Assembly: GCF_039545795.1 (NCBI RefSeq) | Contig: NZ_CP154260.1 | Location: 3,353,001 to 3,417,000, forward strand | Direction of reading: 5' to 3' | Length of the DNA: 64,000 bases | From: Chitinophaga niabensis | GTDB taxonomy: Bacteria; Bacteroidota; Bacteroidia; Chitinophagales; Chitinophagaceae | Shown here: positions 1-64,000 of the stretch, in pieces | Layout of the letters: each line of letters begins with the position of its first letter | Position numbering within the stretch: the first letter of the stretch is position 1 | Program-made: the position numbers and the translations under genes | The notes under the pieces: model-generated | Database searches by the model: none | The model's input: the letters and a program-made list of their open reading frames with translations, nothing else | What the model was told of the DNA's origin: nothing

Positions 1-1863
1 GATCAGGTCTGCATATGATTGTCTTCCAAAAGACTTTGAGTTATCATACTTTCCATTCACGCCACCCAGGAATGCAACGGTAGATGCGTAATTCTTTGCG
101 TTCCACTGATCGTTCACCCTGTCCTGCTTCACGCGGCCGGTGAGGCTCAAAGATGGGCTGATGGTATATTTAGCGGCTATAGAAGCAATGAGCCTGTCGC
201 GCTTTAGCATATTGGTATTCCTGTTCACTACCCAGTAGGGGTTTTGCAGCATCATGCCAAGATCTCCATAAGGCCAGTTCTGCACGGCAAAGTTCCGGTT
301 GGGATCGTACTGTTCAAAGTTCTTAAAGCTGCTGAAGTTGTGCGAGCGGGGGAAAAGATAAACGCCTGGCAGTGCGTTATAGTACTGTCCCTGAACAGGA
401 ATATTATCCTGCTGCTGGCTGATGTATTGTGCATTCACATCCAGGCTCAGTTTATCTTCCAGTAATGTACTGGTATTCCTGATGCTGAAGTTATAACGGT
501 CGAAGGTATTATGGGGAATGATACCGGTAGCATTCACTGCGGCAGCAGAGAAATAAGTTTGATTGCGATCTGTACCGGTAGATACATTGATGGCATGTGT
601 ATAGCTCTGCCCTGTCTGGAAGAAATCCTTTATATCTGCATTGGCAGCCGTTTTAGCACCCCAGCTCTGGAAAGACGGGGCAGGGTCTGCACCATAGGTG
701 TTCTGAAATTCAGGCAACAGTAATGGCCGGCTGAAGTTGGCGTTGAGAGAATAATTGATGGTGGTCTTTCCTGCTTTTCCTTTTTTGGTGGTGAGCAATA
801 TCACACCATTCGCTGCCTGGCTGCCATACAAGGCTGCAGCCGATGCACCTGTTAAAGCGGTGACGGTTTCAATATCATCCGGGTTGATGTTGGCAATACC
901 ATCGCTGCCGCCGGGTACGGAGAAGCCATCTGTAGAAGTGGTCTTTTGCGTAAAAAGGTCTGGCAAAGGAATACCATCCACTACGTACAGGGCATTGTTA
1001 TTACCGTAAATAGATTTATTCCCCCTCATCACCACTTTAGTGGCGCCACCGGGACCAGAGGAACTTGTATTCACCGTCATACCGGCTATTTTACCGGTGA
1101 GGCTGTTCACCAGGCTGGGATCTTTTACGTTGTTGACCTCGCTGCCGGAGATGGTCTGCACGTTATAGGTAACAGACTTGGCAGCTTTCCTGATCCCGAG
1201 TGCTGTTACTACGATCAGTTCTTTCAGGTTGTTAATGCTGGTTTTAAGGGAGAGTTGTACGGTAACCATCTGATCGGCTACCGTAACAACTTCTTCCCGG
1301 GCTTCAAATCCAATGGATGTAACATTCAGCGTGTACTTGCCGGGAGGAACATTTTGCAGGGTGAATTTGCCCTGTACATCCGTGAGTGTTCCCCGCTTCA
1401 ACTCTTTCAGGTAAACGGTAGCACCGATCACCGGTAATCCTTTTTCGTCTGTTATAGCACCGCTGACTGTTTGTGGTGGCTGAACAGGTATAGCAGGTAA
1501 TGTTTTTGTTCTGATCACTATCATTTTGTCCATGATCACATAGGATAGGGACAGGCCTTCCAGGCATTTGTCCAGCACCTCTTCCAGGGTAGCATCCTTT
1601 ACATCGATATCTCTGTTCCCTGCGCTCCTGATCAGTTTGCTATCGTATAAAATAGAAAGGCCACTCTTTGCCTGTATATCTGAAAAGATCTTACCCAGCG
1701 GCGCATTCTTGCGGGAAAGCGTGATCTTCTGGGCAAAACCGGCAGCGCTTACATGAAGCGCTGCAATGAGCATTAGAAAGGCTGTTAATTTCATAACCAG
1801 CAACAATTTAGCAGGCAAATACCGATAACGTGGTACGGCTTTGCCATACGCAAGTAGTTTCAT
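1..1863 (-). CDS. SusC/RagA-family TonB-dependent outer membrane transporter (3' end beyond window)
   Basis: The reading frame is open to the left edge, giving the N-terminal 621 residues of a protein that in this family is usually 1000-1150 long. A positively charged leader and hydrophobic stretch (residues 20-44, ending AAGFAQ) form the signal region. An STN (secretin/TonB N-terminal) domain follows at about 46-100, then a CarboxypepD_reg-like beta-sandwich (about 130-205) and the TonB plug (about 215-335, with LTGKIAGM and LYGSQAANGVILLTTKKG). The STN domain marks the FecA-like signalling subclass, in which the receptor contacts a FecR anti-sigma; exactly such a gene lies upstream with its sigma factor. 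Substrate is unknown; no SusD is in the window and it would lie to the left. The start at 1863 gives the long leader common in Chitinophaga SusC proteins; 1794 is an alternative. Confidence 0.93.
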   Translation of the reverse strand, partial: MKLLAYGKAVPRYRYLPAKLLLVMKLTAFLMLIAALHVSAAGFAQKITLSRKNAPLGKIFSDIQAKSGLSILYDSKLIRSAGNRDIDVKDATLEEVLDKCLEGLSLSYVIMDKMIVIRTKTLPAIPVQPPQTVSGAITDEKGLPVIGATVYLKELKRGTLTDVQGKFTLQNVPPGKYTLNVTSIGFEAREEVVTVADQMVTVQLSLKTSINNLKELIVVTALGIRKAAKSVTYNVQTISGSEVNNVKDPSLVNSLTGKIAGMTVNTSSSGPGGATKVVMRGNKSIYGNNNALYVVDGIPLPDLFTQKTTSTDGFSVPGGSDGIANINPDDIETVTALTGASAAALYGSQAANGVILLTTKKGKAGKTTINYSLNANFSRPLLLPEFQNTYGADPAPSFQSWGAKTAANADIKDFFQTGQSYTHAINVSTGTDRNQTYFSAAAVNATGIIPHNTFDRYNFSIRNTSTLLEDKLSLDVNAQYISQQQDNIPVQGQYYNALPGVYLFPRSHNFSSFKNFEQYDPNRNFAVQNWPYGDLGMMLQNPYWVVNRNTNMLKRDRLIASIAAKYTISPSLSLTGRVKQDRVNDQWNAKNYASTVAFLGGVNGKYDNSKSFGRQSYADLI

Positions 1864-1936
1864 ACTTTTGTTCAGTTTAGGTTTGGTGAAGAAATAGTGA
1901 TTAAACGCGCTTTTAAGAGCCTGCCTGAACGAGTCC

Positions 1937-1962
1937 ACCGGGAGTGTTGCTGCACTCCCGGT
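1937..1962. other. Hairpin between fecR-like and susC-like genes
   Basis: A perfect 10-bp stem (ACCGGGAGTG / CACTCCCGGT, 6-nt loop) lies in the 136-bp gap between the two minus-strand genes. The T-rich side (TTTCATTTT) follows it only on the plus strand, so it is not an obvious terminator for the minus-strand operon. It could be an RNA-processing or stability element that lets susC be expressed at a level different from fecR and sigma. That role is inference. Confidence 0.5.
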
Positions 1963-1999
1963 TTCATTTTAAGCAGTCTGTTCCTTTTCTGATTTTGGT

Positions 2000-3154
2000 T
2001 TAAGGTGTTACTACGAGTATATTTCCTGTTCTTTTAAAATTCACGCCATTGATCTGAAGGGCATTCAGCACATCCCGCAAATTCACGTCCCGCGAGATCT
2101 TACCGGCAAATTCACGCTCGGGTATCTTTCCTTCAAACTTCACTTCCAGGTTGTACCAGCGGGAGACCTGGCGCATCAGCTCCGGAAGTCCGATCCCATC
2201 GAACTGAAAGAAACCATTCTTCCAGGCAATCGCCTGTTCTGTATCTGCGTTCGGTAATTTTGTGATGGTGCCATTGCTGATTACGGCCTGCTGGCCGGGT
2301 TTCAGCAGCATGGCCTCCGTTCCTTTATGCACTTTAACAGCACCCTGCAACAGGGTTGTTCTGGACGCACTTTCGTCTGCATAAGCATTGATATTGAAAC
2401 TGGTACCCAGTACTTCCACCACGCCTTCCCTGATCTTTACACGGAAAGGTTTGGCAGCATTGGCAGCTACTTCAAAATATCCTTCTCCTTCCAGTTCCAC
2501 CATCCGCTCCTCTCCTGCAAAGTAACTGGGGAAACGTAAAGAAGAAGCTGCATTCAGCCAGGCTTTTGAGCCATCCGGTAATTCAACCTGGTATTGGCCG
2601 CCATTAGGTGTAGTGATCGTATTGAAAACCGGGGCAGCATGTTCATCTCCGCCATGATAGGCCAACTGGCCATTGGAGAGTTTGATGATCCGGGTATTCC
2701 CCTGGCGGGTTAATTCTCCTTCGTTAGCACTATCCAGCGCTATGACAGTACCATCTCCCAACCGCAGTGTGGCCCTGTTCCCGCCGGGGCGGATATCAGG
2801 TTGTTGTTGCTGCTGCTGTGCTACCTGCTGTAAAGGTGTTTTTTGATTGAAATAGACAGCTGCGATCACTGCCAGCACTATAACAGAAGCAGCCGCTACC
2901 ATACGGGTAAACGTGAAGATCTTTGTTTTACCGGAACGTTCATCCAGCCGCTGTTCCAACTGTTGGATAAATGCAGGAGAAGGAGAATGCCATTCTTTAA
3001 AAACAGCAGGAATATGAGGGGCTTCGTCCAGCAGGGACTGGAACTCCGCAGGGCTTACCTCTTCCATCCAGCTCCGGAAGCGTTGTTCTTCCTCAGCAGA
3101 CAGGCGGCCGGCGGCGTATTTTTCCATTAAGGATATTACTTCTTCCCGATTCAT
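2000..3154 (-). CDS. FecR-family anti-sigma factor
   Basis: 384-residue inner-membrane anti-sigma factor. The N-terminal cytoplasmic region (residues 1-80; EEEQRFRSWMEE) should bind the ECF sigma encoded upstream. A single membrane segment follows (about 84-102, MVAAASVIVLAVIAAVYF). The periplasmic FecR domain (about 125-230: TPNGGQYQVELPDGSKAWLN, then LEGEGYFEVA) is followed by a C-terminal STN-like DUF4974 domain (about 310-384: AGKISRDVNLRDVLNALQINGVNF). The start at 3154 (MNREEVISLMEKYAAGRL) fits the family; the longer frame to 3232 would overlap the sigma gene and adds non-family sequence. In this family, signal passes from the loaded SusC-like receptor through the periplasmic domain to release the sigma factor. 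Confidence 0.93.
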   Translation of the reverse strand: MNREEVISLMEKYAAGRLSAEEEQRFRSWMEEVSPAEFQSLLDEAPHIPAVFKEWHSPSPAFIQQLEQRLDERSGKTKIFTFTRMVAAASVIVLAVIAAVYFNQKTPLQQVAQQQQQQPDIRPGGNRATLRLGDGTVIALDSANEGELTRQGNTRIIKLSNGQLAYHGGDEHAAPVFNTITTPNGGQYQVELPDGSKAWLNAASSLRFPSYFAGEERMVELEGEGYFEVAANAAKPFRVKIREGVVEVLGTSFNINAYADESASRTTLLQGAVKVHKGTEAMLLKPGQQAVISNGTITKLPNADTEQAIAWKNGFFQFDGIGLPELMRQVSRWYNLEVKFEGKIPEREFAGKISRDVNLRDVLNALQINGVNFKRTGNILVVTP

Positions 3155-3195
3155 AACATAAAGACTGCTGAACCACAAAAAAGGATACCCCTCTC

Positions 3196-3798
3196 TCAAA
3201 ATAAAAGGAAAATAATTATCCCTACCGTCCATTCAGCATGCAGGCGCAGCTGTTCTTTAATGGTGCGGACGGCGGCATAGAGATGTTTCTTAACGGCAGA
3301 ACGGGATATTTTCAGTTCGGAGGCAATTTCATCAAGCGACATATCTTCCTCCACACTCATGAGGAAAACGGTGCGTTTGCGCTCCGGTAAATGGGTAATG
3401 GCTTCCATGGCCACCCGGTGATACTCCTTAAAGGTTACTTCATCCGTAGCGTCATTGCCGGCCTCCATTTGCAGGGGCATCAGCCGGTGGATCATCTTTG
3501 AATTCGCTTTGTTCTTTTTCGCCAGGTCAAACAGCTTGTTCTTGGCCATCCGGAAGATATAATCCTCAAAAGAACGGATACGGAGCAGGGATTCTTTCTT
3601 ATCCCAGATCTTCAGGAATACATCCTGCAATATTTCTTCTGTATCCTCGCGGGACTGGTTAATGAAAAAAACGAAACGGTAAAGACGGGGGAAATAATGC
3701 GTATACAGGGTGGAAAATGCAATCCTGTCCCCTGCCGAAGCCTTTTTCAGAAGGGAACTTTCATTAATGTGCTCACTGTTAGCGGGAAAGGACAACAT
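3196..3798 (-). CDS. ECF RNA polymerase sigma factor (Bacteroidota family, FecI-like)
   Basis: 200-residue ECF sigma. Region 2 is at about 25-100 (AFSTLYTHYFPRLYRFVFF, then SREDTEEILQDVFLKIWDKKE, the core- and -10-binding part). Region 4 is at about 130-185 (LPERKRTVFLMSVEEDMSLDEIASELKISRSAVKKHL, a helix-turn-helix for -35 recognition). The start at 3798 (MLSFPANSEHINE) is preferred; the frame reaches 3846. The C-terminus ends in a strongly hydrophobic tail (TVGIIIFLLF), odd for a soluble protein but seen in many Bacteroidota ECF sigmas. It is cotranscribed with the FecR-like and SusC-like genes downstream and probably drives the receptor gene. It begins only 74 bp after the nuoN stop, with no terminator visible between. 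Confidence 0.93.
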   Translation of the reverse strand: MLSFPANSEHINESSLLKKASAGDRIAFSTLYTHYFPRLYRFVFFINQSREDTEEILQDVFLKIWDKKESLLRIRSFEDYIFRMAKNKLFDLAKKNKANSKMIHRLMPLQMEAGNDATDEVTFKEYHRVAMEAITHLPERKRTVFLMSVEEDMSLDEIASELKISRSAVKKHLYAAVRTIKEQLRLHAEWTVGIIIFLLF

Positions 3799-3872
3799 GG
3801 AATTAAAATTAACCTGATTGCAAAATGAAGTTAATAATAATTTCATATTATGTACAAAAAGTTCTGTGTTCC

Positions 3873-5312
3873 CTAGCCCATTGTTAACATCATATCCCTG
3901 ATCAGGGCTATCAGGGTGGAAGGATATACACCCAGCCAGATTAACAATCCCATTAAAGCGCTTAATGCAAAGACGCCAAAGAAAGGCAAAGCCTGCCGGG
4001 TAAGTGTAGGCGTATTTTCCGTAAGGGGCTGGAACATGACGGCAATGATGCGGATATAATAGAACAATCCTATTACGCTATTGACGATCAATAAGATCAG
4101 CAGCAGCCATAAACCTGCATCCACCCCCGCTGCGATAATATAGAACTTACCTATAAAACCGGCGGTAAGCGGAATACCGGCAAGGGACAGCAACATGCCT
4201 GTAAACACAGTAGCCAGCCAGGGATGCCGCCAGAAGAGGCCGGAAAAATCATCGAGCAACTCTGCATCCCTTATTTTATCAGATAAGATGGCTAATACCC
4301 CAAATGCACCAATGCTGGTGATCACATAAGCCACCAGGTAAAAGATCACGGCCTCCTGGCCTGCCAGTTGCCCGGCCAGGAAAGCAATGAGGATATACCC
4401 CATGTGTGCGATGGAAGAATAGGCCAGCAAGCGTTTTACATTCTGTTGCAACAAAGCCAGCCAGTTGCCTACGAACATACTGGCCATGGCAATGATGGCA
4501 AACACCCACCAGAGGATGGTGTATTCATAGCCATCAATGTCCCTGTAGAAACGCATAAGCAACACCAGCATGCTGCCTTTGGATACAGTGGCGATGTAAG
4601 CGGCCACAGGTAATGGCGCGCCTTCGTAAATATCCGGCGTCCACATATGAAAAGGTACAATGCCGAGTTTAAAACCAACCCCTATCATCATCAGGCCAAA
4701 ACCAGCCACTACTGTTACCGGTACCGTTCCGGCCTGCTTAAGATAGGCGCCTATCCCTTCAAATTCCATGGTACCGGTGAAAGCATATACCAATGCCATT
4801 CCGAACAATAGAAAAGCAGAAGAGAGTGCAGCTAATAAAAGATATTTGATACCTGCTTCATCAGAACGCTCGCGTGCACGCAGGTAAGCGATCAGGCCAT
4901 AGAGGCTGATGCTCATGGTTTCCAGGCCAAGGAACAAAGAAATAAAATGCTGGCTGATCACCAGCACCATGCCCCCTACTGTGGCGAGCAGTAACAGAAT
5001 ATAGTATTCCTCTTTCCTTTCTTCCCTTTGTTCAAAATATTTGAATGAAAGGAATAACACACTCAATCCCGCCACCAGTATCAGGCCGGTATTAAACAAT
5101 GCGAATGCGTCCACTACAAATAAGGGGGCAATGATGTAAGGAACGGTATAGGGTTGTACAAACAGGGATAATAAGGCCGCCATAAATGCCAACACAGAAA
5201 AAGCATGCATGATGCGGTGATTCCTTTTGATGGCTACCAGCAACATGGCTATCACTGCCGATCCGCTGATGATCACCAAAGGCATTAAACTTAAAAGATC
5301 TGATGTTGACAT
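3873..5312 (-). CDS. nuoN: NADH-quinone oxidoreductase subunit N
   Basis: Antiporter-like proton-pumping membrane subunit of complex I, 479 residues, with about 14 hydrophobic segments. The proton_antipo_M core is clear (GLETMSISLYGLIAYLR; FKLGIVPFHMWTPDIYEGAPLPVAAYIATVSKGS, where the embedded Lys and Glu residues of the proton path lie; LAYSSIAHMGYILIAF). The start at 5312 (MSTSDLLSLMPLV) lies 7 bp after the nuoM stop; a longer frame to 5375 overlaps nuoM and is not family sequence. Last gene of the nuo operon. No terminator is evident after it, so some read-through into the ECF sigma gene is possible. Confidence 0.97.
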   Translation of the reverse strand: MSTSDLLSLMPLVIISGSAVIAMLLVAIKRNHRIMHAFSVLAFMAALLSLFVQPYTVPYIIAPLFVVDAFALFNTGLILVAGLSVLFLSFKYFEQREERKEEYYILLLLATVGGMVLVISQHFISLFLGLETMSISLYGLIAYLRARERSDEAGIKYLLLAALSSAFLLFGMALVYAFTGTMEFEGIGAYLKQAGTVPVTVVAGFGLMMIGVGFKLGIVPFHMWTPDIYEGAPLPVAAYIATVSKGSMLVLLMRFYRDIDGYEYTILWWVFAIIAMASMFVGNWLALLQQNVKRLLAYSSIAHMGYILIAFLAGQLAGQEAVIFYLVAYVITSIGAFGVLAILSDKIRDAELLDDFSGLFWRHPWLATVFTGMLLSLAGIPLTAGFIGKFYIIAAGVDAGLWLLLILLIVNSVIGLFYYIRIIAVMFQPLTENTPTLTRQALPFFGVFALSALMGLLIWLGVYPSTLIALIRDMMLTMG

Positions 5313-5319
5313 ACCTGTT

Positions 5320-6831
5320 TTATTTAGTTGGATGGATAGCAATAGGTACCGGCTGTACAGGTGGTGCCTGCACAACGGCCGGGATGGTTGGTTTCACCGC
5401 ATTGATCACCGGTTGCGGATATACGCCCAGCCAGATGATCGCAATCACTAAAGGCGCCATCATCAGGCCTTCGCGGAAAGACAGATCGGGCAGTTTGTAT
5501 TCCCTTTGTGATGTACCAAAAAAAATCTTCTGCATGATCCGCAATGAATAAACAGTGGCTACTACCAAACCTATGGTAGCTGCAATAGTAAGTACCGGCT
5601 GCGCCTGCCAGCTGCCCACCAGTATCAGGAATTCTGCAACGAAATTCCCCAGTCCCGGTAAGCCAAGAGACGCCATCACAAACACCATAGACACTACGCC
5701 CATCCTGGGTATGGCGGGCCACAAACCGCCCATCTTGCCCAACTCACGCGTATGCAGTCTTTCATATAAAGAACCGGCAATCATGAACAATGCACCGGTA
5801 CTGATACCATGTGTGATCATCTGCATCACCACTCCCTGCCAGGCCAGTGCATTGAATGCAAATGCACCCAGCAATACAAATCCCATATGGCTTACACTGG
5901 TATAGGCTACCAGCCGCTTGAGATCTGTTTGTGCATAAGCGAGTTTACCGCCGTAGAGGATACCAATGGCACCCAGCAGCATGATCCAGGGTGCAAAAAA
6001 GTGACTTGCTTCCGGGAATAAAGGGATCACAAAACGGAGGATACCATAGGCGCCTGTTTTCAGCAACAGGCCTGCCAATATCACAGAACCTGCAGTAGGC
6101 GCTTCTGTATGCGCATCGGGCAACCAGGTATGGAACGGAAAAGCAGGCAGCTTTACGATGAAGGCTATGAGAAAGCCTAACATCAGCCAGCGGCCTACAT
6201 TCTGTTCCATAGGTGTATCCAGCAATTCAAAATAAGAGAAGGTAAATACGCCTGTACTGTGCGCATGTACAAAATATAATCCCAGGATGGCGAGTAACAT
6301 CAGTAACCCGCCTGCCTGTGTGAAGATGAAGAATTTAAATGCTGCATAGGTACGGTTGGCATGGCCCCAGATGCCTATCAGGAAGTACATGGGGATCAGC
6401 ATCACTTCCCAGAAGAAATAGAAAAGGAAGAGATCCATGGTGAGGAATACACCGGTAATGCCACCCAGTACAAACAGGAGGTTAAAGTGAAAGAAACCGC
6501 TGCGCTCTTTGATCTCATTCCACGATACCAATACGGATAAAGTACCCAGGAAAAAAGTAAGTACCAGCATCAGCAGGCTCAAACCATCCATGGCTAATGA
6601 AAAGCTGATACCGAAACGGGGCATCCAGGGGCGTTGAAAGGTATCTATCCATTGATCACTGCTCCAGCGGGTCACATCATCCAGCTGCCACCATAACATG
6701 GCTGCCAGCACCAGTTCAAAAAGCATAACGAGTAACGCTATCCAGCGGGGCAGGGTTTTGTTCCATGCTGCGCTTATCCAGGCCAGCAGGCCACCGGCAA
6801 TTGGGATAAGTATGAAGAGAAAAAGGATCAT
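5320..6831 (-). CDS. nuoM: NADH-quinone oxidoreductase subunit M
   Basis: 503-residue antiporter-like subunit of complex I. Typical NuoM segments are visible: FFWEVMLIPMYFLIGIWG (with the conserved Glu of TM5), FIVKLPAFPFHTWLPDAHTEAPTAGSVILAG (conserved Lys and the signature PFHTWLPDAH), and LVAYTSVSHMGFVLLG. The protein ends in a Pro-rich tail (VVQAPPVQPVPIAIHP), an unusual soluble extension. The gene sits 19 bp after nuoL. It contributes one of the three antiporter-type proton channels, beside NuoL and NuoN. Confidence 0.97.
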   Translation of the reverse strand: MILFLFILIPIAGGLLAWISAAWNKTLPRWIALLVMLFELVLAAMLWWQLDDVTRWSSDQWIDTFQRPWMPRFGISFSLAMDGLSLLMLVLTFFLGTLSVLVSWNEIKERSGFFHFNLLFVLGGITGVFLTMDLFLFYFFWEVMLIPMYFLIGIWGHANRTYAAFKFFIFTQAGGLLMLLAILGLYFVHAHSTGVFTFSYFELLDTPMEQNVGRWLMLGFLIAFIVKLPAFPFHTWLPDAHTEAPTAGSVILAGLLLKTGAYGILRFVIPLFPEASHFFAPWIMLLGAIGILYGGKLAYAQTDLKRLVAYTSVSHMGFVLLGAFAFNALAWQGVVMQMITHGISTGALFMIAGSLYERLHTRELGKMGGLWPAIPRMGVVSMVFVMASLGLPGLGNFVAEFLILVGSWQAQPVLTIAATIGLVVATVYSLRIMQKIFFGTSQREYKLPDLSFREGLMMAPLVIAIIWLGVYPQPVINAVKPTIPAVVQAPPVQPVPIAIHPTK

Positions 6832-6850
6832 GCGTTATCGGGTTTATGGT

Positions 6851-8713
6851 TCAAACTGCATATTGTCTCCAGATGATCACACTCAATATCACTACTGCGC
6901 CCATTACAATACCCATGATATACCAGCGCAGGATGCCACTTTGCGTGGCAGACATCATGCGGTGGAAAGAACGGGTGATCGTAGCCAGGCCGGTGTATAA
7001 TTTATCTACAATATCTTTACGATTGATGCGGGCCAGGTATACAAAGGGTTTTATAAATACCCAGTTATAAGCTGCATCAAATCCCCAACCGTTCTTCCAG
7101 AACTGCTTCAGGCCATCTGGGAAGGGAACATGTAAAACCCGCCATACCAGGTAAATACCTCCAAAAGATAATAAGGCAGCAATGCCCTGGGATGTCCACT
7201 CCAGTGCAGTGCTGCCATGATGTGCTGCTGCGGCTGGCAATACAGGTGCCAGGAAGTCGCTGAGCAATGTAAGATGTCCCAGTGTATGTGGTAGTTCAAT
7301 AAAACCTGCGAGTGTGGATAATACCGCCAGGATGTACAGCGGGATCATCATGTTATTACCCGGCCTGTGATGTACATGTGTTTTCTCTTCTCCATAGAAC
7401 ACCAGGAACACCATCCTGAAAGTATACATGGCCGTTATGAAAGCTCCAATGAGCGAGGCTATCCAATAGATCTCATTGCCCTGTGCGGAGGTCCAGGCCA
7501 GCCAAACGATCTGGTCTTTGCTGTAGAACCCTGCCGTAACAAAAGGCAGCGCTGCCAGCGATGCGGAACCTATGAGGAATACTATGAACACACCCTGCAG
7601 CTTCTTACGCAAACCACCCATCTTAAACATATCCTGCTCATGATGCAGGGCTACAATAATTGCACCCGCACTCATAAAGAGCAGCGCTTTGAAAAAGGCA
7701 TGTGTGATGAAATGAAAGATAGCAGCAGACCATGCGCCAACACCTAATGCCAGGAACATATATCCTATCTGGCTGATGGTGGAATAAGCCAGTACCCTTT
7801 TGATATCTGTTTGTACAAACGCACTGCAGCCTGCCAGCAATAGCGTAACTGCACCTACGATAGCAACAGCGGCCTGTGCCGCAGGTGATAAAGTGAATAA
7901 TACATTGGTACGGGCTATCAGGTATACACCTGCAGTTACCATTGTGGCAGCATGGATCAATGCACTCACGGGTGTTGGCCCGGCCATGGCATCCGGTAAC
8001 CAGGTTTGTAAAGGCAGCTGTGCTGATTTACCCACTGCACCGCCAAGCAGTAAAAATGCAATGATCACTACGGTGCTGTCACCTGTGGTCCAGAGTACAG
8101 AAGCTTTGGCTAACACAGTGCTGAGTTGTAAACTGCCGGTATGTTGTACCAGCATGAACAATGCAATGGCCATGGCCGTATCCCCTACCCTTGTTACAAT
8201 AAAGGCTTTGCGGGCAGCGGCACCATTGGCAGGATCTTTATACCAGAAACCGATCAGGAGGTAACTGCAAAGGCCCACACCTTCCCATCCAAAATACAGG
8301 AGCAACAAATTATCTGCCAGCACCAGCATGAGCATGGCGCCAACAAAAAGGTTCATACAGGCAAAGAAGCGGGAGAAATCCGGATCGTCTGCCATGTAAC
8401 CGGTAGAATATACATGAATGAGAAAACCTACAAAAGTGATCACAAAAGTAAAGGCAAGGGATAAAGGATCAAGGTTTAAGGTGATGCCTGCATGAAAATC
8501 GCCTATCTGCATCCAGTTCCATAAAGGCAGTACAAAGCTTTGTACATTCCCGGAAATGAACTGTGCGCCCGCTATACAGGTGATCAATGCAGCCAGGCCA
8601 ATACTGCCGCATCCGATCAGCGATACGCCCATTTTACCGATCCTTCCTGAGAAGAGGATCAGGATCAATGCACCCAGGAAAGGGAGTGCCGGTATCAGAT
8701 AGATCCATTGCAT
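6851..8713 (-). CDS. nuoL: NADH-quinone oxidoreductase subunit L
   Basis: 620-residue distal antiporter-like subunit of complex I. The N-terminal Proton_antipo_N and core domains are recognised by FAFTFVITFVGFLIHVYSTGYM, NLLLLYFGWEGVGLCSYLLIGFWY (conserved Glu) and GKSAQLPLQTWLPDAMAGPTPVSALIHAATMVTAG (conserved Lys and His). The C-terminal part carries the long lateral helix and final membrane anchor (IMGIVMGAVVILSVIIW). Length matches the family. It lies 18 bp after nuoK in the same transcription unit. Confidence 0.97.
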   Translation of the reverse strand: MQWIYLIPALPFLGALILILFSGRIGKMGVSLIGCGSIGLAALITCIAGAQFISGNVQSFVLPLWNWMQIGDFHAGITLNLDPLSLAFTFVITFVGFLIHVYSTGYMADDPDFSRFFACMNLFVGAMLMLVLADNLLLLYFGWEGVGLCSYLLIGFWYKDPANGAAARKAFIVTRVGDTAMAIALFMLVQHTGSLQLSTVLAKASVLWTTGDSTVVIIAFLLLGGAVGKSAQLPLQTWLPDAMAGPTPVSALIHAATMVTAGVYLIARTNVLFTLSPAAQAAVAIVGAVTLLLAGCSAFVQTDIKRVLAYSTISQIGYMFLALGVGAWSAAIFHFITHAFFKALLFMSAGAIIVALHHEQDMFKMGGLRKKLQGVFIVFLIGSASLAALPFVTAGFYSKDQIVWLAWTSAQGNEIYWIASLIGAFITAMYTFRMVFLVFYGEEKTHVHHRPGNNMMIPLYILAVLSTLAGFIELPHTLGHLTLLSDFLAPVLPAAAAHHGSTALEWTSQGIAALLSFGGIYLVWRVLHVPFPDGLKQFWKNGWGFDAAYNWVFIKPFVYLARINRKDIVDKLYTGLATITRSFHRMMSATQSGILRWYIMGIVMGAVVILSVIIWRQYAV

Positions 8714-8731
8714 AAAATACTTTTATATTGA

Positions 8732-9037
8732 TTATCCTCTCATTTTACTGGCTTCATCACTATCCAATGTTTTTAACTGGTGATATAACTGTAAGATCAG
8801 GGCCAGGCCCACAGATACTTCTGCTGCTGCCATAGCCAGGATGAACATGAACATGATCTGCCCGTCCGGCTGCCCCCAGCGGGCAGCTGCAACAATGAAG
8901 GCCAGCCCTGCAGCATTGAGCATGATCTCTACAGAGATCAGCATAAAGATGATATTGCGCCGGATCAGCATACTGATAAGGCCCAATACAAATAAAACGC
9001 CTGCAAGGATCAACCCTGCTGTAGTGGAGGTGATCAT
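8732..9037 (-). CDS. nuoK: NADH-quinone oxidoreductase subunit K
   Basis: 101-residue membrane subunit with three transmembrane helices. Two conserved Glu residues of the E-channel are visible in helix 2 ([15 protein letters not shown]) and helix 3 ([14 protein letters not shown]). Its ATG overlaps the nuoJ stop by 4 bp, so translation is probably coupled. Length is that of bacterial NuoK/ND4L. Confidence 0.97.
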
Positions 9038-9561
9038 GATGATGTTCTTTCAAGGAATCTGTGAGTGATCTTTTTTCTTTGCCGGCCTAAATGATAGGCC
9101 CCTACGATCCCGGCCATCAGCAACATGCCCGCCAACTCCACCGCCAGAATGTAGGGACCGAACAAACTTTTGCCCACTGTTTTTGGGTCTACCACTACAA
9201 TATCATCCGCCGCCGAAGATTGCTGTACAATAAGGTATCCCAGCTCTGCCAGTAATACCAGGCAAAGAATGGAAGGCCCTATCCAGATCCGCGGCGTTAG
9301 CCATAATTGTTCGTCCCCTGCCGTTTGCGGGCCGAGGTTCAGCATCATTACAAAAAATATAATGAGTACCATGATGGCACCTGCATAAACGATCACTTCC
9401 AGCGCAGCCATAAAAGGAGCGCCATACAAATAGAATATCACTGCCACGCTTAAGAAGGATACCACTAAGTATAACAATGCATGCATGATGTTATACCGGG
9501 TGATCACCATCAAAGTGGATAATACTGCTATTGTGCCTGCGATATAGAATGCTGCTCCCAT
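9034..9561 (-). CDS. nuoJ: NADH-quinone oxidoreductase subunit J
   Basis: 175-residue five-helix membrane subunit (ND6 family). The segment containing the conserved pi-bulge region is seen at [30 protein letters not shown] final helix ([21 protein letters not shown]) is followed by a basic cytoplasmic tail. It lies 10 bp after nuoI and overlaps nuoK by 4 bp. Confidence 0.96.
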
Positions 9562-9571
9562 CTGATACGTT

Positions 9572-10087
9572 TTATGGTAATAAGCTTTTAATGTCTACCG
9601 GTGGTTCTTCCTGGTTCGCTTCGCCTTTATCTTTGCCGCCGATAGCCATACCTGCTACTTTGTAATAATTATATCCGGGGTATTTGCCCTGGCTGTTAAT
9701 GAGCAGGTGTTCCTTTTCATATACCAGGTTCTGCCGGTTGTATTCCGCCATTTCAAAATCAGGCAGCAACTGAATAGCATAAGTAGGGCATGCTTCTTCA
9801 CAGAAACCACAGAAGATGCAGCGGGAAAAATTAATGCGGAAGAAGGCCGGATATCTTCTGCCATCAGGGTCTTCCGTAGCCTGCAGGGAGATGCAATCCA
9901 CCGGGCATGCAGCCGCGCAGAGATAACAACCCACGCAGCGTTCGCCGCCGTCAGGGTCCCGCGTAAGGGCTATGCGGCCCCGCCAGCGTGCCGGCAACGG
10001 GGCTTTTTCTTCCGGGTATTGATAGGTTTCCCTTTTATGGAACATATGTAGAAAAACCAGCCACATGCTTCGGATCAGACTGAACAT
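9572..10087 (-). CDS. nuoI: NADH-quinone oxidoreductase subunit I, 8Fe ferredoxin-type
   Basis: 171-residue peripheral-arm subunit holding clusters N6a and N6b. Two full CxxCxxCxxxCP motifs are present: Cys51, 54, 57, 61 ([12 protein letters not shown]) and Cys90, 93, 96, 100 ([12 protein letters not shown]). It passes electrons from NuoG towards NuoB. The start at 10087 ([16 protein letters not shown], the membrane-contacting amphipathic start typical of NuoI) lies 11 bp after nuoH; the frame runs on to 10177 but would overlap nuoH. Confidence 0.96.
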
Positions 10088-10098
10088 GGTAATTAATT

Positions 10099-11064
10099 TT
10101 AAGCTTCCTTCATAATAAGTATAATAGCTGCTGTTACCAGCAGGTTGAGGAGCGACAACGGAAACAATACTTTCCATCCGTACTCCATTAACTGATCATA
10201 CCTTGGCCGCGGCATAGCCGCACGCATGAGGATGAACAAGGATATAAAAACAAATGTTTTAAGGATAAACCATACTACACCAGGCAAAAAAGCGGGTCCC
10301 ATCCAGCCACCAAAGTACAGGGCCACCACCATGGCAGAAACGAGTGTTACACCCAGGTATTCCCCAATGAAGAACATACCGAACTTCATCCCGGAATATT
10401 CCGCATGGAAACCCGCTACCAGTTCACTTTCTGCTTCCGGTATATCAAAGGGAAGGCGATGCGTTTCCGCCACACCTGCTATCAGAAAGATTACAAAACC
10501 CAGGAACTGCGGAACAATATTCCACATACCCTTCTGTGCCTCCACAATCTCCCGCAGGTTAAAACTGCCACTCAGTAATACCACACCCATCAGCGCCAGC
10601 CCCATGAACACTTCATAACTGATCATCTGCGAAGCACCGCGCATAGCACCCAGCAATGCATATTTGTTGTTGGAGGCCCATCCTCCCAGCACAATGCTGT
10701 ACACACCCAGTGAGGACATGGCCAGGAAGAACAACAACCCGATATTAAGATCTGCTACTAATATATTGGGCGCAAAAGGGATCACTGTAAAACTCATCAA
10801 TACGCTCGCTACTACAATAGCCGGTGCAAATACAAACACTACCTTATCTGCAAACGGTGGTATCCAGTCTTCTTTAAAGAATAACTTCAATGTATCTGCC
10901 AGCACAATGAATAGTCCGAAAGGTCCCGCACGGTTAGGTCCGTAGCGGTCCTGCCACAAAGCCAGCATTCTGCGTTCCAGCCATATCAGGCCTGCAGCGG
11001 TATTGAGTAATGTAAACAATACGCCGCCTATGACCCACCAGTAATTGATTGCAGTTGCTTGCAT
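10099..11064 (-). CDS. nuoH: NADH-quinone oxidoreductase subunit H
   Basis: 321-residue eight-helix subunit that forms the quinone cavity with NuoB and NuoD. Conserved family segments are [25 protein letters not shown] (quinone-site loop), the acidic loop [31 protein letters not shown] (E-channel and quinone tunnel), and [18 protein letters not shown]. The start at 11064 ([10 protein letters not shown]) leaves 2 bp after the nuoG stop; the longer start at 11100 would overlap nuoG. Confidence 0.96.
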
Positions 11065-11066
11065 AA

Positions 11067-13781
11067 CTATACGGTTGATGAATGAATGAAACGGATACAT
11101 TGTGGAATATCCACCACTTCTGCTTTCGGCAGCCCTGCATTGATAGCGGCTATTCCCCGTGGCAACCAGTTATTGGGTGTTGCGTTCATCACATAGGAAT
11201 GACCATCTATTTCAAAGTTGAACCAGGCACCCGGCTCTATATTCCATTCATGCAGGTCTTCCGGGTTCATATAGATACAGAAGAATTCCGCAGCACTTTT
11301 TGCAATACCGCGTGTATGCATGCTTAATTCTTCCGAGCCAAAGATTTGATAAATAGGTACCAGGTGCACATGCCCCGGAATGGGCACGTAAGGTTCCGGT
11401 GCTTCTGTAAAGAAATGAACAGCTGCATCTTTACGTGGTTCCAGTAAACGTTTTCCGGGATCTCCGCCATGCAGCGCACCACCTATTTCCGTCTGGAACT
11501 TATTGATAGCCTGTACGGAGTTCCAGCCGGGAGACCAGAAGAAAGGAATTAAAGGCGCAGGTGCTTCTCCCCTGAAACCTTCCATGGTGAAGGATAATGG
11601 TGTATCTATATCATCCGGTGGTTTAGGCTCACTTACATTTTCATTGGCTGTCATGGCCGTGCGGCCACTATAGCGATGTGGCTCACGCGGTACTTTCTGA
11701 CCTGCTATGCGGAAGTCTGCATGCGGTGCTAACTGCTGTACCTTTTCCAGCGCAGGAATGGCCACACACATGGCCCAGGTGATATCATCCAGGTTCACCA
11801 GTCCATTGAGGCGTGCAATACCTGCAGCCTGTGCAATCTGCAAACACCAGCGCCAGCTTTCCTGGATCTCTCCCTTAGGCACAAATACCTGGTAATAACG
11901 TTGTGCACGGCCTTCGTTGTTGACGATCGTTCCATCTGCTTCTGCAAAGGTGCCTGCAGGCAGGATCACCGTGGCGCGTTCCGCGGTTTGATTATACAGA
12001 TGATCTATCAGGATCACTTCTTTTGCATGCCGGAACAGTTCATCGATCACGTGTTTATCAGCCCTGCGGTACAGATCGTTCTCAAGGATCACGATCGTAT
12101 CTGCATCTCCATGGCGTAATACATCCAGTGCAGAATCCAGGCGATGGCCGCCCAGCATTTCAAGGCCCAGGCTGTTGCATTCCGGAACAGTAAGGCTCAG
12201 CATGGGTTGTTTTCCCTGTTTATGTAATGCCCAGCTGATATTGGCTGCAGCTTTCATAAAGGAATCATACCCGCTGCCAAATCCACTGATGATCAAAGGA
12301 TGTTCTGCTGCCAGCAAAGCTGCAGTTATTTCTTTCACCAATGCCATTTCTGCTTCACTGAGCCCTGTCACCTCAGGGATGGTTTTATCCAGCTCATGGC
12401 TGACTGCAAAGGCCAGGCGGGCAAGATTATCCGGTGCACCACGTTGTATCTGCGTGGCCAGTTCATCCAAAGGTGTAGGGAATGTATGCAGGATGTAACA
12501 AGGCCCTTTCTTTTCCTGCATCGCTTCTCTTACGGCGGCATCCTGCCATGCAGCAATATGCACTTCGTTCATGGCATTGTGCATGGGCTCCTGCCTTACT
12601 GCCTGCCGTATTGCCAATGCTATCATCGGGGCGGTGTTGGTCACATCTTCTCCCAGGATCAGCACCATATCTGCTTTCTCCATTTCATGCAGGGAAGGTG
12701 TGCGCACCGGGCCATCGCGCAGTATTTTAAGTGCCAGTGCGGTATGGTCCTGATCAATATCAGACATACCCAGGTAAAAATGTTTTTCACCCACCAGCTG
12801 GCGCAAGGCGAAATTGGATTCCAGGCTGGCACGCGGAGAGCCAATGCCAATGGCCTTTCCGGAGCGGAGTTTGTTGGCCACGTGGTTCACAATGTAATCC
12901 TTATCCGGCGTGCCATTGTGATGCGGGCGTAAGGCCGGGTGATGGATGCGTTGCGAACTGTTTACAAATTCATAACCATAACGCCCTCTGTCGCACAGGA
13001 AATAGCCGTTCACTTCTCCATTGTAACGGTTGGTGATCTGGCGGATGGAACCATAACGTTCCCCCGCACTGATGTTACAACCAACGGAGCAGCCCTGGCA
13101 GATAGAGGGCGCATAGGTCATGTCCCATTTCCGGGTATAGTGGGATAAAAGGGTTTTATCGGTAAAAACCCCGGTAGGACAGACCTCAGCAAGGTTGCCA
13201 CTAAATTCGCTTTCCAGTTTACCATCTTTATGCCGGCCAAAGAACACTTTGTTATTTGCTGCAAATACATTCAGGTCTTTCCCTCCGGCATAATCTTTAT
13301 AGAATCTTACACAACGGTAACATTGGATACAACGGTTCATTTCATGATTCAGGAAGGGCCCCAGGTCCTGGTTGCGGTGTGTGCGTTTTGTAAAACGGTA
13401 ATCGCGGTAACTATGCCCCGTCATTACGGTCATATCCTGTAAATGGCAGGCACCGCCTTCATCACAGACTGCACAGTCGTGCGGGTGGTTCGTCATCAGC
13501 AGGCCTATTACCTGGTTACGGAACTCCGTGGCCTCTATATCTTTTACGGATATACGCGCATTCTCTCTCACCGGCTCCATACAGCTCATTACAATGCGGC
13601 CCTTTTCATCTTCTTCATCCTTGTAGGCTTTAATGGCACATTGCCTGCATGCGCCTACTGATCCCATGGCAGGATGCCAGCAGAAGTAAGGAAGATCCAG
13701 CCCCAGCTGCAGGCAAGCCTCCAGGAGGTTCTTACTGTCCTTGACGTCAAAAGGTTTGTTGTCGATATAGATAGTTGCCAT
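11067..13781 (-). CDS. nuoG: NADH-quinone oxidoreductase subunit G, molybdopterin-oxidoreductase fold with four Fe-S cluster sites
   Basis: 904-residue subunit of the NADH-dehydrogenase arm. All ligands are readable. [2Fe-2S] N1b: Cys34, 45, 48, 67. N5: His99, Cys103, 106, 112 (HPHDCAVCDEGGAC). N4: Cys151, 154, 157, 201. The extra [4Fe-4S] N7 site, present in only some bacteria, is complete: Cys228, 231, 235, 263 (C-x2-C-x3-C-x27-C). The rest is the Mo/bisMGD-oxidoreductase-like fold, whose molybdopterin role is lost in complex I. It is 11 bp after nuoF. Confidence 0.97.
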   Translation of the reverse strand: MATIYIDNKPFDVKDSKNLLEACLQLGLDLPYFCWHPAMGSVGACRQCAIKAYKDEEDEKGRIVMSCMEPVRENARISVKDIEATEFRNQVIGLLMTNHPHDCAVCDEGGACHLQDMTVMTGHSYRDYRFTKRTHRNQDLGPFLNHEMNRCIQCYRCVRFYKDYAGGKDLNVFAANNKVFFGRHKDGKLESEFSGNLAEVCPTGVFTDKTLLSHYTRKWDMTYAPSICQGCSVGCNISAGERYGSIRQITNRYNGEVNGYFLCDRGRYGYEFVNSSQRIHHPALRPHHNGTPDKDYIVNHVANKLRSGKAIGIGSPRASLESNFALRQLVGEKHFYLGMSDIDQDHTALALKILRDGPVRTPSLHEMEKADMVLILGEDVTNTAPMIALAIRQAVRQEPMHNAMNEVHIAAWQDAAVREAMQEKKGPCYILHTFPTPLDELATQIQRGAPDNLARLAFAVSHELDKTIPEVTGLSEAEMALVKEITAALLAAEHPLIISGFGSGYDSFMKAAANISWALHKQGKQPMLSLTVPECNSLGLEMLGGHRLDSALDVLRHGDADTIVILENDLYRRADKHVIDELFRHAKEVILIDHLYNQTAERATVILPAGTFAEADGTIVNNEGRAQRYYQVFVPKGEIQESWRWCLQIAQAAGIARLNGLVNLDDITWAMCVAIPALEKVQQLAPHADFRIAGQKVPREPHRYSGRTAMTANENVSEPKPPDDIDTPLSFTMEGFRGEAPAPLIPFFWSPGWNSVQAINKFQTEIGGALHGGDPGKRLLEPRKDAAVHFFTEAPEPYVPIPGHVHLVPIYQIFGSEELSMHTRGIAKSAAEFFCIYMNPEDLHEWNIEPGAWFNFEIDGHSYVMNATPNNWLPRGIAAINAGLPKAEVVDIPQCIRFIHSSTV

Positions 13782-13792
13782 TTCTTAACGGA

Positions 13793-15058
13793 TTAAGCAT
13801 GATAAGGACATCTCTTTTCCCTGATATGTTGTTCAAAATCATCTCTGAAATATTTGAGTGCGCTTTGCAATGGTTCCATGGCACCGGGCGCTAATGCACA
13901 GAAGGTATTGCCGGGGCCCATCATTTTAGTATGCGCGCTTAACATGGCAATGTCTTCTTCTCTTCCCTCTCCCCGCTCTATCGCCAGGAGCAGTTTCTCC
14001 GTCCATGGGAGGCCTTCCCGGCAGGGCGTACAGAAACCGCAGGATTCCTGTGCAAAGAAGTGTTCCAGGTTATGCACGAAACCAACGGGGCAGGTCCTGT
14101 CGTCCAGCACCACCATGGTACCTGTGCCTAAACGGCTGCCTGCCGCCGCCACACCGGCAAAATCCATTTTGATATCCAGGTGTTCTTCTACAAGAAAGTC
14201 TGTGGAGGCACCGCCGGGTAATACACCCCGGAACCTGTAACCTTCCTGCATGCCGCCTGCATGTTCTTCAATTAATTCCCGCATGGTAATACCCATTGGT
14301 AATTCCCAGGCGCCCGGGTTCTTTACACGCCCGCTGACGCCATAGATCTTTGTGCCGCCATCATTCGTGCGGCTCAATGATTGAAACCATGTAGCACCGT
14401 TGTTGATGATATGCGGGATATAACAAAGTGTTTCCACATTATTCACGATGGTGGGTCTGCCAAACAAACCACTCACCTGCGGGAAAGGCGGTTTGGCGCG
14501 TGGCGTGGCCCTCTTCCCTTCCAGGGAATTCAGCAGGGCGGTTTCTTCTCCGCACATGTATCTTCCTACGCCGGTATGCAAATGCATTTCCAGCGAAAAA
14601 TCTGAACCCATAATGTTCTTACCGAGATAACCGGCATCGTAGGCTTCATGAATGGCTTTACGTATTTCTATCGCCGCTGTTTTGTATGCCCAGCGCAGGA
14701 AAACGAAAGACTCAGTAGCCTGTATGGCATATGCTGCCACGATCATACCTTCTATCAGTTGATGCGGATTGCCTTCCAGCAGCCAGCGGTCTTTAAAAGT
14801 ACCCGGCTCCATTTCATCTGCATTCACCACGAGGTATTTGGGACCGCTCACATTCATCGGTACAAAGCTCCACTTCATGCCGGTGCTGAATCCTGCGCCT
14901 CCTCTTCCCTTCATATTCGATTCTTTCACGAGCGCGGTGATATCCTGCGGAGCCATATCCTTCAGTACTTTCCGTACTGACTGATAACCACCCACGGCTT
15001 CGTATGCACGAAGACCGAGCGGAGGGAAAGTGATATGTTGTGTTAAGGGACGTTCCAT
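13793..15058 (-). CDS. nuoF: NADH-quinone oxidoreductase subunit F (NADH- and FMN-binding)
   Basis: 421-residue catalytic entry subunit: oxidises NADH, holds FMN and cluster N3. The nucleotide-binding Gly-rich loop GRGGAGFSTGMKW is at 51-63. NADEMEPGTFKDR (79-91) contains the conserved Glu near FMN, and GVGRYMCGEETALL lies at about 163-176. The [4Fe-4S] N3 ligands are Cys340, 343, 346 (ESCGFCTPCREG) and Cys387. It starts 1 bp after the nuoE stop, consistent with coupled expression of the NuoE-NuoF pair. Confidence 0.97.
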   Translation of the reverse strand: MERPLTQHITFPPLGLRAYEAVGGYQSVRKVLKDMAPQDITALVKESNMKGRGGAGFSTGMKWSFVPMNVSGPKYLVVNADEMEPGTFKDRWLLEGNPHQLIEGMIVAAYAIQATESFVFLRWAYKTAAIEIRKAIHEAYDAGYLGKNIMGSDFSLEMHLHTGVGRYMCGEETALLNSLEGKRATPRAKPPFPQVSGLFGRPTIVNNVETLCYIPHIINNGATWFQSLSRTNDGGTKIYGVSGRVKNPGAWELPMGITMRELIEEHAGGMQEGYRFRGVLPGGASTDFLVEEHLDIKMDFAGVAAAGSRLGTGTMVVLDDRTCPVGFVHNLEHFFAQESCGFCTPCREGLPWTEKLLLAIERGEGREEDIAMLSAHTKMMGPGNTFCALAPGAMEPLQSALKYFRDDFEQHIREKRCPYHA

Positions 15059-15059
15059 A

Positions 15060-15524
15060 TCAGGTATATTTTGCCAGGATGTTTTCCAGTTCTTCCTTCT
15101 TCAGGTCCCGGTACAGATCATGGTCTACCATCAGCGCAGGCGCATGATCGCAGGTACCGAGACAAGGATTGGGAAGCAAAGTAAAACGGCCATCGGGTGT
15201 GGTTTGACCGTATTGAATGCCGAGTAATTGTACAATCTGCTGATGCAGATCTTTGTAGCCCATCACATAACAGCTGATGCTGTCGCACAGCAGGATAATG
15301 TGGCGGCCAACGGGTTGACGAAAGATCAGGTTATAGAAAGTTGCGATGCTATCCACTTCTTCCGGGCTCATTTCCAGGATATCTGCCACATCCTGGATGC
15401 CTTCATCAGATACCCATCTGCGGTGGTCCTGTACAATCTTCAATGCTTCAATGCAGGCAGCCTTTTTAACCGGCACCTGCCGGATCTCCTTTTCGATCTG
15501 TTCCTTTTCAGAAGTAGTTAACAT
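15060..15524 (-). CDS. nuoE: NADH-quinone oxidoreductase subunit E, [2Fe-2S] thioredoxin-like
   Basis: 154-residue subunit with the thioredoxin-like [2Fe-2S] fold. Cluster N1a ligands are Cys80 and Cys85 (LLCDSISC) and Cys121 and Cys125 (PCLGTC). The N-terminal helical bundle ends in the family motif EEVDSIATFYNLIF (56-69). It pairs with NuoF. It lies 14 bp after nuoCD. Confidence 0.96.
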   Translation of the reverse strand: MLTTSEKEQIEKEIRQVPVKKAACIEALKIVQDHRRWVSDEGIQDVADILEMSPEEVDSIATFYNLIFRQPVGRHIILLCDSISCYVMGYKDLHQQIVQLLGIQYGQTTPDGRFTLLPNPCLGTCDHAPALMVDHDLYRDLKKEELENILAKYT

Positions 15525-15538
15525 ACGTCATATAAGTT

Positions 15539-17278
15539 TTAACGATCAATATCAGCCAGCACATAATCCATCGCGCCCAGGATAGATAACATATCCGCTA
15601 CCGTGTATCCGCGACTGATATAAGGCAGCATTTGCATATGCGCGAATGATGGGGTGCGCACCCTCACGCGGTAGGGTGATGTATTGCCATCGCTCGTGAG
15701 GTAATAACTGTTCCAGCCTTTGGTGGCCTCTGTAACGATCATGGCTTCACCGGCGGGTATCACGGGGCCCCAGCTCACATTCAGGAAGTGATGAATGAGT
15801 GTTTCAATATCCTGCATGGTGAACTGTTTGATGGGGGGTGTGGTTAAAGGATGATCTGATTTATACGGCCCTGCAGGCATATTTTCCAGGCATTGTTCTA
15901 TGATGCGCAGGCTTTGCCACATTTCATTCACCCTTACCTGTGCACGGTCATAGCAATCGCCGTTCTGCCCGGTGGGAATATCAAAATCGTATTTTTCATA
16001 TCCGCTGTACGGGCGTTTTTTACGCATATCCCATTCCATACCGCAGGCACGGAGGTTGGGACCTGTAGCACCCCAGTCTATCGCTTCTTCCAGTGTGAAT
16101 ACACCAATACCCACCGTACGTGCTTTGAAGAGCGCATTGCGCATCACCATTTTATCGTACTCTTTTAATTTTTTTGGAAAGTATTTAACGAAATCACGCA
16201 CGAGCGTATCCCATCCGTTCGGCAGGTCCTGCGCCACACCACCGATGCGGAACCAGTTGGGGTGCATTCGTCCGCCGCAGATGGCCTCTATGATCTCAAA
16301 GATGCGTTCCCTGTCTGTGAACATATAGAACACGGGAGAGAGCTGACCCACATCCTGCGCAAAGGTGCCGTACCATACCAGGTGGCTGGCAATGCGGAAG
16401 AGTTCGCAGAGCATTACCCTGATCACTTCTGCACGTTCAGGTATTTGTATACCTGCCAGTTTTTCAACAGAGAGCAGGTAGGCGAGATTGTTATTCACTC
16501 CGCCCAGGTAATCTATCCGGTCTGTATAAGGAATGTAAGTATGCCAGGATTGCCGTTCTCCCATTTTCTCTGCACCGCGGTGGTGGAAGCCGATATCCGG
16601 CACCGCATCTACAATATCCTCTCCATCCAGTTGCAGGATGATGCGCAGTACGCCGTGCGTACCGGGGTGTTGCGGGCCGATGTTGAGGAACATGAAATCA
16701 GAATCTTCGCTTTGGCGTTTTAAGCCCCATTCTTCAGGATTAAACTGCAGGGCTGCCTGCTCCCTATCCTCTTTCTCATCAAAGAGACGGAACGGCCCCA
16801 TTTCCGTGGCGCGGGCTGGATGCTCCTTCCGGAGCGGATGCCCTTCCCAGGTGACTGGCATGAGGATGCGTTTCAGCAGCGGATGGCCATCAAACACAAT
16901 ACCGAACATATCATACACTTCTCTTTCGTACCAGTTGGCACAGGGCCAGAGGTCTGTACAGCTGGGGTGTTGGGGATGTTCGCCCCTCAGCGCGACTTTT
17001 AAACGTACAAATGCATTGCGTTCAAAAGAGAAAAGATGATAAACGAGGGTGAAATCTCCGGTGCCGTTGAATTTTGCTTTAATGGCGCGCTCATCTATGG
17101 CAGTAAGGTCGTAGAGCATGCGGAAGGGTTGCTCCACATCTGTGCGGAGGTATTCCAGTACGGCAATGATCTTCCCTTGTGGCGTCCAGATTGTGGGCGT
17201 CTCATCCCGGGTGAGTTGTTCGTGGAAAATGTTCTCACCGAACCGGGAGCAGAGGGTATTAAAGATGCTCGGGGGCAT
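15539..17278 (-). CDS. nuoCD: Fused NADH-quinone oxidoreductase subunits C and D
   Basis: 579-residue fusion. Residues about 1-175 form the NuoC (30-kDa) domain ([36 protein letters not shown], including the signature ERE.YDMFGI). After a short linker (about 176-195), residues 196-579 form the NuoD (49-kDa) domain, which lines the quinone site: [42 protein letters not shown], and the C-terminal ending [12 protein letters not shown]. The same fusion occurs in Escherichia coli; many bacteria keep the genes separate. An 85-bp gap separates it from the MBL gene upstream. Confidence 0.97.
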
Positions 17279-17363
17279 GATTACATGTTTAATTGAATCA
17301 ATGCGCCATGCTGATTAGCTTAACCAAGCTTTGGTCCCTTGCTGCAATGAGCTTGTATCAGAT

Positions 17364-18149
17364 TTATATTCTTTCTTCGGGTTCTTTTATTCTTATTACG
17401 GATTCTTCATCCAGCACAATGTATTGCGATTGCTTATTGATCTTCTGCGCATGTTTCATGAACTTATTCCTGAAACGTGCGGCGGCAGAATGACGGATGG
17501 TACCGCCATGCCCAAAACACGCAATATCAAAATCAAAAGTGGCTAACTTCTCCAGGCTGTGCTTAGCCAGTTGAAAATCTTCATAGAAGATGGAATATCC
17601 CAGCCCCATGATGTTAGCAGCTGCGTCTGCTGCAAAGAGTACATTCTTTTGCCCGGGCAGGAAAAATGCCAGCTGCCCTGCGCTGTGACCGGGTACGTGA
17701 ATGGTATGTATTCCGCCTGCTATGGGTAACCAGTCACCATCATCAATGATTTCATCTATGGTAGTGGCAGCGATATCCCCGGAGGCATTTTTAATGAACA
17801 GGTTGTACATCATCTTATTGATGAAACCGGTGAACACCGGCACGTCCGGTTTGGGCACAAAGCCGTTCCGCACATGATCTGCCTCTGCCTCATGCATGTA
17901 GATCTTTGCATTGGTTTGTACTTTCAATTCAGCGGCACCACCGGCATGGTCAGGATGACTGTGTGTAAGCAGGATGTGGCGCAGATCTCCCGGATCACGG
18001 CCAATGGACCGGATCGCATGCAGGATCTTCACGGCGCTTCCCGGAGTACCGGTATCGATCAATGTCAGCTCTTCATCTTCTATGAGAAAAGCATTGACAG
18101 TACCTAACGGTATCTCATATACGTTTGCAGTGATCCTTTTCAATTTCAT
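17364..18149 (-). CDS. MBL-fold metallo-hydrolase inside the nuo operon
   Basis: 261-residue metallo-beta-lactamase-fold protein of glyoxalase II type. The metal motif is complete: THSHPDHAG with His63, His65, Asp67 and His68, then VPGHSAGQ (His near 142), a bridging Asp in LFAADAAAN, and CFGHGG (final His). No signal peptide, so cytoplasmic. Substrate unknown; family members hydrolyse thioesters, lactones and other esters. It starts inside the end of nuoB (4-bp ATGA overlap), so it is almost certainly translated with complex I, although it is not a known subunit. A detoxification or repair role linked to respiration is inference. Confidence 0.9.
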
Positions 18150-18784
18150 ATTTCGTCTGTTGTTTTAAAATCTGTCATTTGCTCCCTTTTTTCACGATGT
18201 TCTTCTCTCATGGAGATCTTTTCCGGTTTGATCACGCCCTGATCTCCTATCACCCAGCTCAGCGGGCGTTTTTCTTTTCCTACGGATTGCTGTAATAATA
18301 CCAGGCCATGCATAAAGGCATCCGGCCTTGGCGGGCAACCCGGCACATATACATCTACGGGTAAAAATTTATCTACGCCCTGCACCACACTGTAAATATC
18401 GTACATGCCGCCGGAATTTGCACAGGAACCCATAGAGATCACCCAGCGGGGCTCCATCATTTGTTCATACAGCCGTTTGATGATAGGCGCCATTTTGATG
18501 AACACGGTGCCGGCGATGATCATTACATCCGCTTCCCTGGGCGTTCCACGGATCACTTCTGCCCCGAAACGGGCCAGGTCGTACTTGGGCGTCATACCGG
18601 TAGCCATTTCCACAAAACAGCAGGACAATCCAAAATGGAAGGGCCACATGGAATTTTTTCTGCCCCAGGCTACAAGGCTCTCAACAGACGTCAGCATCAC
18701 ACTCTGCCCCAGGGTTTCTTCCATGGAATAGTTACCGGCCTTGCTGGCCACGGCATCTTTAGGTTCAGTTAACCACCACTTCAT
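18146..18784 (-). CDS. nuoB: NADH-quinone oxidoreductase subunit B
   Basis: 212-residue subunit carrying cluster N2, the last Fe-S centre before quinone. The ligands are the tandem Cys55-Cys56 (GLSCCFVEM), Cys121 ([10 protein letters not shown]) and Cys150 ([10 protein letters not shown]), as in all NuoB/PSST proteins. The C-terminal 40 residues are charged and variable. The start overlaps the nuoA end by 20 bp; a downstream Met (residue 21) is possible, but the first ATG keeps the usual N-terminal length. The stop overlaps the MBL gene start. Confidence 0.97.
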
Positions 18785-19211
18785 CTGGAATTGTTTTAGG
18801 TGTAGTGTTTGATTGCTTCCGCATCTTCCAATATGCCTTCAATATCTTTTTTCCATCCGGGCCAAAGTCCAGCGCACCATTGCGCCATTCATATATAAGT
18901 ACGATCAGTAAAATAAAGATAAAAACAGACACACCAATGAAACCGGCCCATCCCAGGTCATCAAATGCGATGGCCCATGAGATCACGAAAACGGTCTCAA
19001 TATCAAAGATCACAAACAACATAGCCACTAAATAAAACTGGGAAGGAAAACGTAACCTGGCGGAACCGGTAGAGAGAATGCCCGATTCATATGCTTCTCC
19101 GGTGGCACGATCTTTATGTCGTTGCCCCAGTACGTAGGACAGGCCAAGGATGGCGAGTACCAATACCAATACAATACCTCCAAAAACGAGGAAGGGCCAG
19201 GAAGGGTTCAT
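18765..19211 (-). CDS. nuoA: NADH-quinone oxidoreductase subunit A
   Basis: 148-residue membrane subunit (ND3 family) with three helices. The conserved loop after helix 1 reads [43 protein letters not shown], including the YESG and FDIE motifs of the family. The C-terminal tail is longer than usual (about 30 charged residues after helix 3). First gene of the nuo operon. Confidence 0.96.
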
Positions 19212-19399
19212 GGCATTTGTTTTATTGTTGTTACCTGTTAAATCCAGCTAATGATTACTCCGATCTGTTGTTTTATTGCAAGGCCATCCTGTCATTCATG
19301 CCAGCAACGGCTGACAACCAGATCTCTTCTTCACGCTACTACTCTGTGATCAGTTCTTCAGATGCAACAATAAAACAATTAGAGAACGCCATCTGCGTT

Positions 19400-19428
19400 C
19401 AAAGTTATCGGAAAGTGCCTGGGGCAAT
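19400..19428 (-). promoter_or_regulatory. Probable nuo operon promoter
   Basis: On the minus strand TAACTTTG (19400-19407) matches the Bacteroidota -7 consensus TAnnTTTG exactly. ATTG (19425-19428), a partial -33 box, lies 17 bp upstream. It is in the gap between the CBS gene and nuoA and would give a 5' leader of about 180 nt before nuoA. Motif match only; the start site is not shown. Confidence 0.55.
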
Positions 19429-19460
19429 GTTGCTCATTGCTTACGTGGAAAAAGGCCTGG

Positions 19461-19901
19461 CTAGTGGTGAGTGCCGTGTATATAACATTCGAGGTTTTCA
19501 ATAATATTCCGTTGCTCATCCATGATGTACTTAACCACGTCACCTATGGATATTAAGCCTATCAGCCGGCCGTCATCGTCAACTACCGGCAAATGCCGTA
19601 TTCTTTTGTCGGTCATTTTACTCATGCAAACTTCTATTGTTTCATCCTCCGTAACAGTTATGGGATGTTCCGTCATGATTTCACGAATGGTTGTTTCTTT
19701 AGAGGCGCGCCCTTTCAGGATCACCCTGCGCGCATAGTCGCGTTCGGAGAAGATGCCGAGGAATCTGTCTTTATCTATTACTACTAATGCACCTACGTTC
19801 TTGTCTACAAGGACTTTTAGGGCTTCATAAACGGTACTGTCCGGGTGCACGGAGTACACTGCATGTCCTTTGCCCACCAAGATGTTTCTGACTCTGCCCA
19901 T
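19461..19901 (-). CDS. CBS-domain pair protein
   Basis: 146-residue protein made almost wholly of two CBS repeats. The first is at about 15-70 (VHPDSTVYEALKVLVDKNVGALVVIDKDRFLGIFSERDYARRV), the second at about 80-135 (HPITVTEDETIEVCMSKMTDKRIRHLPVVDDDGRLIGLISIGDVV). Such Bateman modules bind adenine nucleotides (AMP, ATP, NAD or S-adenosylmethionine) and sense energy state. No effector domain is present, so it would act on a partner. It lies directly upstream of the nuo operon on the same strand, but the likely nuo promoter in between suggests separate control. Confidence 0.92.
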   Translation of the reverse strand: MGRVRNILVGKGHAVYSVHPDSTVYEALKVLVDKNVGALVVIDKDRFLGIFSERDYARRVILKGRASKETTIREIMTEHPITVTEDETIEVCMSKMTDKRIRHLPVVDDDGRLIGLISIGDVVKYIMDEQRNIIENLECYIHGTHH

Positions 19902-19985
19902 GGTAAGCGGCTTTAGAAAGTGAGTAATTCAATTACGTGAAACTTACTTTAAGTTAATTTTTTTTATCCATAAAATCAAAAAGTA

Positions 19986-20020
19986 AAGGGGAAAAAGAAG
20001 CTACGCCTCTCTTTCCCCTT
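19986..20020 (-). terminator. Terminator after the GH35 operon
   Basis: Stem AAGGGGAAA / TTTCCCCTT encloses a 17-nt loop. On the minus strand the hairpin is followed by a T-rich tract (ACTTTTTGATTTTAT). It lies about 30 bp beyond the GH35 stop and before the CBS gene. Confidence 0.6.
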
Positions 20021-20048
20021 ACATGTAACGGATTACATTTTACATTTT

Positions 20049-21863
20049 TTACTCCATTGTTCTATGGCCGGAGATAGTAGCCGCGGTTGTCTGATGCAGG
20101 TCGAAAATGAGTATTTCATTCTCTCCGTTTTTCAGCCAGCTTGCGGGACAGTACAGTCTTTTCTGCGGACCTATCTCCCAGAAACGACCCAAATTATGGC
20201 CATTTACCCATACAATTCCTTTCTTATATGCACTCACATCAATGAAAGTATCGCCTGTTTTGGCCAGTTGAAAACTGCCTTTGAAGTACTGACCAGGTTT
20301 ATCTGCTGTTGCCTGTGATGCTTTCAGTGAATGAATGAATGCTTCGTTCATGGGCAAACCATACACTTCCCAGTTCATCAGCGTCATACCATTTAACACC
20401 ACACGGTCTGTGATTCCTTTACGATCTATAAGGTACTGCGCAAAGTTGATACGGCCCATTCCTTCCACGAGTATCTCCAGCACAGGATCTTTCACATCAC
20501 TCTTTGGAATACTGATGGTGTTTTCGCCTAATCTGCGATCCAGCTTACCAATGTATTTTCCATTGAGATAAACAGTAGCATAGTCATGCAGCTCTGTAAT
20601 GGTGAGCTTTCCGCTCTTGTGACCGATGAGTTTTGTTTTATACAACATGAAACCATAATCCTGCCCGTATGCTTCAAATGTTTTAGGTTGTACGGATGGA
20701 ATGGCTTGCGGCAGGTGTTCCCAGATACTGGTATAAGGCTGCAGCTGTACATCCGGGAAAGTGATGGTGGGTATAGCAGCGGGGATCTTAGGCAGTTTTT
20801 TACCTTTTGGCAGATAAGAACCGATCAGGTTACGCAGTGCATTATACTTAGCGGTGGTATCTCCGTTCTCATTGATAGGTGCATCGTAATCATAACTGGT
20901 AAGGTCCGGCTCGTAGCCTTTTCCACCGGAGTTAGCGCCGGCAGTATAACCGAAATTCGTTCCACCATGGATCACATAAAAGTTAAAAGACTTTTTATTA
21001 TCCAGGAGATATTTGATCTCTTTCACAATGCCATCAATACCCGGCCTTGCCCATTTCTCTCCCCAGTGTGTTAACCATCCGGGATAAGATTCACTGCTGA
21101 AAGAAGGTACATCAGGGTTCTGGCGTGCAGCTGCTGCAAAGTCAGCATCCGAGCCGCCTGAATCCAAACCTATTGCTGCACCGGGAATAGAGCCGGCTTC
21201 CAGCATAAAAGCCGTAGGACCATCAGCGGTGTAATACGGAACATTGATACCATTCTGGTCCCAGAGTTCTTTCAAACGCAGCAGGTAATTTTTATCATTT
21301 CCAAAGCTGCCATATTCGTTTTCCACCTGTACCATCAGGATGGGACCGCCATTTGTTACCTGCAGGCTTTTCACTTCATTGGCCAGCGCTTTCACGTAAC
21401 GCTCCACAGCTGCCATGTAGTGGGGATCAAGACAGCGCACCTTGATATCAGGGATGCGCAGCAGATAAGGCGGCAACCCGCCAAACTCCCATTCTGCGCA
21501 TACATAAGGGCCGGGGCGGAATAACACCCACATGTTCTCTTCCTGGCAGATCTTTACAAACTCTGCAATGTTGCGGTTCTCTGTTTTAAAATCGAAAGTA
21601 CCTTCAGTGCTTTCATGATAGTTCCAGAAGATGTAAGCGGCAATGGTATTACAGCCCATGGCCTTCGCCATCTGGATACGGTGCCGCCAGTATTCTTTCG
21701 GAATGCGGGCAGGATGCATTTCTCCACTGATCAGTTGATAAGGTTTACCATCCAGCAGGAAATCAGATTTACTTAGGGCAAATGTGTGTGGCTTTCGGTC
21801 AGCCTGTGCCTGTGCCATAAAGCAGGTTACTGCCAGGCAGGTAGTTAAGAGTAGCTCTTTCAT
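20049..21863 (-). CDS. GH35 beta-galactosidase, exported
   Basis: 604 residues. A signal peptide ends near residue 20 (LAVTCFMAQAQA), so the enzyme is periplasmic or outer-surface. The GH35 TIM barrel spans about 30-345. The acid/base is Glu183 in VQVENEYGSF and the nucleophile is Glu258 in SSESYPGW, both in the standard positions. The C-terminal half holds beta-sandwich/jelly-roll domains (YLNGKYIGKLDRR; WVNGHNLGRFWEIGPQ) typical of the family. Members remove terminal beta-linked galactose. The gene is last in a probable operon with two GMC oxidoreductases and their small subunit (32-bp gap), which suggests the product or substrate is also oxidised. Confidence 0.93.
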   Translation of the reverse strand: MKELLLTTCLAVTCFMAQAQADRKPHTFALSKSDFLLDGKPYQLISGEMHPARIPKEYWRHRIQMAKAMGCNTIAAYIFWNYHESTEGTFDFKTENRNIAEFVKICQEENMWVLFRPGPYVCAEWEFGGLPPYLLRIPDIKVRCLDPHYMAAVERYVKALANEVKSLQVTNGGPILMVQVENEYGSFGNDKNYLLRLKELWDQNGINVPYYTADGPTAFMLEAGSIPGAAIGLDSGGSDADFAAAARQNPDVPSFSSESYPGWLTHWGEKWARPGIDGIVKEIKYLLDNKKSFNFYVIHGGTNFGYTAGANSGGKGYEPDLTSYDYDAPINENGDTTAKYNALRNLIGSYLPKGKKLPKIPAAIPTITFPDVQLQPYTSIWEHLPQAIPSVQPKTFEAYGQDYGFMLYKTKLIGHKSGKLTITELHDYATVYLNGKYIGKLDRRLGENTISIPKSDVKDPVLEILVEGMGRINFAQYLIDRKGITDRVVLNGMTLMNWEVYGLPMNEAFIHSLKASQATADKPGQYFKGSFQLAKTGDTFIDVSAYKKGIVWVNGHNLGRFWEIGPQKRLYCPASWLKNGENEILIFDLHQTTAATISGHRTME

Positions 21864-21895
21864 TCTTTGTTACACTGTATTGAGCCGTAAATCTA

Positions 21896-23596
21896 TTAAA
21901 TATTCCCCTTCTTTAATTCAGAAACTGCATGATCAGCCGCTCTCGCTGTTAATGCCATATAGGTGATAGAAGGGTTCTGGCAGGCAGAAGAAGTCATGCA
22001 GGCACCATCAGAAATAAACACATTCTTCACTGCATGCATCTGGTTAAACCCGTTCAGCACGGATGTTTTAGGATCACGGCCCATCCTGGCTGTACCCATT
22101 TCGTGGATACAGTGGCCAGGAGGCGGCATTTCATCATTTCCTCCTACATTCTTCAGGCCTGCGGCTTCCAGCATTTCTTTTGCACTCTCCAGCATATCTT
22201 TACGCATCGCCATTTCATTCTCTCTGAAGTTGCAATCAATATCCAAAGTGGGTAACCCCCACTTATCTTTTTTCTCTTTATTGAGACGAACCGTATTATC
22301 TGCATAAGGTAAATGTTCACCCCATGCACCGATCCACATGCCCCATTGCCCCGGTTCTGTATTGGATTCTTTCAAGGTAACACCAATGCCATCTAATTCG
22401 CTGTGGCGGCCGCGGGAAGCGCCACCCTGGTAACCGAAACCACGTACGTAATCATTACGTTTGGTAGCAGCGCTGATGTTGCGGAAGCGGGGAATGTAAA
22501 TGCCATTTGCTCTTCTTCCATATACATACTGATCTTCAAATCCTTCAAAGGAACCGCCTGCACCTACACCAAAGTGATGATCCATCAGGTTGCGGCCTAC
22601 CTGGTCACTATCGTTACCCAAACCGGTGGGGAATCGTTTGGATACCGAATTAAGTAATATGGAAGCAGTGCCTAATGTAGAAGCATTCAGGAAAATGATC
22701 TTCGCATAATACTCTATCACTTCTTTTGTTTCCGCATCCATGATGCGAACACCTTTTGCTTTCTGCGTGGCATCGTCAAAGATCACTTCCAGTACAATGG
22801 AGAATGGCCGCAACGTCATATTACCGGTGGCTGCCGCTGCCGGCAGTGTGGAAGCGTTGCTGCTGAAATAAGCACCAAAGGGGCAGCCACGTGCGCATCG
22901 GTCGCGATACTGGCAGGTACCCCGGGTACTGCCTTCCAATGCCTTCGTAATATGTGCAACACGACCAATGGTCATGATACGGTCTTTATATGTTTCTTTG
23001 ATCCTTGCGGCCACATGTTTTTCCAAACAGTTCATTTCCATTGGCGGCAGGAACTCTCCATCCGGCAATTGCGGCAAACCTTCTGCCTGCCCGCTGATGC
23101 CGGCAAACTTCTCCACATAACTGTACCAGGGTGCAATGTCTTTATAACGGATAGGCCAGTCAACACCATGGCCATCTTTAGCGTTTGCTTCAAAGTCAAT
23201 ATCACTCCAGCGGTATACCTGGCGGCCCCACATGAGCGATCTTCCGCCAACGTGGTTACCACGCAGCCAGTTGAAGGGCTTTACCTCATTGTAAGGATTC
23301 TCTTTATCGTTCACCCAGAAATCCTGTGTGGCTTCATCAAATGCGTAACAGCGGCTTTGGATAGGATGATTTCCCTTCATCTCATTGGATTGCCAGCCGC
23401 CGTGTTTGAAATCCCAGGGGTTCCAGTTGGCCGTTTTATAATCTTTAATATGCTCTACATTGCGGCCTCTTTCCAGCACAAGGGTCTTCAGCCCTTTTTC
23501 GCTCAACTCTTTGGCAGCCCAGCCGCCACTGATACCAGATCCTACAACAATGGCATCGTAGGTGTTTTCTTTTTCTGCTTTGATGTTCAGGTTCAT
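21896..23596 (-). CDS. GMC-family FAD-dependent oxidoreductase (paralog 1)
   Basis: 566 residues. The FAD-binding Rossmann motif GSGISGGWAAKEL is at about 19-31. A three-Cys signature CQYRDRCARGCPFG (C-x5-C-x3-C) lies in the middle. The C-terminal catalytic region has HEMGTARMGRD (active-site His) and NPSITYMALTARAADHA (active-site Asn). No signal peptide is visible; in gluconate/glucoside dehydrogenases of this type the catalytic subunit is carried across by the Tat signal of a small subunit, and such a subunit is encoded at the operon start. Highly similar along its whole length to the next gene, so a tandem duplication. Probable substrate: a sugar or glycoside alcohol group (inference). 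Confidence 0.88.
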   Translation of the reverse strand: MNLNIKAEKENTYDAIVVGSGISGGWAAKELSEKGLKTLVLERGRNVEHIKDYKTANWNPWDFKHGGWQSNEMKGNHPIQSRCYAFDEATQDFWVNDKENPYNEVKPFNWLRGNHVGGRSLMWGRQVYRWSDIDFEANAKDGHGVDWPIRYKDIAPWYSYVEKFAGISGQAEGLPQLPDGEFLPPMEMNCLEKHVAARIKETYKDRIMTIGRVAHITKALEGSTRGTCQYRDRCARGCPFGAYFSSNASTLPAAAATGNMTLRPFSIVLEVIFDDATQKAKGVRIMDAETKEVIEYYAKIIFLNASTLGTASILLNSVSKRFPTGLGNDSDQVGRNLMDHHFGVGAGGSFEGFEDQYVYGRRANGIYIPRFRNISAATKRNDYVRGFGYQGGASRGRHSELDGIGVTLKESNTEPGQWGMWIGAWGEHLPYADNTVRLNKEKKDKWGLPTLDIDCNFRENEMAMRKDMLESAKEMLEAAGLKNVGGNDEMPPPGHCIHEMGTARMGRDPKTSVLNGFNQMHAVKNVFISDGACMTSSACQNPSITYMALTARAADHAVSELKKGNI

Positions 23597-23618
23597 GTAA
23601 ACGTGGTTGTAAAAATAA

Positions 23619-23640
23619 AGAGCCGCTGGAGGGCGGCTCT
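23619..23640 (-). terminator. Intra-operon hairpin between the two GMC genes
   Basis: Perfect 8-bp stem AGAGCCGC / GCGGCTCT with a 6-nt loop. On the minus strand it is followed by TTTATTTTTACA, a terminator-like T tract. It lies in the 81-bp gap between the GMC genes, so it may be a partial terminator that lowers expression of the second GMC gene and GH35, or it may end the transcript. Confidence 0.6.
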
Positions 23641-23677
23641 TTAACCTATTAAAGTATTTCCGTACCCTTTATCAGGA

Positions 23678-25372
23678 TCAGAGATTTCCTTTTTTCAGTT
23701 CCTTCACCGCATAGTCCGCTGCCCTGGCTGTTAAAGCCATGTAAGTGAGCGAAGGGTTCACGCAGGATGCAGAGGTCATAGCCGCTCCATCTGTTACGAA
23801 CACATTCTTCACGGAATGTACCTGGTTCCATTCATTGAGGATGGAAGTTTTAGGATCGCGGCCCATACGTGCAGTACCCATTTCATGGATAGCCATACCC
23901 GGGTAGGAACCATTATCATACGTTTTCACATTCTTCATGCCGGCAGCTTCCAACATTTCCGCTGCGTCATTCATCATGTCCTTACGCATTTTCATTTCAT
24001 TCTCTTTGAACTCTGCATTAAAGCGCAGAACAGGCTGGCCCCATGCATCTTTCACGGAATTATCCAGCGCTACGTAGTTATCTTCATAAGGCAGGCATTC
24101 TCCGAAACCACCCATACCCATGCTCCATTGGCCTGGTTCTGTAAGCATTTCTTTGAAGTCTTTACCCACACCCATTTCAGCAACTCCCCTGCTCCATCCG
24201 CTGCGGCTGGCACCACCCTGGTAGCCGAAGCCACGGATGTAATCACGTTTGTCACCATTAAGGTTACGGTAACGGGGAACATAGATGCCGTTCGGACGGC
24301 GGCCGTAGAAGTATTTATCATCATAACCTTCCGCAATACCGGAGGCGCCTGTGCGGAAATGGTGGTCCATCAGGTATTTACCCAGTACGCCACTATCATT
24401 ACCCAGGCCATTCGGGAAACGGCTGGAAATAGAGTTCATTAATACGAAAGTGGACCCCAGTGTGGAACCATTTACGAAAATGATCTTCGCATAGTATTCC
24501 ACCATCTCCTTGGTGTGTTTGTCGATCACCTTTACTCCGGTTGCTTTGCCGGCTTTCTCATCATAGATAATAGAGTTTACGATGGAATCCGGGCGCAGTG
24601 TGAGATTGCCTGTTGCATTAGCTGCAGGCAGTGTGGAAGATTGCGTGCTGAAGTATCCGCCGAACGGACAGCCCCTGCTGCAAAGATTCCTGAACTGGCA
24701 TTTGGTACGGCCGGGCAGCGCTTCAGTAATATTGGCCACGCGGCCCATGGTGATCCTGCGGTTTTTAAACGCAGCTTCCACTTTGGCTTTCACATCCTTT
24801 TCCACACAGTTCATAGGCATAACCGGCTGGAACTGGCCATCGGGCAGTTGTGGCAAACCTTCTGCCTGACCGCTAATGCCTGCGAAGCGTTCAACATAAT
24901 CGTACCAGGGAGCAATGTCTTTATAACGGATAGGCCAGTCTACAGCAATACCATCTTTCAGGTTTGCTTCAAAATCAATATCACTCAGGCGGTAGCTCTG
25001 GCGGCCCCACATGATGGATTTACCACCCACGATATCAGGGCGGTACCAGTCGAAGCGTTTGTCTTCTTTATAAGGACTTTCGCTATCGTTGATCCAGTAT
25101 TTTTCGTTGTGTTCGCTGTAAGGGTAGTCACGGCTCAGTTTCTCGTGGGTTTTCTTTTGCTCTTGTGTGATCTTTCCGCGGTGTTCGAATTCCCATGGAT
25201 TTTTGGTTGCTGTTTCATATTTGCCGTGTTCGAGGTTCTTACCCCGGTCCAGCATTAAAACTTTCAATCCTTTTTCAGTGAGCTCTTTTGCAGCCCATCC
25301 GCCACTTACGCCGGAGCCAATTACGATGGCATCAAACGTATGCTGGTCCTGTGCTTTTATGTTCAGGTTCAT
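23678..25372 (-). CDS. GMC-family FAD-dependent oxidoreductase (paralog 2)
   Basis: 564 residues, same architecture as the neighbouring paralog. The N-terminus is almost identical (MNLNIKA), followed by FAD motif GSGVSGGWAAKEL, the Cys triad CQFRNLCSRGCPFG, and the C-terminal HEMGTARMGRD and NPSLTYMALTARAADYA carrying the catalytic His and Asn. It lies 30 bp after the small-subunit gene and is its most likely partner. Differences from paralog 1 cluster in the substrate-facing middle part (for example GASGIAEGYDDKYFYGRRPNG), so the two may take different sugars. Exact substrate unknown. Confidence 0.88.
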   Translation of the reverse strand: MNLNIKAQDQHTFDAIVIGSGVSGGWAAKELTEKGLKVLMLDRGKNLEHGKYETATKNPWEFEHRGKITQEQKKTHEKLSRDYPYSEHNEKYWINDSESPYKEDKRFDWYRPDIVGGKSIMWGRQSYRLSDIDFEANLKDGIAVDWPIRYKDIAPWYDYVERFAGISGQAEGLPQLPDGQFQPVMPMNCVEKDVKAKVEAAFKNRRITMGRVANITEALPGRTKCQFRNLCSRGCPFGGYFSTQSSTLPAANATGNLTLRPDSIVNSIIYDEKAGKATGVKVIDKHTKEMVEYYAKIIFVNGSTLGSTFVLMNSISSRFPNGLGNDSGVLGKYLMDHHFRTGASGIAEGYDDKYFYGRRPNGIYVPRYRNLNGDKRDYIRGFGYQGGASRSGWSRGVAEMGVGKDFKEMLTEPGQWSMGMGGFGECLPYEDNYVALDNSVKDAWGQPVLRFNAEFKENEMKMRKDMMNDAAEMLEAAGMKNVKTYDNGSYPGMAIHEMGTARMGRDPKTSILNEWNQVHSVKNVFVTDGAAMTSASCVNPSLTYMALTARAADYAVKELKKGNL

Positions 25373-25402
25373 TACGGTAATTGTTAGAAGAAATTAGAAA
25401 AA

Positions 25403-25975
25403 TTATGCCCAGGCCTTGTCACCTTTCTTATAAGGCACACAAGCATCGTACCTCCCGGGAACGGCTACATAACGCAGTGCTTTGGTAGCACCTGGTTCAG
25501 ACGTAAAGTACCCCAGCAGCGTAAGCTCCTTCATGTACTGGAAGTAATGAACAGGGTCATCCTTCTTTTTGTCTTTGCGTTTGTTGTATTCCACTCTTTC
25601 CTTATCGATGGCGGTTAAAAGCTCAGTACGTTGTTCAGGAGTGATGTCCATGAAAGATTTAGAGAATTGCTTTTTGCTTTCCTCATTTACTTTGTTCAGG
25701 CCATCCGTGAATTCTTTCTGTGCTTTTTCGTCATAGCAGTCACCTACCATTACGAGGATAAAGTCTTCCACTTTTGCGGCTTTGGCACCGGGGGTAGAAG
25801 TTTCGGGAATAATTGTTTCGGCAATCTCTGCCAGCAAGGCCTTGGTTTCCGGCGTTTGCAGGGTATAATTTTTGGGCCCGGAGCTGGTGCACCCCTCCAG
25901 AGCCGCTAACGTGGAAGCAGAAAGTGCTGTTCCCATGAGGATAGCAACATTCCTGATAGCATCTCTTCTGTTCAT
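25403..25975 (-). CDS. Gluconate 2-dehydrogenase subunit 3 family protein, Tat-type lipoprotein
   Basis: 190 residues. The N-terminus MNRRDAIRNVAILMGTALS has a twin-arginine pair followed by a hydrophobic stretch and a lipobox-like LEGC (Cys29), so Tat export and lipid anchoring are likely. The body matches the Gluconate_2-dh3 family (ETKALLAEIAETIIPETSTPGAKAAKVEDFI). This small subunit accompanies GMC-type flavoprotein dehydrogenases such as gluconate 2-dehydrogenase and glucoside 3-dehydrogenase and carries them across the membrane. A cytochrome c partner, usual in those enzymes, is not in this window. First gene of the operon. Confidence 0.85.
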   Translation of the reverse strand: MNRRDAIRNVAILMGTALSASTLAALEGCTSSGPKNYTLQTPETKALLAEIAETIIPETSTPGAKAAKVEDFILVMVGDCYDEKAQKEFTDGLNKVNEESKKQFSKSFMDITPEQRTELLTAIDKERVEYNKRKDKKKDDPVHYFQYMKELTLLGYFTSEPGATKALRYVAVPGRYDACVPYKKGDKAWA

Positions 25976-26133
25976 GATAGTAAATTGATTTGACCTTTAT
26001 GACCGTCCGGTAAGTTTCGAAAAAAAATCGAGATTCCAAAATAAAATGGAGGCTCCGGGAACAATAGTGTGTAATTTTAACACAAAGAGGAGAAAATGAG
26101 AAGTTTCGGGGCAGTTTCCGTCAGATTTTGCCT

Positions 26134-26199
26134 GGTAATTCCGGTGCTGTCCCGGGGTTGCTCCGGGGATGGCCCATGGTTGGCCCATGGTTGAGCCAT
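26134..26199. repeat. Six imperfect 11-bp tandem repeats
   Basis: Six consecutive 11-bp units can be aligned without gaps: GGTAATTCCGG, TGCTGTCCCGG, GGTTGCTCCGG, GGATGGCCCAT, GGTTGGCCCAT, GGTTGAGCCAT. Units 4-6 are close to each other; units 1-3 share the CCGG ending. The array sits in the gap between the divergently placed small-subunit promoter region and the transpeptidase terminator, 45 bp from that terminator. No convincing gene covers it. An 11-bp period is about one helical turn. Confidence 0.7.
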
Positions 26200-26243
26200 A
26201 GATGCCTTAAAAATCGCGTACAATTTACACCTCATAAAAAAAG

Positions 26244-26265
26244 GGCTGTATCAAACGATACAGCC
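26244..26265. terminator. Strong bidirectional terminator
   Basis: Perfect 9-bp stem GGCTGTATC / GATACAGCC with an AAAC loop, with an A tract on the left (26235-26242) and a T tract on the right (26266-26273). It therefore reads as a terminator in both directions. It ends the transpeptidase transcript (minus), whose stop is 20 bp away. Confidence 0.85.
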
Positions 26266-26284
26266 TTTTTTTTATTAGTTTTTT

Positions 26285-27091
26285 TTAATTACCCGAAGCA
26301 GTTTTCGTTTGTGCCAGGGATTCAGTGCTGGCCTGGGTATTGGTATGTACATATTTACCCTGGCTGTTCACCAGTATCACCGGCAGTTTCCGGTTCTTCT
26401 CAAAATAGTCATACGCAGCTTTCAGGTTCAGCCAGAATTTCTGTGCATCATTATCCGTGAGGGAAATGCTGCCCAGGTAGTCCATAGACCGTGAGTTGCC
26501 GAAACGCACGGGGAACACATGTACAGGAATGAAATCCTGTCCGTTGTTCTTGGCGTTCACGGCCATGATATATACTTCTTCAATAAATTCGTCAGTTAAA
26601 GGAATACATCCGATAGTAAGGCAGTTACCATGGATGTAGATATCTCCACCGGGCTTTTTAGGATCACTGAGGATCCTGTCTGAGTAATTGGGATAGTTGA
26701 TACCTAAAGAGAGGTGAAAGCTGCTGTTGGGGTTAAAATCGTTGATGTAATAGAACCCTTCCGGCACCTGGCGGTCTCCTTCCTTACGTTTAGGCCCCAT
26801 TTTACCGGAGAGCGTACAAACGCGGTAAGTTTTGAGCAGGCTGAAAGTATCTGTTACATTGTTCCTTACCCAGATCTCCAGTTCACTATCCAGCTTAAAG
26901 GAGCGGATGTAGATCTGTTTGGCCGGGTAACTCAGGCCTTTTTTAGCGAATTCCTTTTTAATGGATTCCTCCTTCTCACGGAATGCCTCCCCTACCCTCG
27001 GGAATAATTTCTGATTCTCGAGGAACGATTGTTGCGCCTGTACATTCGCAGCGCCCATCAGGATAATAATGCCAAATAAAATACGCTTCAT
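26285..27091 (-). CDS. YafK/ErfK-like L,D-transpeptidase family protein
   Basis: 268 residues from MKRILFGIIILMGAANVQA, a signal peptide, so periplasmic. The YkuD domain contains the catalytic motif IHGNCLTIGCIPLTD with His154 and Cys162. FHLSLGINYPNYSDRI resembles the YafK/DpaA branch, some of whose members act on the link between peptidoglycan and outer-membrane proteins rather than forming 3-3 crosslinks. The C-terminal part (about 200-268) is family-variable. The start at 27091 is chosen because it gives the signal peptide; the open frame continues to 27157 into the preceding gene. It follows a small membrane-protein gene by 22 bp. Confidence 0.85.
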   Translation of the reverse strand: MKRILFGIIILMGAANVQAQQSFLENQKLFPRVGEAFREKEESIKKEFAKKGLSYPAKQIYIRSFKLDSELEIWVRNNVTDTFSLLKTYRVCTLSGKMGPKRKEGDRQVPEGFYYINDFNPNSSFHLSLGINYPNYSDRILSDPKKPGGDIYIHGNCLTIGCIPLTDEFIEEVYIMAVNAKNNGQDFIPVHVFPVRFGNSRSMDYLGSISLTDNDAQKFWLNLKAAYDYFEKNRKLPVILVNSQGKYVHTNTQASTESLAQTKTASGN

Positions 27092-27113
27092 ATGTTTTAA
27101 GCTTTCCCAGGTC

Positions 27114-27302
27114 CTAGGCCAGGTAATAATACGCCAGGTAGAACAGTACAAATGCAAAAATAATATATATTATTGAACCAACCTTGCGGTTTGCAAAACG
27201 GAGTACGTAATGCCGTTGGCCCGCGAAGATCAGATAAGCGGTTAAAAGTTGTAAAAGTCCCGCTAAAATGAACAAATACCCGAATAAATCTCTTAAATCC
27301 AT
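27114..27302 (-). CDS. Small two-helix membrane protein, function unknown
   Basis: 62 residues from MDLRDLFGYLF (an in-frame ATG at 27317 adds five). Two hydrophobic helices (about 6-26 and 42-60) flank a short basic loop (GQRHYVLRFANRKVG). I do not recognise the family. It probably shares a transcript with the L,D-transpeptidase gene 22 bp downstream, which hints at an envelope role. It is short, but the frame is clean and there is no competing gene. Confidence 0.6.
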   Translation of the reverse strand: MDLRDLFGYLFILAGLLQLLTAYLIFAGQRHYVLRFANRKVGSIIYIIFAFVLFYLAYYYLA

Positions 27303-27362
27303 AGATATAAACGTCAAAATTAATGATTTAGTGGCTAAAGTACTGTTAAAAACATAAAAAAA

Positions 27363-27387
27363 GGGGCCACCCGTTTAAGGTGGCCCC
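27363..27387 (-). terminator. Terminator after hppD
   Basis: Perfect 9-bp stem GGGGCCACC / GGTGGCCCC with a 7-nt loop. On the minus strand it is followed by TTTTTTTATGTTTTT. It lies 33 bp past the hppD stop and ends the hmgA-AKR-hppD operon. Confidence 0.85.
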
Positions 27388-27419
27388 GGCCGAGATTGAT
27401 ATTGTTGTAACCCTGAAAA

Positions 27420-28550
27420 TTATAAGTTGCCTCTCAGTTCCTGTTCTCTTTCAATAGATTCAAACAGCGCTTTGAAATTGCCTTTTCCGAAGGATTTAGC
27501 ACCTTTCCGCTGAATGATCTCGAAGAACACGGTAGGCCTGTCCTGCAATGGTTTGGTAAAGATCTGCAGCAGGTAACCTTCATCATCCCGGTCTACCAGG
27601 ATGCCCAGGTCCTGCAGCGGTTGCAGGTCTTCATCGATCTTACCTACCCTTTGCAGTAAGGTTTCATAATAAGATGAAGGAACGGTCAGGAATTCTATTC
27701 CCCTTTTTTGCAGTTCGCTTACTGTATGCACGATGTCATTCGTGGCAATGGCTACGTGCTGCACACCGGGGCCGCCATAGAAATCCAGGTATTCTTCGAT
27801 CTGTGATTTTTTCTTTCCTTCAGCCGGCTCATTGATGGGGAATTTGATACGGCCGTTGCCGTTGCTCATCACCTTACTCATCAGTGCGGAATATTCCGTG
27901 GAGATATCCTTATCGTCAAAGGATACGAGGTTATGGAAACCCATGGTTTTGGCATAGAAATCCACCCAGGTGTTCATTTCATTCCATCCCACATTGCCTA
28001 CGCAATGGTCCACGTATTCCAGGCCTGTTGGTAAAGGCTGATACGAACTCTGCCATGGCCTGAAACCGGGCAGGAAGGTACCATGGTAGTTCTTACGTTC
28101 TATAAAGAGGTGAACGGTTTCTCCATAGGTATGAATACCGCTGCGCACCACTTCTCCAAATTCATCTTTCTCTACTACCGGCTCCAGGTAAGGTTTTGCA
28201 CCACGTTTTACGGTTTCTTCAAAAGCAGCGCGTGCATCATCTACCCAGATGGCCAGTACTTTTACACCATCCCCATGTTCATCCACATGACGGGAAATTT
28301 CTGTTCCCTGACGTAATGAAGTAGTGAGTACAAAACGAAGTTTGTTTTGCACCAGCACATAAGAAACACGGTCTTTCACGCCGGTTTCCGGGCCTGCGTA
28401 GGCCAGTGACTGAAAGCCAAAAGCTGTTTTATAAAAATGAGCTGCCTGTTTTGCATTGCCTACATAAAACTCCACGTAATCGGTTCCGTTGAGCGGTAGG
28501 AAATCTTCTTGGTTTTGAGCCTGTTTAGGAGATACTACTGCAGTGTTCAT
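27420..28550 (-). CDS. hppD: 4-hydroxyphenylpyruvate dioxygenase
   Basis: 376-residue Fe(II) dioxygenase that turns 4-hydroxyphenylpyruvate into homogentisate in tyrosine breakdown. It has two VOC domains (about 20-150 and 175-345). The iron ligands are visible: His182 (EYVDHCVGNV), His265 (GVQHVAIAT) and Glu344 (FFEIIQRKG). Length and C-terminal helix fit the family. Cytoplasmic. Third gene of an operon with homogentisate dioxygenase, so two consecutive steps of the pathway are encoded together. Confidence 0.96.
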   Translation of the reverse strand: MNTAVVSPKQAQNQEDFLPLNGTDYVEFYVGNAKQAAHFYKTAFGFQSLAYAGPETGVKDRVSYVLVQNKLRFVLTTSLRQGTEISRHVDEHGDGVKVLAIWVDDARAAFEETVKRGAKPYLEPVVEKDEFGEVVRSGIHTYGETVHLFIERKNYHGTFLPGFRPWQSSYQPLPTGLEYVDHCVGNVGWNEMNTWVDFYAKTMGFHNLVSFDDKDISTEYSALMSKVMSNGNGRIKFPINEPAEGKKKSQIEEYLDFYGGPGVQHVAIATNDIVHTVSELQKRGIEFLTVPSSYYETLLQRVGKIDEDLQPLQDLGILVDRDDEGYLLQIFTKPLQDRPTVFFEIIQRKGAKSFGKGNFKALFESIEREQELRGNL

Positions 28551-28579
28551 AATAAAAAGGATTGTTTTGGTGTATGTAT

Positions 28580-29572
28580 TTATACTAAGGTTAAAGCATT
28601 TAAGTGCTTGTTGATAAAATCTATTTCTTCCGGTGCCAGTTTGATATCGATGGCCTTTGCATTCTGAACGGCCTGGCCTGCATCCCTTGCACCTACCAGT
28701 GCAACGGTGATACCGGGGCGCTCAATCGTCCAGCGGATCACTAACTGTGCCAGCGTGGCATTCTTTGTTTCCGCCAGCGGTTTGATCAATCCCAGGAATG
28801 CATTGATCCGCGCAATGTTATCCGGCTGATAGAATTTAGTGCCGGGGCGGTGATCTCCTTCTCCAAACTGATGACCAGGTTTGATCTTGCCGGTTAAGAT
28901 GCCGCGTTGTAAAGGGCTGTAGGCGAGTATACCTTTTTTATTTTCTATGCAATAAGGCACCAGCTCTTTTTCTACGGTACGCTCTACCATACTGAAAGGC
29001 ACCTGGTTGGAAGCGAGGGAAAGCACGCTCTCTGCCCGTTTCATCTGTTCCACATTGTAATTGCATACACCTGCAGCACGGATCTTTCCCTGCTCCTGCA
29101 AGCGTAATACCGCTTCAAATGTTTCTTCGATCGGTGTTGTTTCATCTGCCCAGTGGATCTGGTACAGATCGATATAGTCTGTACGAAGGCGGCGGAGACT
29201 GTCCTCACATTCTTTGATCACATTCTCTTTACCGGCATACTTATAGATATCGATGTCTTTGTTGCTGTTATCCTTACTTTTAAAGTAGAACTGCCCTTTG
29301 GTGCCTTCCCAGGTGAGCCCGAATTTGGTCAGGATCTGTACTTTATCCCTGGCGATGCCTTCCAATGCTTCTCCCACGATCTCTTCACTGGTACCCATAC
29401 CGTAGATAGGAGCCGTATCAATAGAAGTAACGCCCTGGTCGATAGAAGCCCTGATGGCTTCCCTGGCGTCCTTGCGTTCTGAGCCGCCCCACATCCATCC
29501 TCCAATAGCCCATGCGCCAAAAGTGATGGCGGAAACCTGGAGATCGCTTTGTCCGAGTTGTCTGTATTCCAT
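28580..29572 (-). CDS. Aldo/keto reductase
   Basis: 330-residue NAD(P)H-dependent reductase of the AKR (beta/alpha)8 family. The catalytic tetrad is Asp52, Tyr57, Lys83 and His140 (SIDTAPIYGMG; ILTKFG; LYQIHWAD). The cofactor-binding C-terminal segment is VALVGARDAGQAVQNAKAIDI. The substrate cannot be read from sequence. It sits between hmgA (15-bp gap) and hppD (29-bp gap), so it is expressed with tyrosine catabolism although it is not a standard enzyme of that route. Confidence 0.9.
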   Translation of the reverse strand: MEYRQLGQSDLQVSAITFGAWAIGGWMWGGSERKDAREAIRASIDQGVTSIDTAPIYGMGTSEEIVGEALEGIARDKVQILTKFGLTWEGTKGQFYFKSKDNSNKDIDIYKYAGKENVIKECEDSLRRLRTDYIDLYQIHWADETTPIEETFEAVLRLQEQGKIRAAGVCNYNVEQMKRAESVLSLASNQVPFSMVERTVEKELVPYCIENKKGILAYSPLQRGILTGKIKPGHQFGEGDHRPGTKFYQPDNIARINAFLGLIKPLAETKNATLAQLVIRWTIERPGITVALVGARDAGQAVQNAKAIDIKLAPEEIDFINKHLNALTLV

Positions 29573-29587
29573 GCTTAGATTTTTATT

Positions 29588-30745
29588 TTATTCTGCCCAG
29601 CTCATTACGTATTGCTGGTCTTCAATGCCGAGTGCTTCTTTTGTGATCTGTAAAGGATGAAAAGTATCTACCATTACCGCCAGTTCTTTTGTTTCCTTTG
29701 CGCCGATACTTTTTTCCACGGCACCAGGATGCGGGCCATGCGGGATACCTGCAGGGTGAAGGGTGATCATACCGCGGGTAACATGTTTACGGCTCATAAA
29801 ATCCCCGTCTACATAATACAATACTTCATCACTGTCTATATTGCTGTGATTATAAGGAGCCGGAACAGCCAGCGGATGATAATCAAATAAACGCGGGCAG
29901 AAGGAGCATACCACAAAGTTATTCCCTTCAAAGGTCTGATGCACCGGCGGCGGCTGATGCACGCGCCCTGTGATCGGTTCAAAATCGTGAATGGAAAAAG
30001 CATAAGGGTATTCACATCCATCCCATCCTACCACATCAAAAGGATGATGCCCGTAATGGATGGGATACATGATGCCTTTCTTTTTAATGAGGATGGTGAA
30101 ATCTCCTGCCTGATCTATTGTTTCCAGGTGTTGCGGCTGGCGGATATCCCGTTCGCAGAAAGGTGCGTTTTCCAGCAGCTGACCGTAGTGGCTGAGGTAA
30201 CGTTTGGGGAAACGGATAGGACTAAAAGATTCCACAATGAACAAACGGTTATCTGTATTGAAGAATTCCAGCTGATAGATAGTACCGCGTGGTATTACCA
30301 GATAATCCCCATATCCGAACTCCAGCATGCCATATTGGGAATGCAGGATACCGCTGCCTTCATGAACGAACAGCAGTTCATCCGCATCTGCATTTTTATA
30401 GAAGTAATCTTTGGTGCTGTGCTGTGGTGCAGCGAGTGAAATATGTACATCACTATTCACCAGTACCGGCTTGCGGCTTTTCAGGTAATCACTTTCCGGT
30501 TGTATGTTAAAGCCCTGGAAACTGCGGTGTTTCAGCATTTTCTCTTCCGCTACATGCGGCATCACACTGTAAGGCTCATCCACCTTTACAATCTCCGTTG
30601 GCGGGTGGCAATGATACAACAGGGAATAGTGGGAAGAAAAACCTTCCGTGGAAAAAAGCTGCTCGGAATACAATTTGCCATCCGGTTTACGGAACTGTGT
30701 ATGCCGCTTATGCGGGATCTGCCCAAGCTTGTGGTACTGTGGCAT
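29588..30745 (-). CDS. hmgA: Homogentisate 1,2-dioxygenase
   Basis: 385-residue cupin-type Fe(II) ring-cleaving dioxygenase; opens homogentisate to maleylacetoacetate. The iron site is seen as His300 and Glu307 (NHSNIDSDEVLYYVDGDF) and a His in HPAGIPHGPHPGA (330-342). Other family signatures are GDYLVIPRGTIYQ and HHPFDVVGWDGCEYPYAF. It is shorter than the mammalian enzyme, as is common for bacterial forms. The start at 30745 (MPQYHKLGQI) fits; the open frame reaches 30796. First gene of the operon. The next enzymes, maleylacetoacetate isomerase and fumarylacetoacetase, are not in the window. Confidence 0.95.
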   Translation of the reverse strand: MPQYHKLGQIPHKRHTQFRKPDGKLYSEQLFSTEGFSSHYSLLYHCHPPTEIVKVDEPYSVMPHVAEEKMLKHRSFQGFNIQPESDYLKSRKPVLVNSDVHISLAAPQHSTKDYFYKNADADELLFVHEGSGILHSQYGMLEFGYGDYLVIPRGTIYQLEFFNTDNRLFIVESFSPIRFPKRYLSHYGQLLENAPFCERDIRQPQHLETIDQAGDFTILIKKKGIMYPIHYGHHPFDVVGWDGCEYPYAFSIHDFEPITGRVHQPPPVHQTFEGNNFVVCSFCPRLFDYHPLAVPAPYNHSNIDSDEVLYYVDGDFMSRKHVTRGMITLHPAGIPHGPHPGAVEKSIGAKETKELAVMVDTFHPLQITKEALGIEDQQYVMSWAE

Positions 30746-30854
30746 AATGGGTTTAATTAGCGTATTAACGATAAAGCCGGAACATCGGCAATACATTAAT
30801 AACAGATTGAATTAAAAAAAGATGGAAAAAGAGAAGAGATTATAAGGACGAATC

Positions 30855-30873
30855 CATGGCAAGAGTAGCCATG
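30855..30873. promoter_or_regulatory. Inverted repeat upstream of hmgA
   Basis: CATGGC-N7-GCCATG, a perfect 6-bp inverted repeat, 110-128 bp upstream of hmgA in the 617-bp gap shared with the thr operon. Possible operator for the tyrosine-degradation operon. Position and symmetry are the only evidence. The remaining 30746-30998 shows no other gene or element I can support. Confidence 0.35.
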
Positions 30874-30998
30874 AGATAGCAGTAACTGCTTTGTGTACTA
30901 TATGATAGCATTGAATGCATGAGGCCTTAAAATTACAGTTATTTTTTATAAAACAAGGAAAAGTTTTAATTGGGCATCAGCGTAGCTTTAAAAGCCAA

Positions 30999-31027
30999 TT
31001 TGTCACAATATTGTCTGAATATATTTA
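30999..31027 (+). promoter_or_regulatory. Candidate distal promoter of the thr region
   Basis: TTTG (30999-31002), 17-bp spacer, TATATTTA (31020-31027; 7 of 8 to TAnnTTTG). The start would be near 31033, about 30 nt before a 14-codon ORF and 330 nt before thrA. It may be a second promoter of the thr operon. Confidence 0.45.
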
Positions 31028-31064
31028 CATTCCCATCAGTACAATTACCATAAAACACTCCATC

Positions 31065-31109
31065 ATGGCTCATAAAGAGAAGAATCCCTCCTTTTTAGAT
31101 ATTTTCTAA
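31065..31109 (+). CDS. Possible 14-codon peptide upstream of the thr leader
   Basis: ATG to TAA, encoding MAHKEKNPSFLDIF, about 30 nt downstream of a good promoter match. It contains no Thr or Ile, so it is not itself a threonine sensor. It may be a small regulatory or chance ORF; there is no family evidence. Confidence 0.2.
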   Translation: MAHKEKNPSFLDIF

Positions 31110-31123
31110 ATCTGATACAACCA

Positions 31124-31155
31124 TTTGCATTTTCGGTTTAAATGCCACACCTTTG
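31124..31155 (+). promoter_or_regulatory. Probable thr operon promoter
   Basis: TTTG (31124-31127), 20-bp spacer, CACCTTTG (31148-31155; matches the ATTTG-type -7 box except the first T). A start near 31161 would place the leader-peptide start codon about 20 nt into the transcript. Confidence 0.5.
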
Positions 31156-31179
31156 TAATGCAAAAGTCATAAAATAATA

Positions 31180-31275
31180 GTGTATTTATTCTCCTCACAT
31201 ATTATCCGTATCGCGCCACTCTCTTCGAGCGTGTACGGCACTATTATTACAACAACAACCACAACAACCCCATAG
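31180..31275 (+). CDS. Threonine-rich leader peptide of the thr operon
   Basis: A 31-codon frame from GTG (31180) to TAG (31273-31275), ending GTIITTTTTTTP. It has seven Thr codons in a row (31249-31269, ACA ACA ACA ACC ACA ACA ACC), another Thr and five Ile. This mirrors the thrL leader of enterobacteria, which is also rich in Thr and Ile and controls thrABC by ribosome stalling. The start codon is uncertain: GTG at 31231 would give a 14-residue peptide with the same end. It lies 87 nt before the thrA ATG, directly before hairpins that could act as an attenuator. Confidence 0.75.
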   Translation: MYLFSSHIIRIAPLSSSVYGTIITTTTTTTP

Positions 31276-31340
31276 GGGGTTAATTATTACATATCGTCCA
31301 TCGACCATTTAATGGTACACCCAGGCAGGGATGCCCTATT
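31266..31340 (+). promoter_or_regulatory. Attenuator region of thrABC
   Basis: Three short hairpins follow the Thr codons: AACCCC/GGGGTT (31266-31281, containing the leader stop), ACCA/TGGT (31304-31316), and GGCA-GGGA-TGCC or AGGG-ATG-CCCT (31324-31337), followed by ATTTCTATT. GTGTAC in the leader (31231-31236) is complementary to GTACAC (31315-31320), a possible competing pair. A ribosome stalled at the Thr run would cover the first hairpin. No folding energy was computed. Confidence 0.5.
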
Positions 31341-31362
31341 TCTATTCATCAATATACTTTTC

Positions 31363-33804
31363 ATGCAAGTTTTAAAATTCGGAGGTACTTCCGTTGGAAG
31401 CACCCAGGCAATAGAGCAGGTTTGCAGCATTGTAGCTGCGTATAAGCGTAAGGGTAATATGGCGATTGTTGTTTCGGCGATGAGCGGTATAACGGATAAG
31501 CTTATTCAATGTGGCCAGCTGGCCGGTCAGGGGCAGGAACAATACAAAACCCTCCTGCAGGAAATTGAAGCCAAACACCTGGACACCATCCGTGGCTTAT
31601 TCCCTATCACGGTACAAAGCGGCCTGCTTAGCCAGGTGAAGAAACAGCTCAATCAACTGGAATCTTTATGTGACGGTATCTTCCAGGTAGAAGAGCTCAG
31701 TAAACGCTCTTTGGATAAGATCATGAGTTTTGGAGAACTCCTCTCCTCCTGGCTCGTAGCAGAAAAACTCAAACACTCCGGGCTTTCCGCAACCTGGAAA
31801 GACAGTCGTGAACTGATTGCCACAGATGCGCAGTTCGGTCATGCGCTCGTTGATTTTGAGATCACCGATCACCAGATCACCAGTTATTTCCAGCATCAGC
31901 AATCTGAATACGTGGTATTGCCGGGATTCATTTCCGCTACTATCGATAAGGAAACCACTACCCTTGGGCGTGGTGGCTCCGACTACACCGCTGCTATTGT
32001 AGCCGCAGCCATGGATGCCAATGTACTGGAGATCTGGACAGATGTAAGCGGGATGATGACAGCCGATCCGCGCCTCGTGCCGCAAGCCATTGCCATTCCC
32101 CGCATCTCTTATGAGGAAGCCATGGAGCTGTCTCACTTCGGCGCCAAAGTGATCTACCCGCCCACCATTCAACCCGTAATGAACCGCCGCATTCCTATCT
32201 GGATCAAAAACACTTTCGCTCCAGATGATTACGGCACACTGATACAGGATAACGGCGAAAAAACCTTCCCGGTCACCGGCATCTCCGGCATCCAGAAGAT
32301 TGCATTGCTCACTCTTGAAGGCAGCGGCATGGTAGGAATTCCCGGGTTCTCCAAAAGGCTCTTCGATGCCTTACTTAGAGAAAAGGTGAACGTGATCCTG
32401 ATCACCCAAAGCTCATCGGAACACTCTATTACCGTGGGCATACACGAAAGTGATATGCTCAAAGCCAAGGCAGTGGTAGACAGTGAATTTGCACAGGAGA
32501 TACACGACAAACGCATAGAGCCGCTGATCGTGGAAAAAGACCTTTGCATTGTGGCGGTAGTAGGTGATAATATGAAGAACCACCACGGCATGAGTGGAAA
32601 ATTCTTCGGCGCACTGGGCCGTAACGCCATTAACGTGCGGGCCATTGCACAAGGTTCCACCGAAAAGAACATCTCCGCTGTGATCAATAAAAGCGATGTA
32701 AGGAAAGCCTTGAATGTGATGCACGAAGCCTTCTTTGAATCAGAAGCCAAACAGCTGAACGTTTTTGTGGCAGGCACAGGCAATGTAGGCGGTAAATTAT
32801 TAGAGCAGTTGCAATTACAACAGCAATACCTGCTGGATGAGCTTGGCCTGCAGGTAAGGATCATCGCCATTTCCAACAGCCGGAAAATGCGCTTCTCTGA
32901 AAGCGGGCTCAACCTGCAGCAGTGGAAAGAAGAACTGGCTACCGGCGATAATATGGATCTCGCTCAATTTGCACAGAAGGTACAGGCCATGAACCTGCGC
33001 AACAGTGTTTTTGTGGATAATACCGCCAGCGATGAGGTAGCAGGGTTATACGCTACCTTCCTGCAGCATGGCATTTCCGTTGTAACCTGCAACAAGATAG
33101 CCTGCTCTGCTGACTACGCTAATTACAAAGGTCTGAAAGACCTTGCCCGTAAGTTCAATGCTTCCTTCCTGTTTGAAACAAATGTAGGAGCCGGCTTACC
33201 GGTGATCAATACCCTGAATGATATGGTGCGCAGCGGGGACAAGATACAAACCATACAGGCGGTGCTCAGCGGAAGCCTGAACTTCATCTTCAATCATTTT
33301 GTGAATGGCGCCAACTTCCGCGAGGTAGTAAAAGCCGCACAGGATGAAGGCTATACCGAACCGGATCCGCGGATAGACCTGAGTGGTAAAGATGTGATGC
33401 GCAAGATCCTGATCCTGGCCAGGGAAAGTGGTGCTGTATTGGAAATGGAAGATATCAAAAATAATTCCTTCCTTCCGGATGCCTGCCTGAATGCCAAAGA
33501 CGTGCCTGCATTCTACGAACAACTGGATGTACACGCCCCTCATTTCCAGCAGCTTTTACAGGCAGCGGCAGATAAAGGAGAACGTTTGAAGTTTGTGGCG
33601 CAATACAATAACGGGCTTGCCTCTGTAGGCCTGCAATCCATCGGCCCGGCACATCCTTTATATCACCTGGAAGGGAAAGACAACATTGTATTGTTCACCA
33701 CTAACCGTTATTCCGCACAACCACTGATCGTAAAAGGCGCCGGTGCAGGGGCAGATGTAACCGCCTCCGGCATATTTGCAGACATTATCAGAACCGTTAG
33801 ATAA
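31363..33804 (+). CDS. thrA: Bifunctional aspartokinase / homoserine dehydrogenase
   Basis: 813 residues from MQVLKFGGTSVGS. The aspartokinase domain (about 1-290; KFGGTS, GRGGSDYTAAIVAAAM, FGAKVIYPPTIQP) is followed by ACT regulatory domains (about 310-455; ITQSSSEHSITVGI, NAINVRAIAQGSTEKNISAVI). The homoserine dehydrogenase domain (about 465-813) opens with VAGTGNVGGKLLEQL and contains the catalytic segment AAQDEGYTEPDPRIDLSGKDVMRKILILAR. It catalyses the first and third steps from aspartate to threonine; feedback control by threonine is usual for this fusion. The start at 31363 excludes 17 upstream non-family codons. Followed after 7 bp by thrB. Confidence 0.97.
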   Translation: MQVLKFGGTSVGSTQAIEQVCSIVAAYKRKGNMAIVVSAMSGITDKLIQCGQLAGQGQEQYKTLLQEIEAKHLDTIRGLFPITVQSGLLSQVKKQLNQLESLCDGIFQVEELSKRSLDKIMSFGELLSSWLVAEKLKHSGLSATWKDSRELIATDAQFGHALVDFEITDHQITSYFQHQQSEYVVLPGFISATIDKETTTLGRGGSDYTAAIVAAAMDANVLEIWTDVSGMMTADPRLVPQAIAIPRISYEEAMELSHFGAKVIYPPTIQPVMNRRIPIWIKNTFAPDDYGTLIQDNGEKTFPVTGISGIQKIALLTLEGSGMVGIPGFSKRLFDALLREKVNVILITQSSSEHSITVGIHESDMLKAKAVVDSEFAQEIHDKRIEPLIVEKDLCIVAVVGDNMKNHHGMSGKFFGALGRNAINVRAIAQGSTEKNISAVINKSDVRKALNVMHEAFFESEAKQLNVFVAGTGNVGGKLLEQLQLQQQYLLDELGLQVRIIAISNSRKMRFSESGLNLQQWKEELATGDNMDLAQFAQKVQAMNLRNSVFVDNTASDEVAGLYATFLQHGISVVTCNKIACSADYANYKGLKDLARKFNASFLFETNVGAGLPVINTLNDMVRSGDKIQTIQAVLSGSLNFIFNHFVNGANFREVVKAAQDEGYTEPDPRIDLSGKDVMRKILILARESGAVLEMEDIKNNSFLPDACLNAKDVPAFYEQLDVHAPHFQQLLQAAADKGERLKFVAQYNNGLASVGLQSIGPAHPLYHLEGKDNIVLFTTNRYSAQPLIVKGAGAGADVTASGIFADIIRTVR

Positions 33805-33811
33805 ATATTTT

Positions 33812-34750
33812 ATGAGCAAGCAAAATTTACAATCCGTTAAGGTATTTTCTCCGGCCACAGTAGCCAATGTGGCCTGCGGTTTTGATGTAATAGGTCTCGC
33901 ACTGGACGCCCCGGGTGATGAAATGGAACTGCGGATCAGCGCTACGCCCGGCGTAAAGATCACCGCTATTGAAGGCGCAAAACTTCCGTTGGAAGCAACG
34001 CAGAACGTAGCCGGCGTGGCTTTGATAGCGATGTTGCAGGAATACGGCCAGCCTGACCTGGGTATTGAAGTAAGCATCAAAAAAAATATACAACCCGGTA
34101 GCGGCATAGGCTCCAGCGCAGCCAGCGCTGCAGGAGCCGTAGTGGGCGCCAATAAATTACTGAATGATCACTTCTCCCCGGAAGCCCTGGTGCGCTTTGC
34201 CATGGAAGGCGAACGGCTGGCCTCCGGCACTCCGCATGCGGATAATGTGGCACCTGCCATCATCGGCGGCTTTACACTGGTAAGGAGTTACCAGCCCCTG
34301 GATATCGTGCGCCTGCATACACCGGATGATCTCTGGGTTACCGTTATTCATCCGCAGATAGAAGTAAAAACATCAGATGCACGGGAGATCCTCAAACAAA
34401 AGATCCTCTTAAAAGATGCGATCCGCCAATGGGGTAATGTAGGCGCATTAGTAGCAGGCCTTTACCAGGAAGATTATAACCTGATCAGCCGCTCGCTTGA
34501 AGATGTGATTGTTGAGCCTATCCGCTCCATCCTCATCCCTGCATTCCATGACCTGAAGATCCGCTGTAAAGAAGCCGGCGCATTAGGCGGTGGTATTTCC
34601 GGCAGCGGCCCTTCGGTGTTCATGCTGAGCAAAGGAGAAAGTAATGCCCGTTCCGTAGCGGATATGATGGAAAAGATCTACGCCCCCCTGGGTGTGGATT
34701 ACAAAATTTATGTTTCCCGGATCAGCACTTCCGGCGTAAGAGTAATTTAA
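33812..34750 (+). CDS. thrB: Homoserine kinase
   Basis: 312-residue GHMP kinase that makes O-phosphohomoserine. The ATP-binding loop PGSGIGSSAAS is at 95-105. N-terminal VFSPATVANVACGFDVIGLAL and C-terminal EAGALGGGISGSGPSVFML are family signatures. The start at 33812 is 7 bp after the thrA stop; a frame from 33776 would overlap thrA and is not family sequence. Second gene of thrABC. Confidence 0.96.
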   Translation: MSKQNLQSVKVFSPATVANVACGFDVIGLALDAPGDEMELRISATPGVKITAIEGAKLPLEATQNVAGVALIAMLQEYGQPDLGIEVSIKKNIQPGSGIGSSAASAAGAVVGANKLLNDHFSPEALVRFAMEGERLASGTPHADNVAPAIIGGFTLVRSYQPLDIVRLHTPDDLWVTVIHPQIEVKTSDAREILKQKILLKDAIRQWGNVGALVAGLYQEDYNLISRSLEDVIVEPIRSILIPAFHDLKIRCKEAGALGGGISGSGPSVFMLSKGESNARSVADMMEKIYAPLGVDYKIYVSRISTSGVRVI

Positions 34751-34756
34751 AATATT

Positions 34757-36052
34757 ATGCAATACTATAGTTTACAGAATCACCAGCACCGTGTTTCATT
34801 CCGGGAAGCAGTTATACAGGGACTTGCTCCTGACAAAGGATTGTATTTCCCTGCGGAGATACCTAAACTGGAAAAAGATTTCATAGAGCGGCTGGAAGAA
34901 TATGATCCGCTCTATATTGCACGCAAGGTGATCCAGCCTTTTGTGGGCGAGGATATCCCCGATAATTATTTAAAACAGATCATCCGCGATACCGTCACCT
35001 TCCCATTCCCTTTAAGGGAAGTGGAAGAAAACGTATATGCACTGGAGTTGTTCCATGGCCCTACGCTGGCCTTTAAAGATGTGGGCGCTAAGTTCATGGC
35101 GGGTTGCCTGGGTTATTTCCGCCGCGGAGATGATAAACCTGTTACCGTATTGGTAGCTACTTCAGGTGATACCGGCGGTGCGGTAGCCAACGGATTCTAT
35201 AATGTTCCCGGTGTTCAGGTGGTGATCCTCTACCCTTCCGGCAAAGTAAGTGAACTGCAGGAAAAACAACTCACCACACTCGGCGGCAATATCAGTGCCT
35301 TAGAGATCAATGGCTCCTTCGATGATTGCCAGCGGATGGTAAAAACCGCTTTCCTGGACCAGGAACTGCAGGCACGCCGGCAGCTGACTTCCGCCAACTC
35401 TATCAATGTAGCACGCTGGCTACCCCAGATGTTCTATTACTTTATGGCTTACCGTAAAGTGAAACAATGGCGTAAAGATGCTGTTGTATCTGTTCCCAGC
35501 GGAAACTTCGGTAACATCTGTGCGGGCATGATGGCTGCAGCAATGGGCCTGCCTATCCTTCACTTCATTGCATCCACAAATGTAAACGATACCGTTCCCC
35601 GCTATCTCAAAAGCGGTACTTACGAACCACTGGCACCTGTTCCTACTATCTCCAACGCGATGGATGTAACAGACCCCAGTAACTTTGTGCGTATCCTGCA
35701 ACTATTTGCGCAGAACGAAAGAGGCCTGAAAGCCAGTCTCACCGCCTATCGTTTCACAGATGAAGAAACCGTTGCGGCGATGGAAGAAGTATGCAGCAAA
35801 CACCAGTATCTCATGGACCCTCACGGGGCGGTAGGCTACCTGGGATTGAAAAAATATATGCAGTCGCATCCCGGCCATACCGGCATCTTCCTGGAAACAG
35901 CTCATCCGGTGAAATTTGCGAACACCATGCCGGAGGATCTGCAAAAAGAAATAGACACGCCCGAGCGCGTTATGCAGCTCTTCGATAAACAAAAAGTATC
36001 CGTAAAAATGGACGCAGATTATGAGCAGATGAAGGCATGGTTAATGCAATAA
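34757..36052 (+). CDS. thrC: Threonine synthase
   Basis: 431-residue PLP enzyme converting O-phosphohomoserine to threonine. The PLP-binding lysine is Lys107 in GPTLAFKDVGAKF. The phosphate-binding loop SGDTGGAVANGF follows. LTSANSINVARWLPQMFYYF and VPSGNFGNICAGMMA are typical of the class I bacterial form. It starts 6 bp after thrB, completing the operon. Confidence 0.97.
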   Translation: MQYYSLQNHQHRVSFREAVIQGLAPDKGLYFPAEIPKLEKDFIERLEEYDPLYIARKVIQPFVGEDIPDNYLKQIIRDTVTFPFPLREVEENVYALELFHGPTLAFKDVGAKFMAGCLGYFRRGDDKPVTVLVATSGDTGGAVANGFYNVPGVQVVILYPSGKVSELQEKQLTTLGGNISALEINGSFDDCQRMVKTAFLDQELQARRQLTSANSINVARWLPQMFYYFMAYRKVKQWRKDAVVSVPSGNFGNICAGMMAAAMGLPILHFIASTNVNDTVPRYLKSGTYEPLAPVPTISNAMDVTDPSNFVRILQLFAQNERGLKASLTAYRFTDEETVAAMEEVCSKHQYLMDPHGAVGYLGLKKYMQSHPGHTGIFLETAHPVKFANTMPEDLQKEIDTPERVMQLFDKQKVSVKMDADYEQMKAWLMQ

Positions 36053-36071
36053 AATCGCTTATGTTTGAGCC

Positions 36072-36887
36072 ATGAAGTTTTTACGTTTATTTTCTATGCT
36101 GATCATTTTTGCTGCCTGCCAGCCAACCGGGCAGGAGCAAAAAACAGCGGTGATCACAGACTCCCTATCCATCGCTATTGCCAACATGCGGACAGACCTG
36201 CAGGTAAACCCAACGAATGCAGAATTACGCAACACACTGGCCAATGCACTGATCGAAAACAACCAGCTGGAAGCGGCAGACAGCCAGGCGATTATCCTTG
36301 CAAAGGATACACAGCACCTGGATAAAGCTTACTACATTAAAGCCCTGATCGCATTCAATAAAAAAGATGATACGGCCACACTTGCCTACCTGGCAAAAGT
36401 GATCGCACTCAAAGGTAAGAACAGTGAATATGAAGCCGTGATGATGGCCGGCGATCTCCTGTTAGACCAGCATGCTCCGGATAAAGCCATTAACTATTAT
36501 GCACTGGCCTGGGAAATAGATTCCACGCAGGCGGAACCTGTTTACGGCACGGCAGTATGTAATGAGCAAATGGGGAATGAAAAGCAGGCAAAGCTGCGGT
36601 ATATGAAAACAGTTGAATTGAATCCGGCATACAGCCCTGCTTATATTGGTCTGGGAAATATGATGGCAAAGCAGCGTAACTGGCAGGAAGCCTGGCGCTA
36701 CTACAACCTGGCAGCAAAGGCAGACCCTACAGTTGCCCTTAACTTTTACAGCCGTGGCAGAGCCTTCCTGATGCTGGGTAATAAACCAGCAGGCGTGGAT
36801 GACCTTACCAAGGCACTGTCTTTCAAAAAAGACTACCCGGAAGCAAGGGCCCTGCTCGATTCCGCATTAGCCAACAATTTTAAGTAG
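36072..36887 (+). CDS. TPR-repeat lipoprotein
   Basis: 271 residues. A signal peptide with lipobox FAAC (Cys16) predicts lipid anchoring. The rest is a helical solenoid with about five to six tetratricopeptide-like repeats (for example ELRNTLANALIENNQLEAADSQAIILAKD; SPAYIGLGNMMAKQRNWQEAWRYYNLAAKADP). Such proteins act as scaffolds; the partner is unknown. It lies 19 bp after thrC and 27 bp before rpe, so it is probably co-transcribed although unrelated to threonine synthesis. Confidence 0.85.
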   Translation: MKFLRLFSMLIIFAACQPTGQEQKTAVITDSLSIAIANMRTDLQVNPTNAELRNTLANALIENNQLEAADSQAIILAKDTQHLDKAYYIKALIAFNKKDDTATLAYLAKVIALKGKNSEYEAVMMAGDLLLDQHAPDKAINYYALAWEIDSTQAEPVYGTAVCNEQMGNEKQAKLRYMKTVELNPAYSPAYIGLGNMMAKQRNWQEAWRYYNLAAKADPTVALNFYSRGRAFLMLGNKPAGVDDLTKALSFKKDYPEARALLDSALANNFK

Positions 36888-36914
36888 GTTTGTACATCTC
36901 AAAATCATCAGCCC

Positions 36915-37571
36915 TTGGAAAAGAAAACACCGCTCATCGCTCCTTCCCTGCTTGCCGCCAACTTCCTGGAAATAGGCAGGGAAGTGGAAATGGTTAATAA
37001 TAGTGCAGCAGACTGGTTACACCTGGATGTAATGGATGGCCGTTTTGTGCCGAATATCAGCTTTGGTTTCCCGGTTATAACACCGGTTACCAAACTGTCC
37101 AGGAAGGTAAATGATGTGCATTTAATGATAGAAGAACCGGAGAAGTATGCAGAAGCTTTCGCCAAAGCGGGTGCGCATATCCTCACTGTACATATAGAAG
37201 CCTGCCATCACCTGCACCGGAACATCCAGCAGATCAAAGGCTTAGGCATGAAAGCCGGCGTGGCACTGAACCCGCACACTTCCGTAGACCTGCTGGAAAA
37301 CATCATCACAGATGCAGATGTAATATTGATCATGAGTGTGAACCCCGGTTTCGGCGGGCAGCATTTTATTGAACATACCTATACAAAGATCCGCAAATTA
37401 AGGGAACTGATAGATGCAAGCGGCTCAAAGGCATTGATAGAAATAGATGGCGGGGTAACGGTGGATAATGCCAGAGCCATCATTGATGCAGGCGCAGACG
37501 TGCTGGTGGCAGGCAATACGGTATTCGCATCCCGCGATCCGCAGGCCACGATCCTGGCTTTAAAACAATAA
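36915..37571 (+). CDS. rpe: Ribulose-phosphate 3-epimerase
   Basis: 218-residue (beta/alpha)8 enzyme of the pentose phosphate pathway interconverting ribulose 5-phosphate and xylulose 5-phosphate. The metal and acid/base residues are visible: His36 and Asp38 (WLHLDVMDGRFVPN), His69 (DVHLMI) and Asp178 (IEIDGGV); the phosphate loop is VNPGFGGQ. The start is TTG at 36915; the next Met would remove the first beta strand (IAPSLLAA), so TTG is right. Its stop abuts the stop of the opposing response regulator gene. Confidence 0.95.
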   Translation: MEKKTPLIAPSLLAANFLEIGREVEMVNNSAADWLHLDVMDGRFVPNISFGFPVITPVTKLSRKVNDVHLMIEEPEKYAEAFAKAGAHILTVHIEACHHLHRNIQQIKGLGMKAGVALNPHTSVDLLENIITDADVILIMSVNPGFGGQHFIEHTYTKIRKLRELIDASGSKALIEIDGGVTVDNARAIIDAGADVLVAGNTVFASRDPQATILALKQ

Positions 37572-37964
37572 TTACTTTCCTAAACTAAGGATGACATCAT
37601 TGGTCAGTGGCTTTGTGAGATAGCCTTCCACAAAGGTGAACTTACTCACCCTTTCTTTATCCTTTTCATCGATAGAGGATGTCAATACATACACCTTGAT
37701 CTGTTTGATCAGGGATGGGCGTACCTGTGAAAATGCTTCCAGGAATTCCCAGCCATCCATCACGGGCATGTTGAGGTCAAGGAGGATCACGTCTGGCAAT
37801 TCGCTTGCATTACTGCACTGGGCGCGGATATGCTCCAGCACATCCTGCGCATCAGAAAATTTGGTAACGGCATTAGAGATGCTCAAACGATCCAGCATGA
37901 TCTCTGTGATCTGCTGATGAATGGGGTCATCATCTACTATAAAGATCGAATGTAACGGCTTCAT
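37572..37964 (-). CDS. Single-domain response regulator
   Basis: 130-residue CheY-like receiver with no output domain. Acidic pocket Asp11-Asp13 (IVDDDP), phosphoacceptor Asp63 (VILLDLNMPVMDGWEF), Thr95 (VLTSS) and Lys118 (LTKPL) are all present, so it should be phosphorylatable. It follows the multi-PAS histidine kinase by 6 bp, so the two form a phosphorelay pair. With no DNA-binding domain, output must be protein-protein. Confidence 0.93.
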   Translation of the reverse strand: MKPLHSIFIVDDDPIHQQITEIMLDRLSISNAVTKFSDAQDVLEHIRAQCSNASELPDVILLDLNMPVMDGWEFLEAFSQVRPSLIKQIKVYVLTSSIDEKDKERVSKFTFVEGYLTKPLTNDVILSLGK

Positions 37965-37970
37965 AGAGTT

Positions 37971-40583
37971 CTATTCGGGGCTGAAGGTAATGATAAATTT
38001 GGTTCCAACGCCAAGTTGGCTTTCGGCCTGTATACTTCCTCCCATCGCCTCTATCTGGCTTTTGGTGATAAACAGGCCTATTCCCTTGGCATCCTTGTTC
38101 TTATGAAATGTTTTCCTGAATCCGAATAGTTTCGCACCATACCGTTCCATGTCAATACCCATTCCATTATCCTCTGCCGTGAGTATCACACCACTGTCCA
38201 CCGTCCAGCTGCGCAGGTGTAAGGTAGGCGTGCGGTCATGGGACCGGTACTTGATGGCATTGGTGAGCAGGTTCTGCAGGATGCTATCCAGGTAGATCTT
38301 TGGGTATTCAATATCAGGCGCTTCTGCAAAGTCTGTTGTGAGGCGGATACCACTGGTTTCCATATCTACAAAAAGGATGTCTTTCACTTTCTGCAAACGC
38401 TCTGAAAACACCAGGCGTTCCCGTTCCACATTCAGGTCTTTACGGATCTGCACTACTTCTATCAGATCATTCAATGTTTCATCAATGTTTTTGATCACCT
38501 CCTGGAACATGCCGCGGTACAGTTCCTTCTCCTGTTCTTCATCTGTTTCGTTCATGATCTGCATCAGCGCCTTCAGGTTAGCGATCGGCGCCCGCAGGTT
38601 ATGGGAGGTGATGTGTGCAAAGTCTTCCAGCTGCTTGTTCTGGTTCACCAGGTATTTATTCAGGGAAGAGAGCTGGTCGTTGGCTTTCCGCAATTCCCGC
38701 TGCATCTTTTTACTGTCGGTAATGTTCCGGGTGAAGATAGAGATGCTGCCATCCTGCATGGGTGCCAGCAGAAACTCATACCATTTGTCCAGCTCAGGCC
38801 GGTAATTGGAAAACGAAACCGGTGTTTGCTGGTTCATACACTGCTGCATCCTGGCGTGGAAAGTAGAACCTACCAGCATCGGGAACACTTCAAAGATATT
38901 ACGGCCTATCACTTTGCCGTGATCTACGATCTCCTGCGCTTTGCGGTTAATGAAATTCACTTTACCGTCTTTATCCATCACCGCATATCCCATGTCTATG
39001 GTATCAAAGAACAGGCGCATCAGTTCCGTGTTACGGGTGAGCTGGTCCCTGATCTTGAATTGCTCCGTTACATCCTGGATAACGCCATAGATACGGACGA
39101 GGCGGCCATTCCTGTATTCCGGTTTCCCGATGGTCCTTGCCTGGATCACGTTATTACGTGCAGTGTTCAGCGTTACCTGTATGTCGTACGCCTTGCCCCT
39201 TTCCAGGCAGGCAGCCATGGCCTGCTCCACCCTCTTCAGGGATTCCGGGGTGTAAAAGGACAGGGCCTTTTCAATCGTCATAGCCGCATAGGGGGGCAGT
39301 TCATGGATCTTATACGTCTGCGCACTCCAGCGTAACCGGTTGGTGATGATATCCAGTTCCCAGCCTCCTATTTTACCGATCTCCCCGGTTTGCATCAGGA
39401 AGTCCTGCGTTTTATTATTCTCTATTTCCTGCCGTTTCTTATCCGTGATATCATTTACCAGTGCTACCACGATCTGGTCTTTATCCACCGGGTCTTCCAC
39501 GGGGAACATGGTGAGGTCCAGGAAGAATTCCCGTTGCATTTTCCCGATGGGGATATCCACCTTTTTCTCCATCCTGATCACCTTGCCTTTTTGCAGCACC
39601 TGCTGGAAGAGCTGGTCCAGTTCAAACAGGCGGGAAAAAGGATCATGTATCATAATGCCATCCGGCTGTTCTTCAATACCTGTCTGGGAAAAGAACTTCC
39701 GTTGCGTTTGGTTCACGCGGCGGATGAAACCGTAATGATCAAACTGGATATATCCTACCGGCAGGTTCTCCACAATAGTATGCAGGAGGCGCTCACTCTT
39801 TTCCAGGCTTAGTACGGCCAGTTTTTTCTCTGTGATCTCGCTGAGGATGAGGAACAGGTAGGCGATCTCCCCGTTGCGGTCCATCACCGGGAAGCCGGTG
39901 GCTTCGTAATAAAGGGGTTGAATGCGGGTAACGGTGCCTTCATGTTGTTCCGCATACTTCAGCAACATTTCCTTTTTAACCGGTGCTTTCCTGATCCTTA
40001 CTTCTTCCAGCAGTTCCGTAAGCCCGGTACGGCGGTTGAAGGGGTCTTCCAGTACATTATAAGGTTGATTATTAACGGCAGGGTGTGCTTCGCCCAGGAT
40101 CCGGCGCTGCGCATTATTCATGTTCCGGTGCCAGCCATCCGGGGTGAATTCGTGCAGGCCTACCGGCAGGTTCTCCAGCACACTGCGGAAGAAACCTTCA
40201 CTTTCCTCTGCCTGCGCCTCCTGGTGAATGTTGCGGGTGATCATCAGCACGCTGATGACGCGCTTTTCTTCATCAAATAAAGGATTGAACCGTATTTCAT
40301 ACTGACGGCCGGGATTCCCGAAAGACAATACAAAGTTGAAACGTTCGCCGGCGAGGGCGCGTTTCCAGTTGTGCAGGGACTGCTGTGCGAGGTCCGGGTA
40401 GCCTTTGCAGAGTATCTGCAGGCTATCACCCTCTTTCAATTCAATGCCCAGGTGTTTTTTGTTATTCTCGACAAAGGCTTGATTCATTGCCAGTAACTGC
40501 AGGTTCGTGTCAAACACTGCGGCGGAATCCGGTAAAGCCTCCACCACCTGGTTCAGCAAGGCATTGTTCATGTACGCATTCAA
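37971..40583 (-). CDS. Multi-PAS sensor histidine kinase
   Basis: 870 residues, no clear signal peptide or membrane helix, so probably cytoplasmic. About five PAS/PAC modules occupy residues 10-650, each with the PAC-type ending (for example VISVLMITRNIHQEAQ; VVALVNDITDKKRQEIENN; VRIYGVIQDVTEQFK; ISIFTRNITDSKKMQ). A helical linker leads to the phosphoacceptor His661 (HITSHNLRAPIANLKAL). The HATPase domain has N box NLLTNAIKY (about 771), G1 DNGMGI (about 806) and G2 KGIGLFI (about 833). The signal is unknown; several PAS domains suggest more than one intracellular cue. Pairs with the downstream receiver. Confidence 0.93.
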   Translation of the reverse strand: MNAYMNNALLNQVVEALPDSAAVFDTNLQLLAMNQAFVENNKKHLGIELKEGDSLQILCKGYPDLAQQSLHNWKRALAGERFNFVLSFGNPGRQYEIRFNPLFDEEKRVISVLMITRNIHQEAQAEESEGFFRSVLENLPVGLHEFTPDGWHRNMNNAQRRILGEAHPAVNNQPYNVLEDPFNRRTGLTELLEEVRIRKAPVKKEMLLKYAEQHEGTVTRIQPLYYEATGFPVMDRNGEIAYLFLILSEITEKKLAVLSLEKSERLLHTIVENLPVGYIQFDHYGFIRRVNQTQRKFFSQTGIEEQPDGIMIHDPFSRLFELDQLFQQVLQKGKVIRMEKKVDIPIGKMQREFFLDLTMFPVEDPVDKDQIVVALVNDITDKKRQEIENNKTQDFLMQTGEIGKIGGWELDIITNRLRWSAQTYKIHELPPYAAMTIEKALSFYTPESLKRVEQAMAACLERGKAYDIQVTLNTARNNVIQARTIGKPEYRNGRLVRIYGVIQDVTEQFKIRDQLTRNTELMRLFFDTIDMGYAVMDKDGKVNFINRKAQEIVDHGKVIGRNIFEVFPMLVGSTFHARMQQCMNQQTPVSFSNYRPELDKWYEFLLAPMQDGSISIFTRNITDSKKMQRELRKANDQLSSLNKYLVNQNKQLEDFAHITSHNLRAPIANLKALMQIMNETDEEQEKELYRGMFQEVIKNIDETLNDLIEVVQIRKDLNVERERLVFSERLQKVKDILFVDMETSGIRLTTDFAEAPDIEYPKIYLDSILQNLLTNAIKYRSHDRTPTLHLRSWTVDSGVILTAEDNGMGIDMERYGAKLFGFRKTFHKNKDAKGIGLFITKSQIEAMGGSIQAESQLGVGTKFIITFSPE

Positions 40584-40722
40584 TTTGGCATAGGCGGTTG
40601 CGAAGTATCAAATGTACTCAATATATTATACAATTTAGTGCTATTATAATGGGATAAGGGTATCATTCTCCGTGTTTTCAAAAAATTCATACCCGTATTC
40701 GGGGTTGCGTGTAACTTTTAAA

Positions 40723-40766
40723 TATCTTTGAAGCGATAAAACGAAATAGTCGTTTTAAACGTTTAA
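40723..40766 (+). promoter_or_regulatory. purE promoter -7 box and adjacent palindromes
   Basis: TATCTTTG (40723-40730) matches the Bacteroidota -7 box; no good -33 box is at the usual distance. Just downstream are a perfect 7-bp inverted repeat AAAACGA-N5-TCGTTTT (40738-40756) and the 12-bp palindrome TTAAACGTTTAA (40755-40766), whose AAACGTTT core recalls LacI/PurR-family operators. Control by such a repressor is inference. Confidence 0.45.
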
Positions 40767-40798
40767 TCATAAGCAAGTTAAAAAATCGAATTAGCAGG

Positions 40799-41254
40799 AT
40801 GAAGGTATTAATTATCATGGGCTCCGAGAGTGATAAGCCCGTAATGCAGGAATCACAGACTTATTTACAGTTCTTTGGCATTGAAAGCGAACTGGTGGTA
40901 GCATCCGCTCACCGTAATCCGGAAAAAGTACGTGAAATTGTTGTTAACGCACAACCTCAGGGTGTTGGTGTGATTATTGCTGCTGCTGGTATGGCTGCTG
41001 CCCTGCCAGGCGTGGTTTCTGCCTACACTTCCTTACCTGTACTGGGTGTTCCCCTGGAAGGTGGTTTACCTGGTGGTATAGACGCTTTATATTCTATTGT
41101 GCAGATGCCTGCAGGTTTGCCCGTAGGTACACTGGCGGTAGGCAAGGCCGGAGCAAGGAATGCCGGAATTATGGCAGCCCGTATCCTGGCTTTAAGTGAT
41201 AAAAAAATAGCAGAGCGCGTAGAAGCGTTCAAACAGAACGGATACAGGATCTAG
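40799..41254 (+). CDS. purE: N5-carboxyaminoimidazole ribonucleotide mutase
   Basis: 151-residue enzyme of purine synthesis producing 4-carboxy-5-aminoimidazole ribonucleotide. The substrate loops are GSESD (8-12) and SAHRNP (36-41, catalytic His38). The second loop reads AAGMAAALPG (62-71), so the usual His of class I PurE (GGAAHLPG) is replaced by Ala68; this GMAAALPG form occurs in some bacterial PurE proteins and may mark a subclass. purK is not adjacent. Stands 100 bp upstream of phoH on the same strand. Confidence 0.93.
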   Translation: MKVLIIMGSESDKPVMQESQTYLQFFGIESELVVASAHRNPEKVREIVVNAQPQGVGVIIAAAGMAAALPGVVSAYTSLPVLGVPLEGGLPGGIDALYSIVQMPAGLPVGTLAVGKAGARNAGIMAARILALSDKKIAERVEAFKQNGYRI

Positions 41255-41354
41255 TGAAATGATTGTCCCGGATGGATGAAAGCTGACATCCTCTTCGTAA
41301 CCGGTTTACAACGTTCAGATCCGAAATGCAGACTCACCTTAAATCGAACCGCAC

Positions 41355-42317
41355 TTGACAGAATCGATCATTAATCTGGAAAATGTAAATCCCATTGAAT
41401 TTTTCGGGGTCAACAACGGAAAACTGGACTTGTTAAAAAAGAAGTTCCCCCTGTTAAAGATCTTATCCCGCGGTACACAGCTGAAGCTTTCCGGATCCCC
41501 GGAGGAAGTGGCCACGGCCAAGGAAAAGATCGGACAGATTGTTAGCTACCTCGAACGTAACGGTCAACTCAGCGAAAATTATTTTGAGCAGATCCTTGGC
41601 GATGAAGAAAGCAGCAATATAGATCACTTCAAAGACCACAATCCCAACGAAGTATTAGTATTTGGCCCCAATGGCCGGACCATTCGTGCCAAAACTGCCA
41701 ATCAGAAGAAGATGGTAAGCCTGGCAGACAAAAACGATATCGTTTTTGCCATTGGGCCCGCCGGTACCGGTAAAACCTATACAGCAGTAGCGCTTGCCGT
41801 AAGGGCGCTGAAGAACAAGGCCGTACGGAAGATCATCCTCACCCGCCCTGCGGTGGAAGCCGGCGAAAGCCTGGGTTTCCTGCCCGGCGACCTGAAGGAA
41901 AAGATCGATCCATACCTGCGCCCTCTGTACGATGCACTGGACGATATGATCCCGGCAGATAAGCTCAGCTATTTCATGACCAACCGGATCATTGAAATTG
42001 CCCCGCTTGCCTATATGCGCGGACGTACGCTGGATAACGCTTTCATCCTGCTGGATGAAGCACAGAACTGTACAGATCTTCAGATGAAAATGTTCCTTAC
42101 CCGGATAGGTGCATCTGCCAAAGCCATCATTACGGGAGACAAAACACAGATCGACCTGCCTAAAAATCAGAAAAGCGGCCTGGATAAAGCTACCCGTATA
42201 TTGAGGAATATAGATGGTATCGGATACCTGGAACTGGACGAAGAGGATGTTGTTCGTCACCGCCTTGTGAAAGCCATCATCAAGGCCTATGATGCTGCAA
42301 AGGAGGATACTAATTAA
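41355..42317 (+). CDS. phoH: PhoH-family ATPase
   Basis: 320 residues. Walker A is GPAGTGKT (134-141) and Walker B ILLDEAQN (about 234-241), in a helicase-like P-loop fold. The N-terminal 100 residues form the KH-like part seen in PhoH/PhoL (LKLSGSPEEVATAKEKIGQIVSYL). Family members are linked to RNA metabolism and ribosome maturation and often sit beside ybeY; ybeY is not adjacent here. The start is TTG at 41355; no ATG occurs in frame until residue 120, so TTG is needed. The 3' neighbour is on the same strand after 90 bp. Confidence 0.92.
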   Translation: MTESIINLENVNPIEFFGVNNGKLDLLKKKFPLLKILSRGTQLKLSGSPEEVATAKEKIGQIVSYLERNGQLSENYFEQILGDEESSNIDHFKDHNPNEVLVFGPNGRTIRAKTANQKKMVSLADKNDIVFAIGPAGTGKTYTAVALAVRALKNKAVRKIILTRPAVEAGESLGFLPGDLKEKIDPYLRPLYDALDDMIPADKLSYFMTNRIIEIAPLAYMRGRTLDNAFILLDEAQNCTDLQMKMFLTRIGASAKAIITGDKTQIDLPKNQKSGLDKATRILRNIDGIGYLELDEEDVVRHRLVKAIIKAYDAAKEDTN

Positions 42318-42407
42318 CAGTATCTTAACAGTCATTATTGTAAGTTGCGCAATTATTTGATTCCTGTTATTTTTGTCAATGAAATATAACTTTAACCTAT
42401 CAACCAC

Positions 42408-42869
42408 ATGAGCTATTACAGGCGAATTGTTTTTTTGATGTGTGTATTGGGAGTGCTTTTTACCAGTTGTAAGAAACGTCCTGAACCACAGGAGGTAGCC
42501 ATGGAATTTATGCACGCGTTTCAGGAATCAAACTTCGAACGTGCCAAAGAATTTGCTACCAAAGAATCACAACAGGTTATACTCCTTTACTCCATTTTTG
42601 ACGGCAAACGCAACGAGAATGAACGGGAAAAGATCAAAAATGCGCAGTTAAAGATCGTTGATCATAAAGAGGATGGGGATAAAGCAACTGTTACCATCCT
42701 CAATTCTTCCGCCAACCAGCAGGAAACCCTGCAGCTGGTCAAAGAAAACGGTCAATGGAAAATATCCCTGACACTTGAAAGCATCCTTCCTACATATGTA
42801 GCGCCAGGTTCAATGGACATGAACTCCATGACCACTCCCCCGGCAACGGATACTACTAAAGCTAACTGA
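42408..42869 (+). CDS. DUF4878-type lipoprotein
   Basis: 153 residues. Signal peptide with lipobox FTSC (Cys21). The mature part resembles the DUF4878 / NTF2-like cystatin fold (EVAMEFMHAFQESNFERAKEFATKES; VTILNSSANQQETLQLVKENGQWKISL). The C-terminal tail is Met/Thr/Pro-rich and probably disordered. Function unknown; common in Bacteroidota. Confidence 0.8.
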   Translation: MSYYRRIVFLMCVLGVLFTSCKKRPEPQEVAMEFMHAFQESNFERAKEFATKESQQVILLYSIFDGKRNENEREKIKNAQLKIVDHKEDGDKATVTILNSSANQQETLQLVKENGQWKISLTLESILPTYVAPGSMDMNSMTTPPATDTTKAN

Positions 42870-42954
42870 TATTGGCCCGGCATTAGTCCACGCTCCTGCC
42901 GGCCCTTTAAACCCATTATTTCCATTTTTTATAACTATTCCCGCTTTTGTTCCT

Positions 42955-42962
42955 TAATTTTG
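42955..42962 (+). promoter_or_regulatory. Candidate -7 box for ppa
   Basis: TAATTTTG matches TAnnTTTG exactly, about 140 bp before the ppa ATG. No clear -33 box. The rest of the 235-bp gap shows no other element I can support. Confidence 0.4.
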
Positions 42963-43104
42963 CGCCTTTATAGCAAACAAGCGCCTTTTCCACCGTCCCG
43001 TATATGAAGAACCGGTTGCTGCAGAACGGCTTTTATAGCTGCTTTGGGCCTATTAGAACTGTAAACGTGAATTGATATACTAATTTTAAAAGAAGCATTG
43101 AATT

Positions 43105-43644
43105 ATGACAACAAATCCATGGCACAGCGTTAGTCCCGGGGATAAAGTACCTCATGTGGTAACAGGTATCATTGAAATTCCCAAAGGATCGCGTGCCAAA
43201 TACGAACTGGACAAAGAAAGCGGTTTACTGAAACTGGACCGTGTATTATATTCTTCTGTATACTACCCTGCCAACTACGGGTTCATTCCTAAAACATACT
43301 GCGATGATCATGATCCGCTGGACATCCTCATCCTTTCCCAGATAGATTGCGTGCCTTTATGCATGGTGGACGCGAAAGTGATCGGTGTAATGCAAATGAT
43401 CGATGGCGGCGAAGCTGACGATAAGATCATTGCTGTTGCAGCCCATGATATGAGTGTGAACCATATCAACGACATCTCTGAACTGCCGCCTCACTTTATC
43501 GACGAAATGCGTCATTTCTTTGAAGAATACAAAAAGCTCGAGAACAAGACCGTAAAAGTGGAAGAATTTCAGAACAAAGCAAAGGCAGAACAGATCATCC
43601 TCGAAAGCTTTGAACTATATAATAAAACCTTCCCGCAAAAATAA
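43105..43644 (+). CDS. ppa: Inorganic pyrophosphatase, family I
   Basis: 179-residue soluble Mg-dependent enzyme hydrolysing pyrophosphate to two phosphates and so driving biosynthetic reactions. The signature is DDHDPLD (67-73), providing metal-binding Asp68, Asp70 and Asp73; the substrate-binding segment [14 protein letters not shown] precedes it. Length matches bacterial family I enzymes. Six bp before the TSUP gene, so probably co-transcribed with it. Confidence 0.96.
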
Positions 43645-43650
43645 CTGCTT

Positions 43651-44025
43651 ATGGCTTACCCCCTCATCCTCGGTCTGTTATTACTCGGCCTTGTAGCCGG
43701 TGTGTTCTCCGGAATTGTGGGTATAGGCGGCGGCATCATACTGGTACCGGCACTGGTGTATATTTTTGGCCTCAGCCAGCACCAGGCACAGGGCACTTCA
43801 CTGGGCATGCTCATGCTGCCCGTTGGTATCCTGGCGGTGATGCAGTATTATAAGCAGGGATTTGTGGATTATAAGCTGGTAGCTTTTATTGCCATAGGTT
43901 TTGTAGCAGGTGGTTACTTAGGCGGGAAACTGGCCGTAAACATCCCTGAAACACTCATCAAACGCATTTTCGCACTGTTCATGATAGCAGTGGCCGTGAA
44001 GATGCTGTTTTTTGACAAGAACTAG
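43651..44025 (+). CDS. Half-size TSUP (TauE/SafE) family permease
   Basis: 124 residues forming about four transmembrane helices. The start GLVAGVFSGIVGIGGGIILVPALVYIFGLSQHQAQGTS is the repeat signature of TauE/SafE-type anion or sulfur-compound exporters. Full-size members (about 250 residues) hold two such repeats; this protein holds one, so it would need to act as a dimer. Half-size members are known. Substrate unknown. A terminator follows. Confidence 0.85.
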   Translation: MAYPLILGLLLLGLVAGVFSGIVGIGGGIILVPALVYIFGLSQHQAQGTSLGMLMLPVGILAVMQYYKQGFVDYKLVAFIAIGFVAGGYLGGKLAVNIPETLIKRIFALFMIAVAVKMLFFDKN

Positions 44026-44050
44026 ACCGGTAATTATCGTTTTTATAGGA

Positions 44051-44076
44051 AAGGCTGGCCAGTGATGGTCAGCCTT
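44051..44076 (+). terminator. Terminator after ppa-TSUP
   Basis: 10-bp stem AAGGCTGGCC / GGTCAGCCTT (one G-U pair) with a 6-nt loop, followed by TTTT on the plus strand. It lies between two convergent genes. Confidence 0.8.
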
Positions 44077-44084
44077 TTTTACTT

Positions 44085-44846
44085 TCAGAATAAGCGGCGG
44101 ATCAGCCGCAGGTTATGCGTTCTCAGCCCTGTATCTGCATTTACAATACCCTGGTGATCAATAGGGTCTATCCGCACCTTTCCGGAAGAATGAATGATCT
44201 GCTGATCATTGAGCATGATGCCCACATGCGTGATCTTCCCCGCCTCATTATCAAAAAAAGCCAGGTCCCCTCCTTTTGCTTCCTGTATCAGGGCCACCAG
44301 TTCTCCCTGTGTAGCCTGCTGGTAGGCATCCCGCAGGAGCGGTATGCCGAGGATTTTATACACAGATTGGGTAAAACCGGAACAGTCTATCCCAAACACC
44401 GATTTACCACCCCATAAGTAGCCAGTATTGAGGAAAGAATGTGCAATAGTATTCCAGGCCGTTTTAGGAGAACGGGGCTGCTTATAGATCTCTATACCGG
44501 ATTCCGGCACTACTTTAACATTACCCCAAACAGGGTTATCCAGCTTTAACATGCAACCGTAAGGAATATACATCGGCTGGTCATTCACAGACAAACGGGC
44601 CGCCCACTGGTTGGCAATATGCGTAAAGGGGGCATTGAACTCTTCCAGAGTAATGGTTTCCAGGTGAGCTGCCGTTACCCAGCCCTCATAACCATCGTAC
44701 TGCATCCTTACCTTGATCCAACCTTCGTTGATAAGTGGCTCTGTTTCAACACATTCTCCAAACAATGCCTGTGAAACCATTTCACTTCTGTGGGAAGGCT
44801 CAGCACGCAGGGGCATAATGGGCACAATCGTGATTGCAAATGGCAT
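44085..44846 (-). CDS. NlpC/P60 (C40) peptidase with SH3b domain, no signal peptide
   Basis: 253 residues. An SH3b-like region (about 5-110; EGWIKVRMQYDGYEGWVTAAHL) precedes the NlpC/P60 domain (about 130-253). Catalytic Cys155 (GIDCSGF), His207 (ITHVGIML) and His219 (QQIIHSS) form the triad. The protein starts directly in the SH3b fold without a signal peptide, as in YkfC-type gamma-D-glutamyl-diamino acid endopeptidases that process imported muropeptides in the cytoplasm. Peptidoglycan recycling is therefore likelier than wall hydrolysis. Divergent from the neighbouring sigma-like gene. Confidence 0.88.
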   Translation of the reverse strand: MPFAITIVPIMPLRAEPSHRSEMVSQALFGECVETEPLINEGWIKVRMQYDGYEGWVTAAHLETITLEEFNAPFTHIANQWAARLSVNDQPMYIPYGCMLKLDNPVWGNVKVVPESGIEIYKQPRSPKTAWNTIAHSFLNTGYLWGGKSVFGIDCSGFTQSVYKILGIPLLRDAYQQATQGELVALIQEAKGGDLAFFDNEAGKITHVGIMLNDQQIIHSSGKVRIDPIDHQGIVNADTGLRTHNLRLIRRLF

Positions 44847-44918
44847 GTTAATTGTTTAAATAATATGAATTGTGAATGAACTTTTACTACAAAACTGCGT
44901 AAATATAGTAATAAGCTT

Positions 44919-45473
44919 ATGCACCTCCTGTTAAATAACTTAACTGACAAAGAATTGCTACTCCGGATCAAAAAATTCCAGGATCGGGAGGCAGCCGGTG
45001 TTTTATTAGACCGGTATAGTCACCTGTTGGTAGCAGTGAGCCTGCCCAGGTTCACCAGTGAAAAAACAGCAGAGGTTGCATTACCGGAACTCACCAGGCA
45101 ATTATATACCCGCATTCAATCTGCCTTTGGTAAGTTAAACGAATCTGTTTACGCATTGGTTCAATCTTATTTCGGTAAAGGCAGCAGTGTGCCTGTTTTT
45201 TATCCCAACCAGGCATTATACCGCCTCGAAACGCGTATAGAACATGCAGGGAATAACCCTATTGCCAAGGAAGCTTTAATGACGCACCTGGAAAAAGCCC
45301 TTACAAAACTAAATGCAGAGGATCTTCAACTGATCACGCAATTCTACCTGGAGCAACAGTCATTCAGCGACATCGCCAAAAAGCAGAATATTTCGAAAGA
45401 TAAAGTTCGCCATACTTTGAAAGGAGTGAAGAAGAAACTAGCTACTCATTTGATGGACCAGGCATATGAATAA
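44919..45473 (+). CDS. Divergent sigma-70-like factor with degenerate region 2
   Basis: 184 residues. The start LTDKELLLRIKKFQDREAAGVLLDRYSHLLVAVSL resembles the ECF region 2 opening, and the C-terminus (LTKLNAEDLQLITQFYLEQQSFSDIAKKQNISKDKVRHTLKGVKKKL) is a good region 4 helix-turn-helix. The usual acidic motif between them (as in NEEDARDSVQQIFLKV of the paralog at 46612) is replaced by SEKTAEVALPELTRQLYTRI, and a 40-residue insert follows. It may be a sigma-like regulator with altered core or -10 binding. It overlaps the next gene by 8 bp. Confidence 0.65.
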   Translation: MHLLLNNLTDKELLLRIKKFQDREAAGVLLDRYSHLLVAVSLPRFTSEKTAEVALPELTRQLYTRIQSAFGKLNESVYALVQSYFGKGSSVPVFYPNQALYRLETRIEHAGNNPIAKEALMTHLEKALTKLNAEDLQLITQFYLEQQSFSDIAKKQNISKDKVRHTLKGVKKKLATHLMDQAYE

Positions 45474-46515
45474 TGATTCTACAAGACAAGAAAGGATCTT
45501 CAAGATCTTCACCCCTGTGCGCTGTCTCAACAGGGATCAGCTTCCCCGTTACCTGAACGGGAATATGACCGATTGGGAAAAACACCTGATAGAGCAACAC
45601 CTGGTGGACTGCGACCTTTGCCACGATGCTATTGAAAGCCTGCAGCACACACAAAACCAGGAGCCTTACGAACGTTTAAGCAAACAGCTAAGCCTCTACT
45701 TACAGAGAGAATATGCGGCGGTTGAACAACAATCTCCCTTAAAAACACGCCGTACGGTACAGGGTAACAGTACCAGGGAAAGCCTCCTGTCCTACTTCTG
45801 GGTGATCATGTTCCTGGCACTGGGTGGAGGAAGCATCTTCTTATTACAACAACACCTGAAGAACAGGCCCGCACTGGCAGCCATTCCTGTTAAAACAGCG
45901 GGTACCGTTATTCCGCCAGAGCAAAGCACACCGGCTCCTACCGTGGAGTTAGTAGCCAGTGAAACAAAAGCGCCTGTTATCCAGACGCAGTACAGCACCA
46001 AACCAAAGGACAGCGTTACTACCAATAAACTTAGACTAACAGCAAAGGATTCCGCGCTGTTAGCTGCCGCTACTAAAAAGCCGGCGGCGAAAGACAGTAT
46101 CAAAAAAGCGCCTGCAACGGATACGAACACACGCACACAGCCCAAAGAACCAGAAGTAAAGGAACCTCCTAAAGAAGAAAAAACTGTAGCCGCCACGCCG
46201 CCACCGGCTCCAGCGCCGAAAGAAAAGGAAAAGGAAAAAGAAGAAGAACCTGCCAAACCCGTTGCCTCCGGTGATGAATCCCTTTTCCGTGCCGCGATGT
46301 TGTACCAGCAGCAGGGCAATGTAAATGAAGCCATCGATCAATTCAGAAAACTCTCTACCAACTATAAGTTCTCCGAACGCGCCAAATATCAACTGGCACT
46401 CTGCTACCGTACCAAAGGCCAGAACGGCAAAGCCCGCAGGCTCCTGCGGGAGATCGTTCGCATGGAAGGCCCTTTAAAAACACAGGCACAAACGGAATTG
46501 AATAACCTGAACTAA
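45466..46515 (+). CDS. Membrane protein with zinc-finger anti-sigma domain and TPR domain
   Basis: 349 residues. The N-terminal zf-HC2-like anti-sigma domain has Cys20, His45, Cys49 and Cys52 (EQHLVDCDLC). One membrane helix follows (about 108-128, SYFWVIMFLALGGGSIFLL). A long Pro/Lys/Glu-rich linker (about 160-270) spans the periplasm, and the C-terminus (about 275-349) carries YbgF/TPR-type repeats (LFRAAMLYQQQGNVNEAIDQFRKLSTNY; AKYQLALCYRTKGQNGKARRLLREI). It likely binds the sigma-like protein encoded just before it, with the TPR part sensing an envelope partner. The fusion is unusual. Confidence 0.8.
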   Translation: MNNDSTRQERIFKIFTPVRCLNRDQLPRYLNGNMTDWEKHLIEQHLVDCDLCHDAIESLQHTQNQEPYERLSKQLSLYLQREYAAVEQQSPLKTRRTVQGNSTRESLLSYFWVIMFLALGGGSIFLLQQHLKNRPALAAIPVKTAGTVIPPEQSTPAPTVELVASETKAPVIQTQYSTKPKDSVTTNKLRLTAKDSALLAAATKKPAAKDSIKKAPATDTNTRTQPKEPEVKEPPKEEKTVAATPPPAPAPKEKEKEKEEEPAKPVASGDESLFRAAMLYQQQGNVNEAIDQFRKLSTNYKFSERAKYQLALCYRTKGQNGKARRLLREIVRMEGPLKTQAQTELNNLN

Positions 46516-46611
46516 AGGGGCATACATCCAGGCACCGGAATTAAATTTTTCTCCTGTTTTATGGATTCTTCTTTCTGCTGCATCTTTGATTGAGAAATCT
46601 ATCTTTACACT

Positions 46612-47181
46612 GTGAATCAACCCAGCGATCATCTTACAGACCAGGAACTCTTGCAGCGGTATAAGACCGATGGCAACAGTGATTGGATAGGCATTTTGTT
46701 TGACCGGTATGCCATCCTTTTACTGGGTTTATGTATGAAATACCTTAAAAACGAAGAAGATGCACGGGATAGCGTGCAGCAGATCTTCCTGAAAGTTTTA
46801 TCCGATATCCATAAACATGATGTGATCTTTTTCAAGGCCTGGATCTACCAGGTGGCGCGGAATCATTGCCTGATGCAGTTGCGCCATCATAAAGACCTGG
46901 AATTGAAGGAAGGCTATTTGCAGATGCCCGGCGCTGCAGAAGTGCCCGATGTGGCAGAATATGTACAGAAGGATATTATGCTGGAAAACATGGAGCACGC
47001 GCTGGAGCTGCTGAATAAGGAACAAAGCACCTGCGTGCGGATGTTCTACCTGGAAAAGAAATCTTACCAGGAGATCACAGAACAAACGGGGTATAGCCTG
47101 TTACAGGTGAAGAGCTATATCCAGAACGGGAAAAGGAACCTGAAATTATTATTGGAAAAGTACAGTAAAAATAAACGCTAA
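46612..47181 (+). CDS. ECF RNA polymerase sigma factor
   Basis: 189 residues from a GTG start at 46612. Region 2: WIGILFDRYAILLLGLCMKYLKNEEDARDSVQQIFLKVLSDI and the tryptophan-containing FFKAWIYQVARNHCL. Region 4: LELLNKEQSTCVRMFYLEKKSYQEITEQTGYSLLQVKSYIQNGKRNLK. The start LTDQELLQRY matches the upstream sigma-like protein, so the two are paralogs. The zinc-finger anti-sigma gene follows after 23 bp. A CATCTTTG -7-like box lies at 46581-46588. Confidence 0.9.
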   Translation: MNQPSDHLTDQELLQRYKTDGNSDWIGILFDRYAILLLGLCMKYLKNEEDARDSVQQIFLKVLSDIHKHDVIFFKAWIYQVARNHCLMQLRHHKDLELKEGYLQMPGAAEVPDVAEYVQKDIMLENMEHALELLNKEQSTCVRMFYLEKKSYQEITEQTGYSLLQVKSYIQNGKRNLKLLLEKYSKNKR

Positions 47182-47204
47182 CTTGCATTAGCGAAAGCAT
47201 TATT

Positions 47205-47555
47205 ATGAACGATCATTTCACAGACATATTCACCGAAACTGCCTGTCCTACCCAGGACCAGTTGCTGGCTTATGTGGAAAACAAGCTGAGTGCTGCCGAA
47301 AGGCATGAAGTGGAGCGCCATATAGCAGACTGTGAACTATGCAGTGAAGCAGTGGAAGGGCTGGCTACTATCAGGCATAAAGAGCAGATCCCCGGCTGGT
47401 TAAGGCAGGCCAAATGGGATGTGTTACAGAAACTACGCAAAAAAACACGGAAGAAAAGGAAAGAACATTATTACCTCTATATTGCCATCATCTCCCTGCT
47501 GATACTGTTCCTGGCCATAGCGGTGTTCTGGTTATATCATTTTACCAGCAGATAA
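47205..47555 (+). CDS. Zinc-finger anti-sigma factor, membrane-anchored
   Basis: 116 residues. Zinc ligands Cys14, His39, Cys43 and Cys46 (VERHIADCELC) form a zf-HC2/ZAS-type anti-sigma domain. After a basic linker (KLRKKTRKKRKEH) one membrane helix (about 90-111) ends the protein with almost no periplasmic part, so the signal must be read inside the membrane or through a partner. It should hold the ECF sigma encoded directly upstream. Its stop is 2 bp from the stop of the opposing deaminase gene. Confidence 0.85.
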   Translation: MNDHFTDIFTETACPTQDQLLAYVENKLSAAERHEVERHIADCELCSEAVEGLATIRHKEQIPGWLRQAKWDVLQKLRKKTRKKRKEHYYLYIAIISLLILFLAIAVFWLYHFTSR

Positions 47556-47557
47556 GA

Positions 47558-48043
47558 TCAGTACAATTTTTTATCCCCTTTCTGGTCCCAGAGGCGGAAT
47601 ACTTCCTGTGCCGCTTCATTGGGGAAAGGAATGAAAGGTATCTTCTTTTGCCGGTGCGGCACATTGATCTCCGTGTAAATAAAGGAATCATCAAAATTGA
47701 TCAGGGCAGCTTCTTCCTTGGTATTGGCATAAAACACTCTTTGCGGACGCGCCCAGTAGATAGCGCCAAGGCACATGGGGCAGGGTTCGCAGGAGGTATA
47801 GATCTCGCAGTCATTTAACTGAAAGGTCTGCAGTTTCGTACAGGCATCCCGGATAGCCACCACTTCTGCATGCGCCGTAGGATCATTGTATTTCAGTACC
47901 TGGTTCCATCCTTCTCCCACCACTTCTTCTCCACGCACAACAATAGCACCAAAAGGCCCTCCATCTCCATGCTGCATGCCCCGTCTGGAAAGTTCAACGG
48001 CTATTGCCATAAATTTCTTTTCTCTTTCGCCGATATGATACAT
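47558..48043 (-). CDS. guaD: Nucleoside/guanine deaminase, CDA fold
   Basis: 161-residue zinc deaminase. Zinc site: HAE (His58, Glu60 as proton shuttle) and PCPMC (Cys88, Cys91). The C-terminal part (SFIYTEINVPHRQKKIPFIPF) resembles GuaD of Bacillus subtilis rather than TadA, so guanine deamination to xanthine is the best guess; the tRNA adenosine deaminase fold is similar and other nucleobase substrates are possible. A -7-like box TACCTTTG lies on the minus strand at 48061-48068. Confidence 0.82.
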   Translation of the reverse strand: MYHIGEREKKFMAIAVELSRRGMQHGDGGPFGAIVVRGEEVVGEGWNQVLKYNDPTAHAEVVAIRDACTKLQTFQLNDCEIYTSCEPCPMCLGAIYWARPQRVFYANTKEEAALINFDDSFIYTEINVPHRQKKIPFIPFPNEAAQEVFRLWDQKGDKKLY

Positions 48044-48441
48044 AGGGTTCAGTTTCCTTACAAAGGTAAGGCTTTAGGCCCATCACCGTACAGGGGAAGG
48101 CGCAGAGCCAAACTCCACGCCCTTCCTGCAGGCCTTTTACCTCTCTTTATCATCCTAACACACACAACGTTTCACCGGCAGGCAAACTTTGCTTGTATCA
48201 CGCCGATCTGAACAGGTAATTATCGTGTAGCACTGACCGTTAATCAATGCGAAAAAGAAGTGCTGGTAGCATAAGGCTGCCTGCTGACAGCAGCATATTG
48301 TAGTTAAGGTTTTCAATAAATACGGTTCTCAGCATACCGGGCATCTCCCGGCTTTCCCTTCTGCAATATAAGGGCTGAATCAGATTATACAAAATATTAA
48401 TTTGTTGTATTTCGCAATCTCCTGAGCGTTACCTGTTTGGG
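48044..48441. other. Intergenic region without a recognisable gene
   Basis: About 400 bp between the deaminase start and the clpB terminator. It holds the minus-strand -7 box TACCTTTG (48061-48068), a CTGCTG-A-CAGCAG inverted repeat (48281-48293) and a short CCGGG-N5-CCCGG hairpin followed by a pyrimidine-rich run (48337-48351). No ORF with family signs was seen. A small RNA ending at the 48337 hairpin cannot be excluded. Confidence 0.4.
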
Positions 48442-48442
48442 G

Positions 48443-48473
48443 CAAAAAAAACCGGGAGAAGAATCTCCCGGTT
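48443..48473 (-). terminator. Terminator after clpB
   Basis: 10-bp stem AACCGGGAGA / TCTCCCGGTT (48450-48473) followed on the minus strand by a run of T (48443-48449). It is about 45 bp past the clpB stop. Confidence 0.85.
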
Positions 48474-48515
48474 TGTTACCTGTAACTGTATATCGTCGTA
48501 TATAGAATAGACTTG

Positions 48516-51116
48516 TTAATTATTCCTGATCACCACTACACCGTCAAACACATCTATCAGGACTGGTTTGCTCCGGTCAATTTCTCCACCCAGTATCTTC
48601 TTACTCAGCAGGTTCACTATCTCCTTCTGGATCAGGCGTTTCAAAGGTCTTGCACCGAATTGCGGATCGTACCCCTGTTCTGCCAGGTATTCCAAAGCAT
48701 AATCAGAGAATTCCAATATCATGCCATTCTTTGCAACCAGTTCTTTCAGTTGTTGTAATTGTATGTTAATTATGCCTTTCACTTCTGAACGCATCAGCGG
48801 CTGGAACATGATCACTTCATCCACACGGTTCAGGAACTCGGGGCGGATGGTTTGTTTCAGCAGGTTCATTACTTCCTCTTTCGTTGCGTCCACCACCTCT
48901 TCCCTGTTGGCATCCGTGATCTTTTCAAAGTTCTCCTGTATGATATGGCTGCCCATATTGCTGGTCATAATGATGATGGTGTTCTTGAAATTCACCACGC
49001 GTCCCTTGTTATCGGTAAGGCGTCCATCATCCAGTACCTGCAGCAGGATATTGAATACATCCGGGTGCGCTTTTTCAATTTCGTCCAGCAATACCACAGA
49101 ATAGGGTTTTCTTCTCACCGCTTCTGTCAGCTGGCCGCCTTCATCATATCCCACATAACCCGGAGGCGCTCCCACCAGTCTGCTCACAGCATGTTTCTCC
49201 TGGTATTCACTCATGTCTATCCGCGTCATCATGCTTTCATCATCAAACAGGTAGTCTGCCAATGCTTTGGCCAGCTCTGTTTTACCTACCCCGGTAGTAC
49301 CCAGGAAGATGAAAGAACCGATGGGGCGTTTGGGATCGTGCAAACCAGCACGGCTTCTGCGGATAGCATCCGCTACCGCTATGATGGCTTCATCCTGCCC
49401 TACTACCCTTTTATGCAGTTCATCTTCCAGCTGCAGTAATTTTTCTCTTTCACTTTGCAGCATGCGTGTTACCGGGATGCCGGTTGCTTTCGCTACGTTC
49501 TGCGCAATATCTTCCGCGTCTACTTCTTCTTTCAATAATCTTTTATGGTTGGTAGAAAGCGTGTTCAGTTCTGCGCTGAGATCTTCCACCAGTTTCTCCT
49601 GTTCTTTGATCTTCCCGTAACGGATCTCTGCCACCCTTCCAAAATCACCATTGCGTTCTGCCTGTTCTGCTTCCAGTTTCAGGTTCTCGATACTGGCTTT
49701 TGCGTTCTGTACTTTATCTACGAGTTCTTTTTCCTGTTGCCATTTGGATTTGAAAGTATTCCTTTCATCACTTAAGCGGGCGATCTCTGTTCCCAGTTCT
49801 TTCAGTTTATCTTCATCATTCTCCCGCTTGATCGCTTCTCTTTCAATTTCCAGCTGACGGATACGGCGTTCCAGTTCATCCAGTTCTTCCGGCATGGAAT
49901 TCATTTCAAGGCGCAATTTAGCTGCGCTCTCGTCTATGAGGTCAATCGCCTTGTCCGGCAGGAAACGGTCCGTAATATAGCGGTGTGAGAGTTCCACAGC
50001 AGCAATGATCGCTTCGTCTTTGATCAGTACATGATGGTGGTTCTCGTATCTTTCTTTCAGCCCCCTTAAGATGGAAATAGCATCTTCCACACTCGGCTCA
50101 TCAATGAGCACTTTCTGGAAGCGGCGTTCCAGGGCCTTATCTTTTTCAAAGTATTTCTGGTATTCATTCAGTGTAGTGGCACCTATCGCACGCAGTTCAC
50201 CCCTGGCCAATGCAGGTTTGAGGATGTTAGCGGCGTCCATTGCACCTTCCATGGCACCTGCGCCAATGAGGGTATGGATCTCATCTATAAAGAGGATGAT
50301 GCCGCCATTACTGTCTCCCACTTCTTTCACTACGGCTTTCAGGCGTTCCTCAAACTCACCGCGGTATTTGGCACCTGCCATGAGCGCACCCATATCCAGC
50401 GCATAGATGATCTTGTTATGCAGGTTATCCGGGATATCCCCGTTAATGATCCTGTGTGCAAGTCCTTCAGCGATAGCTGTTTTACCCACACCGGGTTCAC
50501 CTACCAGGATAGGATTGTTTTTGGAACGGCGGGATAAGATGTGCAGTGTTCTGCGGATCTCTTCATCACGACCGATCACCGGGTCCAGCTTACCGGCACG
50601 TGCCAGCTCGTTGAGGTTCTTGGCGTATTTTTCCAGGCTGTTGTATTGTGCATCGGCAGTTTGAGAATTAACAGTACCGCCCTTGCGTAATTCGCTGATG
50701 GCTGCCTTTAATCCTTTCTCCGTTAAACCGGCTGATTTCAGCAGCTTTGCGGTATCGTCACTTCCGCCTAATAATCCCAAGAGGATGTGTTCCACGCTAA
50801 CGAATTCATCTTTGAACTCCTTAATGCTGGAACCTGCGCGGAGAACGGCATTGTTTGCCTCTCTGCTCAACACCTGCCCGCCCTCGCCGGTTGTGATAAC
50901 AGCATACTTCTGGATCATCTCGTTGAGTTTGGTATCCAGGAATGCCGTATTCACATCGTTCTTCTTCAGCAGATATTCTATACTATTATCATCATCGGAG
51001 AGCAGGGCCTTAAGTATATGACCTGTTTCGATCGCCGGGTTACGGTGATCGAAGGCCAGTTGCTGTGCCTGCTGCAGTGTTTCCTGCGATTTAATAGTGA
51101 AATTATTTAAGTTCAT
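48516..51116 (-). CDS. clpB: ATP-dependent disaggregase ClpB
   Basis: 866-residue Hsp100 AAA+ hexameric chaperone that pulls proteins from aggregates with DnaK. N-terminal Clp_N repeats (1-145), NBD1 with Walker A GEPGVGKT (206-213), the coiled-coil middle domain (about 410-530; rich in Glu/Lys/Leu), NBD2 with Walker A GTTGVGKT (about 603-610) and the C-terminal D2-small domain. The middle domain distinguishes it from ClpA/ClpC. Length matches. A heat-shock operator was not recognised in the upstream region. Confidence 0.97.
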
Positions 51117-51162
51117 ATTGTATGCTTTTGTCTCCTTTTAGCTTTTCGTTGTTTAGGGTTCG

Positions 51163-51193
51163 CAAATGTTAGTCCAATCCTCAAAAGCAGCAA
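51163..51193 (-). promoter_or_regulatory. Candidate clpB promoter
   Basis: On the minus strand TTG (51191-51193), a 19-bp spacer, and TAACATTTG (51163-51171), one base longer than TAnnTTTG. It would give a short leader of about 40 nt. Approximate match only. Confidence 0.4.
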
Positions 51194-51257
51194 TTATGAC
51201 AGGAATAGCCGTTTTCGCCTGCATTAATTTCAGTTAATATATGTTACGCCTGCTATT

Positions 51258-51276
51258 TTAACAGTTTCACTGTTAA
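51258..51276. promoter_or_regulatory. Inverted repeat upstream of the DUF937-OmpA gene
   Basis: Perfect 7-bp inverted repeat TTAACAG-TTTCA-CTGTTAA, about 95 bp before the OmpA-family gene and 140 bp before clpB on the other side. Could be an operator or a short hairpin. No further support. Confidence 0.35.
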
Positions 51277-51369
51277 TTTTCCCCCTCATTAAACTGTCTT
51301 CCTCTTATCCCTGTTATAGAACAGTATTCGAGACATGCACTCATTTTTTAACCACCAAAACCTTTCATT

Positions 51370-52644
51370 ATGGCATTCGACCTGCTCGACACCCTGAAGA
51401 ATGTATTTAACAATGAATTCTCTAATAAAGCGGCCGCCTCCCTTGGCGAAAGCGAATCCAATGTTCAGAAGGCCATCGGCGGCATTATACCCACCGTATT
51501 AACCGGCCTGCTCAACAAAGCCGGTTCCCCGGGCGATGCAGGCAGTCTAGCGGGCCTGGTCAAAGAAGCTGCTTCCGGGGATTTCTCCCGGCTGGGCAGC
51601 CTGGCAGGGGCAATTCCCGCCGAATTACTGGCCAAAGGCTCCGAGATACTCAAATCCCTCTTTGGCAGTAAAGCCGCGGATATTACAGGCGCTATAGCCT
51701 CTTATGCGGGTATTAAAACCACTTCTGCAGAAACCTTATTACAGTCAGCTGCCCCGGCCTCACTGGGCATCATCGGCCAGCAGGCTGCCAGCCAGAACCT
51801 TAGCGCTTCCGGGCTTATAGGCCTTTTAAACAGCCAGAAGGACAAGATCCTGGCGGCGGTACCTTCCGGCCTTGGCCTGGCCAGCATACTGGGCCTGGGA
51901 AGCCTGGGAGATATCGGCAAAAAACTGGGAAGCATGGTGAGCGGCATCAGTGGCATCGGTGGTACTGCCGGAAAAGCCATCGCCAGTGAAGGGAAGGCCG
52001 TTGAAAGCGCCGTAAGCTACCGCTGGTTATGGATGCTGATCGTATTACTGGCTATTATACTGCTGCTCTGGTACTTCATGAAAGGATGTAACAACCAGCA
52101 TACCATGGCACCTGTAGACTCCGTACAAACCAGCCATATGGAAGATTCAGCCATCTCTCATGTAAGCCCTCCTGTTTCCCGTGAATCCATTAAAGTAATG
52201 CTGCCGGATGGCGTAGAACTGGCGGCATACAAAGGCGGAATTGAAGATCAGCTGGTGAGCTTCCTGAAAGATCCTTCCACACAAGGCGGCAAGGATAAAT
52301 GGTTCGATTTCGACAACCTGAACTTTAAAACAGGCAGCGCGGAATTAACAGAAGACAGTAAAGTACAGGTGCAAAACCTTGTTGCCATACTGAATGCATT
52401 CCCTAAACTGAAAATAAAGATCGGCGGTTATACAGATGCAAGAGGAGACAGCACGCTGAACCGGAAATTATCGCAGGAACGTGCAGATGCCGTGCATAGC
52501 GCTTTACAGGCACATCATGTAAAACCAGTTCAACTGCTGGGTGCCGAGGGATATGGTTCACAGTTTGCCAAAGCCGCAGCGGATGCGCCGGATGAAGAAA
52601 GGGTAAAAGACAGAAGGATCTCTGTGGGTGTAAGGGAAAAATAA
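51370..52644 (+). CDS. DUF937-OmpA fusion protein, single membrane span
   Basis: 424 residues with no signal peptide. The N-terminal part (about 1-210) is Gly/Ala/Ser/Leu-rich and resembles DUF937 (YidB-like; AIGGIIPTVLTGLLNKAGSPGDAGSLAGLV). A single membrane helix is at about 218-236 (YRWLWMLIVLLAIILLLWYF), then a linker. The C-terminal OmpA domain (about 300-422; FDFDNLNFKTGSAELTEDSK, GGYTDARGDSTLNRKLSQERADAV, DRRISVGV) normally binds peptidoglycan. If the OmpA domain is periplasmic, the DUF937 part lies in the cytoplasm. Role unknown; perhaps a cell-envelope tether. Confidence 0.85.
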   Translation: MAFDLLDTLKNVFNNEFSNKAAASLGESESNVQKAIGGIIPTVLTGLLNKAGSPGDAGSLAGLVKEAASGDFSRLGSLAGAIPAELLAKGSEILKSLFGSKAADITGAIASYAGIKTTSAETLLQSAAPASLGIIGQQAASQNLSASGLIGLLNSQKDKILAAVPSGLGLASILGLGSLGDIGKKLGSMVSGISGIGGTAGKAIASEGKAVESAVSYRWLWMLIVLLAIILLLWYFMKGCNNQHTMAPVDSVQTSHMEDSAISHVSPPVSRESIKVMLPDGVELAAYKGGIEDQLVSFLKDPSTQGGKDKWFDFDNLNFKTGSAELTEDSKVQVQNLVAILNAFPKLKIKIGGYTDARGDSTLNRKLSQERADAVHSALQAHHVKPVQLLGAEGYGSQFAKAAADAPDEERVKDRRISVGVREK

Positions 52645-52673
52645 ATTATAGTATTAAATTAACCTTAGGCTCA

Positions 52674-52728
52674 GTGCAAGGAGAAGGCAACCTGAACACA
52701 AGGAGAACACAAGGAGAAGCCTATGTGA
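52674..52728. repeat. Imperfect 11-bp tandem repeats
   Basis: Five gap-free 11-bp units can be aligned: GTGCAAGGAGA, AGGCAACCTGA, ACACAAGGAGA, ACACAAGGAGA, AGCCTATGTGA; a sixth weaker one (AGAAAGGTTAA) may follow to 52739. Units 3 and 4 are identical. It lies in the 165-bp gap after the OmpA-family gene and about 55 bp before a strong bidirectional terminator. The same period and a similar position are seen at 26134-26199, with a different unit sequence. Confidence 0.6.
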
Positions 52729-52783
52729 AGAAAGGTTAAAATAGTATGATACCTATGTAAGGTATATCCAAAAATACGAAAAA

Positions 52784-52805
52784 GGGCCGGTTGATCAACC
52801 GGCCC
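52784..52805. terminator. Strong bidirectional terminator between convergent genes
   Basis: Perfect 9-bp stem GGGCCGGTT / AACCGGCCC with a GATC loop, preceded by AAAA and followed by TTTTTT. It serves the OmpA-family gene (plus) and the DUF3857 gene (minus), whose stop overlaps the T tract. Confidence 0.9.
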
Positions 52806-52809
52806 TTTT

Positions 52810-54714
52810 TTATTCTGCTTTCACAAGAATGACCCTGCTCCGGTCAGCTTTATATACTTTGTTGTAGAACTCTTCCAGTAAGGCAAAATCCTTTGCAGGA
52901 AATACGCCTGCCTTTCTTTCGTAAGTACGGATATACGTTATTTTCGTTCCTTCTACTTTTACTTTCGCGGTATACTTACCAAACTTGCTTTCATGTACCA
53001 GTTCCGGGAAAACAGCCTCCGGTTTATATCCCTCCGGAATATTAAGTTCCACCGTATCGGCAGCCTTATCGGCCGTTTTCAACTGAATATCTGATAGCCG
53101 CTCTCCTTCAGCGGAGAGTTTTGCGTTGCTTTTGTTCAATACATTCGGCACAATGAATAACCGTTTTCCGCTTACAGAAGCATAACCGGGCACGGTGATA
53201 TCCAGCACTTCCTCCACGGCCGGCACCGGCAAAGCATCTGCATATTCTTTATAATGGAACTTGTTGATGTCGTAACTGGCAAGGTTCAGTTTCTCTTTCA
53301 GGATCTCCATTTGTTTTTCCGGCGATACGTTATGGATAAAACCATGATACCAGTCCTGCTGCATGCCCGTATAACGCGTTTCCGCTTTACCATTCAGATC
53401 TCCCGTAGCATTGATCGTAGCTGTAAGATGCCTGATCTGCAGGTTCTGATCCATGGTATAAGTGGGTGTGCGCACCAGCTTACCTCCTGTTTCATCTATT
53501 ACAAGTACCGTCCGGTTACTGGTGAAATCACCCAGGTAACCCGCAGGCGCATCCTGACTGGTACACTCCAGCCAGGTAGTGTCTTTGGCCATGGGCACGC
53601 AAAGGATGATATGATTGAACTGGTCTACCGTAAAGTCTTCTATCAGGTCCGTTTCTCCCCTGCCCGCTTTTACCAGCGTATAATGAGAACGGATGCCGGC
53701 TTCCTTTAGTAAAGAATACATGTAGTTGGAAAGTGCTTTACAATCCCCATATCCTTTTGTTGCCACATACGTAGCATCAAAAGGCTGCCAGCCGCCGATC
53801 CCCAGCTGAATACTGATGTAGCGGGTATGCTGCTGCATGTATTGATACAATGCCTTTACTTTTTCTTTCGGATCTTTCAATCCATCTGTTAGTGCATGTA
53901 CGGCAGCCTTTGTTTTTTCCGGCAACACATCCCTGCCGGCGTTGAGCGCCAGCTGGAATTTTCCGTAATCATCCCAGGTATTCATTTTACCCGTATAGCT
54001 GTCAAATGCAAATTCACTGGGAGACAAATAAACCATCACAGAACGGTTCCGCCAGGGAACAGCCAGTGGCTCTTCCGGCAATGCAGCAATATCCTTCACT
54101 TCCCATACAAATGTTTTATCTCCTTTCTCCGTTGTTTTAACCGGCTCCCCCTGGTAACGGTAAGAACGATAGCGCAGGTCATAACTTTCAGGCACTGTTA
54201 CAGATAAACGGCTGTGCTCTACTGCATAATTGCTTTGCCCCTGCGGTACCCAGGTATCCATACCTGCTGTTCTGCGATAACGGTATTCCACCTCATATTC
54301 TACCGTATATGGATATACTTTATGGTAGAAATTATGGGATTTCATGCGGCTGTCGTCCATGAGGTTATTTTCCCCCACGGCACTTTCATCCTTTACATCG
54401 CTGTTCTTCAGTTTGCGGAGCTGTTTGCCGGAAGCATCGTATAATGCACCGCTGATATCTTTCACTTCCCGGAATTTATCATACCAGGCGCCGAATCCGC
54501 TGTATTTATCTCCGTTTTCGTTGAGGATGGTAATTGCACAGCGGTGTGTTACACGCATATCCTTCAGGTCAATTAACCTGATCGTTAGCTCTTCCCTTCG
54601 CTGCACTACATCTGCATTTTTCAGCAATTGCGCGGGAATAGCACTCACCGGGAATTGCGGATCACCAGCAAATGCGGCCGTGCTTATCAGTAATAAGATT
54701 AAAATATTCCGCAT
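52810..54714 (-). CDS. DUF3857 and transglutaminase-like domain protein (putatively active)
   Basis: 634 residues with a signal peptide (ILILLLISTAAFAGDP). The DUF3857 beta domain covers about 50-215. The transglutaminase-like domain (about 260-400) has the catalytic Cys in KGYGDCKALSNYMYSLLKEAG and the His in QFNHIILCVPM; the third position lies in TTWLECTSQDAPAG. A C-terminal beta-sandwich (DUF2569-like position) follows. Exported, probably periplasmic. Family members are widespread in Bacteroidota with unknown substrate; protease or amide-exchange activity is possible. It is 2 bp after the related gene upstream. Confidence 0.85.
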   Translation of the reverse strand: MRNILILLLISTAAFAGDPQFPVSAIPAQLLKNADVVQRREELTIRLIDLKDMRVTHRCAITILNENGDKYSGFGAWYDKFREVKDISGALYDASGKQLRKLKNSDVKDESAVGENNLMDDSRMKSHNFYHKVYPYTVEYEVEYRYRRTAGMDTWVPQGQSNYAVEHSRLSVTVPESYDLRYRSYRYQGEPVKTTEKGDKTFVWEVKDIAALPEEPLAVPWRNRSVMVYLSPSEFAFDSYTGKMNTWDDYGKFQLALNAGRDVLPEKTKAAVHALTDGLKDPKEKVKALYQYMQQHTRYISIQLGIGGWQPFDATYVATKGYGDCKALSNYMYSLLKEAGIRSHYTLVKAGRGETDLIEDFTVDQFNHIILCVPMAKDTTWLECTSQDAPAGYLGDFTSNRTVLVIDETGGKLVRTPTYTMDQNLQIRHLTATINATGDLNGKAETRYTGMQQDWYHGFIHNVSPEKQMEILKEKLNLASYDINKFHYKEYADALPVPAVEEVLDITVPGYASVSGKRLFIVPNVLNKSNAKLSAEGERLSDIQLKTADKAADTVELNIPEGYKPEAVFPELVHESKFGKYTAKVKVEGTKITYIRTYERKAGVFPAKDFALLEEFYNKVYKADRSRVILVKAE

Positions 54715-54716
54715 AC

Positions 54717-56747
54717 TTAAGATTTCTTCTTGATAACGATCTGCTCTGCCTGTTTTTTCACGATCATATCGAAAAACGAACGCAGGTGCTCATATTCTTC
54801 AGGCGCATATTGCGCACGCCCTAATTTAACGCGACAACGGAGTTGCAGCATATTATCCTGCTTACCGATGATATACTGGAAAACACCTTCCCCATCATTG
54901 TACTTCACGATCGTGGATTTAGGCATATCTTCCACTGTATATCCTTCCGGCAACTGCATGCTTAAGGTATAGTTCACATCCGGTACATAAGGCATTTCCA
55001 CAGGATACTTCCGTTCAGCTGATTTGAAAGGATTAGCCTTCAATGCTTGTGAGAACATGGGGTTCAGGTAGATCATCCCTCCTTCATCACTTTCATTCAG
55101 TGTAAAATCATATTCCACCACCACTGGTTTTGTGTAGTCCTGCAACTGATCCAGCTTTCCGTTCTTCAGATCGATGTCAGACAGGAAACCTTTGGCGAGG
55201 TCTTTAAAGTATGCCTCCTCTCCTTTCTCCTTCACCTTTGCACGTAACTCATAGGACTCGAAATAAGTAGCCTGTTGCTGAAAATGCCCGGTGAGTTTTC
55301 CTTTGTCGTCAGCAGCAACAAAGATGCCCGTAACGCTTTGTTCTTTTAAAGAATCTGCTTCAAAAGACATAGCGGTAGCCGCTTCATTTATTTTCCGGGC
55401 ATGGCCGTTATAACTGGAGGTATGCAGTTTACCAAAACCCAGGAAAGGACGGGTAGCATCCATATTATATTCCTGGTCATCGATCCTCAGGTTAACGATC
55501 GTATAGTTGAATTTGGAGCGGATAGGATATAAAGGATATACCTTACCATGACTGCGGGAACTCAGCAATACAGGCGTGGCATCCAGGCCTGCATACCTCA
55601 GCATGGCAACCAGCAGCAGGTTCACTTCTGCCACGCTGCCACTTTTTTTGGTGAAGGTAGTTTTCAGTGTCTGATCTGCATAAAAAGCGGAATAATCCGT
55701 ACAGGTAAAATTATCTCTCACCCAGTTATAGATATTCACCGCTTTATCTTTGAGATTGGTAGTGCCTTTTGTGAGTTCTTCCACCTTATCTGAGAAGAAG
55801 TTATTGTTCTTACCTAATTGCCCGCCGTACTGCTCGTCTTTCAGGAGGTCCTCCGTCATTTTGGGCCAGGTGCTCATCACGGGCCTTACCGGAGAATTCG
55901 GAAAACGCAGGGCAGATAACTGGAATTCAATGTAATTGATGTGGTTGCCCAATGTTGTTACAAAGTTCTCTTCTTTCAGCGGCGCTACATCCTTTACCAC
56001 CCAGCGATGCCGGGTAATGCCAGGCGTTACGGAAACAGCCTCTGAACGTTGGGAGGCGCCACCATAGGCACCGGGAGTGGTCATCCTGAAATTGAAGGTC
56101 TGCCGGCTGTTCTCACTGTCCTTGATATGAAAAGGATTATATCCCTGGCTCAGGAAGATGTATTCATAATATTCCGGCAGGGAGATCTCATATTCACTCC
56201 ACAGCACCGGGAAATTCGCATCCTGGAAGGCCCATGGGCGGAGCCGGTAAGGGAATTCAGAATTGATGGTATAGGAGTATTCAATAATAGAGCCCTCTTT
56301 CACAGCCGGAAGCGTGAACTTCTTGACAATGTTATGCTTATCCAGCTTATCAGTGAAAACAGCTTTTGATTCCAGTTTGGTTTCCACCACTTTACCGTTT
56401 TCCAGGTTATAGGTCACCGCTTTGAGATTGCTCACCCTTTCTTCATCCGTACCATCCATATACAGGTAAATGGACACATTGGCCTCATCATACCCGCTCT
56501 TTTTAAGGATATGCACTCTTTTGTAGTGTTTATAGACCTGGATAAACCATTCATTCCCGGATTCAAAGGCAGAGGAGCCAATATCCGCAATAATGGCCGC
56601 GCCGGCTGAAGTATCCAGCTCGTAACGGGTAGTTTTGAAATCTTCGGGCGAAACCTTCCCAAAACGGGCCGGGCTTTTATCCTGCCCCACGGTAAGGGCG
56701 CACACACACATGGTTCCGAGTAGCAGGGATACGGACTTTCTAAGCAT
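54717..56747 (-). CDS. DUF3857 and transglutaminase-like protein lacking catalytic Cys and His
   Basis: 676 residues with a signal peptide (SLLLGTMCVCALTVGQ). Same layout as the downstream neighbour: DUF3857 (about 60-235) and transglutaminase-like fold (about 290-440). Here the Cys motif reads KKSGSVAEVNLLLVAMLRYAG and the His position reads SKFNYTIVNLRID, so Cys and His are replaced (Val, Asn/Tyr); only the Asp region YNMDATRPFLG remains. It is therefore probably a non-catalytic, binding or scaffold partner of the putatively active neighbour. The pair is co-transcribed (2-bp gap). Confidence 0.85.
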   Translation of the reverse strand: MLRKSVSLLLGTMCVCALTVGQDKSPARFGKVSPEDFKTTRYELDTSAGAAIIADIGSSAFESGNEWFIQVYKHYKRVHILKKSGYDEANVSIYLYMDGTDEERVSNLKAVTYNLENGKVVETKLESKAVFTDKLDKHNIVKKFTLPAVKEGSIIEYSYTINSEFPYRLRPWAFQDANFPVLWSEYEISLPEYYEYIFLSQGYNPFHIKDSENSRQTFNFRMTTPGAYGGASQRSEAVSVTPGITRHRWVVKDVAPLKEENFVTTLGNHINYIEFQLSALRFPNSPVRPVMSTWPKMTEDLLKDEQYGGQLGKNNNFFSDKVEELTKGTTNLKDKAVNIYNWVRDNFTCTDYSAFYADQTLKTTFTKKSGSVAEVNLLLVAMLRYAGLDATPVLLSSRSHGKVYPLYPIRSKFNYTIVNLRIDDQEYNMDATRPFLGFGKLHTSSYNGHARKINEAATAMSFEADSLKEQSVTGIFVAADDKGKLTGHFQQQATYFESYELRAKVKEKGEEAYFKDLAKGFLSDIDLKNGKLDQLQDYTKPVVVEYDFTLNESDEGGMIYLNPMFSQALKANPFKSAERKYPVEMPYVPDVNYTLSMQLPEGYTVEDMPKSTIVKYNDGEGVFQYIIGKQDNMLQLRCRVKLGRAQYAPEEYEHLRSFFDMIVKKQAEQIVIKKKS

Positions 56748-56822
56748 TACAGGGTATTAGTTTAAGGTCAGGGACACTGATTAGGAAGTAAAAATATATA
56801 TTTTCCGGTAACTTGCAGCCAG

Positions 56823-57749
56823 ATGCAGATATTGGAGAAAAATACCCTGATGATCAAGCAAAAAGCCCGCGCGCTGGGCTTTGACCATTGCGGCATTGCC
56901 AAAGCGGAACAGCTCACCGAAGATGCTTACCGCCTGGAACAATGGCTCAATAAGGGTATGCATGGCACCATGGGGTATATGGAGAATTACTTCGATAAAC
57001 GCATAGATCCCAGGCTGCTTGTAGACGGCGCTCAATCTGTGATCACCCTGCTGCTGAATTATTATCCCGCTGTTTCCCAGCAGCCGGACACGCCGCATAT
57101 CGCCAAATATGCATACGGCAAGGATTATCACGAGGTTATCAAAGCCAAACTGAACGAATTCCTCTTTGAACTCCGGGCTGAGCTGGGAGATATACAGGGC
57201 CGGGGATTCGTTGATTCCGCCCCGGTACTTGAACGGAGCTGGGCGCAACGCAGCGGGCTGGGCTGGATCGGAAAGAATGGCAACCTGATCCATAAACAGG
57301 CAGGATCCTTCTTCTTTATTGCCACCCTGATCGTGGATATTCCCCTGGTATATGATTCCCCTGTGGGAGATTATTGCGGCTCCTGTACCAAATGCCTGGA
57401 TGCCTGTCCGACCCAGGCACTGGTCTCCCCCACTGTTGTGGATGGCTCCCGATGCATCTCTTACTATACGATTGAGCTGAAGGATATGCTGATCCCTGCT
57501 TCCATGGAAGGCCAGTTCAATAACTGGATGTTCGGCTGCGATATCTGCCAGGATGTATGCCCCTGGAACCGGTTCGCCAAAGCCACTTCAGAGGCTGAAT
57601 TTGCGCCTATCCCGGAGATATTGAACCTTACCTCTTCTCAATGGGAAGAATTGACGGAAGAGGAGTTTAAAAAGATATTCAGTAAATCTCCCCTGAAGCG
57701 GAGTAAATACGCGGGGATCAGGCGGAATTTGAAATTCCTGTCGAAATAG
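56823..57749 (+). CDS. queG: Epoxyqueuosine reductase
   Basis: 308-residue cobalamin- and Fe-S-dependent enzyme that reduces epoxyqueuosine to queuosine, last step of queuosine tRNA modification. Two [4Fe-4S] motifs are visible: [16 protein letters not shown] and [11 protein letters not shown]. The N-terminal part has [20 protein letters not shown], a QueG signature. The C-terminal helical part is the shorter form without HEAT repeats. Cytoplasmic. Convergent with the ABC permease gene (12-bp gap). Confidence 0.95.
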
Positions 57750-57761
57750 AAAATTGCTGAC

Positions 57762-60206
57762 TCACACCGTTCTCAACGATTTCACCGGGTTCGCCAATGC
57801 AGCCCTGATGGCCTGAAAGCTTATGGTAAGCATGGCAATAAGAACAGCCGCCGCTCCGGATAGCAAAAACATCCACCATTCGATCTTTACCCGGTATACA
57901 AAATCTTCCAGCCAGCGGTTCATTCCCCACCATGCAATAGGCGATGCAAGCAGCAATGCAATGATGATCAGTTTAACAAAATCAGACATCAGCATTTTTG
58001 CTATACCGGCGACTGTTGCTCCCAGTACTTTCCGGATACCGATTTCCTTCGTCCGCTGAAAGGCGATCAAAACCGCCAGACCGAACAAACCAAGGCAGCT
58101 GATAATGACGGCGATAACCATAGCCAGGTTGATCAGCCTGGATTGGTTCCTTTCCTGCTTATACATGGCCGCCAGCGTTTCATCATAAAATTTATAGGCA
58201 AAACTGCCTGCAGGATAAAAGGTATTCCACTTTTGTTCAATCATCTTTAACGTTTGCTGCCATTTGCCAGGGTCTGCACCGTTCAACTTTATATTAATGG
58301 TGTTTAAACTTCGCTTGTCTGCCAATATTACCACCGGATCTATGGAGCTATGAAAATCGCGCGTATGAAAATCCTTCACTACTCCTACCACCGGATACTG
58401 CGCCTGATTCAGTTGTCCTATCAGCTTGCCTACAGCGTCCTGCGCTGAAGAAAAACCCAGTGCGCGCACGGCGGTTTCGTTGATGATGTATTCATTAGTT
58501 GTATCAGATGGGCGGATATTCCTTCCTGCGATCAGCGGCATGTTGTAAAAGCGGATATAAGCCGTATCTGCCCATTTCTTGTAAAGCTGCAACCTGACAG
58601 GGTCTTTTGCCTGTATTCCTTTGTTTTCGAATAAGCTGGAAGAATAATTTGCTGACATGGGTTCCCGCCCCAGGGAAACCGCCTGTATGCCAGACTCCCT
58701 CTTTAATTCTTCCGTTAGTACAAAATATTTATCTCTGTTAACAGAGTCGCGTTGCAGTTTCCATGGAACAGTCACCAGTACTACTGCATCCTTGTCGAAT
58801 CCCATATCCTTTTTCAGGGTATAATTCAATTGACTTCCCATAATCAGCGCTCCGGCAATAAATACCTGGGCAATCAAAAACTGAAATACAATCAGTACTT
58901 TTCGCAACCCAATGCGGCTCCCGTTATTTAGATGCAGGGTGCCTGCCCCCTGAATGAGGCTGATAGGTTTAACTTTAGTGATCAGCCAGGCCGGGTAACC
59001 TCCGGAAAGCAGTGTAACACCGATCAGCAAAGCCAGCAGGAAATATAGTATCCACCAACCGTTGGAATACTCATGCATTCCATCAGGAATGATATCCCCG
59101 AGGAAGGAATACGCCATTTTCGTAAAAATGAAGGAACTGGCAACCGCCAGCAATACCACCACAAAAGTTTCCGCCAGGATGTTTTTGATCAGGCTGCTAC
59201 TGTTACCGCCAAGGATCTTCCGCATCCCGATCTCTCTGCTCCGTTGTGGGATCAATGCGGTACTCAGATTAATATAGTTGATACAGGCCAGTACGATCAG
59301 TAATGCCCCCAGCCCGATAAGCCCTTTCATCACTGGTTTGCTGGCCTTCCGCGTTTCCCATTCCTTGATAAAAGTGGAAAAATGAGAATCTTCCAGCGGC
59401 AGCAGCATATACCATCGTTTCATCACATTGGGCAGATTTTTGTCGATCGCATTTTCGTCCCATTTCTGCTTTGCGAGGTTACTGATCTGTGCCAGTACCC
59501 GGGCAGTATCTGCACGGTCATTAAGTTGGAGATATAACAGGTCTGAACCATTGGTATTCGTCCATTCTGCCAGTTCATATTGTTTTGAGGGAAGTACAAA
59601 AAATTCCTTTGCAGTAAACTCTGTGGGATAGTCCAGATCTTTAACAATACCAGTGATGGTTTTTTGATCTTTTCCGTTATATACCAGCGCCCTGCCAATG
59701 AGTGTCTCCGGTTTAAGTGCACCGAAATAACTTTTCGCGCGGCTCTCTGTTAACACAACATTCTCCGGCGCATTGAGCGCCGTTGCAGGATTACCGGCCA
59801 GCCATGTATAGGGGACCATGTCAAAATATGAGGAGTCAGTGGCAACAATCCCAGGAAATTCCGTCATCTCTAACGGTGGTTGCCCTGGGATACTCACAGC
59901 ATCGATCCATTTTTTAAAAACAGGAACAACTCTCTTCAGGCCGGGCACCTGTTCCCGAACGCCCTGGTAAAGTGGCGCTGAAACACCGCCATTATAACTT
60001 TCTTTTCCATCAAAAGCCAGACCGGTAACGAGCCTGAAGGTCTGCTCTTTTTGTGGTAACCGGTCATCAAAACTATATTCATAACTAACAATGCGATAAA
60101 TGACCCAACAGGCGCTAATGCTAACAGCCAGTCCTAATACATTTAACAGCGTGAATAACCGCTGGCGCCACAGATGACGGAATAACCTTTTGGTCTGAAG
60201 AATCAT
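57762..60206 (-). CDS. MacB/FtsX-like ABC transporter permease
   Basis: 814 residues with two FtsX units. An N-terminal membrane helix (LFTLLNVLGLAVSISACWVIYRI) and a large MacB_PCD periplasmic domain (about 50-260) precede three helices of the first FtsX core, where RSREIGMRKILGGNSSSLIKNILAET is the coupling-helix signature. A second periplasmic domain (about 460-650) and second FtsX core (about 680-814; RTKEIGIRKVLGATVAGIAKMLMSDF) follow. No ATPase gene is adjacent. Such ~800-residue permeases are abundant in Bacteroidota and act in efflux or envelope stress, not import. The upstream region carries paired operators (60319-60357). Confidence 0.92.
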   Translation of the reverse strand: MILQTKRLFRHLWRQRLFTLLNVLGLAVSISACWVIYRIVSYEYSFDDRLPQKEQTFRLVTGLAFDGKESYNGGVSAPLYQGVREQVPGLKRVVPVFKKWIDAVSIPGQPPLEMTEFPGIVATDSSYFDMVPYTWLAGNPATALNAPENVVLTESRAKSYFGALKPETLIGRALVYNGKDQKTITGIVKDLDYPTEFTAKEFFVLPSKQYELAEWTNTNGSDLLYLQLNDRADTARVLAQISNLAKQKWDENAIDKNLPNVMKRWYMLLPLEDSHFSTFIKEWETRKASKPVMKGLIGLGALLIVLACINYINLSTALIPQRSREIGMRKILGGNSSSLIKNILAETFVVVLLAVASSFIFTKMAYSFLGDIIPDGMHEYSNGWWILYFLLALLIGVTLLSGGYPAWLITKVKPISLIQGAGTLHLNNGSRIGLRKVLIVFQFLIAQVFIAGALIMGSQLNYTLKKDMGFDKDAVVLVTVPWKLQRDSVNRDKYFVLTEELKRESGIQAVSLGREPMSANYSSSLFENKGIQAKDPVRLQLYKKWADTAYIRFYNMPLIAGRNIRPSDTTNEYIINETAVRALGFSSAQDAVGKLIGQLNQAQYPVVGVVKDFHTRDFHSSIDPVVILADKRSLNTINIKLNGADPGKWQQTLKMIEQKWNTFYPAGSFAYKFYDETLAAMYKQERNQSRLINLAMVIAVIISCLGLFGLAVLIAFQRTKEIGIRKVLGATVAGIAKMLMSDFVKLIIIALLLASPIAWWGMNRWLEDFVYRVKIEWWMFLLSGAAAVLIAMLTISFQAIRAALANPVKSLRTV

Positions 60207-60318
60207 ATACTAGTGATTATCAAGTATAGAGATGATGTGCATTAGTTTCAGGGAATTTCATTCCAATTTATGAGACAGGTATTATTCAGCTTGCTACTCA
60301 TTATTCGAATTTAGAATA

Positions 60319-60357
60319 TGTTCAATATCGAACATTTTATGTTCAGATACGAACGTT
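60319..60357. promoter_or_regulatory. Tandem palindromic operator upstream of the FtsX permease
   Basis: Two sites: ATGTTCAATATCGAACAT (60319-60336, perfect 6-bp arms) and ATGTTCAGATACGAACGT (60340-60357, GTTC-N6-GAAC core kept). Centres are 21 bp apart, two helical turns, so two dimers could bind on one face. They lie 113-151 bp upstream of the permease start. The ATGT...ACAT arms recall PadR-type operators, but no regulator gene is adjacent. Confidence 0.6.
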
Positions 60358-60398
60358 GGCAGTGTTCTGCCGGGGGCTGAGATTTCAGTGGATATTTT

Positions 60399-60428
60399 TT
60401 TGATTTCTGATAGCAAGAATTAAATTTG
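60399..60428 (+). promoter_or_regulatory. tRNA-Pro promoter (Bacteroidota sigma-A type)
   Basis: TTTG (60399-60402), 18-bp spacer, TAAATTTG (60421-60428), an exact match to TTTG-N17-20-TAnnTTTG. The start would fall about 5 nt before the mature tRNA. This is the clearest promoter in the window. Confidence 0.8.
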
Positions 60429-60439
60429 CGCAATGTTTA

Positions 60440-60513
60440 CGGGATGTAGCGCAGCCCGGTAGCGCGCTTCGTTCGGGACGAAGAGGCCGCTGGTTCGAAT
60501 CCAGTCATCCCGA
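60440..60513 (+). tRNA. tRNA-Pro(CGG)
   Basis: 74 nt folding into a full cloverleaf: acceptor CGGGATG/CATCCCG with discriminator A, D arm GCGC...GCGC, anticodon stem CTTCG/CGAAG with loop TTCGGGA, and T arm GCTGG-TTCGAAT-CCAGT. The anticodon CGG is at 60474-60476 and reads the Pro codon CCG. No CCA is encoded. Downstream are a 12-bp palindrome (60515-60526) and T-rich sequence. Confidence 0.96.
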
Positions 60514-60609
60514 CAGCTTTAAAGCTCTGGAATTTTTAGTGATAAAGATTTTGGGGCTTTTTTGTTTTTGGCAAGGTTGCGTTTGCCTTCCAAAAGTCCC
60601 AGCCCCAAG

Positions 60610-60636
60610 ACCGTCCCGGGAAGTAACCGGGACGGT
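60610..60636. terminator. Hairpin terminator between tRNA-Pro and the beta-helix gene
   Basis: Perfect 10-bp stem ACCGTCCCGG / CCGGGACGGT with a 7-nt loop, 26 bp beyond the stop of the minus-strand gene. The T tract is weak on both strands. Confidence 0.65.
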
Positions 60637-60661
60637 TTAATGTGTAGTTACTTAACCCCAT

Positions 60662-63600
60662 TCATCGCTTAATAAACGCTATCCCGGTTTTCCGCGTCCC
60701 CTCGACAAATTCTATTACATAATATCCTGTCGGAAGCATGGATGTATCAATTTCTGTAAAGTCCGCATCCGTATTGATAACCCGGCGGAACAACAGGGCA
60801 CCTGTTACGGTATAGATCTTTATGAAAGCCCGCCCCTGAAGTTTTCCATGATACAGGTACGCCTTCTGGTCCACTGGATTGGGATATATTTTTAAAGAGA
60901 CGTTTTCCTTACCGGAATTATTTGCTGTGATACGCTTGATACCTGCCGGTTGATCTTTCAGCGGTCCGGTAGTAAAGGAACGTATGAACGCTTCTGCAGC
61001 CATGGGTGCGAACAGCCCGGCGCTTTTATAACTATCTCCCAACGGAGGCCCGGATACAATTGTAGTGGCAGCTGCCAAAGACAGCGAACCGGAAGGCCCT
61101 GTATGATCTTCGATTTTCAACACCTGGCTATAAGCGCTTACCGTATTACCCGCAGCGATGGATAGCGGCGCATTCTTCACGGCATACAAAACAACCAGGC
61201 TGTCTCTTACTATGCCGGTAACATTGTAAAAGGTATTCCTGCCTGTTAGGGAAACTGTGCTTCCTGTGCTGGTAGCATTGGCGGATAGTGTGATGGATGT
61301 GCCGTTGATGCCTGTAATGTATGTACCTGCGCTGATCCCGCTGCCGGTAATGAACATTCCGGGGCAAAGTCCTGTAACTGTGCTGGCCGCCGTAATGGTA
61401 TTGTTTCCTGTGCTGGTGTTGCCGGTAAACGATACATTAGGCACCAGATAGCTGCCTCTAAGCGTCCATATGCCAGACACTTTCTGATATTTATAGATAC
61501 CGCCGGTCTGCGTGCTTACATATAAAATATCCTGTCCATTTACTTTGGCCATGAACACCTGCTCCGGCGTGGGGCTGGGAGCATTGGCTGTTGGGCCGAA
61601 CAACTCGCCTTTCAGGGTATTGTCAGGCAGTGAAACAGGAAGCCCGTTACCAACTTTGCCGATCCGGAAGCCGGTATTGGCTGAATAATATAACTGGTTG
61701 TCATATACCCAGAGGTTTTCAAAGGAGTTGTTGGAACGGGTGATGGTAATGCTTGTTTGTGTAAGATCTGTTGTGGGTGCCGATAATGTAATAGTATTAT
61801 TCGTATTGGATACAACGGTGGTGCCAGCAGGAATGCCGGGACCTGAAACTGCGTGGCCGGCCGCCAGGCCAGTATTGACGCTTACGTTTACTGTTGTGGT
61901 AGAAAATACGGTAGCACTTGTAAAGGCGCCGGGTATCACGATGGTATTATTGCCTGTAACGGTGCCGGCGATAGCTGCGCCTGTGCCATTGCTGCCTGCG
62001 GTGGTGTGTATCACTCCTGATGCACCGTTCCCCACCAGCCATATATCTGTTCCATCAACAGTGGCTACACCACGGGGAGCAACATTGCCCATGACGGATG
62101 GATTGACCGTGGTAATATTGATGGTCCCATCATACTTAATAAGAGCAATGGCGCGGGAGGTGCTGCCTGTTATCCCTGTTTTGACAGTATACCCTGATAA
62201 ACTGAGATAAGTTCCGTCCGCGGAGCGGTTCAATATCCCCTCTGCCATATCTTTTGCGGCCACATAAAAGTTGTAAGTGCTTAAGTCAATACTTTTCACA
62301 AGGGCGCCCGTTACGTCAAATTCTTCTACGAATGCCTTGTTGGCCGTACCCGCTGTAGCGGCATGCGGCAATGAATCAAGCCTTAGCACGATTATATTGT
62401 CCTGTGCAAATACGCTGTCAGGCTTTACTTTGTACAATGCGAGGCTACCGTAGGCTGCAATGCTTGCTGACCCTGTATATGTGTTGCCTGTAGCGTCTCT
62501 GAAGGTTCCGGCTGGCAAGGCAAAGGATTGCCCGGCATTTGTTGCATTGTATTGGAACCATACGTTGTTCTCCAGGGTTTCCTCAAAAGGCAGTGAGTAA
62601 GGTACGTATGTGCTGTTATTATCGTGACCATAACGTTGCGTCCATTCTGTTATGTGTTGCAGCCGGTTCTGATTGCCGGTAGTTTCTGTTGTAAATACCT
62701 GCTTCGCCTGTCCATTCTGGGCACAGTAATAATTACTATCAATAGTGCCGAAGCTCGTGATTTCGGACTGGCTGGCATCCACGGCCCTGAGCAGGGTATC
62801 GTTTTGGCCAAAGCCGAAAACGATATTATTCTTTACATCGTAATTACGCATGGGGCCGGCAGGATCATTGGTGGTCCATCGGGTGAAACGCAAATGGGTA
62901 TTATTGCCAAAAAGGGTATTGTCGCGAACTGTGATCGCAGCGGCATTATTGAAATTGACACCGGTAAAACTCCTGGCGATGGTGTTATGGGAGATAGTGA
63001 TATTCGCCGATCCTTCATCGGTATAGATGGCAGCTGCCGGCGCATTTTGTTGTGAGGCAGGTATACCTTCCGGCGCTCTCTGACCATCTGAGAAAATATT
63101 TCCTTCAATCCTGTTGTTCAACTGGGTATTTTGGAAGCAATACACGGCTCCGCCATCATCGGTGCGCATACAGTAATTCAGCATCAGGTTATTTTTGAAA
63201 AGATGGTTGGCGCCGCTCCATATAATATGTCCATAACCCGTACTGTCGAAATAATTATTCCTGACGGTGACTGCATTGGCGCCGCCACCTATCCGTACGC
63301 TTGCATTCTGCTCGGGCGTCATACCGGTTGTAAGACCGGTGGCTTTAATAATACTATGCTCTATAACACTGCTGTCAGTTGCAAATAGGGATATCCCATG
63401 AAAGTTGCTGCCATATATGTAACAGTTATCTACCTGTACCTGGTTGGCCCTGAACAGGGAGATACCGCATTGCCCCGGATAGTAAATTCCGCAATTTTTA
63501 AACCGGATGTTCCTCATGAAAACAAATGTGTTTCCGTTCCCTTCGATCGTATTGGCGGCTGAGCCATTGCAGTCAATATCATCGATGATGATGTGGGATA

Positions 63601-64000
63601 CGCTCATCCCGAAACTGACGAGGTTTTGCCTGGCTGCTATTTCAATGAGGGAGCCTGTTGGGTTCCCGGTTGAATACAGATATACATAATTGTTCAGGGT
63701 ATCGCAATACCATTCGCCATCTGCATCCAGCGTGTTTAAATGATCCTGTATGTAATACCCCCAGTTGACTAGCGGCGTGTAGGCGGATGAGTTTTGATAA
63801 GTAATGCTGGTGCCGGAGTGGCTGGTGATAGTAGAGCTGACAAGGCTCCAATGATTGAACCGGATCACTACTTTGGCATTCGTCCAGTTGGGAGCGCCGG
63901 AAAGCGTATTGTCGCTGATAGATGTGCTGCCTGATACACCAGTGATGCTTTTGAAGCCATTGTTGGCGGCTGTTGCGTTCGGCCATCTTCCAATACGCAG
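60662..64000 (-). CDS. Secreted right-handed beta-helix protein with T9SS sorting domain (5' end beyond window)
   Basis: The frame is open to the right edge (in-window start residues LRIGRWPNAT...), giving 1113 residues. The N-terminal part (about 70-400 in-window) is a parallel beta-helix (repeats such as QVDNCYIYGSNFHGISLFATDSSVIEHSII; NNYFDSTGYGHIIWSGANHLFKNNLML), as in polysaccharide lyases and related carbohydrate-active proteins. A later region has two related ~65-residue segments with GxGIPAGTTV / GSGISAGTYI. The C-terminus (about 1035-1112; IYPNPVDQKAYLY...GYYVIEFVEGTRKTGIAFIKR) is a type A T9SS sorting domain, so secretion by type IX is expected. Catalytic residues not identified. 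Confidence 0.88.
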   Translation of the reverse strand: MRIGRWPNATAANNGFKSITGVSGSTSISDNTLSGAPNWTNAKVVIRFNHWSLVSSTITSHSGTSITYQNSSAYTPLVNWGYYIQDHLNTLDADGEWYCDTLNNYVYLYSTGNPTGSLIEIAARQNLVSFGMSVSHIIIDDIDCNGSAANTIEGNGNTFVFMRNIRFKNCGIYYPGQCGISLFRANQVQVDNCYIYGSNFHGISLFATDSSVIEHSIIKATGLTTGMTPEQNASVRIGGGANAVTVRNNYFDSTGYGHIIWSGANHLFKNNLMLNYCMRTDDGGAVYCFQNTQLNNRIEGNIFSDGQRAPEGIPASQQNAPAAAIYTDEGSANITISHNTIARSFTGVNFNNAAAITVRDNTLFGNNTHLRFTRWTTNDPAGPMRNYDVKNNIVFGFGQNDTLLRAVDASQSEITSFGTIDSNYYCAQNGQAKQVFTTETTGNQNRLQHITEWTQRYGHDNNSTYVPYSLPFEETLENNVWFQYNATNAGQSFALPAGTFRDATGNTYTGSASIAAYGSLALYKVKPDSVFAQDNIIVLRLDSLPHAATAGTANKAFVEEFDVTGALVKSIDLSTYNFYVAAKDMAEGILNRSADGTYLSLSGYTVKTGITGSTSRAIALIKYDGTINITTVNPSVMGNVAPRGVATVDGTDIWLVGNGASGVIHTTAGSNGTGAAIAGTVTGNNTIVIPGAFTSATVFSTTTVNVSVNTGLAAGHAVSGPGIPAGTTVVSNTNNTITLSAPTTDLTQTSITITRSNNSFENLWVYDNQLYYSANTGFRIGKVGNGLPVSLPDNTLKGELFGPTANAPSPTPEQVFMAKVNGQDILYVSTQTGGIYKYQKVSGIWTLRGSYLVPNVSFTGNTSTGNNTITAASTVTGLCPGMFITGSGISAGTYITGINGTSITLSANATSTGSTVSLTGRNTFYNVTGIVRDSLVVLYAVKNAPLSIAAGNTVSAYSQVLKIEDHTGPSGSLSLAAATTIVSGPPLGDSYKSAGLFAPMAAEAFIRSFTTGPLKDQPAGIKRITANNSGKENVSLKIYPNPVDQKAYLYHGKLQGRAFIKIYTVTGALLFRRVINTDADFTEIDTSMLPTGYYVIEFVEGTRKTGIAFIKR

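Follow-up and report, generated by a model that had tools for sequence, protein, structure and literature searches.

The question raised by this locus is whether the short region ahead of thrA is a leader-peptide attenuator, and if so by which means the position of a ribosome would be signalled to RNA polymerase. Amino-acid attenuation is a textbook system, best known from Proteobacteria and Actinobacteria, and start sites of Bacteroidota function without Shine-Dalgarno pairing. A defined element of this kind in Bacteroidota would thus offer a concrete model of ribosome-position signalling to RNA polymerase without such pairing. The DNA analysed here, hereafter the window, is a stretch of 64,000 nucleotides from Chitinophaga niabensis. 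Its plus strand holds thrA, encoding bifunctional aspartate kinase/homoserine dehydrogenase I (31363..33804, with the ATG start codon at 31363; NCBIfam NF006959, 1041.7 bits, cut-off 726), thrB, encoding homoserine kinase (33812..34750; NCBIfam NF002288, 403.3 bits, cut-off 194), and thrC, encoding threonine synthase (34757..36052; NCBIfam TIGR00260, 291.1 bits, cut-off 167.1).

A Thr/Ile-rich frame ahead of thrABC

A preliminary description of this DNA had claimed a GTG-initiated frame of 31 codons, with seven consecutive Thr codons, five Ile codons and then Pro and a stop, and reading of the sequence recovered each of these parts. The leader peptide frame (31180..31275, plus strand) starts with GTG at 31180-31182, continues through 31 codons to TAG at 31273-31275 and translates as VYLFSSHIIRIAPLSSSVYGTIITTTTTTTP. 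It holds eight Thr codons, seven of them in a row at 31249-31269, and five Ile codons, making it a candidate Thr/Ile sensor. A putative promoter (31124..31155, plus strand) precedes the frame, with TTTG at 31124-31127, 20 bases and CACCTTTG at 31148-31155, which we take to fit the Bacteroidota -33/-7 consensus. It ends at 31155, 24 bases 5' of the leader GTG, and TTTG is found within 60 nt upstream of that codon in 36 of 36 genomes of the genus.

These genus genomes originate from a first search of 59 genomes, among which 36, including the source genome, belong to Chitinophaga and each carry a full-length thrA. All 36 keep an open frame between the GTG and the Thr run despite a length range of 31-43 codons, with 4-10 Thr and 3-7 Ile codons. 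Thr and Ile account for 24% and 14% of the leader residues in the genus, and for 29% and 17% in other Chitinophagaceae. Across the eight codons preceding Pro in the genus leaders, the mean entropy at codon positions 1, 2 and 3 is 0.23, 0.55 and 1.16 bits, respectively. The interchange between Thr and Ile, combined with drifting synonymous positions, therefore points to a translated sensor and not to a nucleotide repeat. The codon directly before Pro is invariant in the genus, and the same bases are needed for pairing of the hairpin termed P3 below. Thus, the translated Thr/Ile leader peptide that had been proposed to precede thrABC is backed by the genus-wide open frame and the codon-position entropies, and judged from these sequences it very likely senses Thr and Ile.

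Helices and unpaired motifs of the leader RNA

The stop codon had been said to lie within a hairpin, with two further hairpins upstream of thrA, and all three are present. P3 (31266..31281, plus strand), which is defined by pairing and covariation in relatives, is formed by AACCCC and GGGGTT and exposes the stop codon in its ATAG loop (31272-31275). P4 (31304..31316, plus strand) pairs ACCAT at 31304-31308 with ATGGT at 31312-31316, and the last of the three, P5, pairs GGCA with TGCC at 31324-31335. In the genus 98.1% of the P3 cells are paired, with little variation, while in 100 family sequences, mostly of other genera, 99.5% are paired and three of the six pairs have changed on both sides. 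The same 100 sequences give 86.9% paired cells for P4 and both-side changes in five of five pairs. The covariation score reaches 0.473, against 0.143 for shuffles and at most 0.094 for slid controls, in an alignment that, being fitted to the model, is biased in its favour. The leader stop overlaps the P3 loop in 86 of 99 leaders and is placed on or after the 3' arm in the other 13. Hence, as anticipated in the preliminary description, the upstream regions of relatives retain the Thr run and the paired hairpins against a background of drifting bases.

The GTG start is itself paired, a feature absent from that description. This P1 helix (31173..31248, plus strand) joins 31173-31183, with the start codon, to 31238-31248, with the first Thr and two Ile codons. 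A weak inner hairpin, P2 (31206..31238, plus strand), is predicted from 31206-31210/31234-31238 and 31212-31216/31229-31233, its outermost pair competing with P1 at 31238 in the predicted fold. The best P1 helix takes in the start codon in 35 of the 36 genus genomes, with a mean score of 11.25 compared to 6.81 for shuffled sequences, and 28 of 36 surpass the 95% level of shuffles; L028 has no start-codon helix and L032 employs another partner. For other Chitinophagaceae (n = 81) the native score of 9.1 exceeds both that of swapped partners (7.94, p 1.3e-7) and that of shuffles (7.06, p 3e-18), with only 21 of 81 leaders above the 95% shuffle level. As judged by the swapped control, start region and Thr codons are thus somewhat complementary anyway. 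Of 67 helices scoring at least 8 among all 90 leaders tested, 57 include the start codon. These 90 leaders were retained by the contiguous-helix test out of 101 family and genus loci, a set in which the leader of the window and some near-identical neighbours are counted. Dropped were leaders whose last 16 codons hold fewer than four Thr, those ending LCI, RKG, LGF, GIK or LGL (stop past P3) and those lacking a start in codons 24-40. The contiguous-helix test was chosen after, and hence not independently of, a bulge-tolerant duplex test of start against Thr region, which was weak (p 0.025 in Chitinophagaceae, 0.0037 in Flavobacteriales), with native duplexes under the 5% level in five of 84 and three of 29 leaders, respectively. 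The start codons of the 90 leaders are GTG in 44, ATG in 39 and TTG in seven, and the ability of GUG to pair with Thr codons may be what favours GTG.

The leader also contains an unpaired CATATNATCC-like motif. A ACATATCATC-like sequence appears twice, within the frame about 17 nt past the start codon (by eye) and again 8-12 nt past P3. In the window these copies are motif 1, CATATTATCC (31198..31207, plus strand), inside the leader frame, and motif 2, CATATCGTCC (31290..31299, plus strand), after P3. CATAT or CATAC of motif 1 is read in phases 0, 1 and 2 in 11, 25 and one leaders of the genus and in 47, 16 and five of the 90-leader set, which partly overlaps the former; as the reading phases differ, selection acts on the bases. 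At motif 2, 87 of 99 family leaders carry CATAY no farther than 29 nt past P3. The pattern CATATYAYC-N1-6-GGGC matched 24 times in six family genomes, five times outside frames of at least 400 nt; four of these five are thr leaders and one (L151) is without explanation. The latter, a CATATCATCAGTTGGGC match around position 1500 of L151 (genome G199), is located outside long frames, is not upstream of thrA and has no Thr run. Inspection by eye gave no consistent partner for motif 2 in the thrA start, the 3' arm of P3 or GGAT stretches after P4. The sequence comparisons support the view that the leader frame is translated and that the Thr/Ile codons, P1, P3, P4 and motif 2 are under selection.

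Distribution within and beyond the Chitinophagaceae

A covariance model, R1, covering the end of the Thr run, P3, motif 2 and P4, matched 26 of 195 family genomes, and all 26 sites precede thrA, as judged by pattern for 24 and by eye for L063 and L070. A second match of R1 in the source genome, at E 3.17 and without a Thr leader, was taken as chance, and an exact search with CACATATCRTCC for another genomic copy returned a lone match within a 676-codon frame. The second model, R2, was built from 38 sequences; with E of at most 0.01 it matched 236 of the 394 family genomes, corresponding to 67 of 101 genera, and some of the weak matches among these may be chance. In this search, which ran under stricter filters, 158 of the 394 genomes gave no R2 match. 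An aspartate kinase start follows the leader stop by at most 420 nt in 99 of the 101 family and genus loci, at a median distance of 103 nt; the remaining two are L063, which has a kinase-like start, and L079, a shortened locus that was left out. The spacer from leader stop to thrA is 186-243 nt in L056, L068 and L117, representing a few genera, compared to roughly 100 nt elsewhere.

Across the order, 149 genomes yielded 16 matches, all in Chitinophagaceae and one of them a chance match in a coding frame. Weak matches in G080 (L186) and G089 (L185) likewise fall within coding frames and seem to be chance matches. In the order's other families, eight thrA loci (L037-L044) contained no frame with five Thr per 14 codons.

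A scan of named relatives, from which 80 thrA loci were retained, showed at least five Thr in 14 codons at 54 loci and fewer at 26. These 54 Thr-rich leaders divide into 21 from Chitinophagaceae and 33 from outside, such as Flavobacterium, Kordia, Tamlana and Polaribacter, a rough split based on record titles; L247, labelled Flavobacterium, resembles the Chitinophagaceae form. A P3-like hairpin is found at the stop of 31 of the 33 outside leaders, and in 15 of these 31 CATAT follows P3 by at most 35 nt, where shuffles predict 10%. Motif 1 is rarer there, with CATAT upstream in four of the 31. In Hymenobacter roseosalivarius (L206) the Thr run upstream of thrA is shorter, at four Thr per 14 codons, and its stop codon lies within a CCCG/CGGG hairpin; by eye this looks like the same element in reduced form.

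In a sample of the phylum, thrA was detected in 84 of 118 genomes at E up to 1e-150, at 85 places, of which 69 were read besides the window's own. A Thr-rich frame with P3 was present at 16 of the 69: two of three loci in family f1, seven of eight in f25, the single locus of f24, all three of f28 (with a differing P3) and three of ten in f41, a family of the same phylum and of a different class from the source organism. One f41 locus (L279) carries CATATCGTCCATTGGGC after P3, nearly the Chitinophagaceae form. Comparable leaders are thus found ahead of thrA in Flavobacteriaceae and in a second class. The Thr-rich leaders of f28 (L292, L293 and L295) end in a differently built stop hairpin (ACGGGGTGACCCGT and the like), and AGGCTTTTGCCTTTTTT comes after the leader of L293. 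Among the 40 most distant thrA loci that were read (L296-L335), five Thr were reached in L305 only, without P3.

Termination, ribosome position and the mode of control

P5, GGCA-GGGA-TGCC followed by CTATTTCTATTC (31324..31347, plus strand), is a terminator-like site. It is weak (dG -4.4, six T in ten) and scores above the 95% level of shuffles. Among the 94 leaders with thrA 60-135 nt past the stop, to which the count was limited, only 22 have a terminator-like site above that level, about four times the expected share. A consensus terminator scan of 30600-31800 detected none on the plus strand, and no antiterminator was found in the leader. The C-G skew is 0.43 in the leader, the 99.5th percentile of the window, and 0.33 downstream, the 97.6th; judged by base composition, a C-rich, G-poor leader would suit Rho, though Thr codons alone raise the skew. 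Two loci of family f23 (L286 and L289) present, by eye, a classical-looking terminator, a long GC-rich hairpin with a T run after a Thr-rich frame, and L289 weakly resembles Rfam RF00506 (31.7 bits, cut-off 55, E 0.027). Thus, a classical form seems to exist in the phylum.

We then placed ribosome masks on 121 leaders, those of the family set having thrA no more than 135 nt away, and refolded them in silico. In this folding model the start codon pairs at 0.80, 0.80 and 0.86 with the ribosome on the first Thr, the middle Thr and the stop, respectively, and at 0.87 unmasked. P3 is the element most sensitive to ribosome position: a ribosome at the stop abolishes it and one in mid-run weakens it. 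Pairing of the motif 2 region rises somewhat under a mid-run ribosome (0.34 to 0.47 at +20). Past +30, counted from the stop, pairing changes by at most 0.06 under the masks. With the loss or weakening of P3 and the small change of P1, the model suggests that P3, and weakly also P1, reads where the ribosome stands.

Taken from sequence, the region is probably a thrABC leader-peptide attenuator that gauges charged Thr- and Ile-tRNA through ribosome movement on the Thr/Ile-rich frame. For its mode of action, the classical arrangement of thrL would have a ribosome stalled on the Thr codons give rise to an antiterminator, so that an intrinsic terminator, P5 or P4, is blocked. The order of leader, hairpins and thrA agrees with such a scheme, as do the P5 site of the window, the 22 of 94 leaders above the shuffle level and the strong terminators behind Thr-rich frames in L286 and the weakly RF00506-like L289. 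However, the plus strand terminator scan was empty, 72 of the 94 leaders do not exceed the 95% level, and the masks hardly alter pairing past +30 in the 121 leaders. The likeness to enterobacterial thrL logic claimed in the preliminary description is therefore not supported: terminator-like sites stand out in a minority of leaders, no antiterminator was found, the folding model shows no switch past +30, RF00506 is not matched, and we consider the classical scheme unlikely. A chance ACA/ACC-rich repeat without coding role, which the run resembles as a simple repeat when the window is viewed alone, is refuted by the comparison, where frame, codon identity and covarying hairpins are all conserved, leaving it next to no probability.

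Alternatively, P3 and motif 2 (and motif 1) could hold the polymerase for a ribosome whose arrival or absence decides on continuation. Motif 2 is located 8-12 nt past a hairpin, as is typical of hairpin pauses, the bases of motif 1 are conserved across reading phases, and P3 responds most to ribosome position in the folding model. On the other hand, motif 1 becomes less distinct beyond the family (CATAT in four of 31), and we attach a rather low probability to a pausing mechanism. Reinitiation, by which the short frame would merely boost thrA translation without sensing, is a role proposed generally for short leader genes in the available text of PMC4833913, which gives a distance peak of 11-14 bp for Bacteroidetes; the median of 103 nt between leader stop and thrA and the selection on Thr/Ile codons argue against it, and make it highly improbable here.

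We favour ribosome occupancy, together with a lock on the start codon and termination that is weak or depends on a factor; a polymerase pause at motif 2 is a serious alternative. Under this occupancy mechanism, with ample Thr and Ile the ribosome would reach the stop codon, melt P3 and depart, P1 would shut over the start codon and keep the leader ribosome-free, and transcription would tend to stop short of thrA. Upon starvation, the ribosome would stall on the Thr/Ile run, masking the P1 3' arm and occupying the leader, and the polymerase would get to thrA. What ends transcription is probably no strong terminator of the enterobacterial type but a weak or factor-dependent signal, either P4/P5 or the action of Rho on a leader rich in C and poor in G, and this is the least certain step. 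Weighing against the favoured reading are the 158 family genomes that gave no match, the modest P1 scores across the family, the small effect of masked Thr codons on start-codon pairing and the lack of a conserved terminator. The start-codon lock and the conserved motif become directly testable through base changes. More broadly, and only tentatively, several families in at least two classes of Bacteroidota may share a thr attenuator without a terminator/antiterminator pair, an undescribed RNA family in which sensor codons would lock the start, a hairpin would hold the stop and unpaired CATATNRTCC, in two copies in Chitinophagaceae, would signal to polymerase, NusG/Rho or another factor.

Enterobacterial thrL (RF00506) has the same general layout, with a short Thr/Ile-rich leader frame before thrABC and hairpins downstream of the sensor codons. 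In contrast, the window's leader has its stop codon in a hairpin, its start codon paired with sensor codons and a conserved unpaired motif, and no strong conserved terminator. RF00506 gave no match to it at gathering thresholds or at E up to 1, and no family of Rfam 15 matches this leader, which thereby supplies an RNA family unmatched by that release. In tnaC-type Rho-dependent leader-peptide control, similarly, ribosome occupancy of a short frame would decide polymerase access, and the C-rich, G-poor thr leader is alike in this respect; tnaC senses free tryptophan via the nascent peptide, whereas the sensor of the thr leader would be runs of hungry codons. A T-box riboswitch was considered because of GGTGGTAC in relatives, which recalls the T-box sequence, and was rejected, as Rfam gave no T-box match in the window at gathering thresholds or in nine loci at E up to 1. 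Bacteroid-trp (RF01692), a tryptophan leader, matched none of the 59 relatives, source genome included, while the control Bacteroides ihuae did match. It is listed as a candidate cis-regulatory RNA of Bacteroidetes in the available text of PMC2864571. For Flavobacterium psychrophilum, strong clues of leader peptide attenuation upstream of amino acid operons were derived from structured 5' regions (PMC9723704, available text), the same type of control in the same phylum; the main text of that paper, as available, names neither threonine nor the architecture. Leader-like short frames are also described for Bacteroides thetaiotaomicron in the available text of PMC7366714. A search of the open-licence literature, a scope outside which most subscription papers fall, found no paper on a threonine leader in Bacteroidota.

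Elsewhere in the window, a tRNA gene at 60440-60513 (plus strand, 66.7 bits) is the sole Rfam match at gathering thresholds. Three minus-strand genes at 27420-30796 point away from the thr promoter, encoding a glyoxalase/dioxygenase-superfamily protein (27420-28550), an aldo/keto reductase (28580-29572) and a homogentisate 1,2-dioxygenase domain protein (HgmA_N, 29588-30796), and perhaps form a tyrosine degradation cluster.
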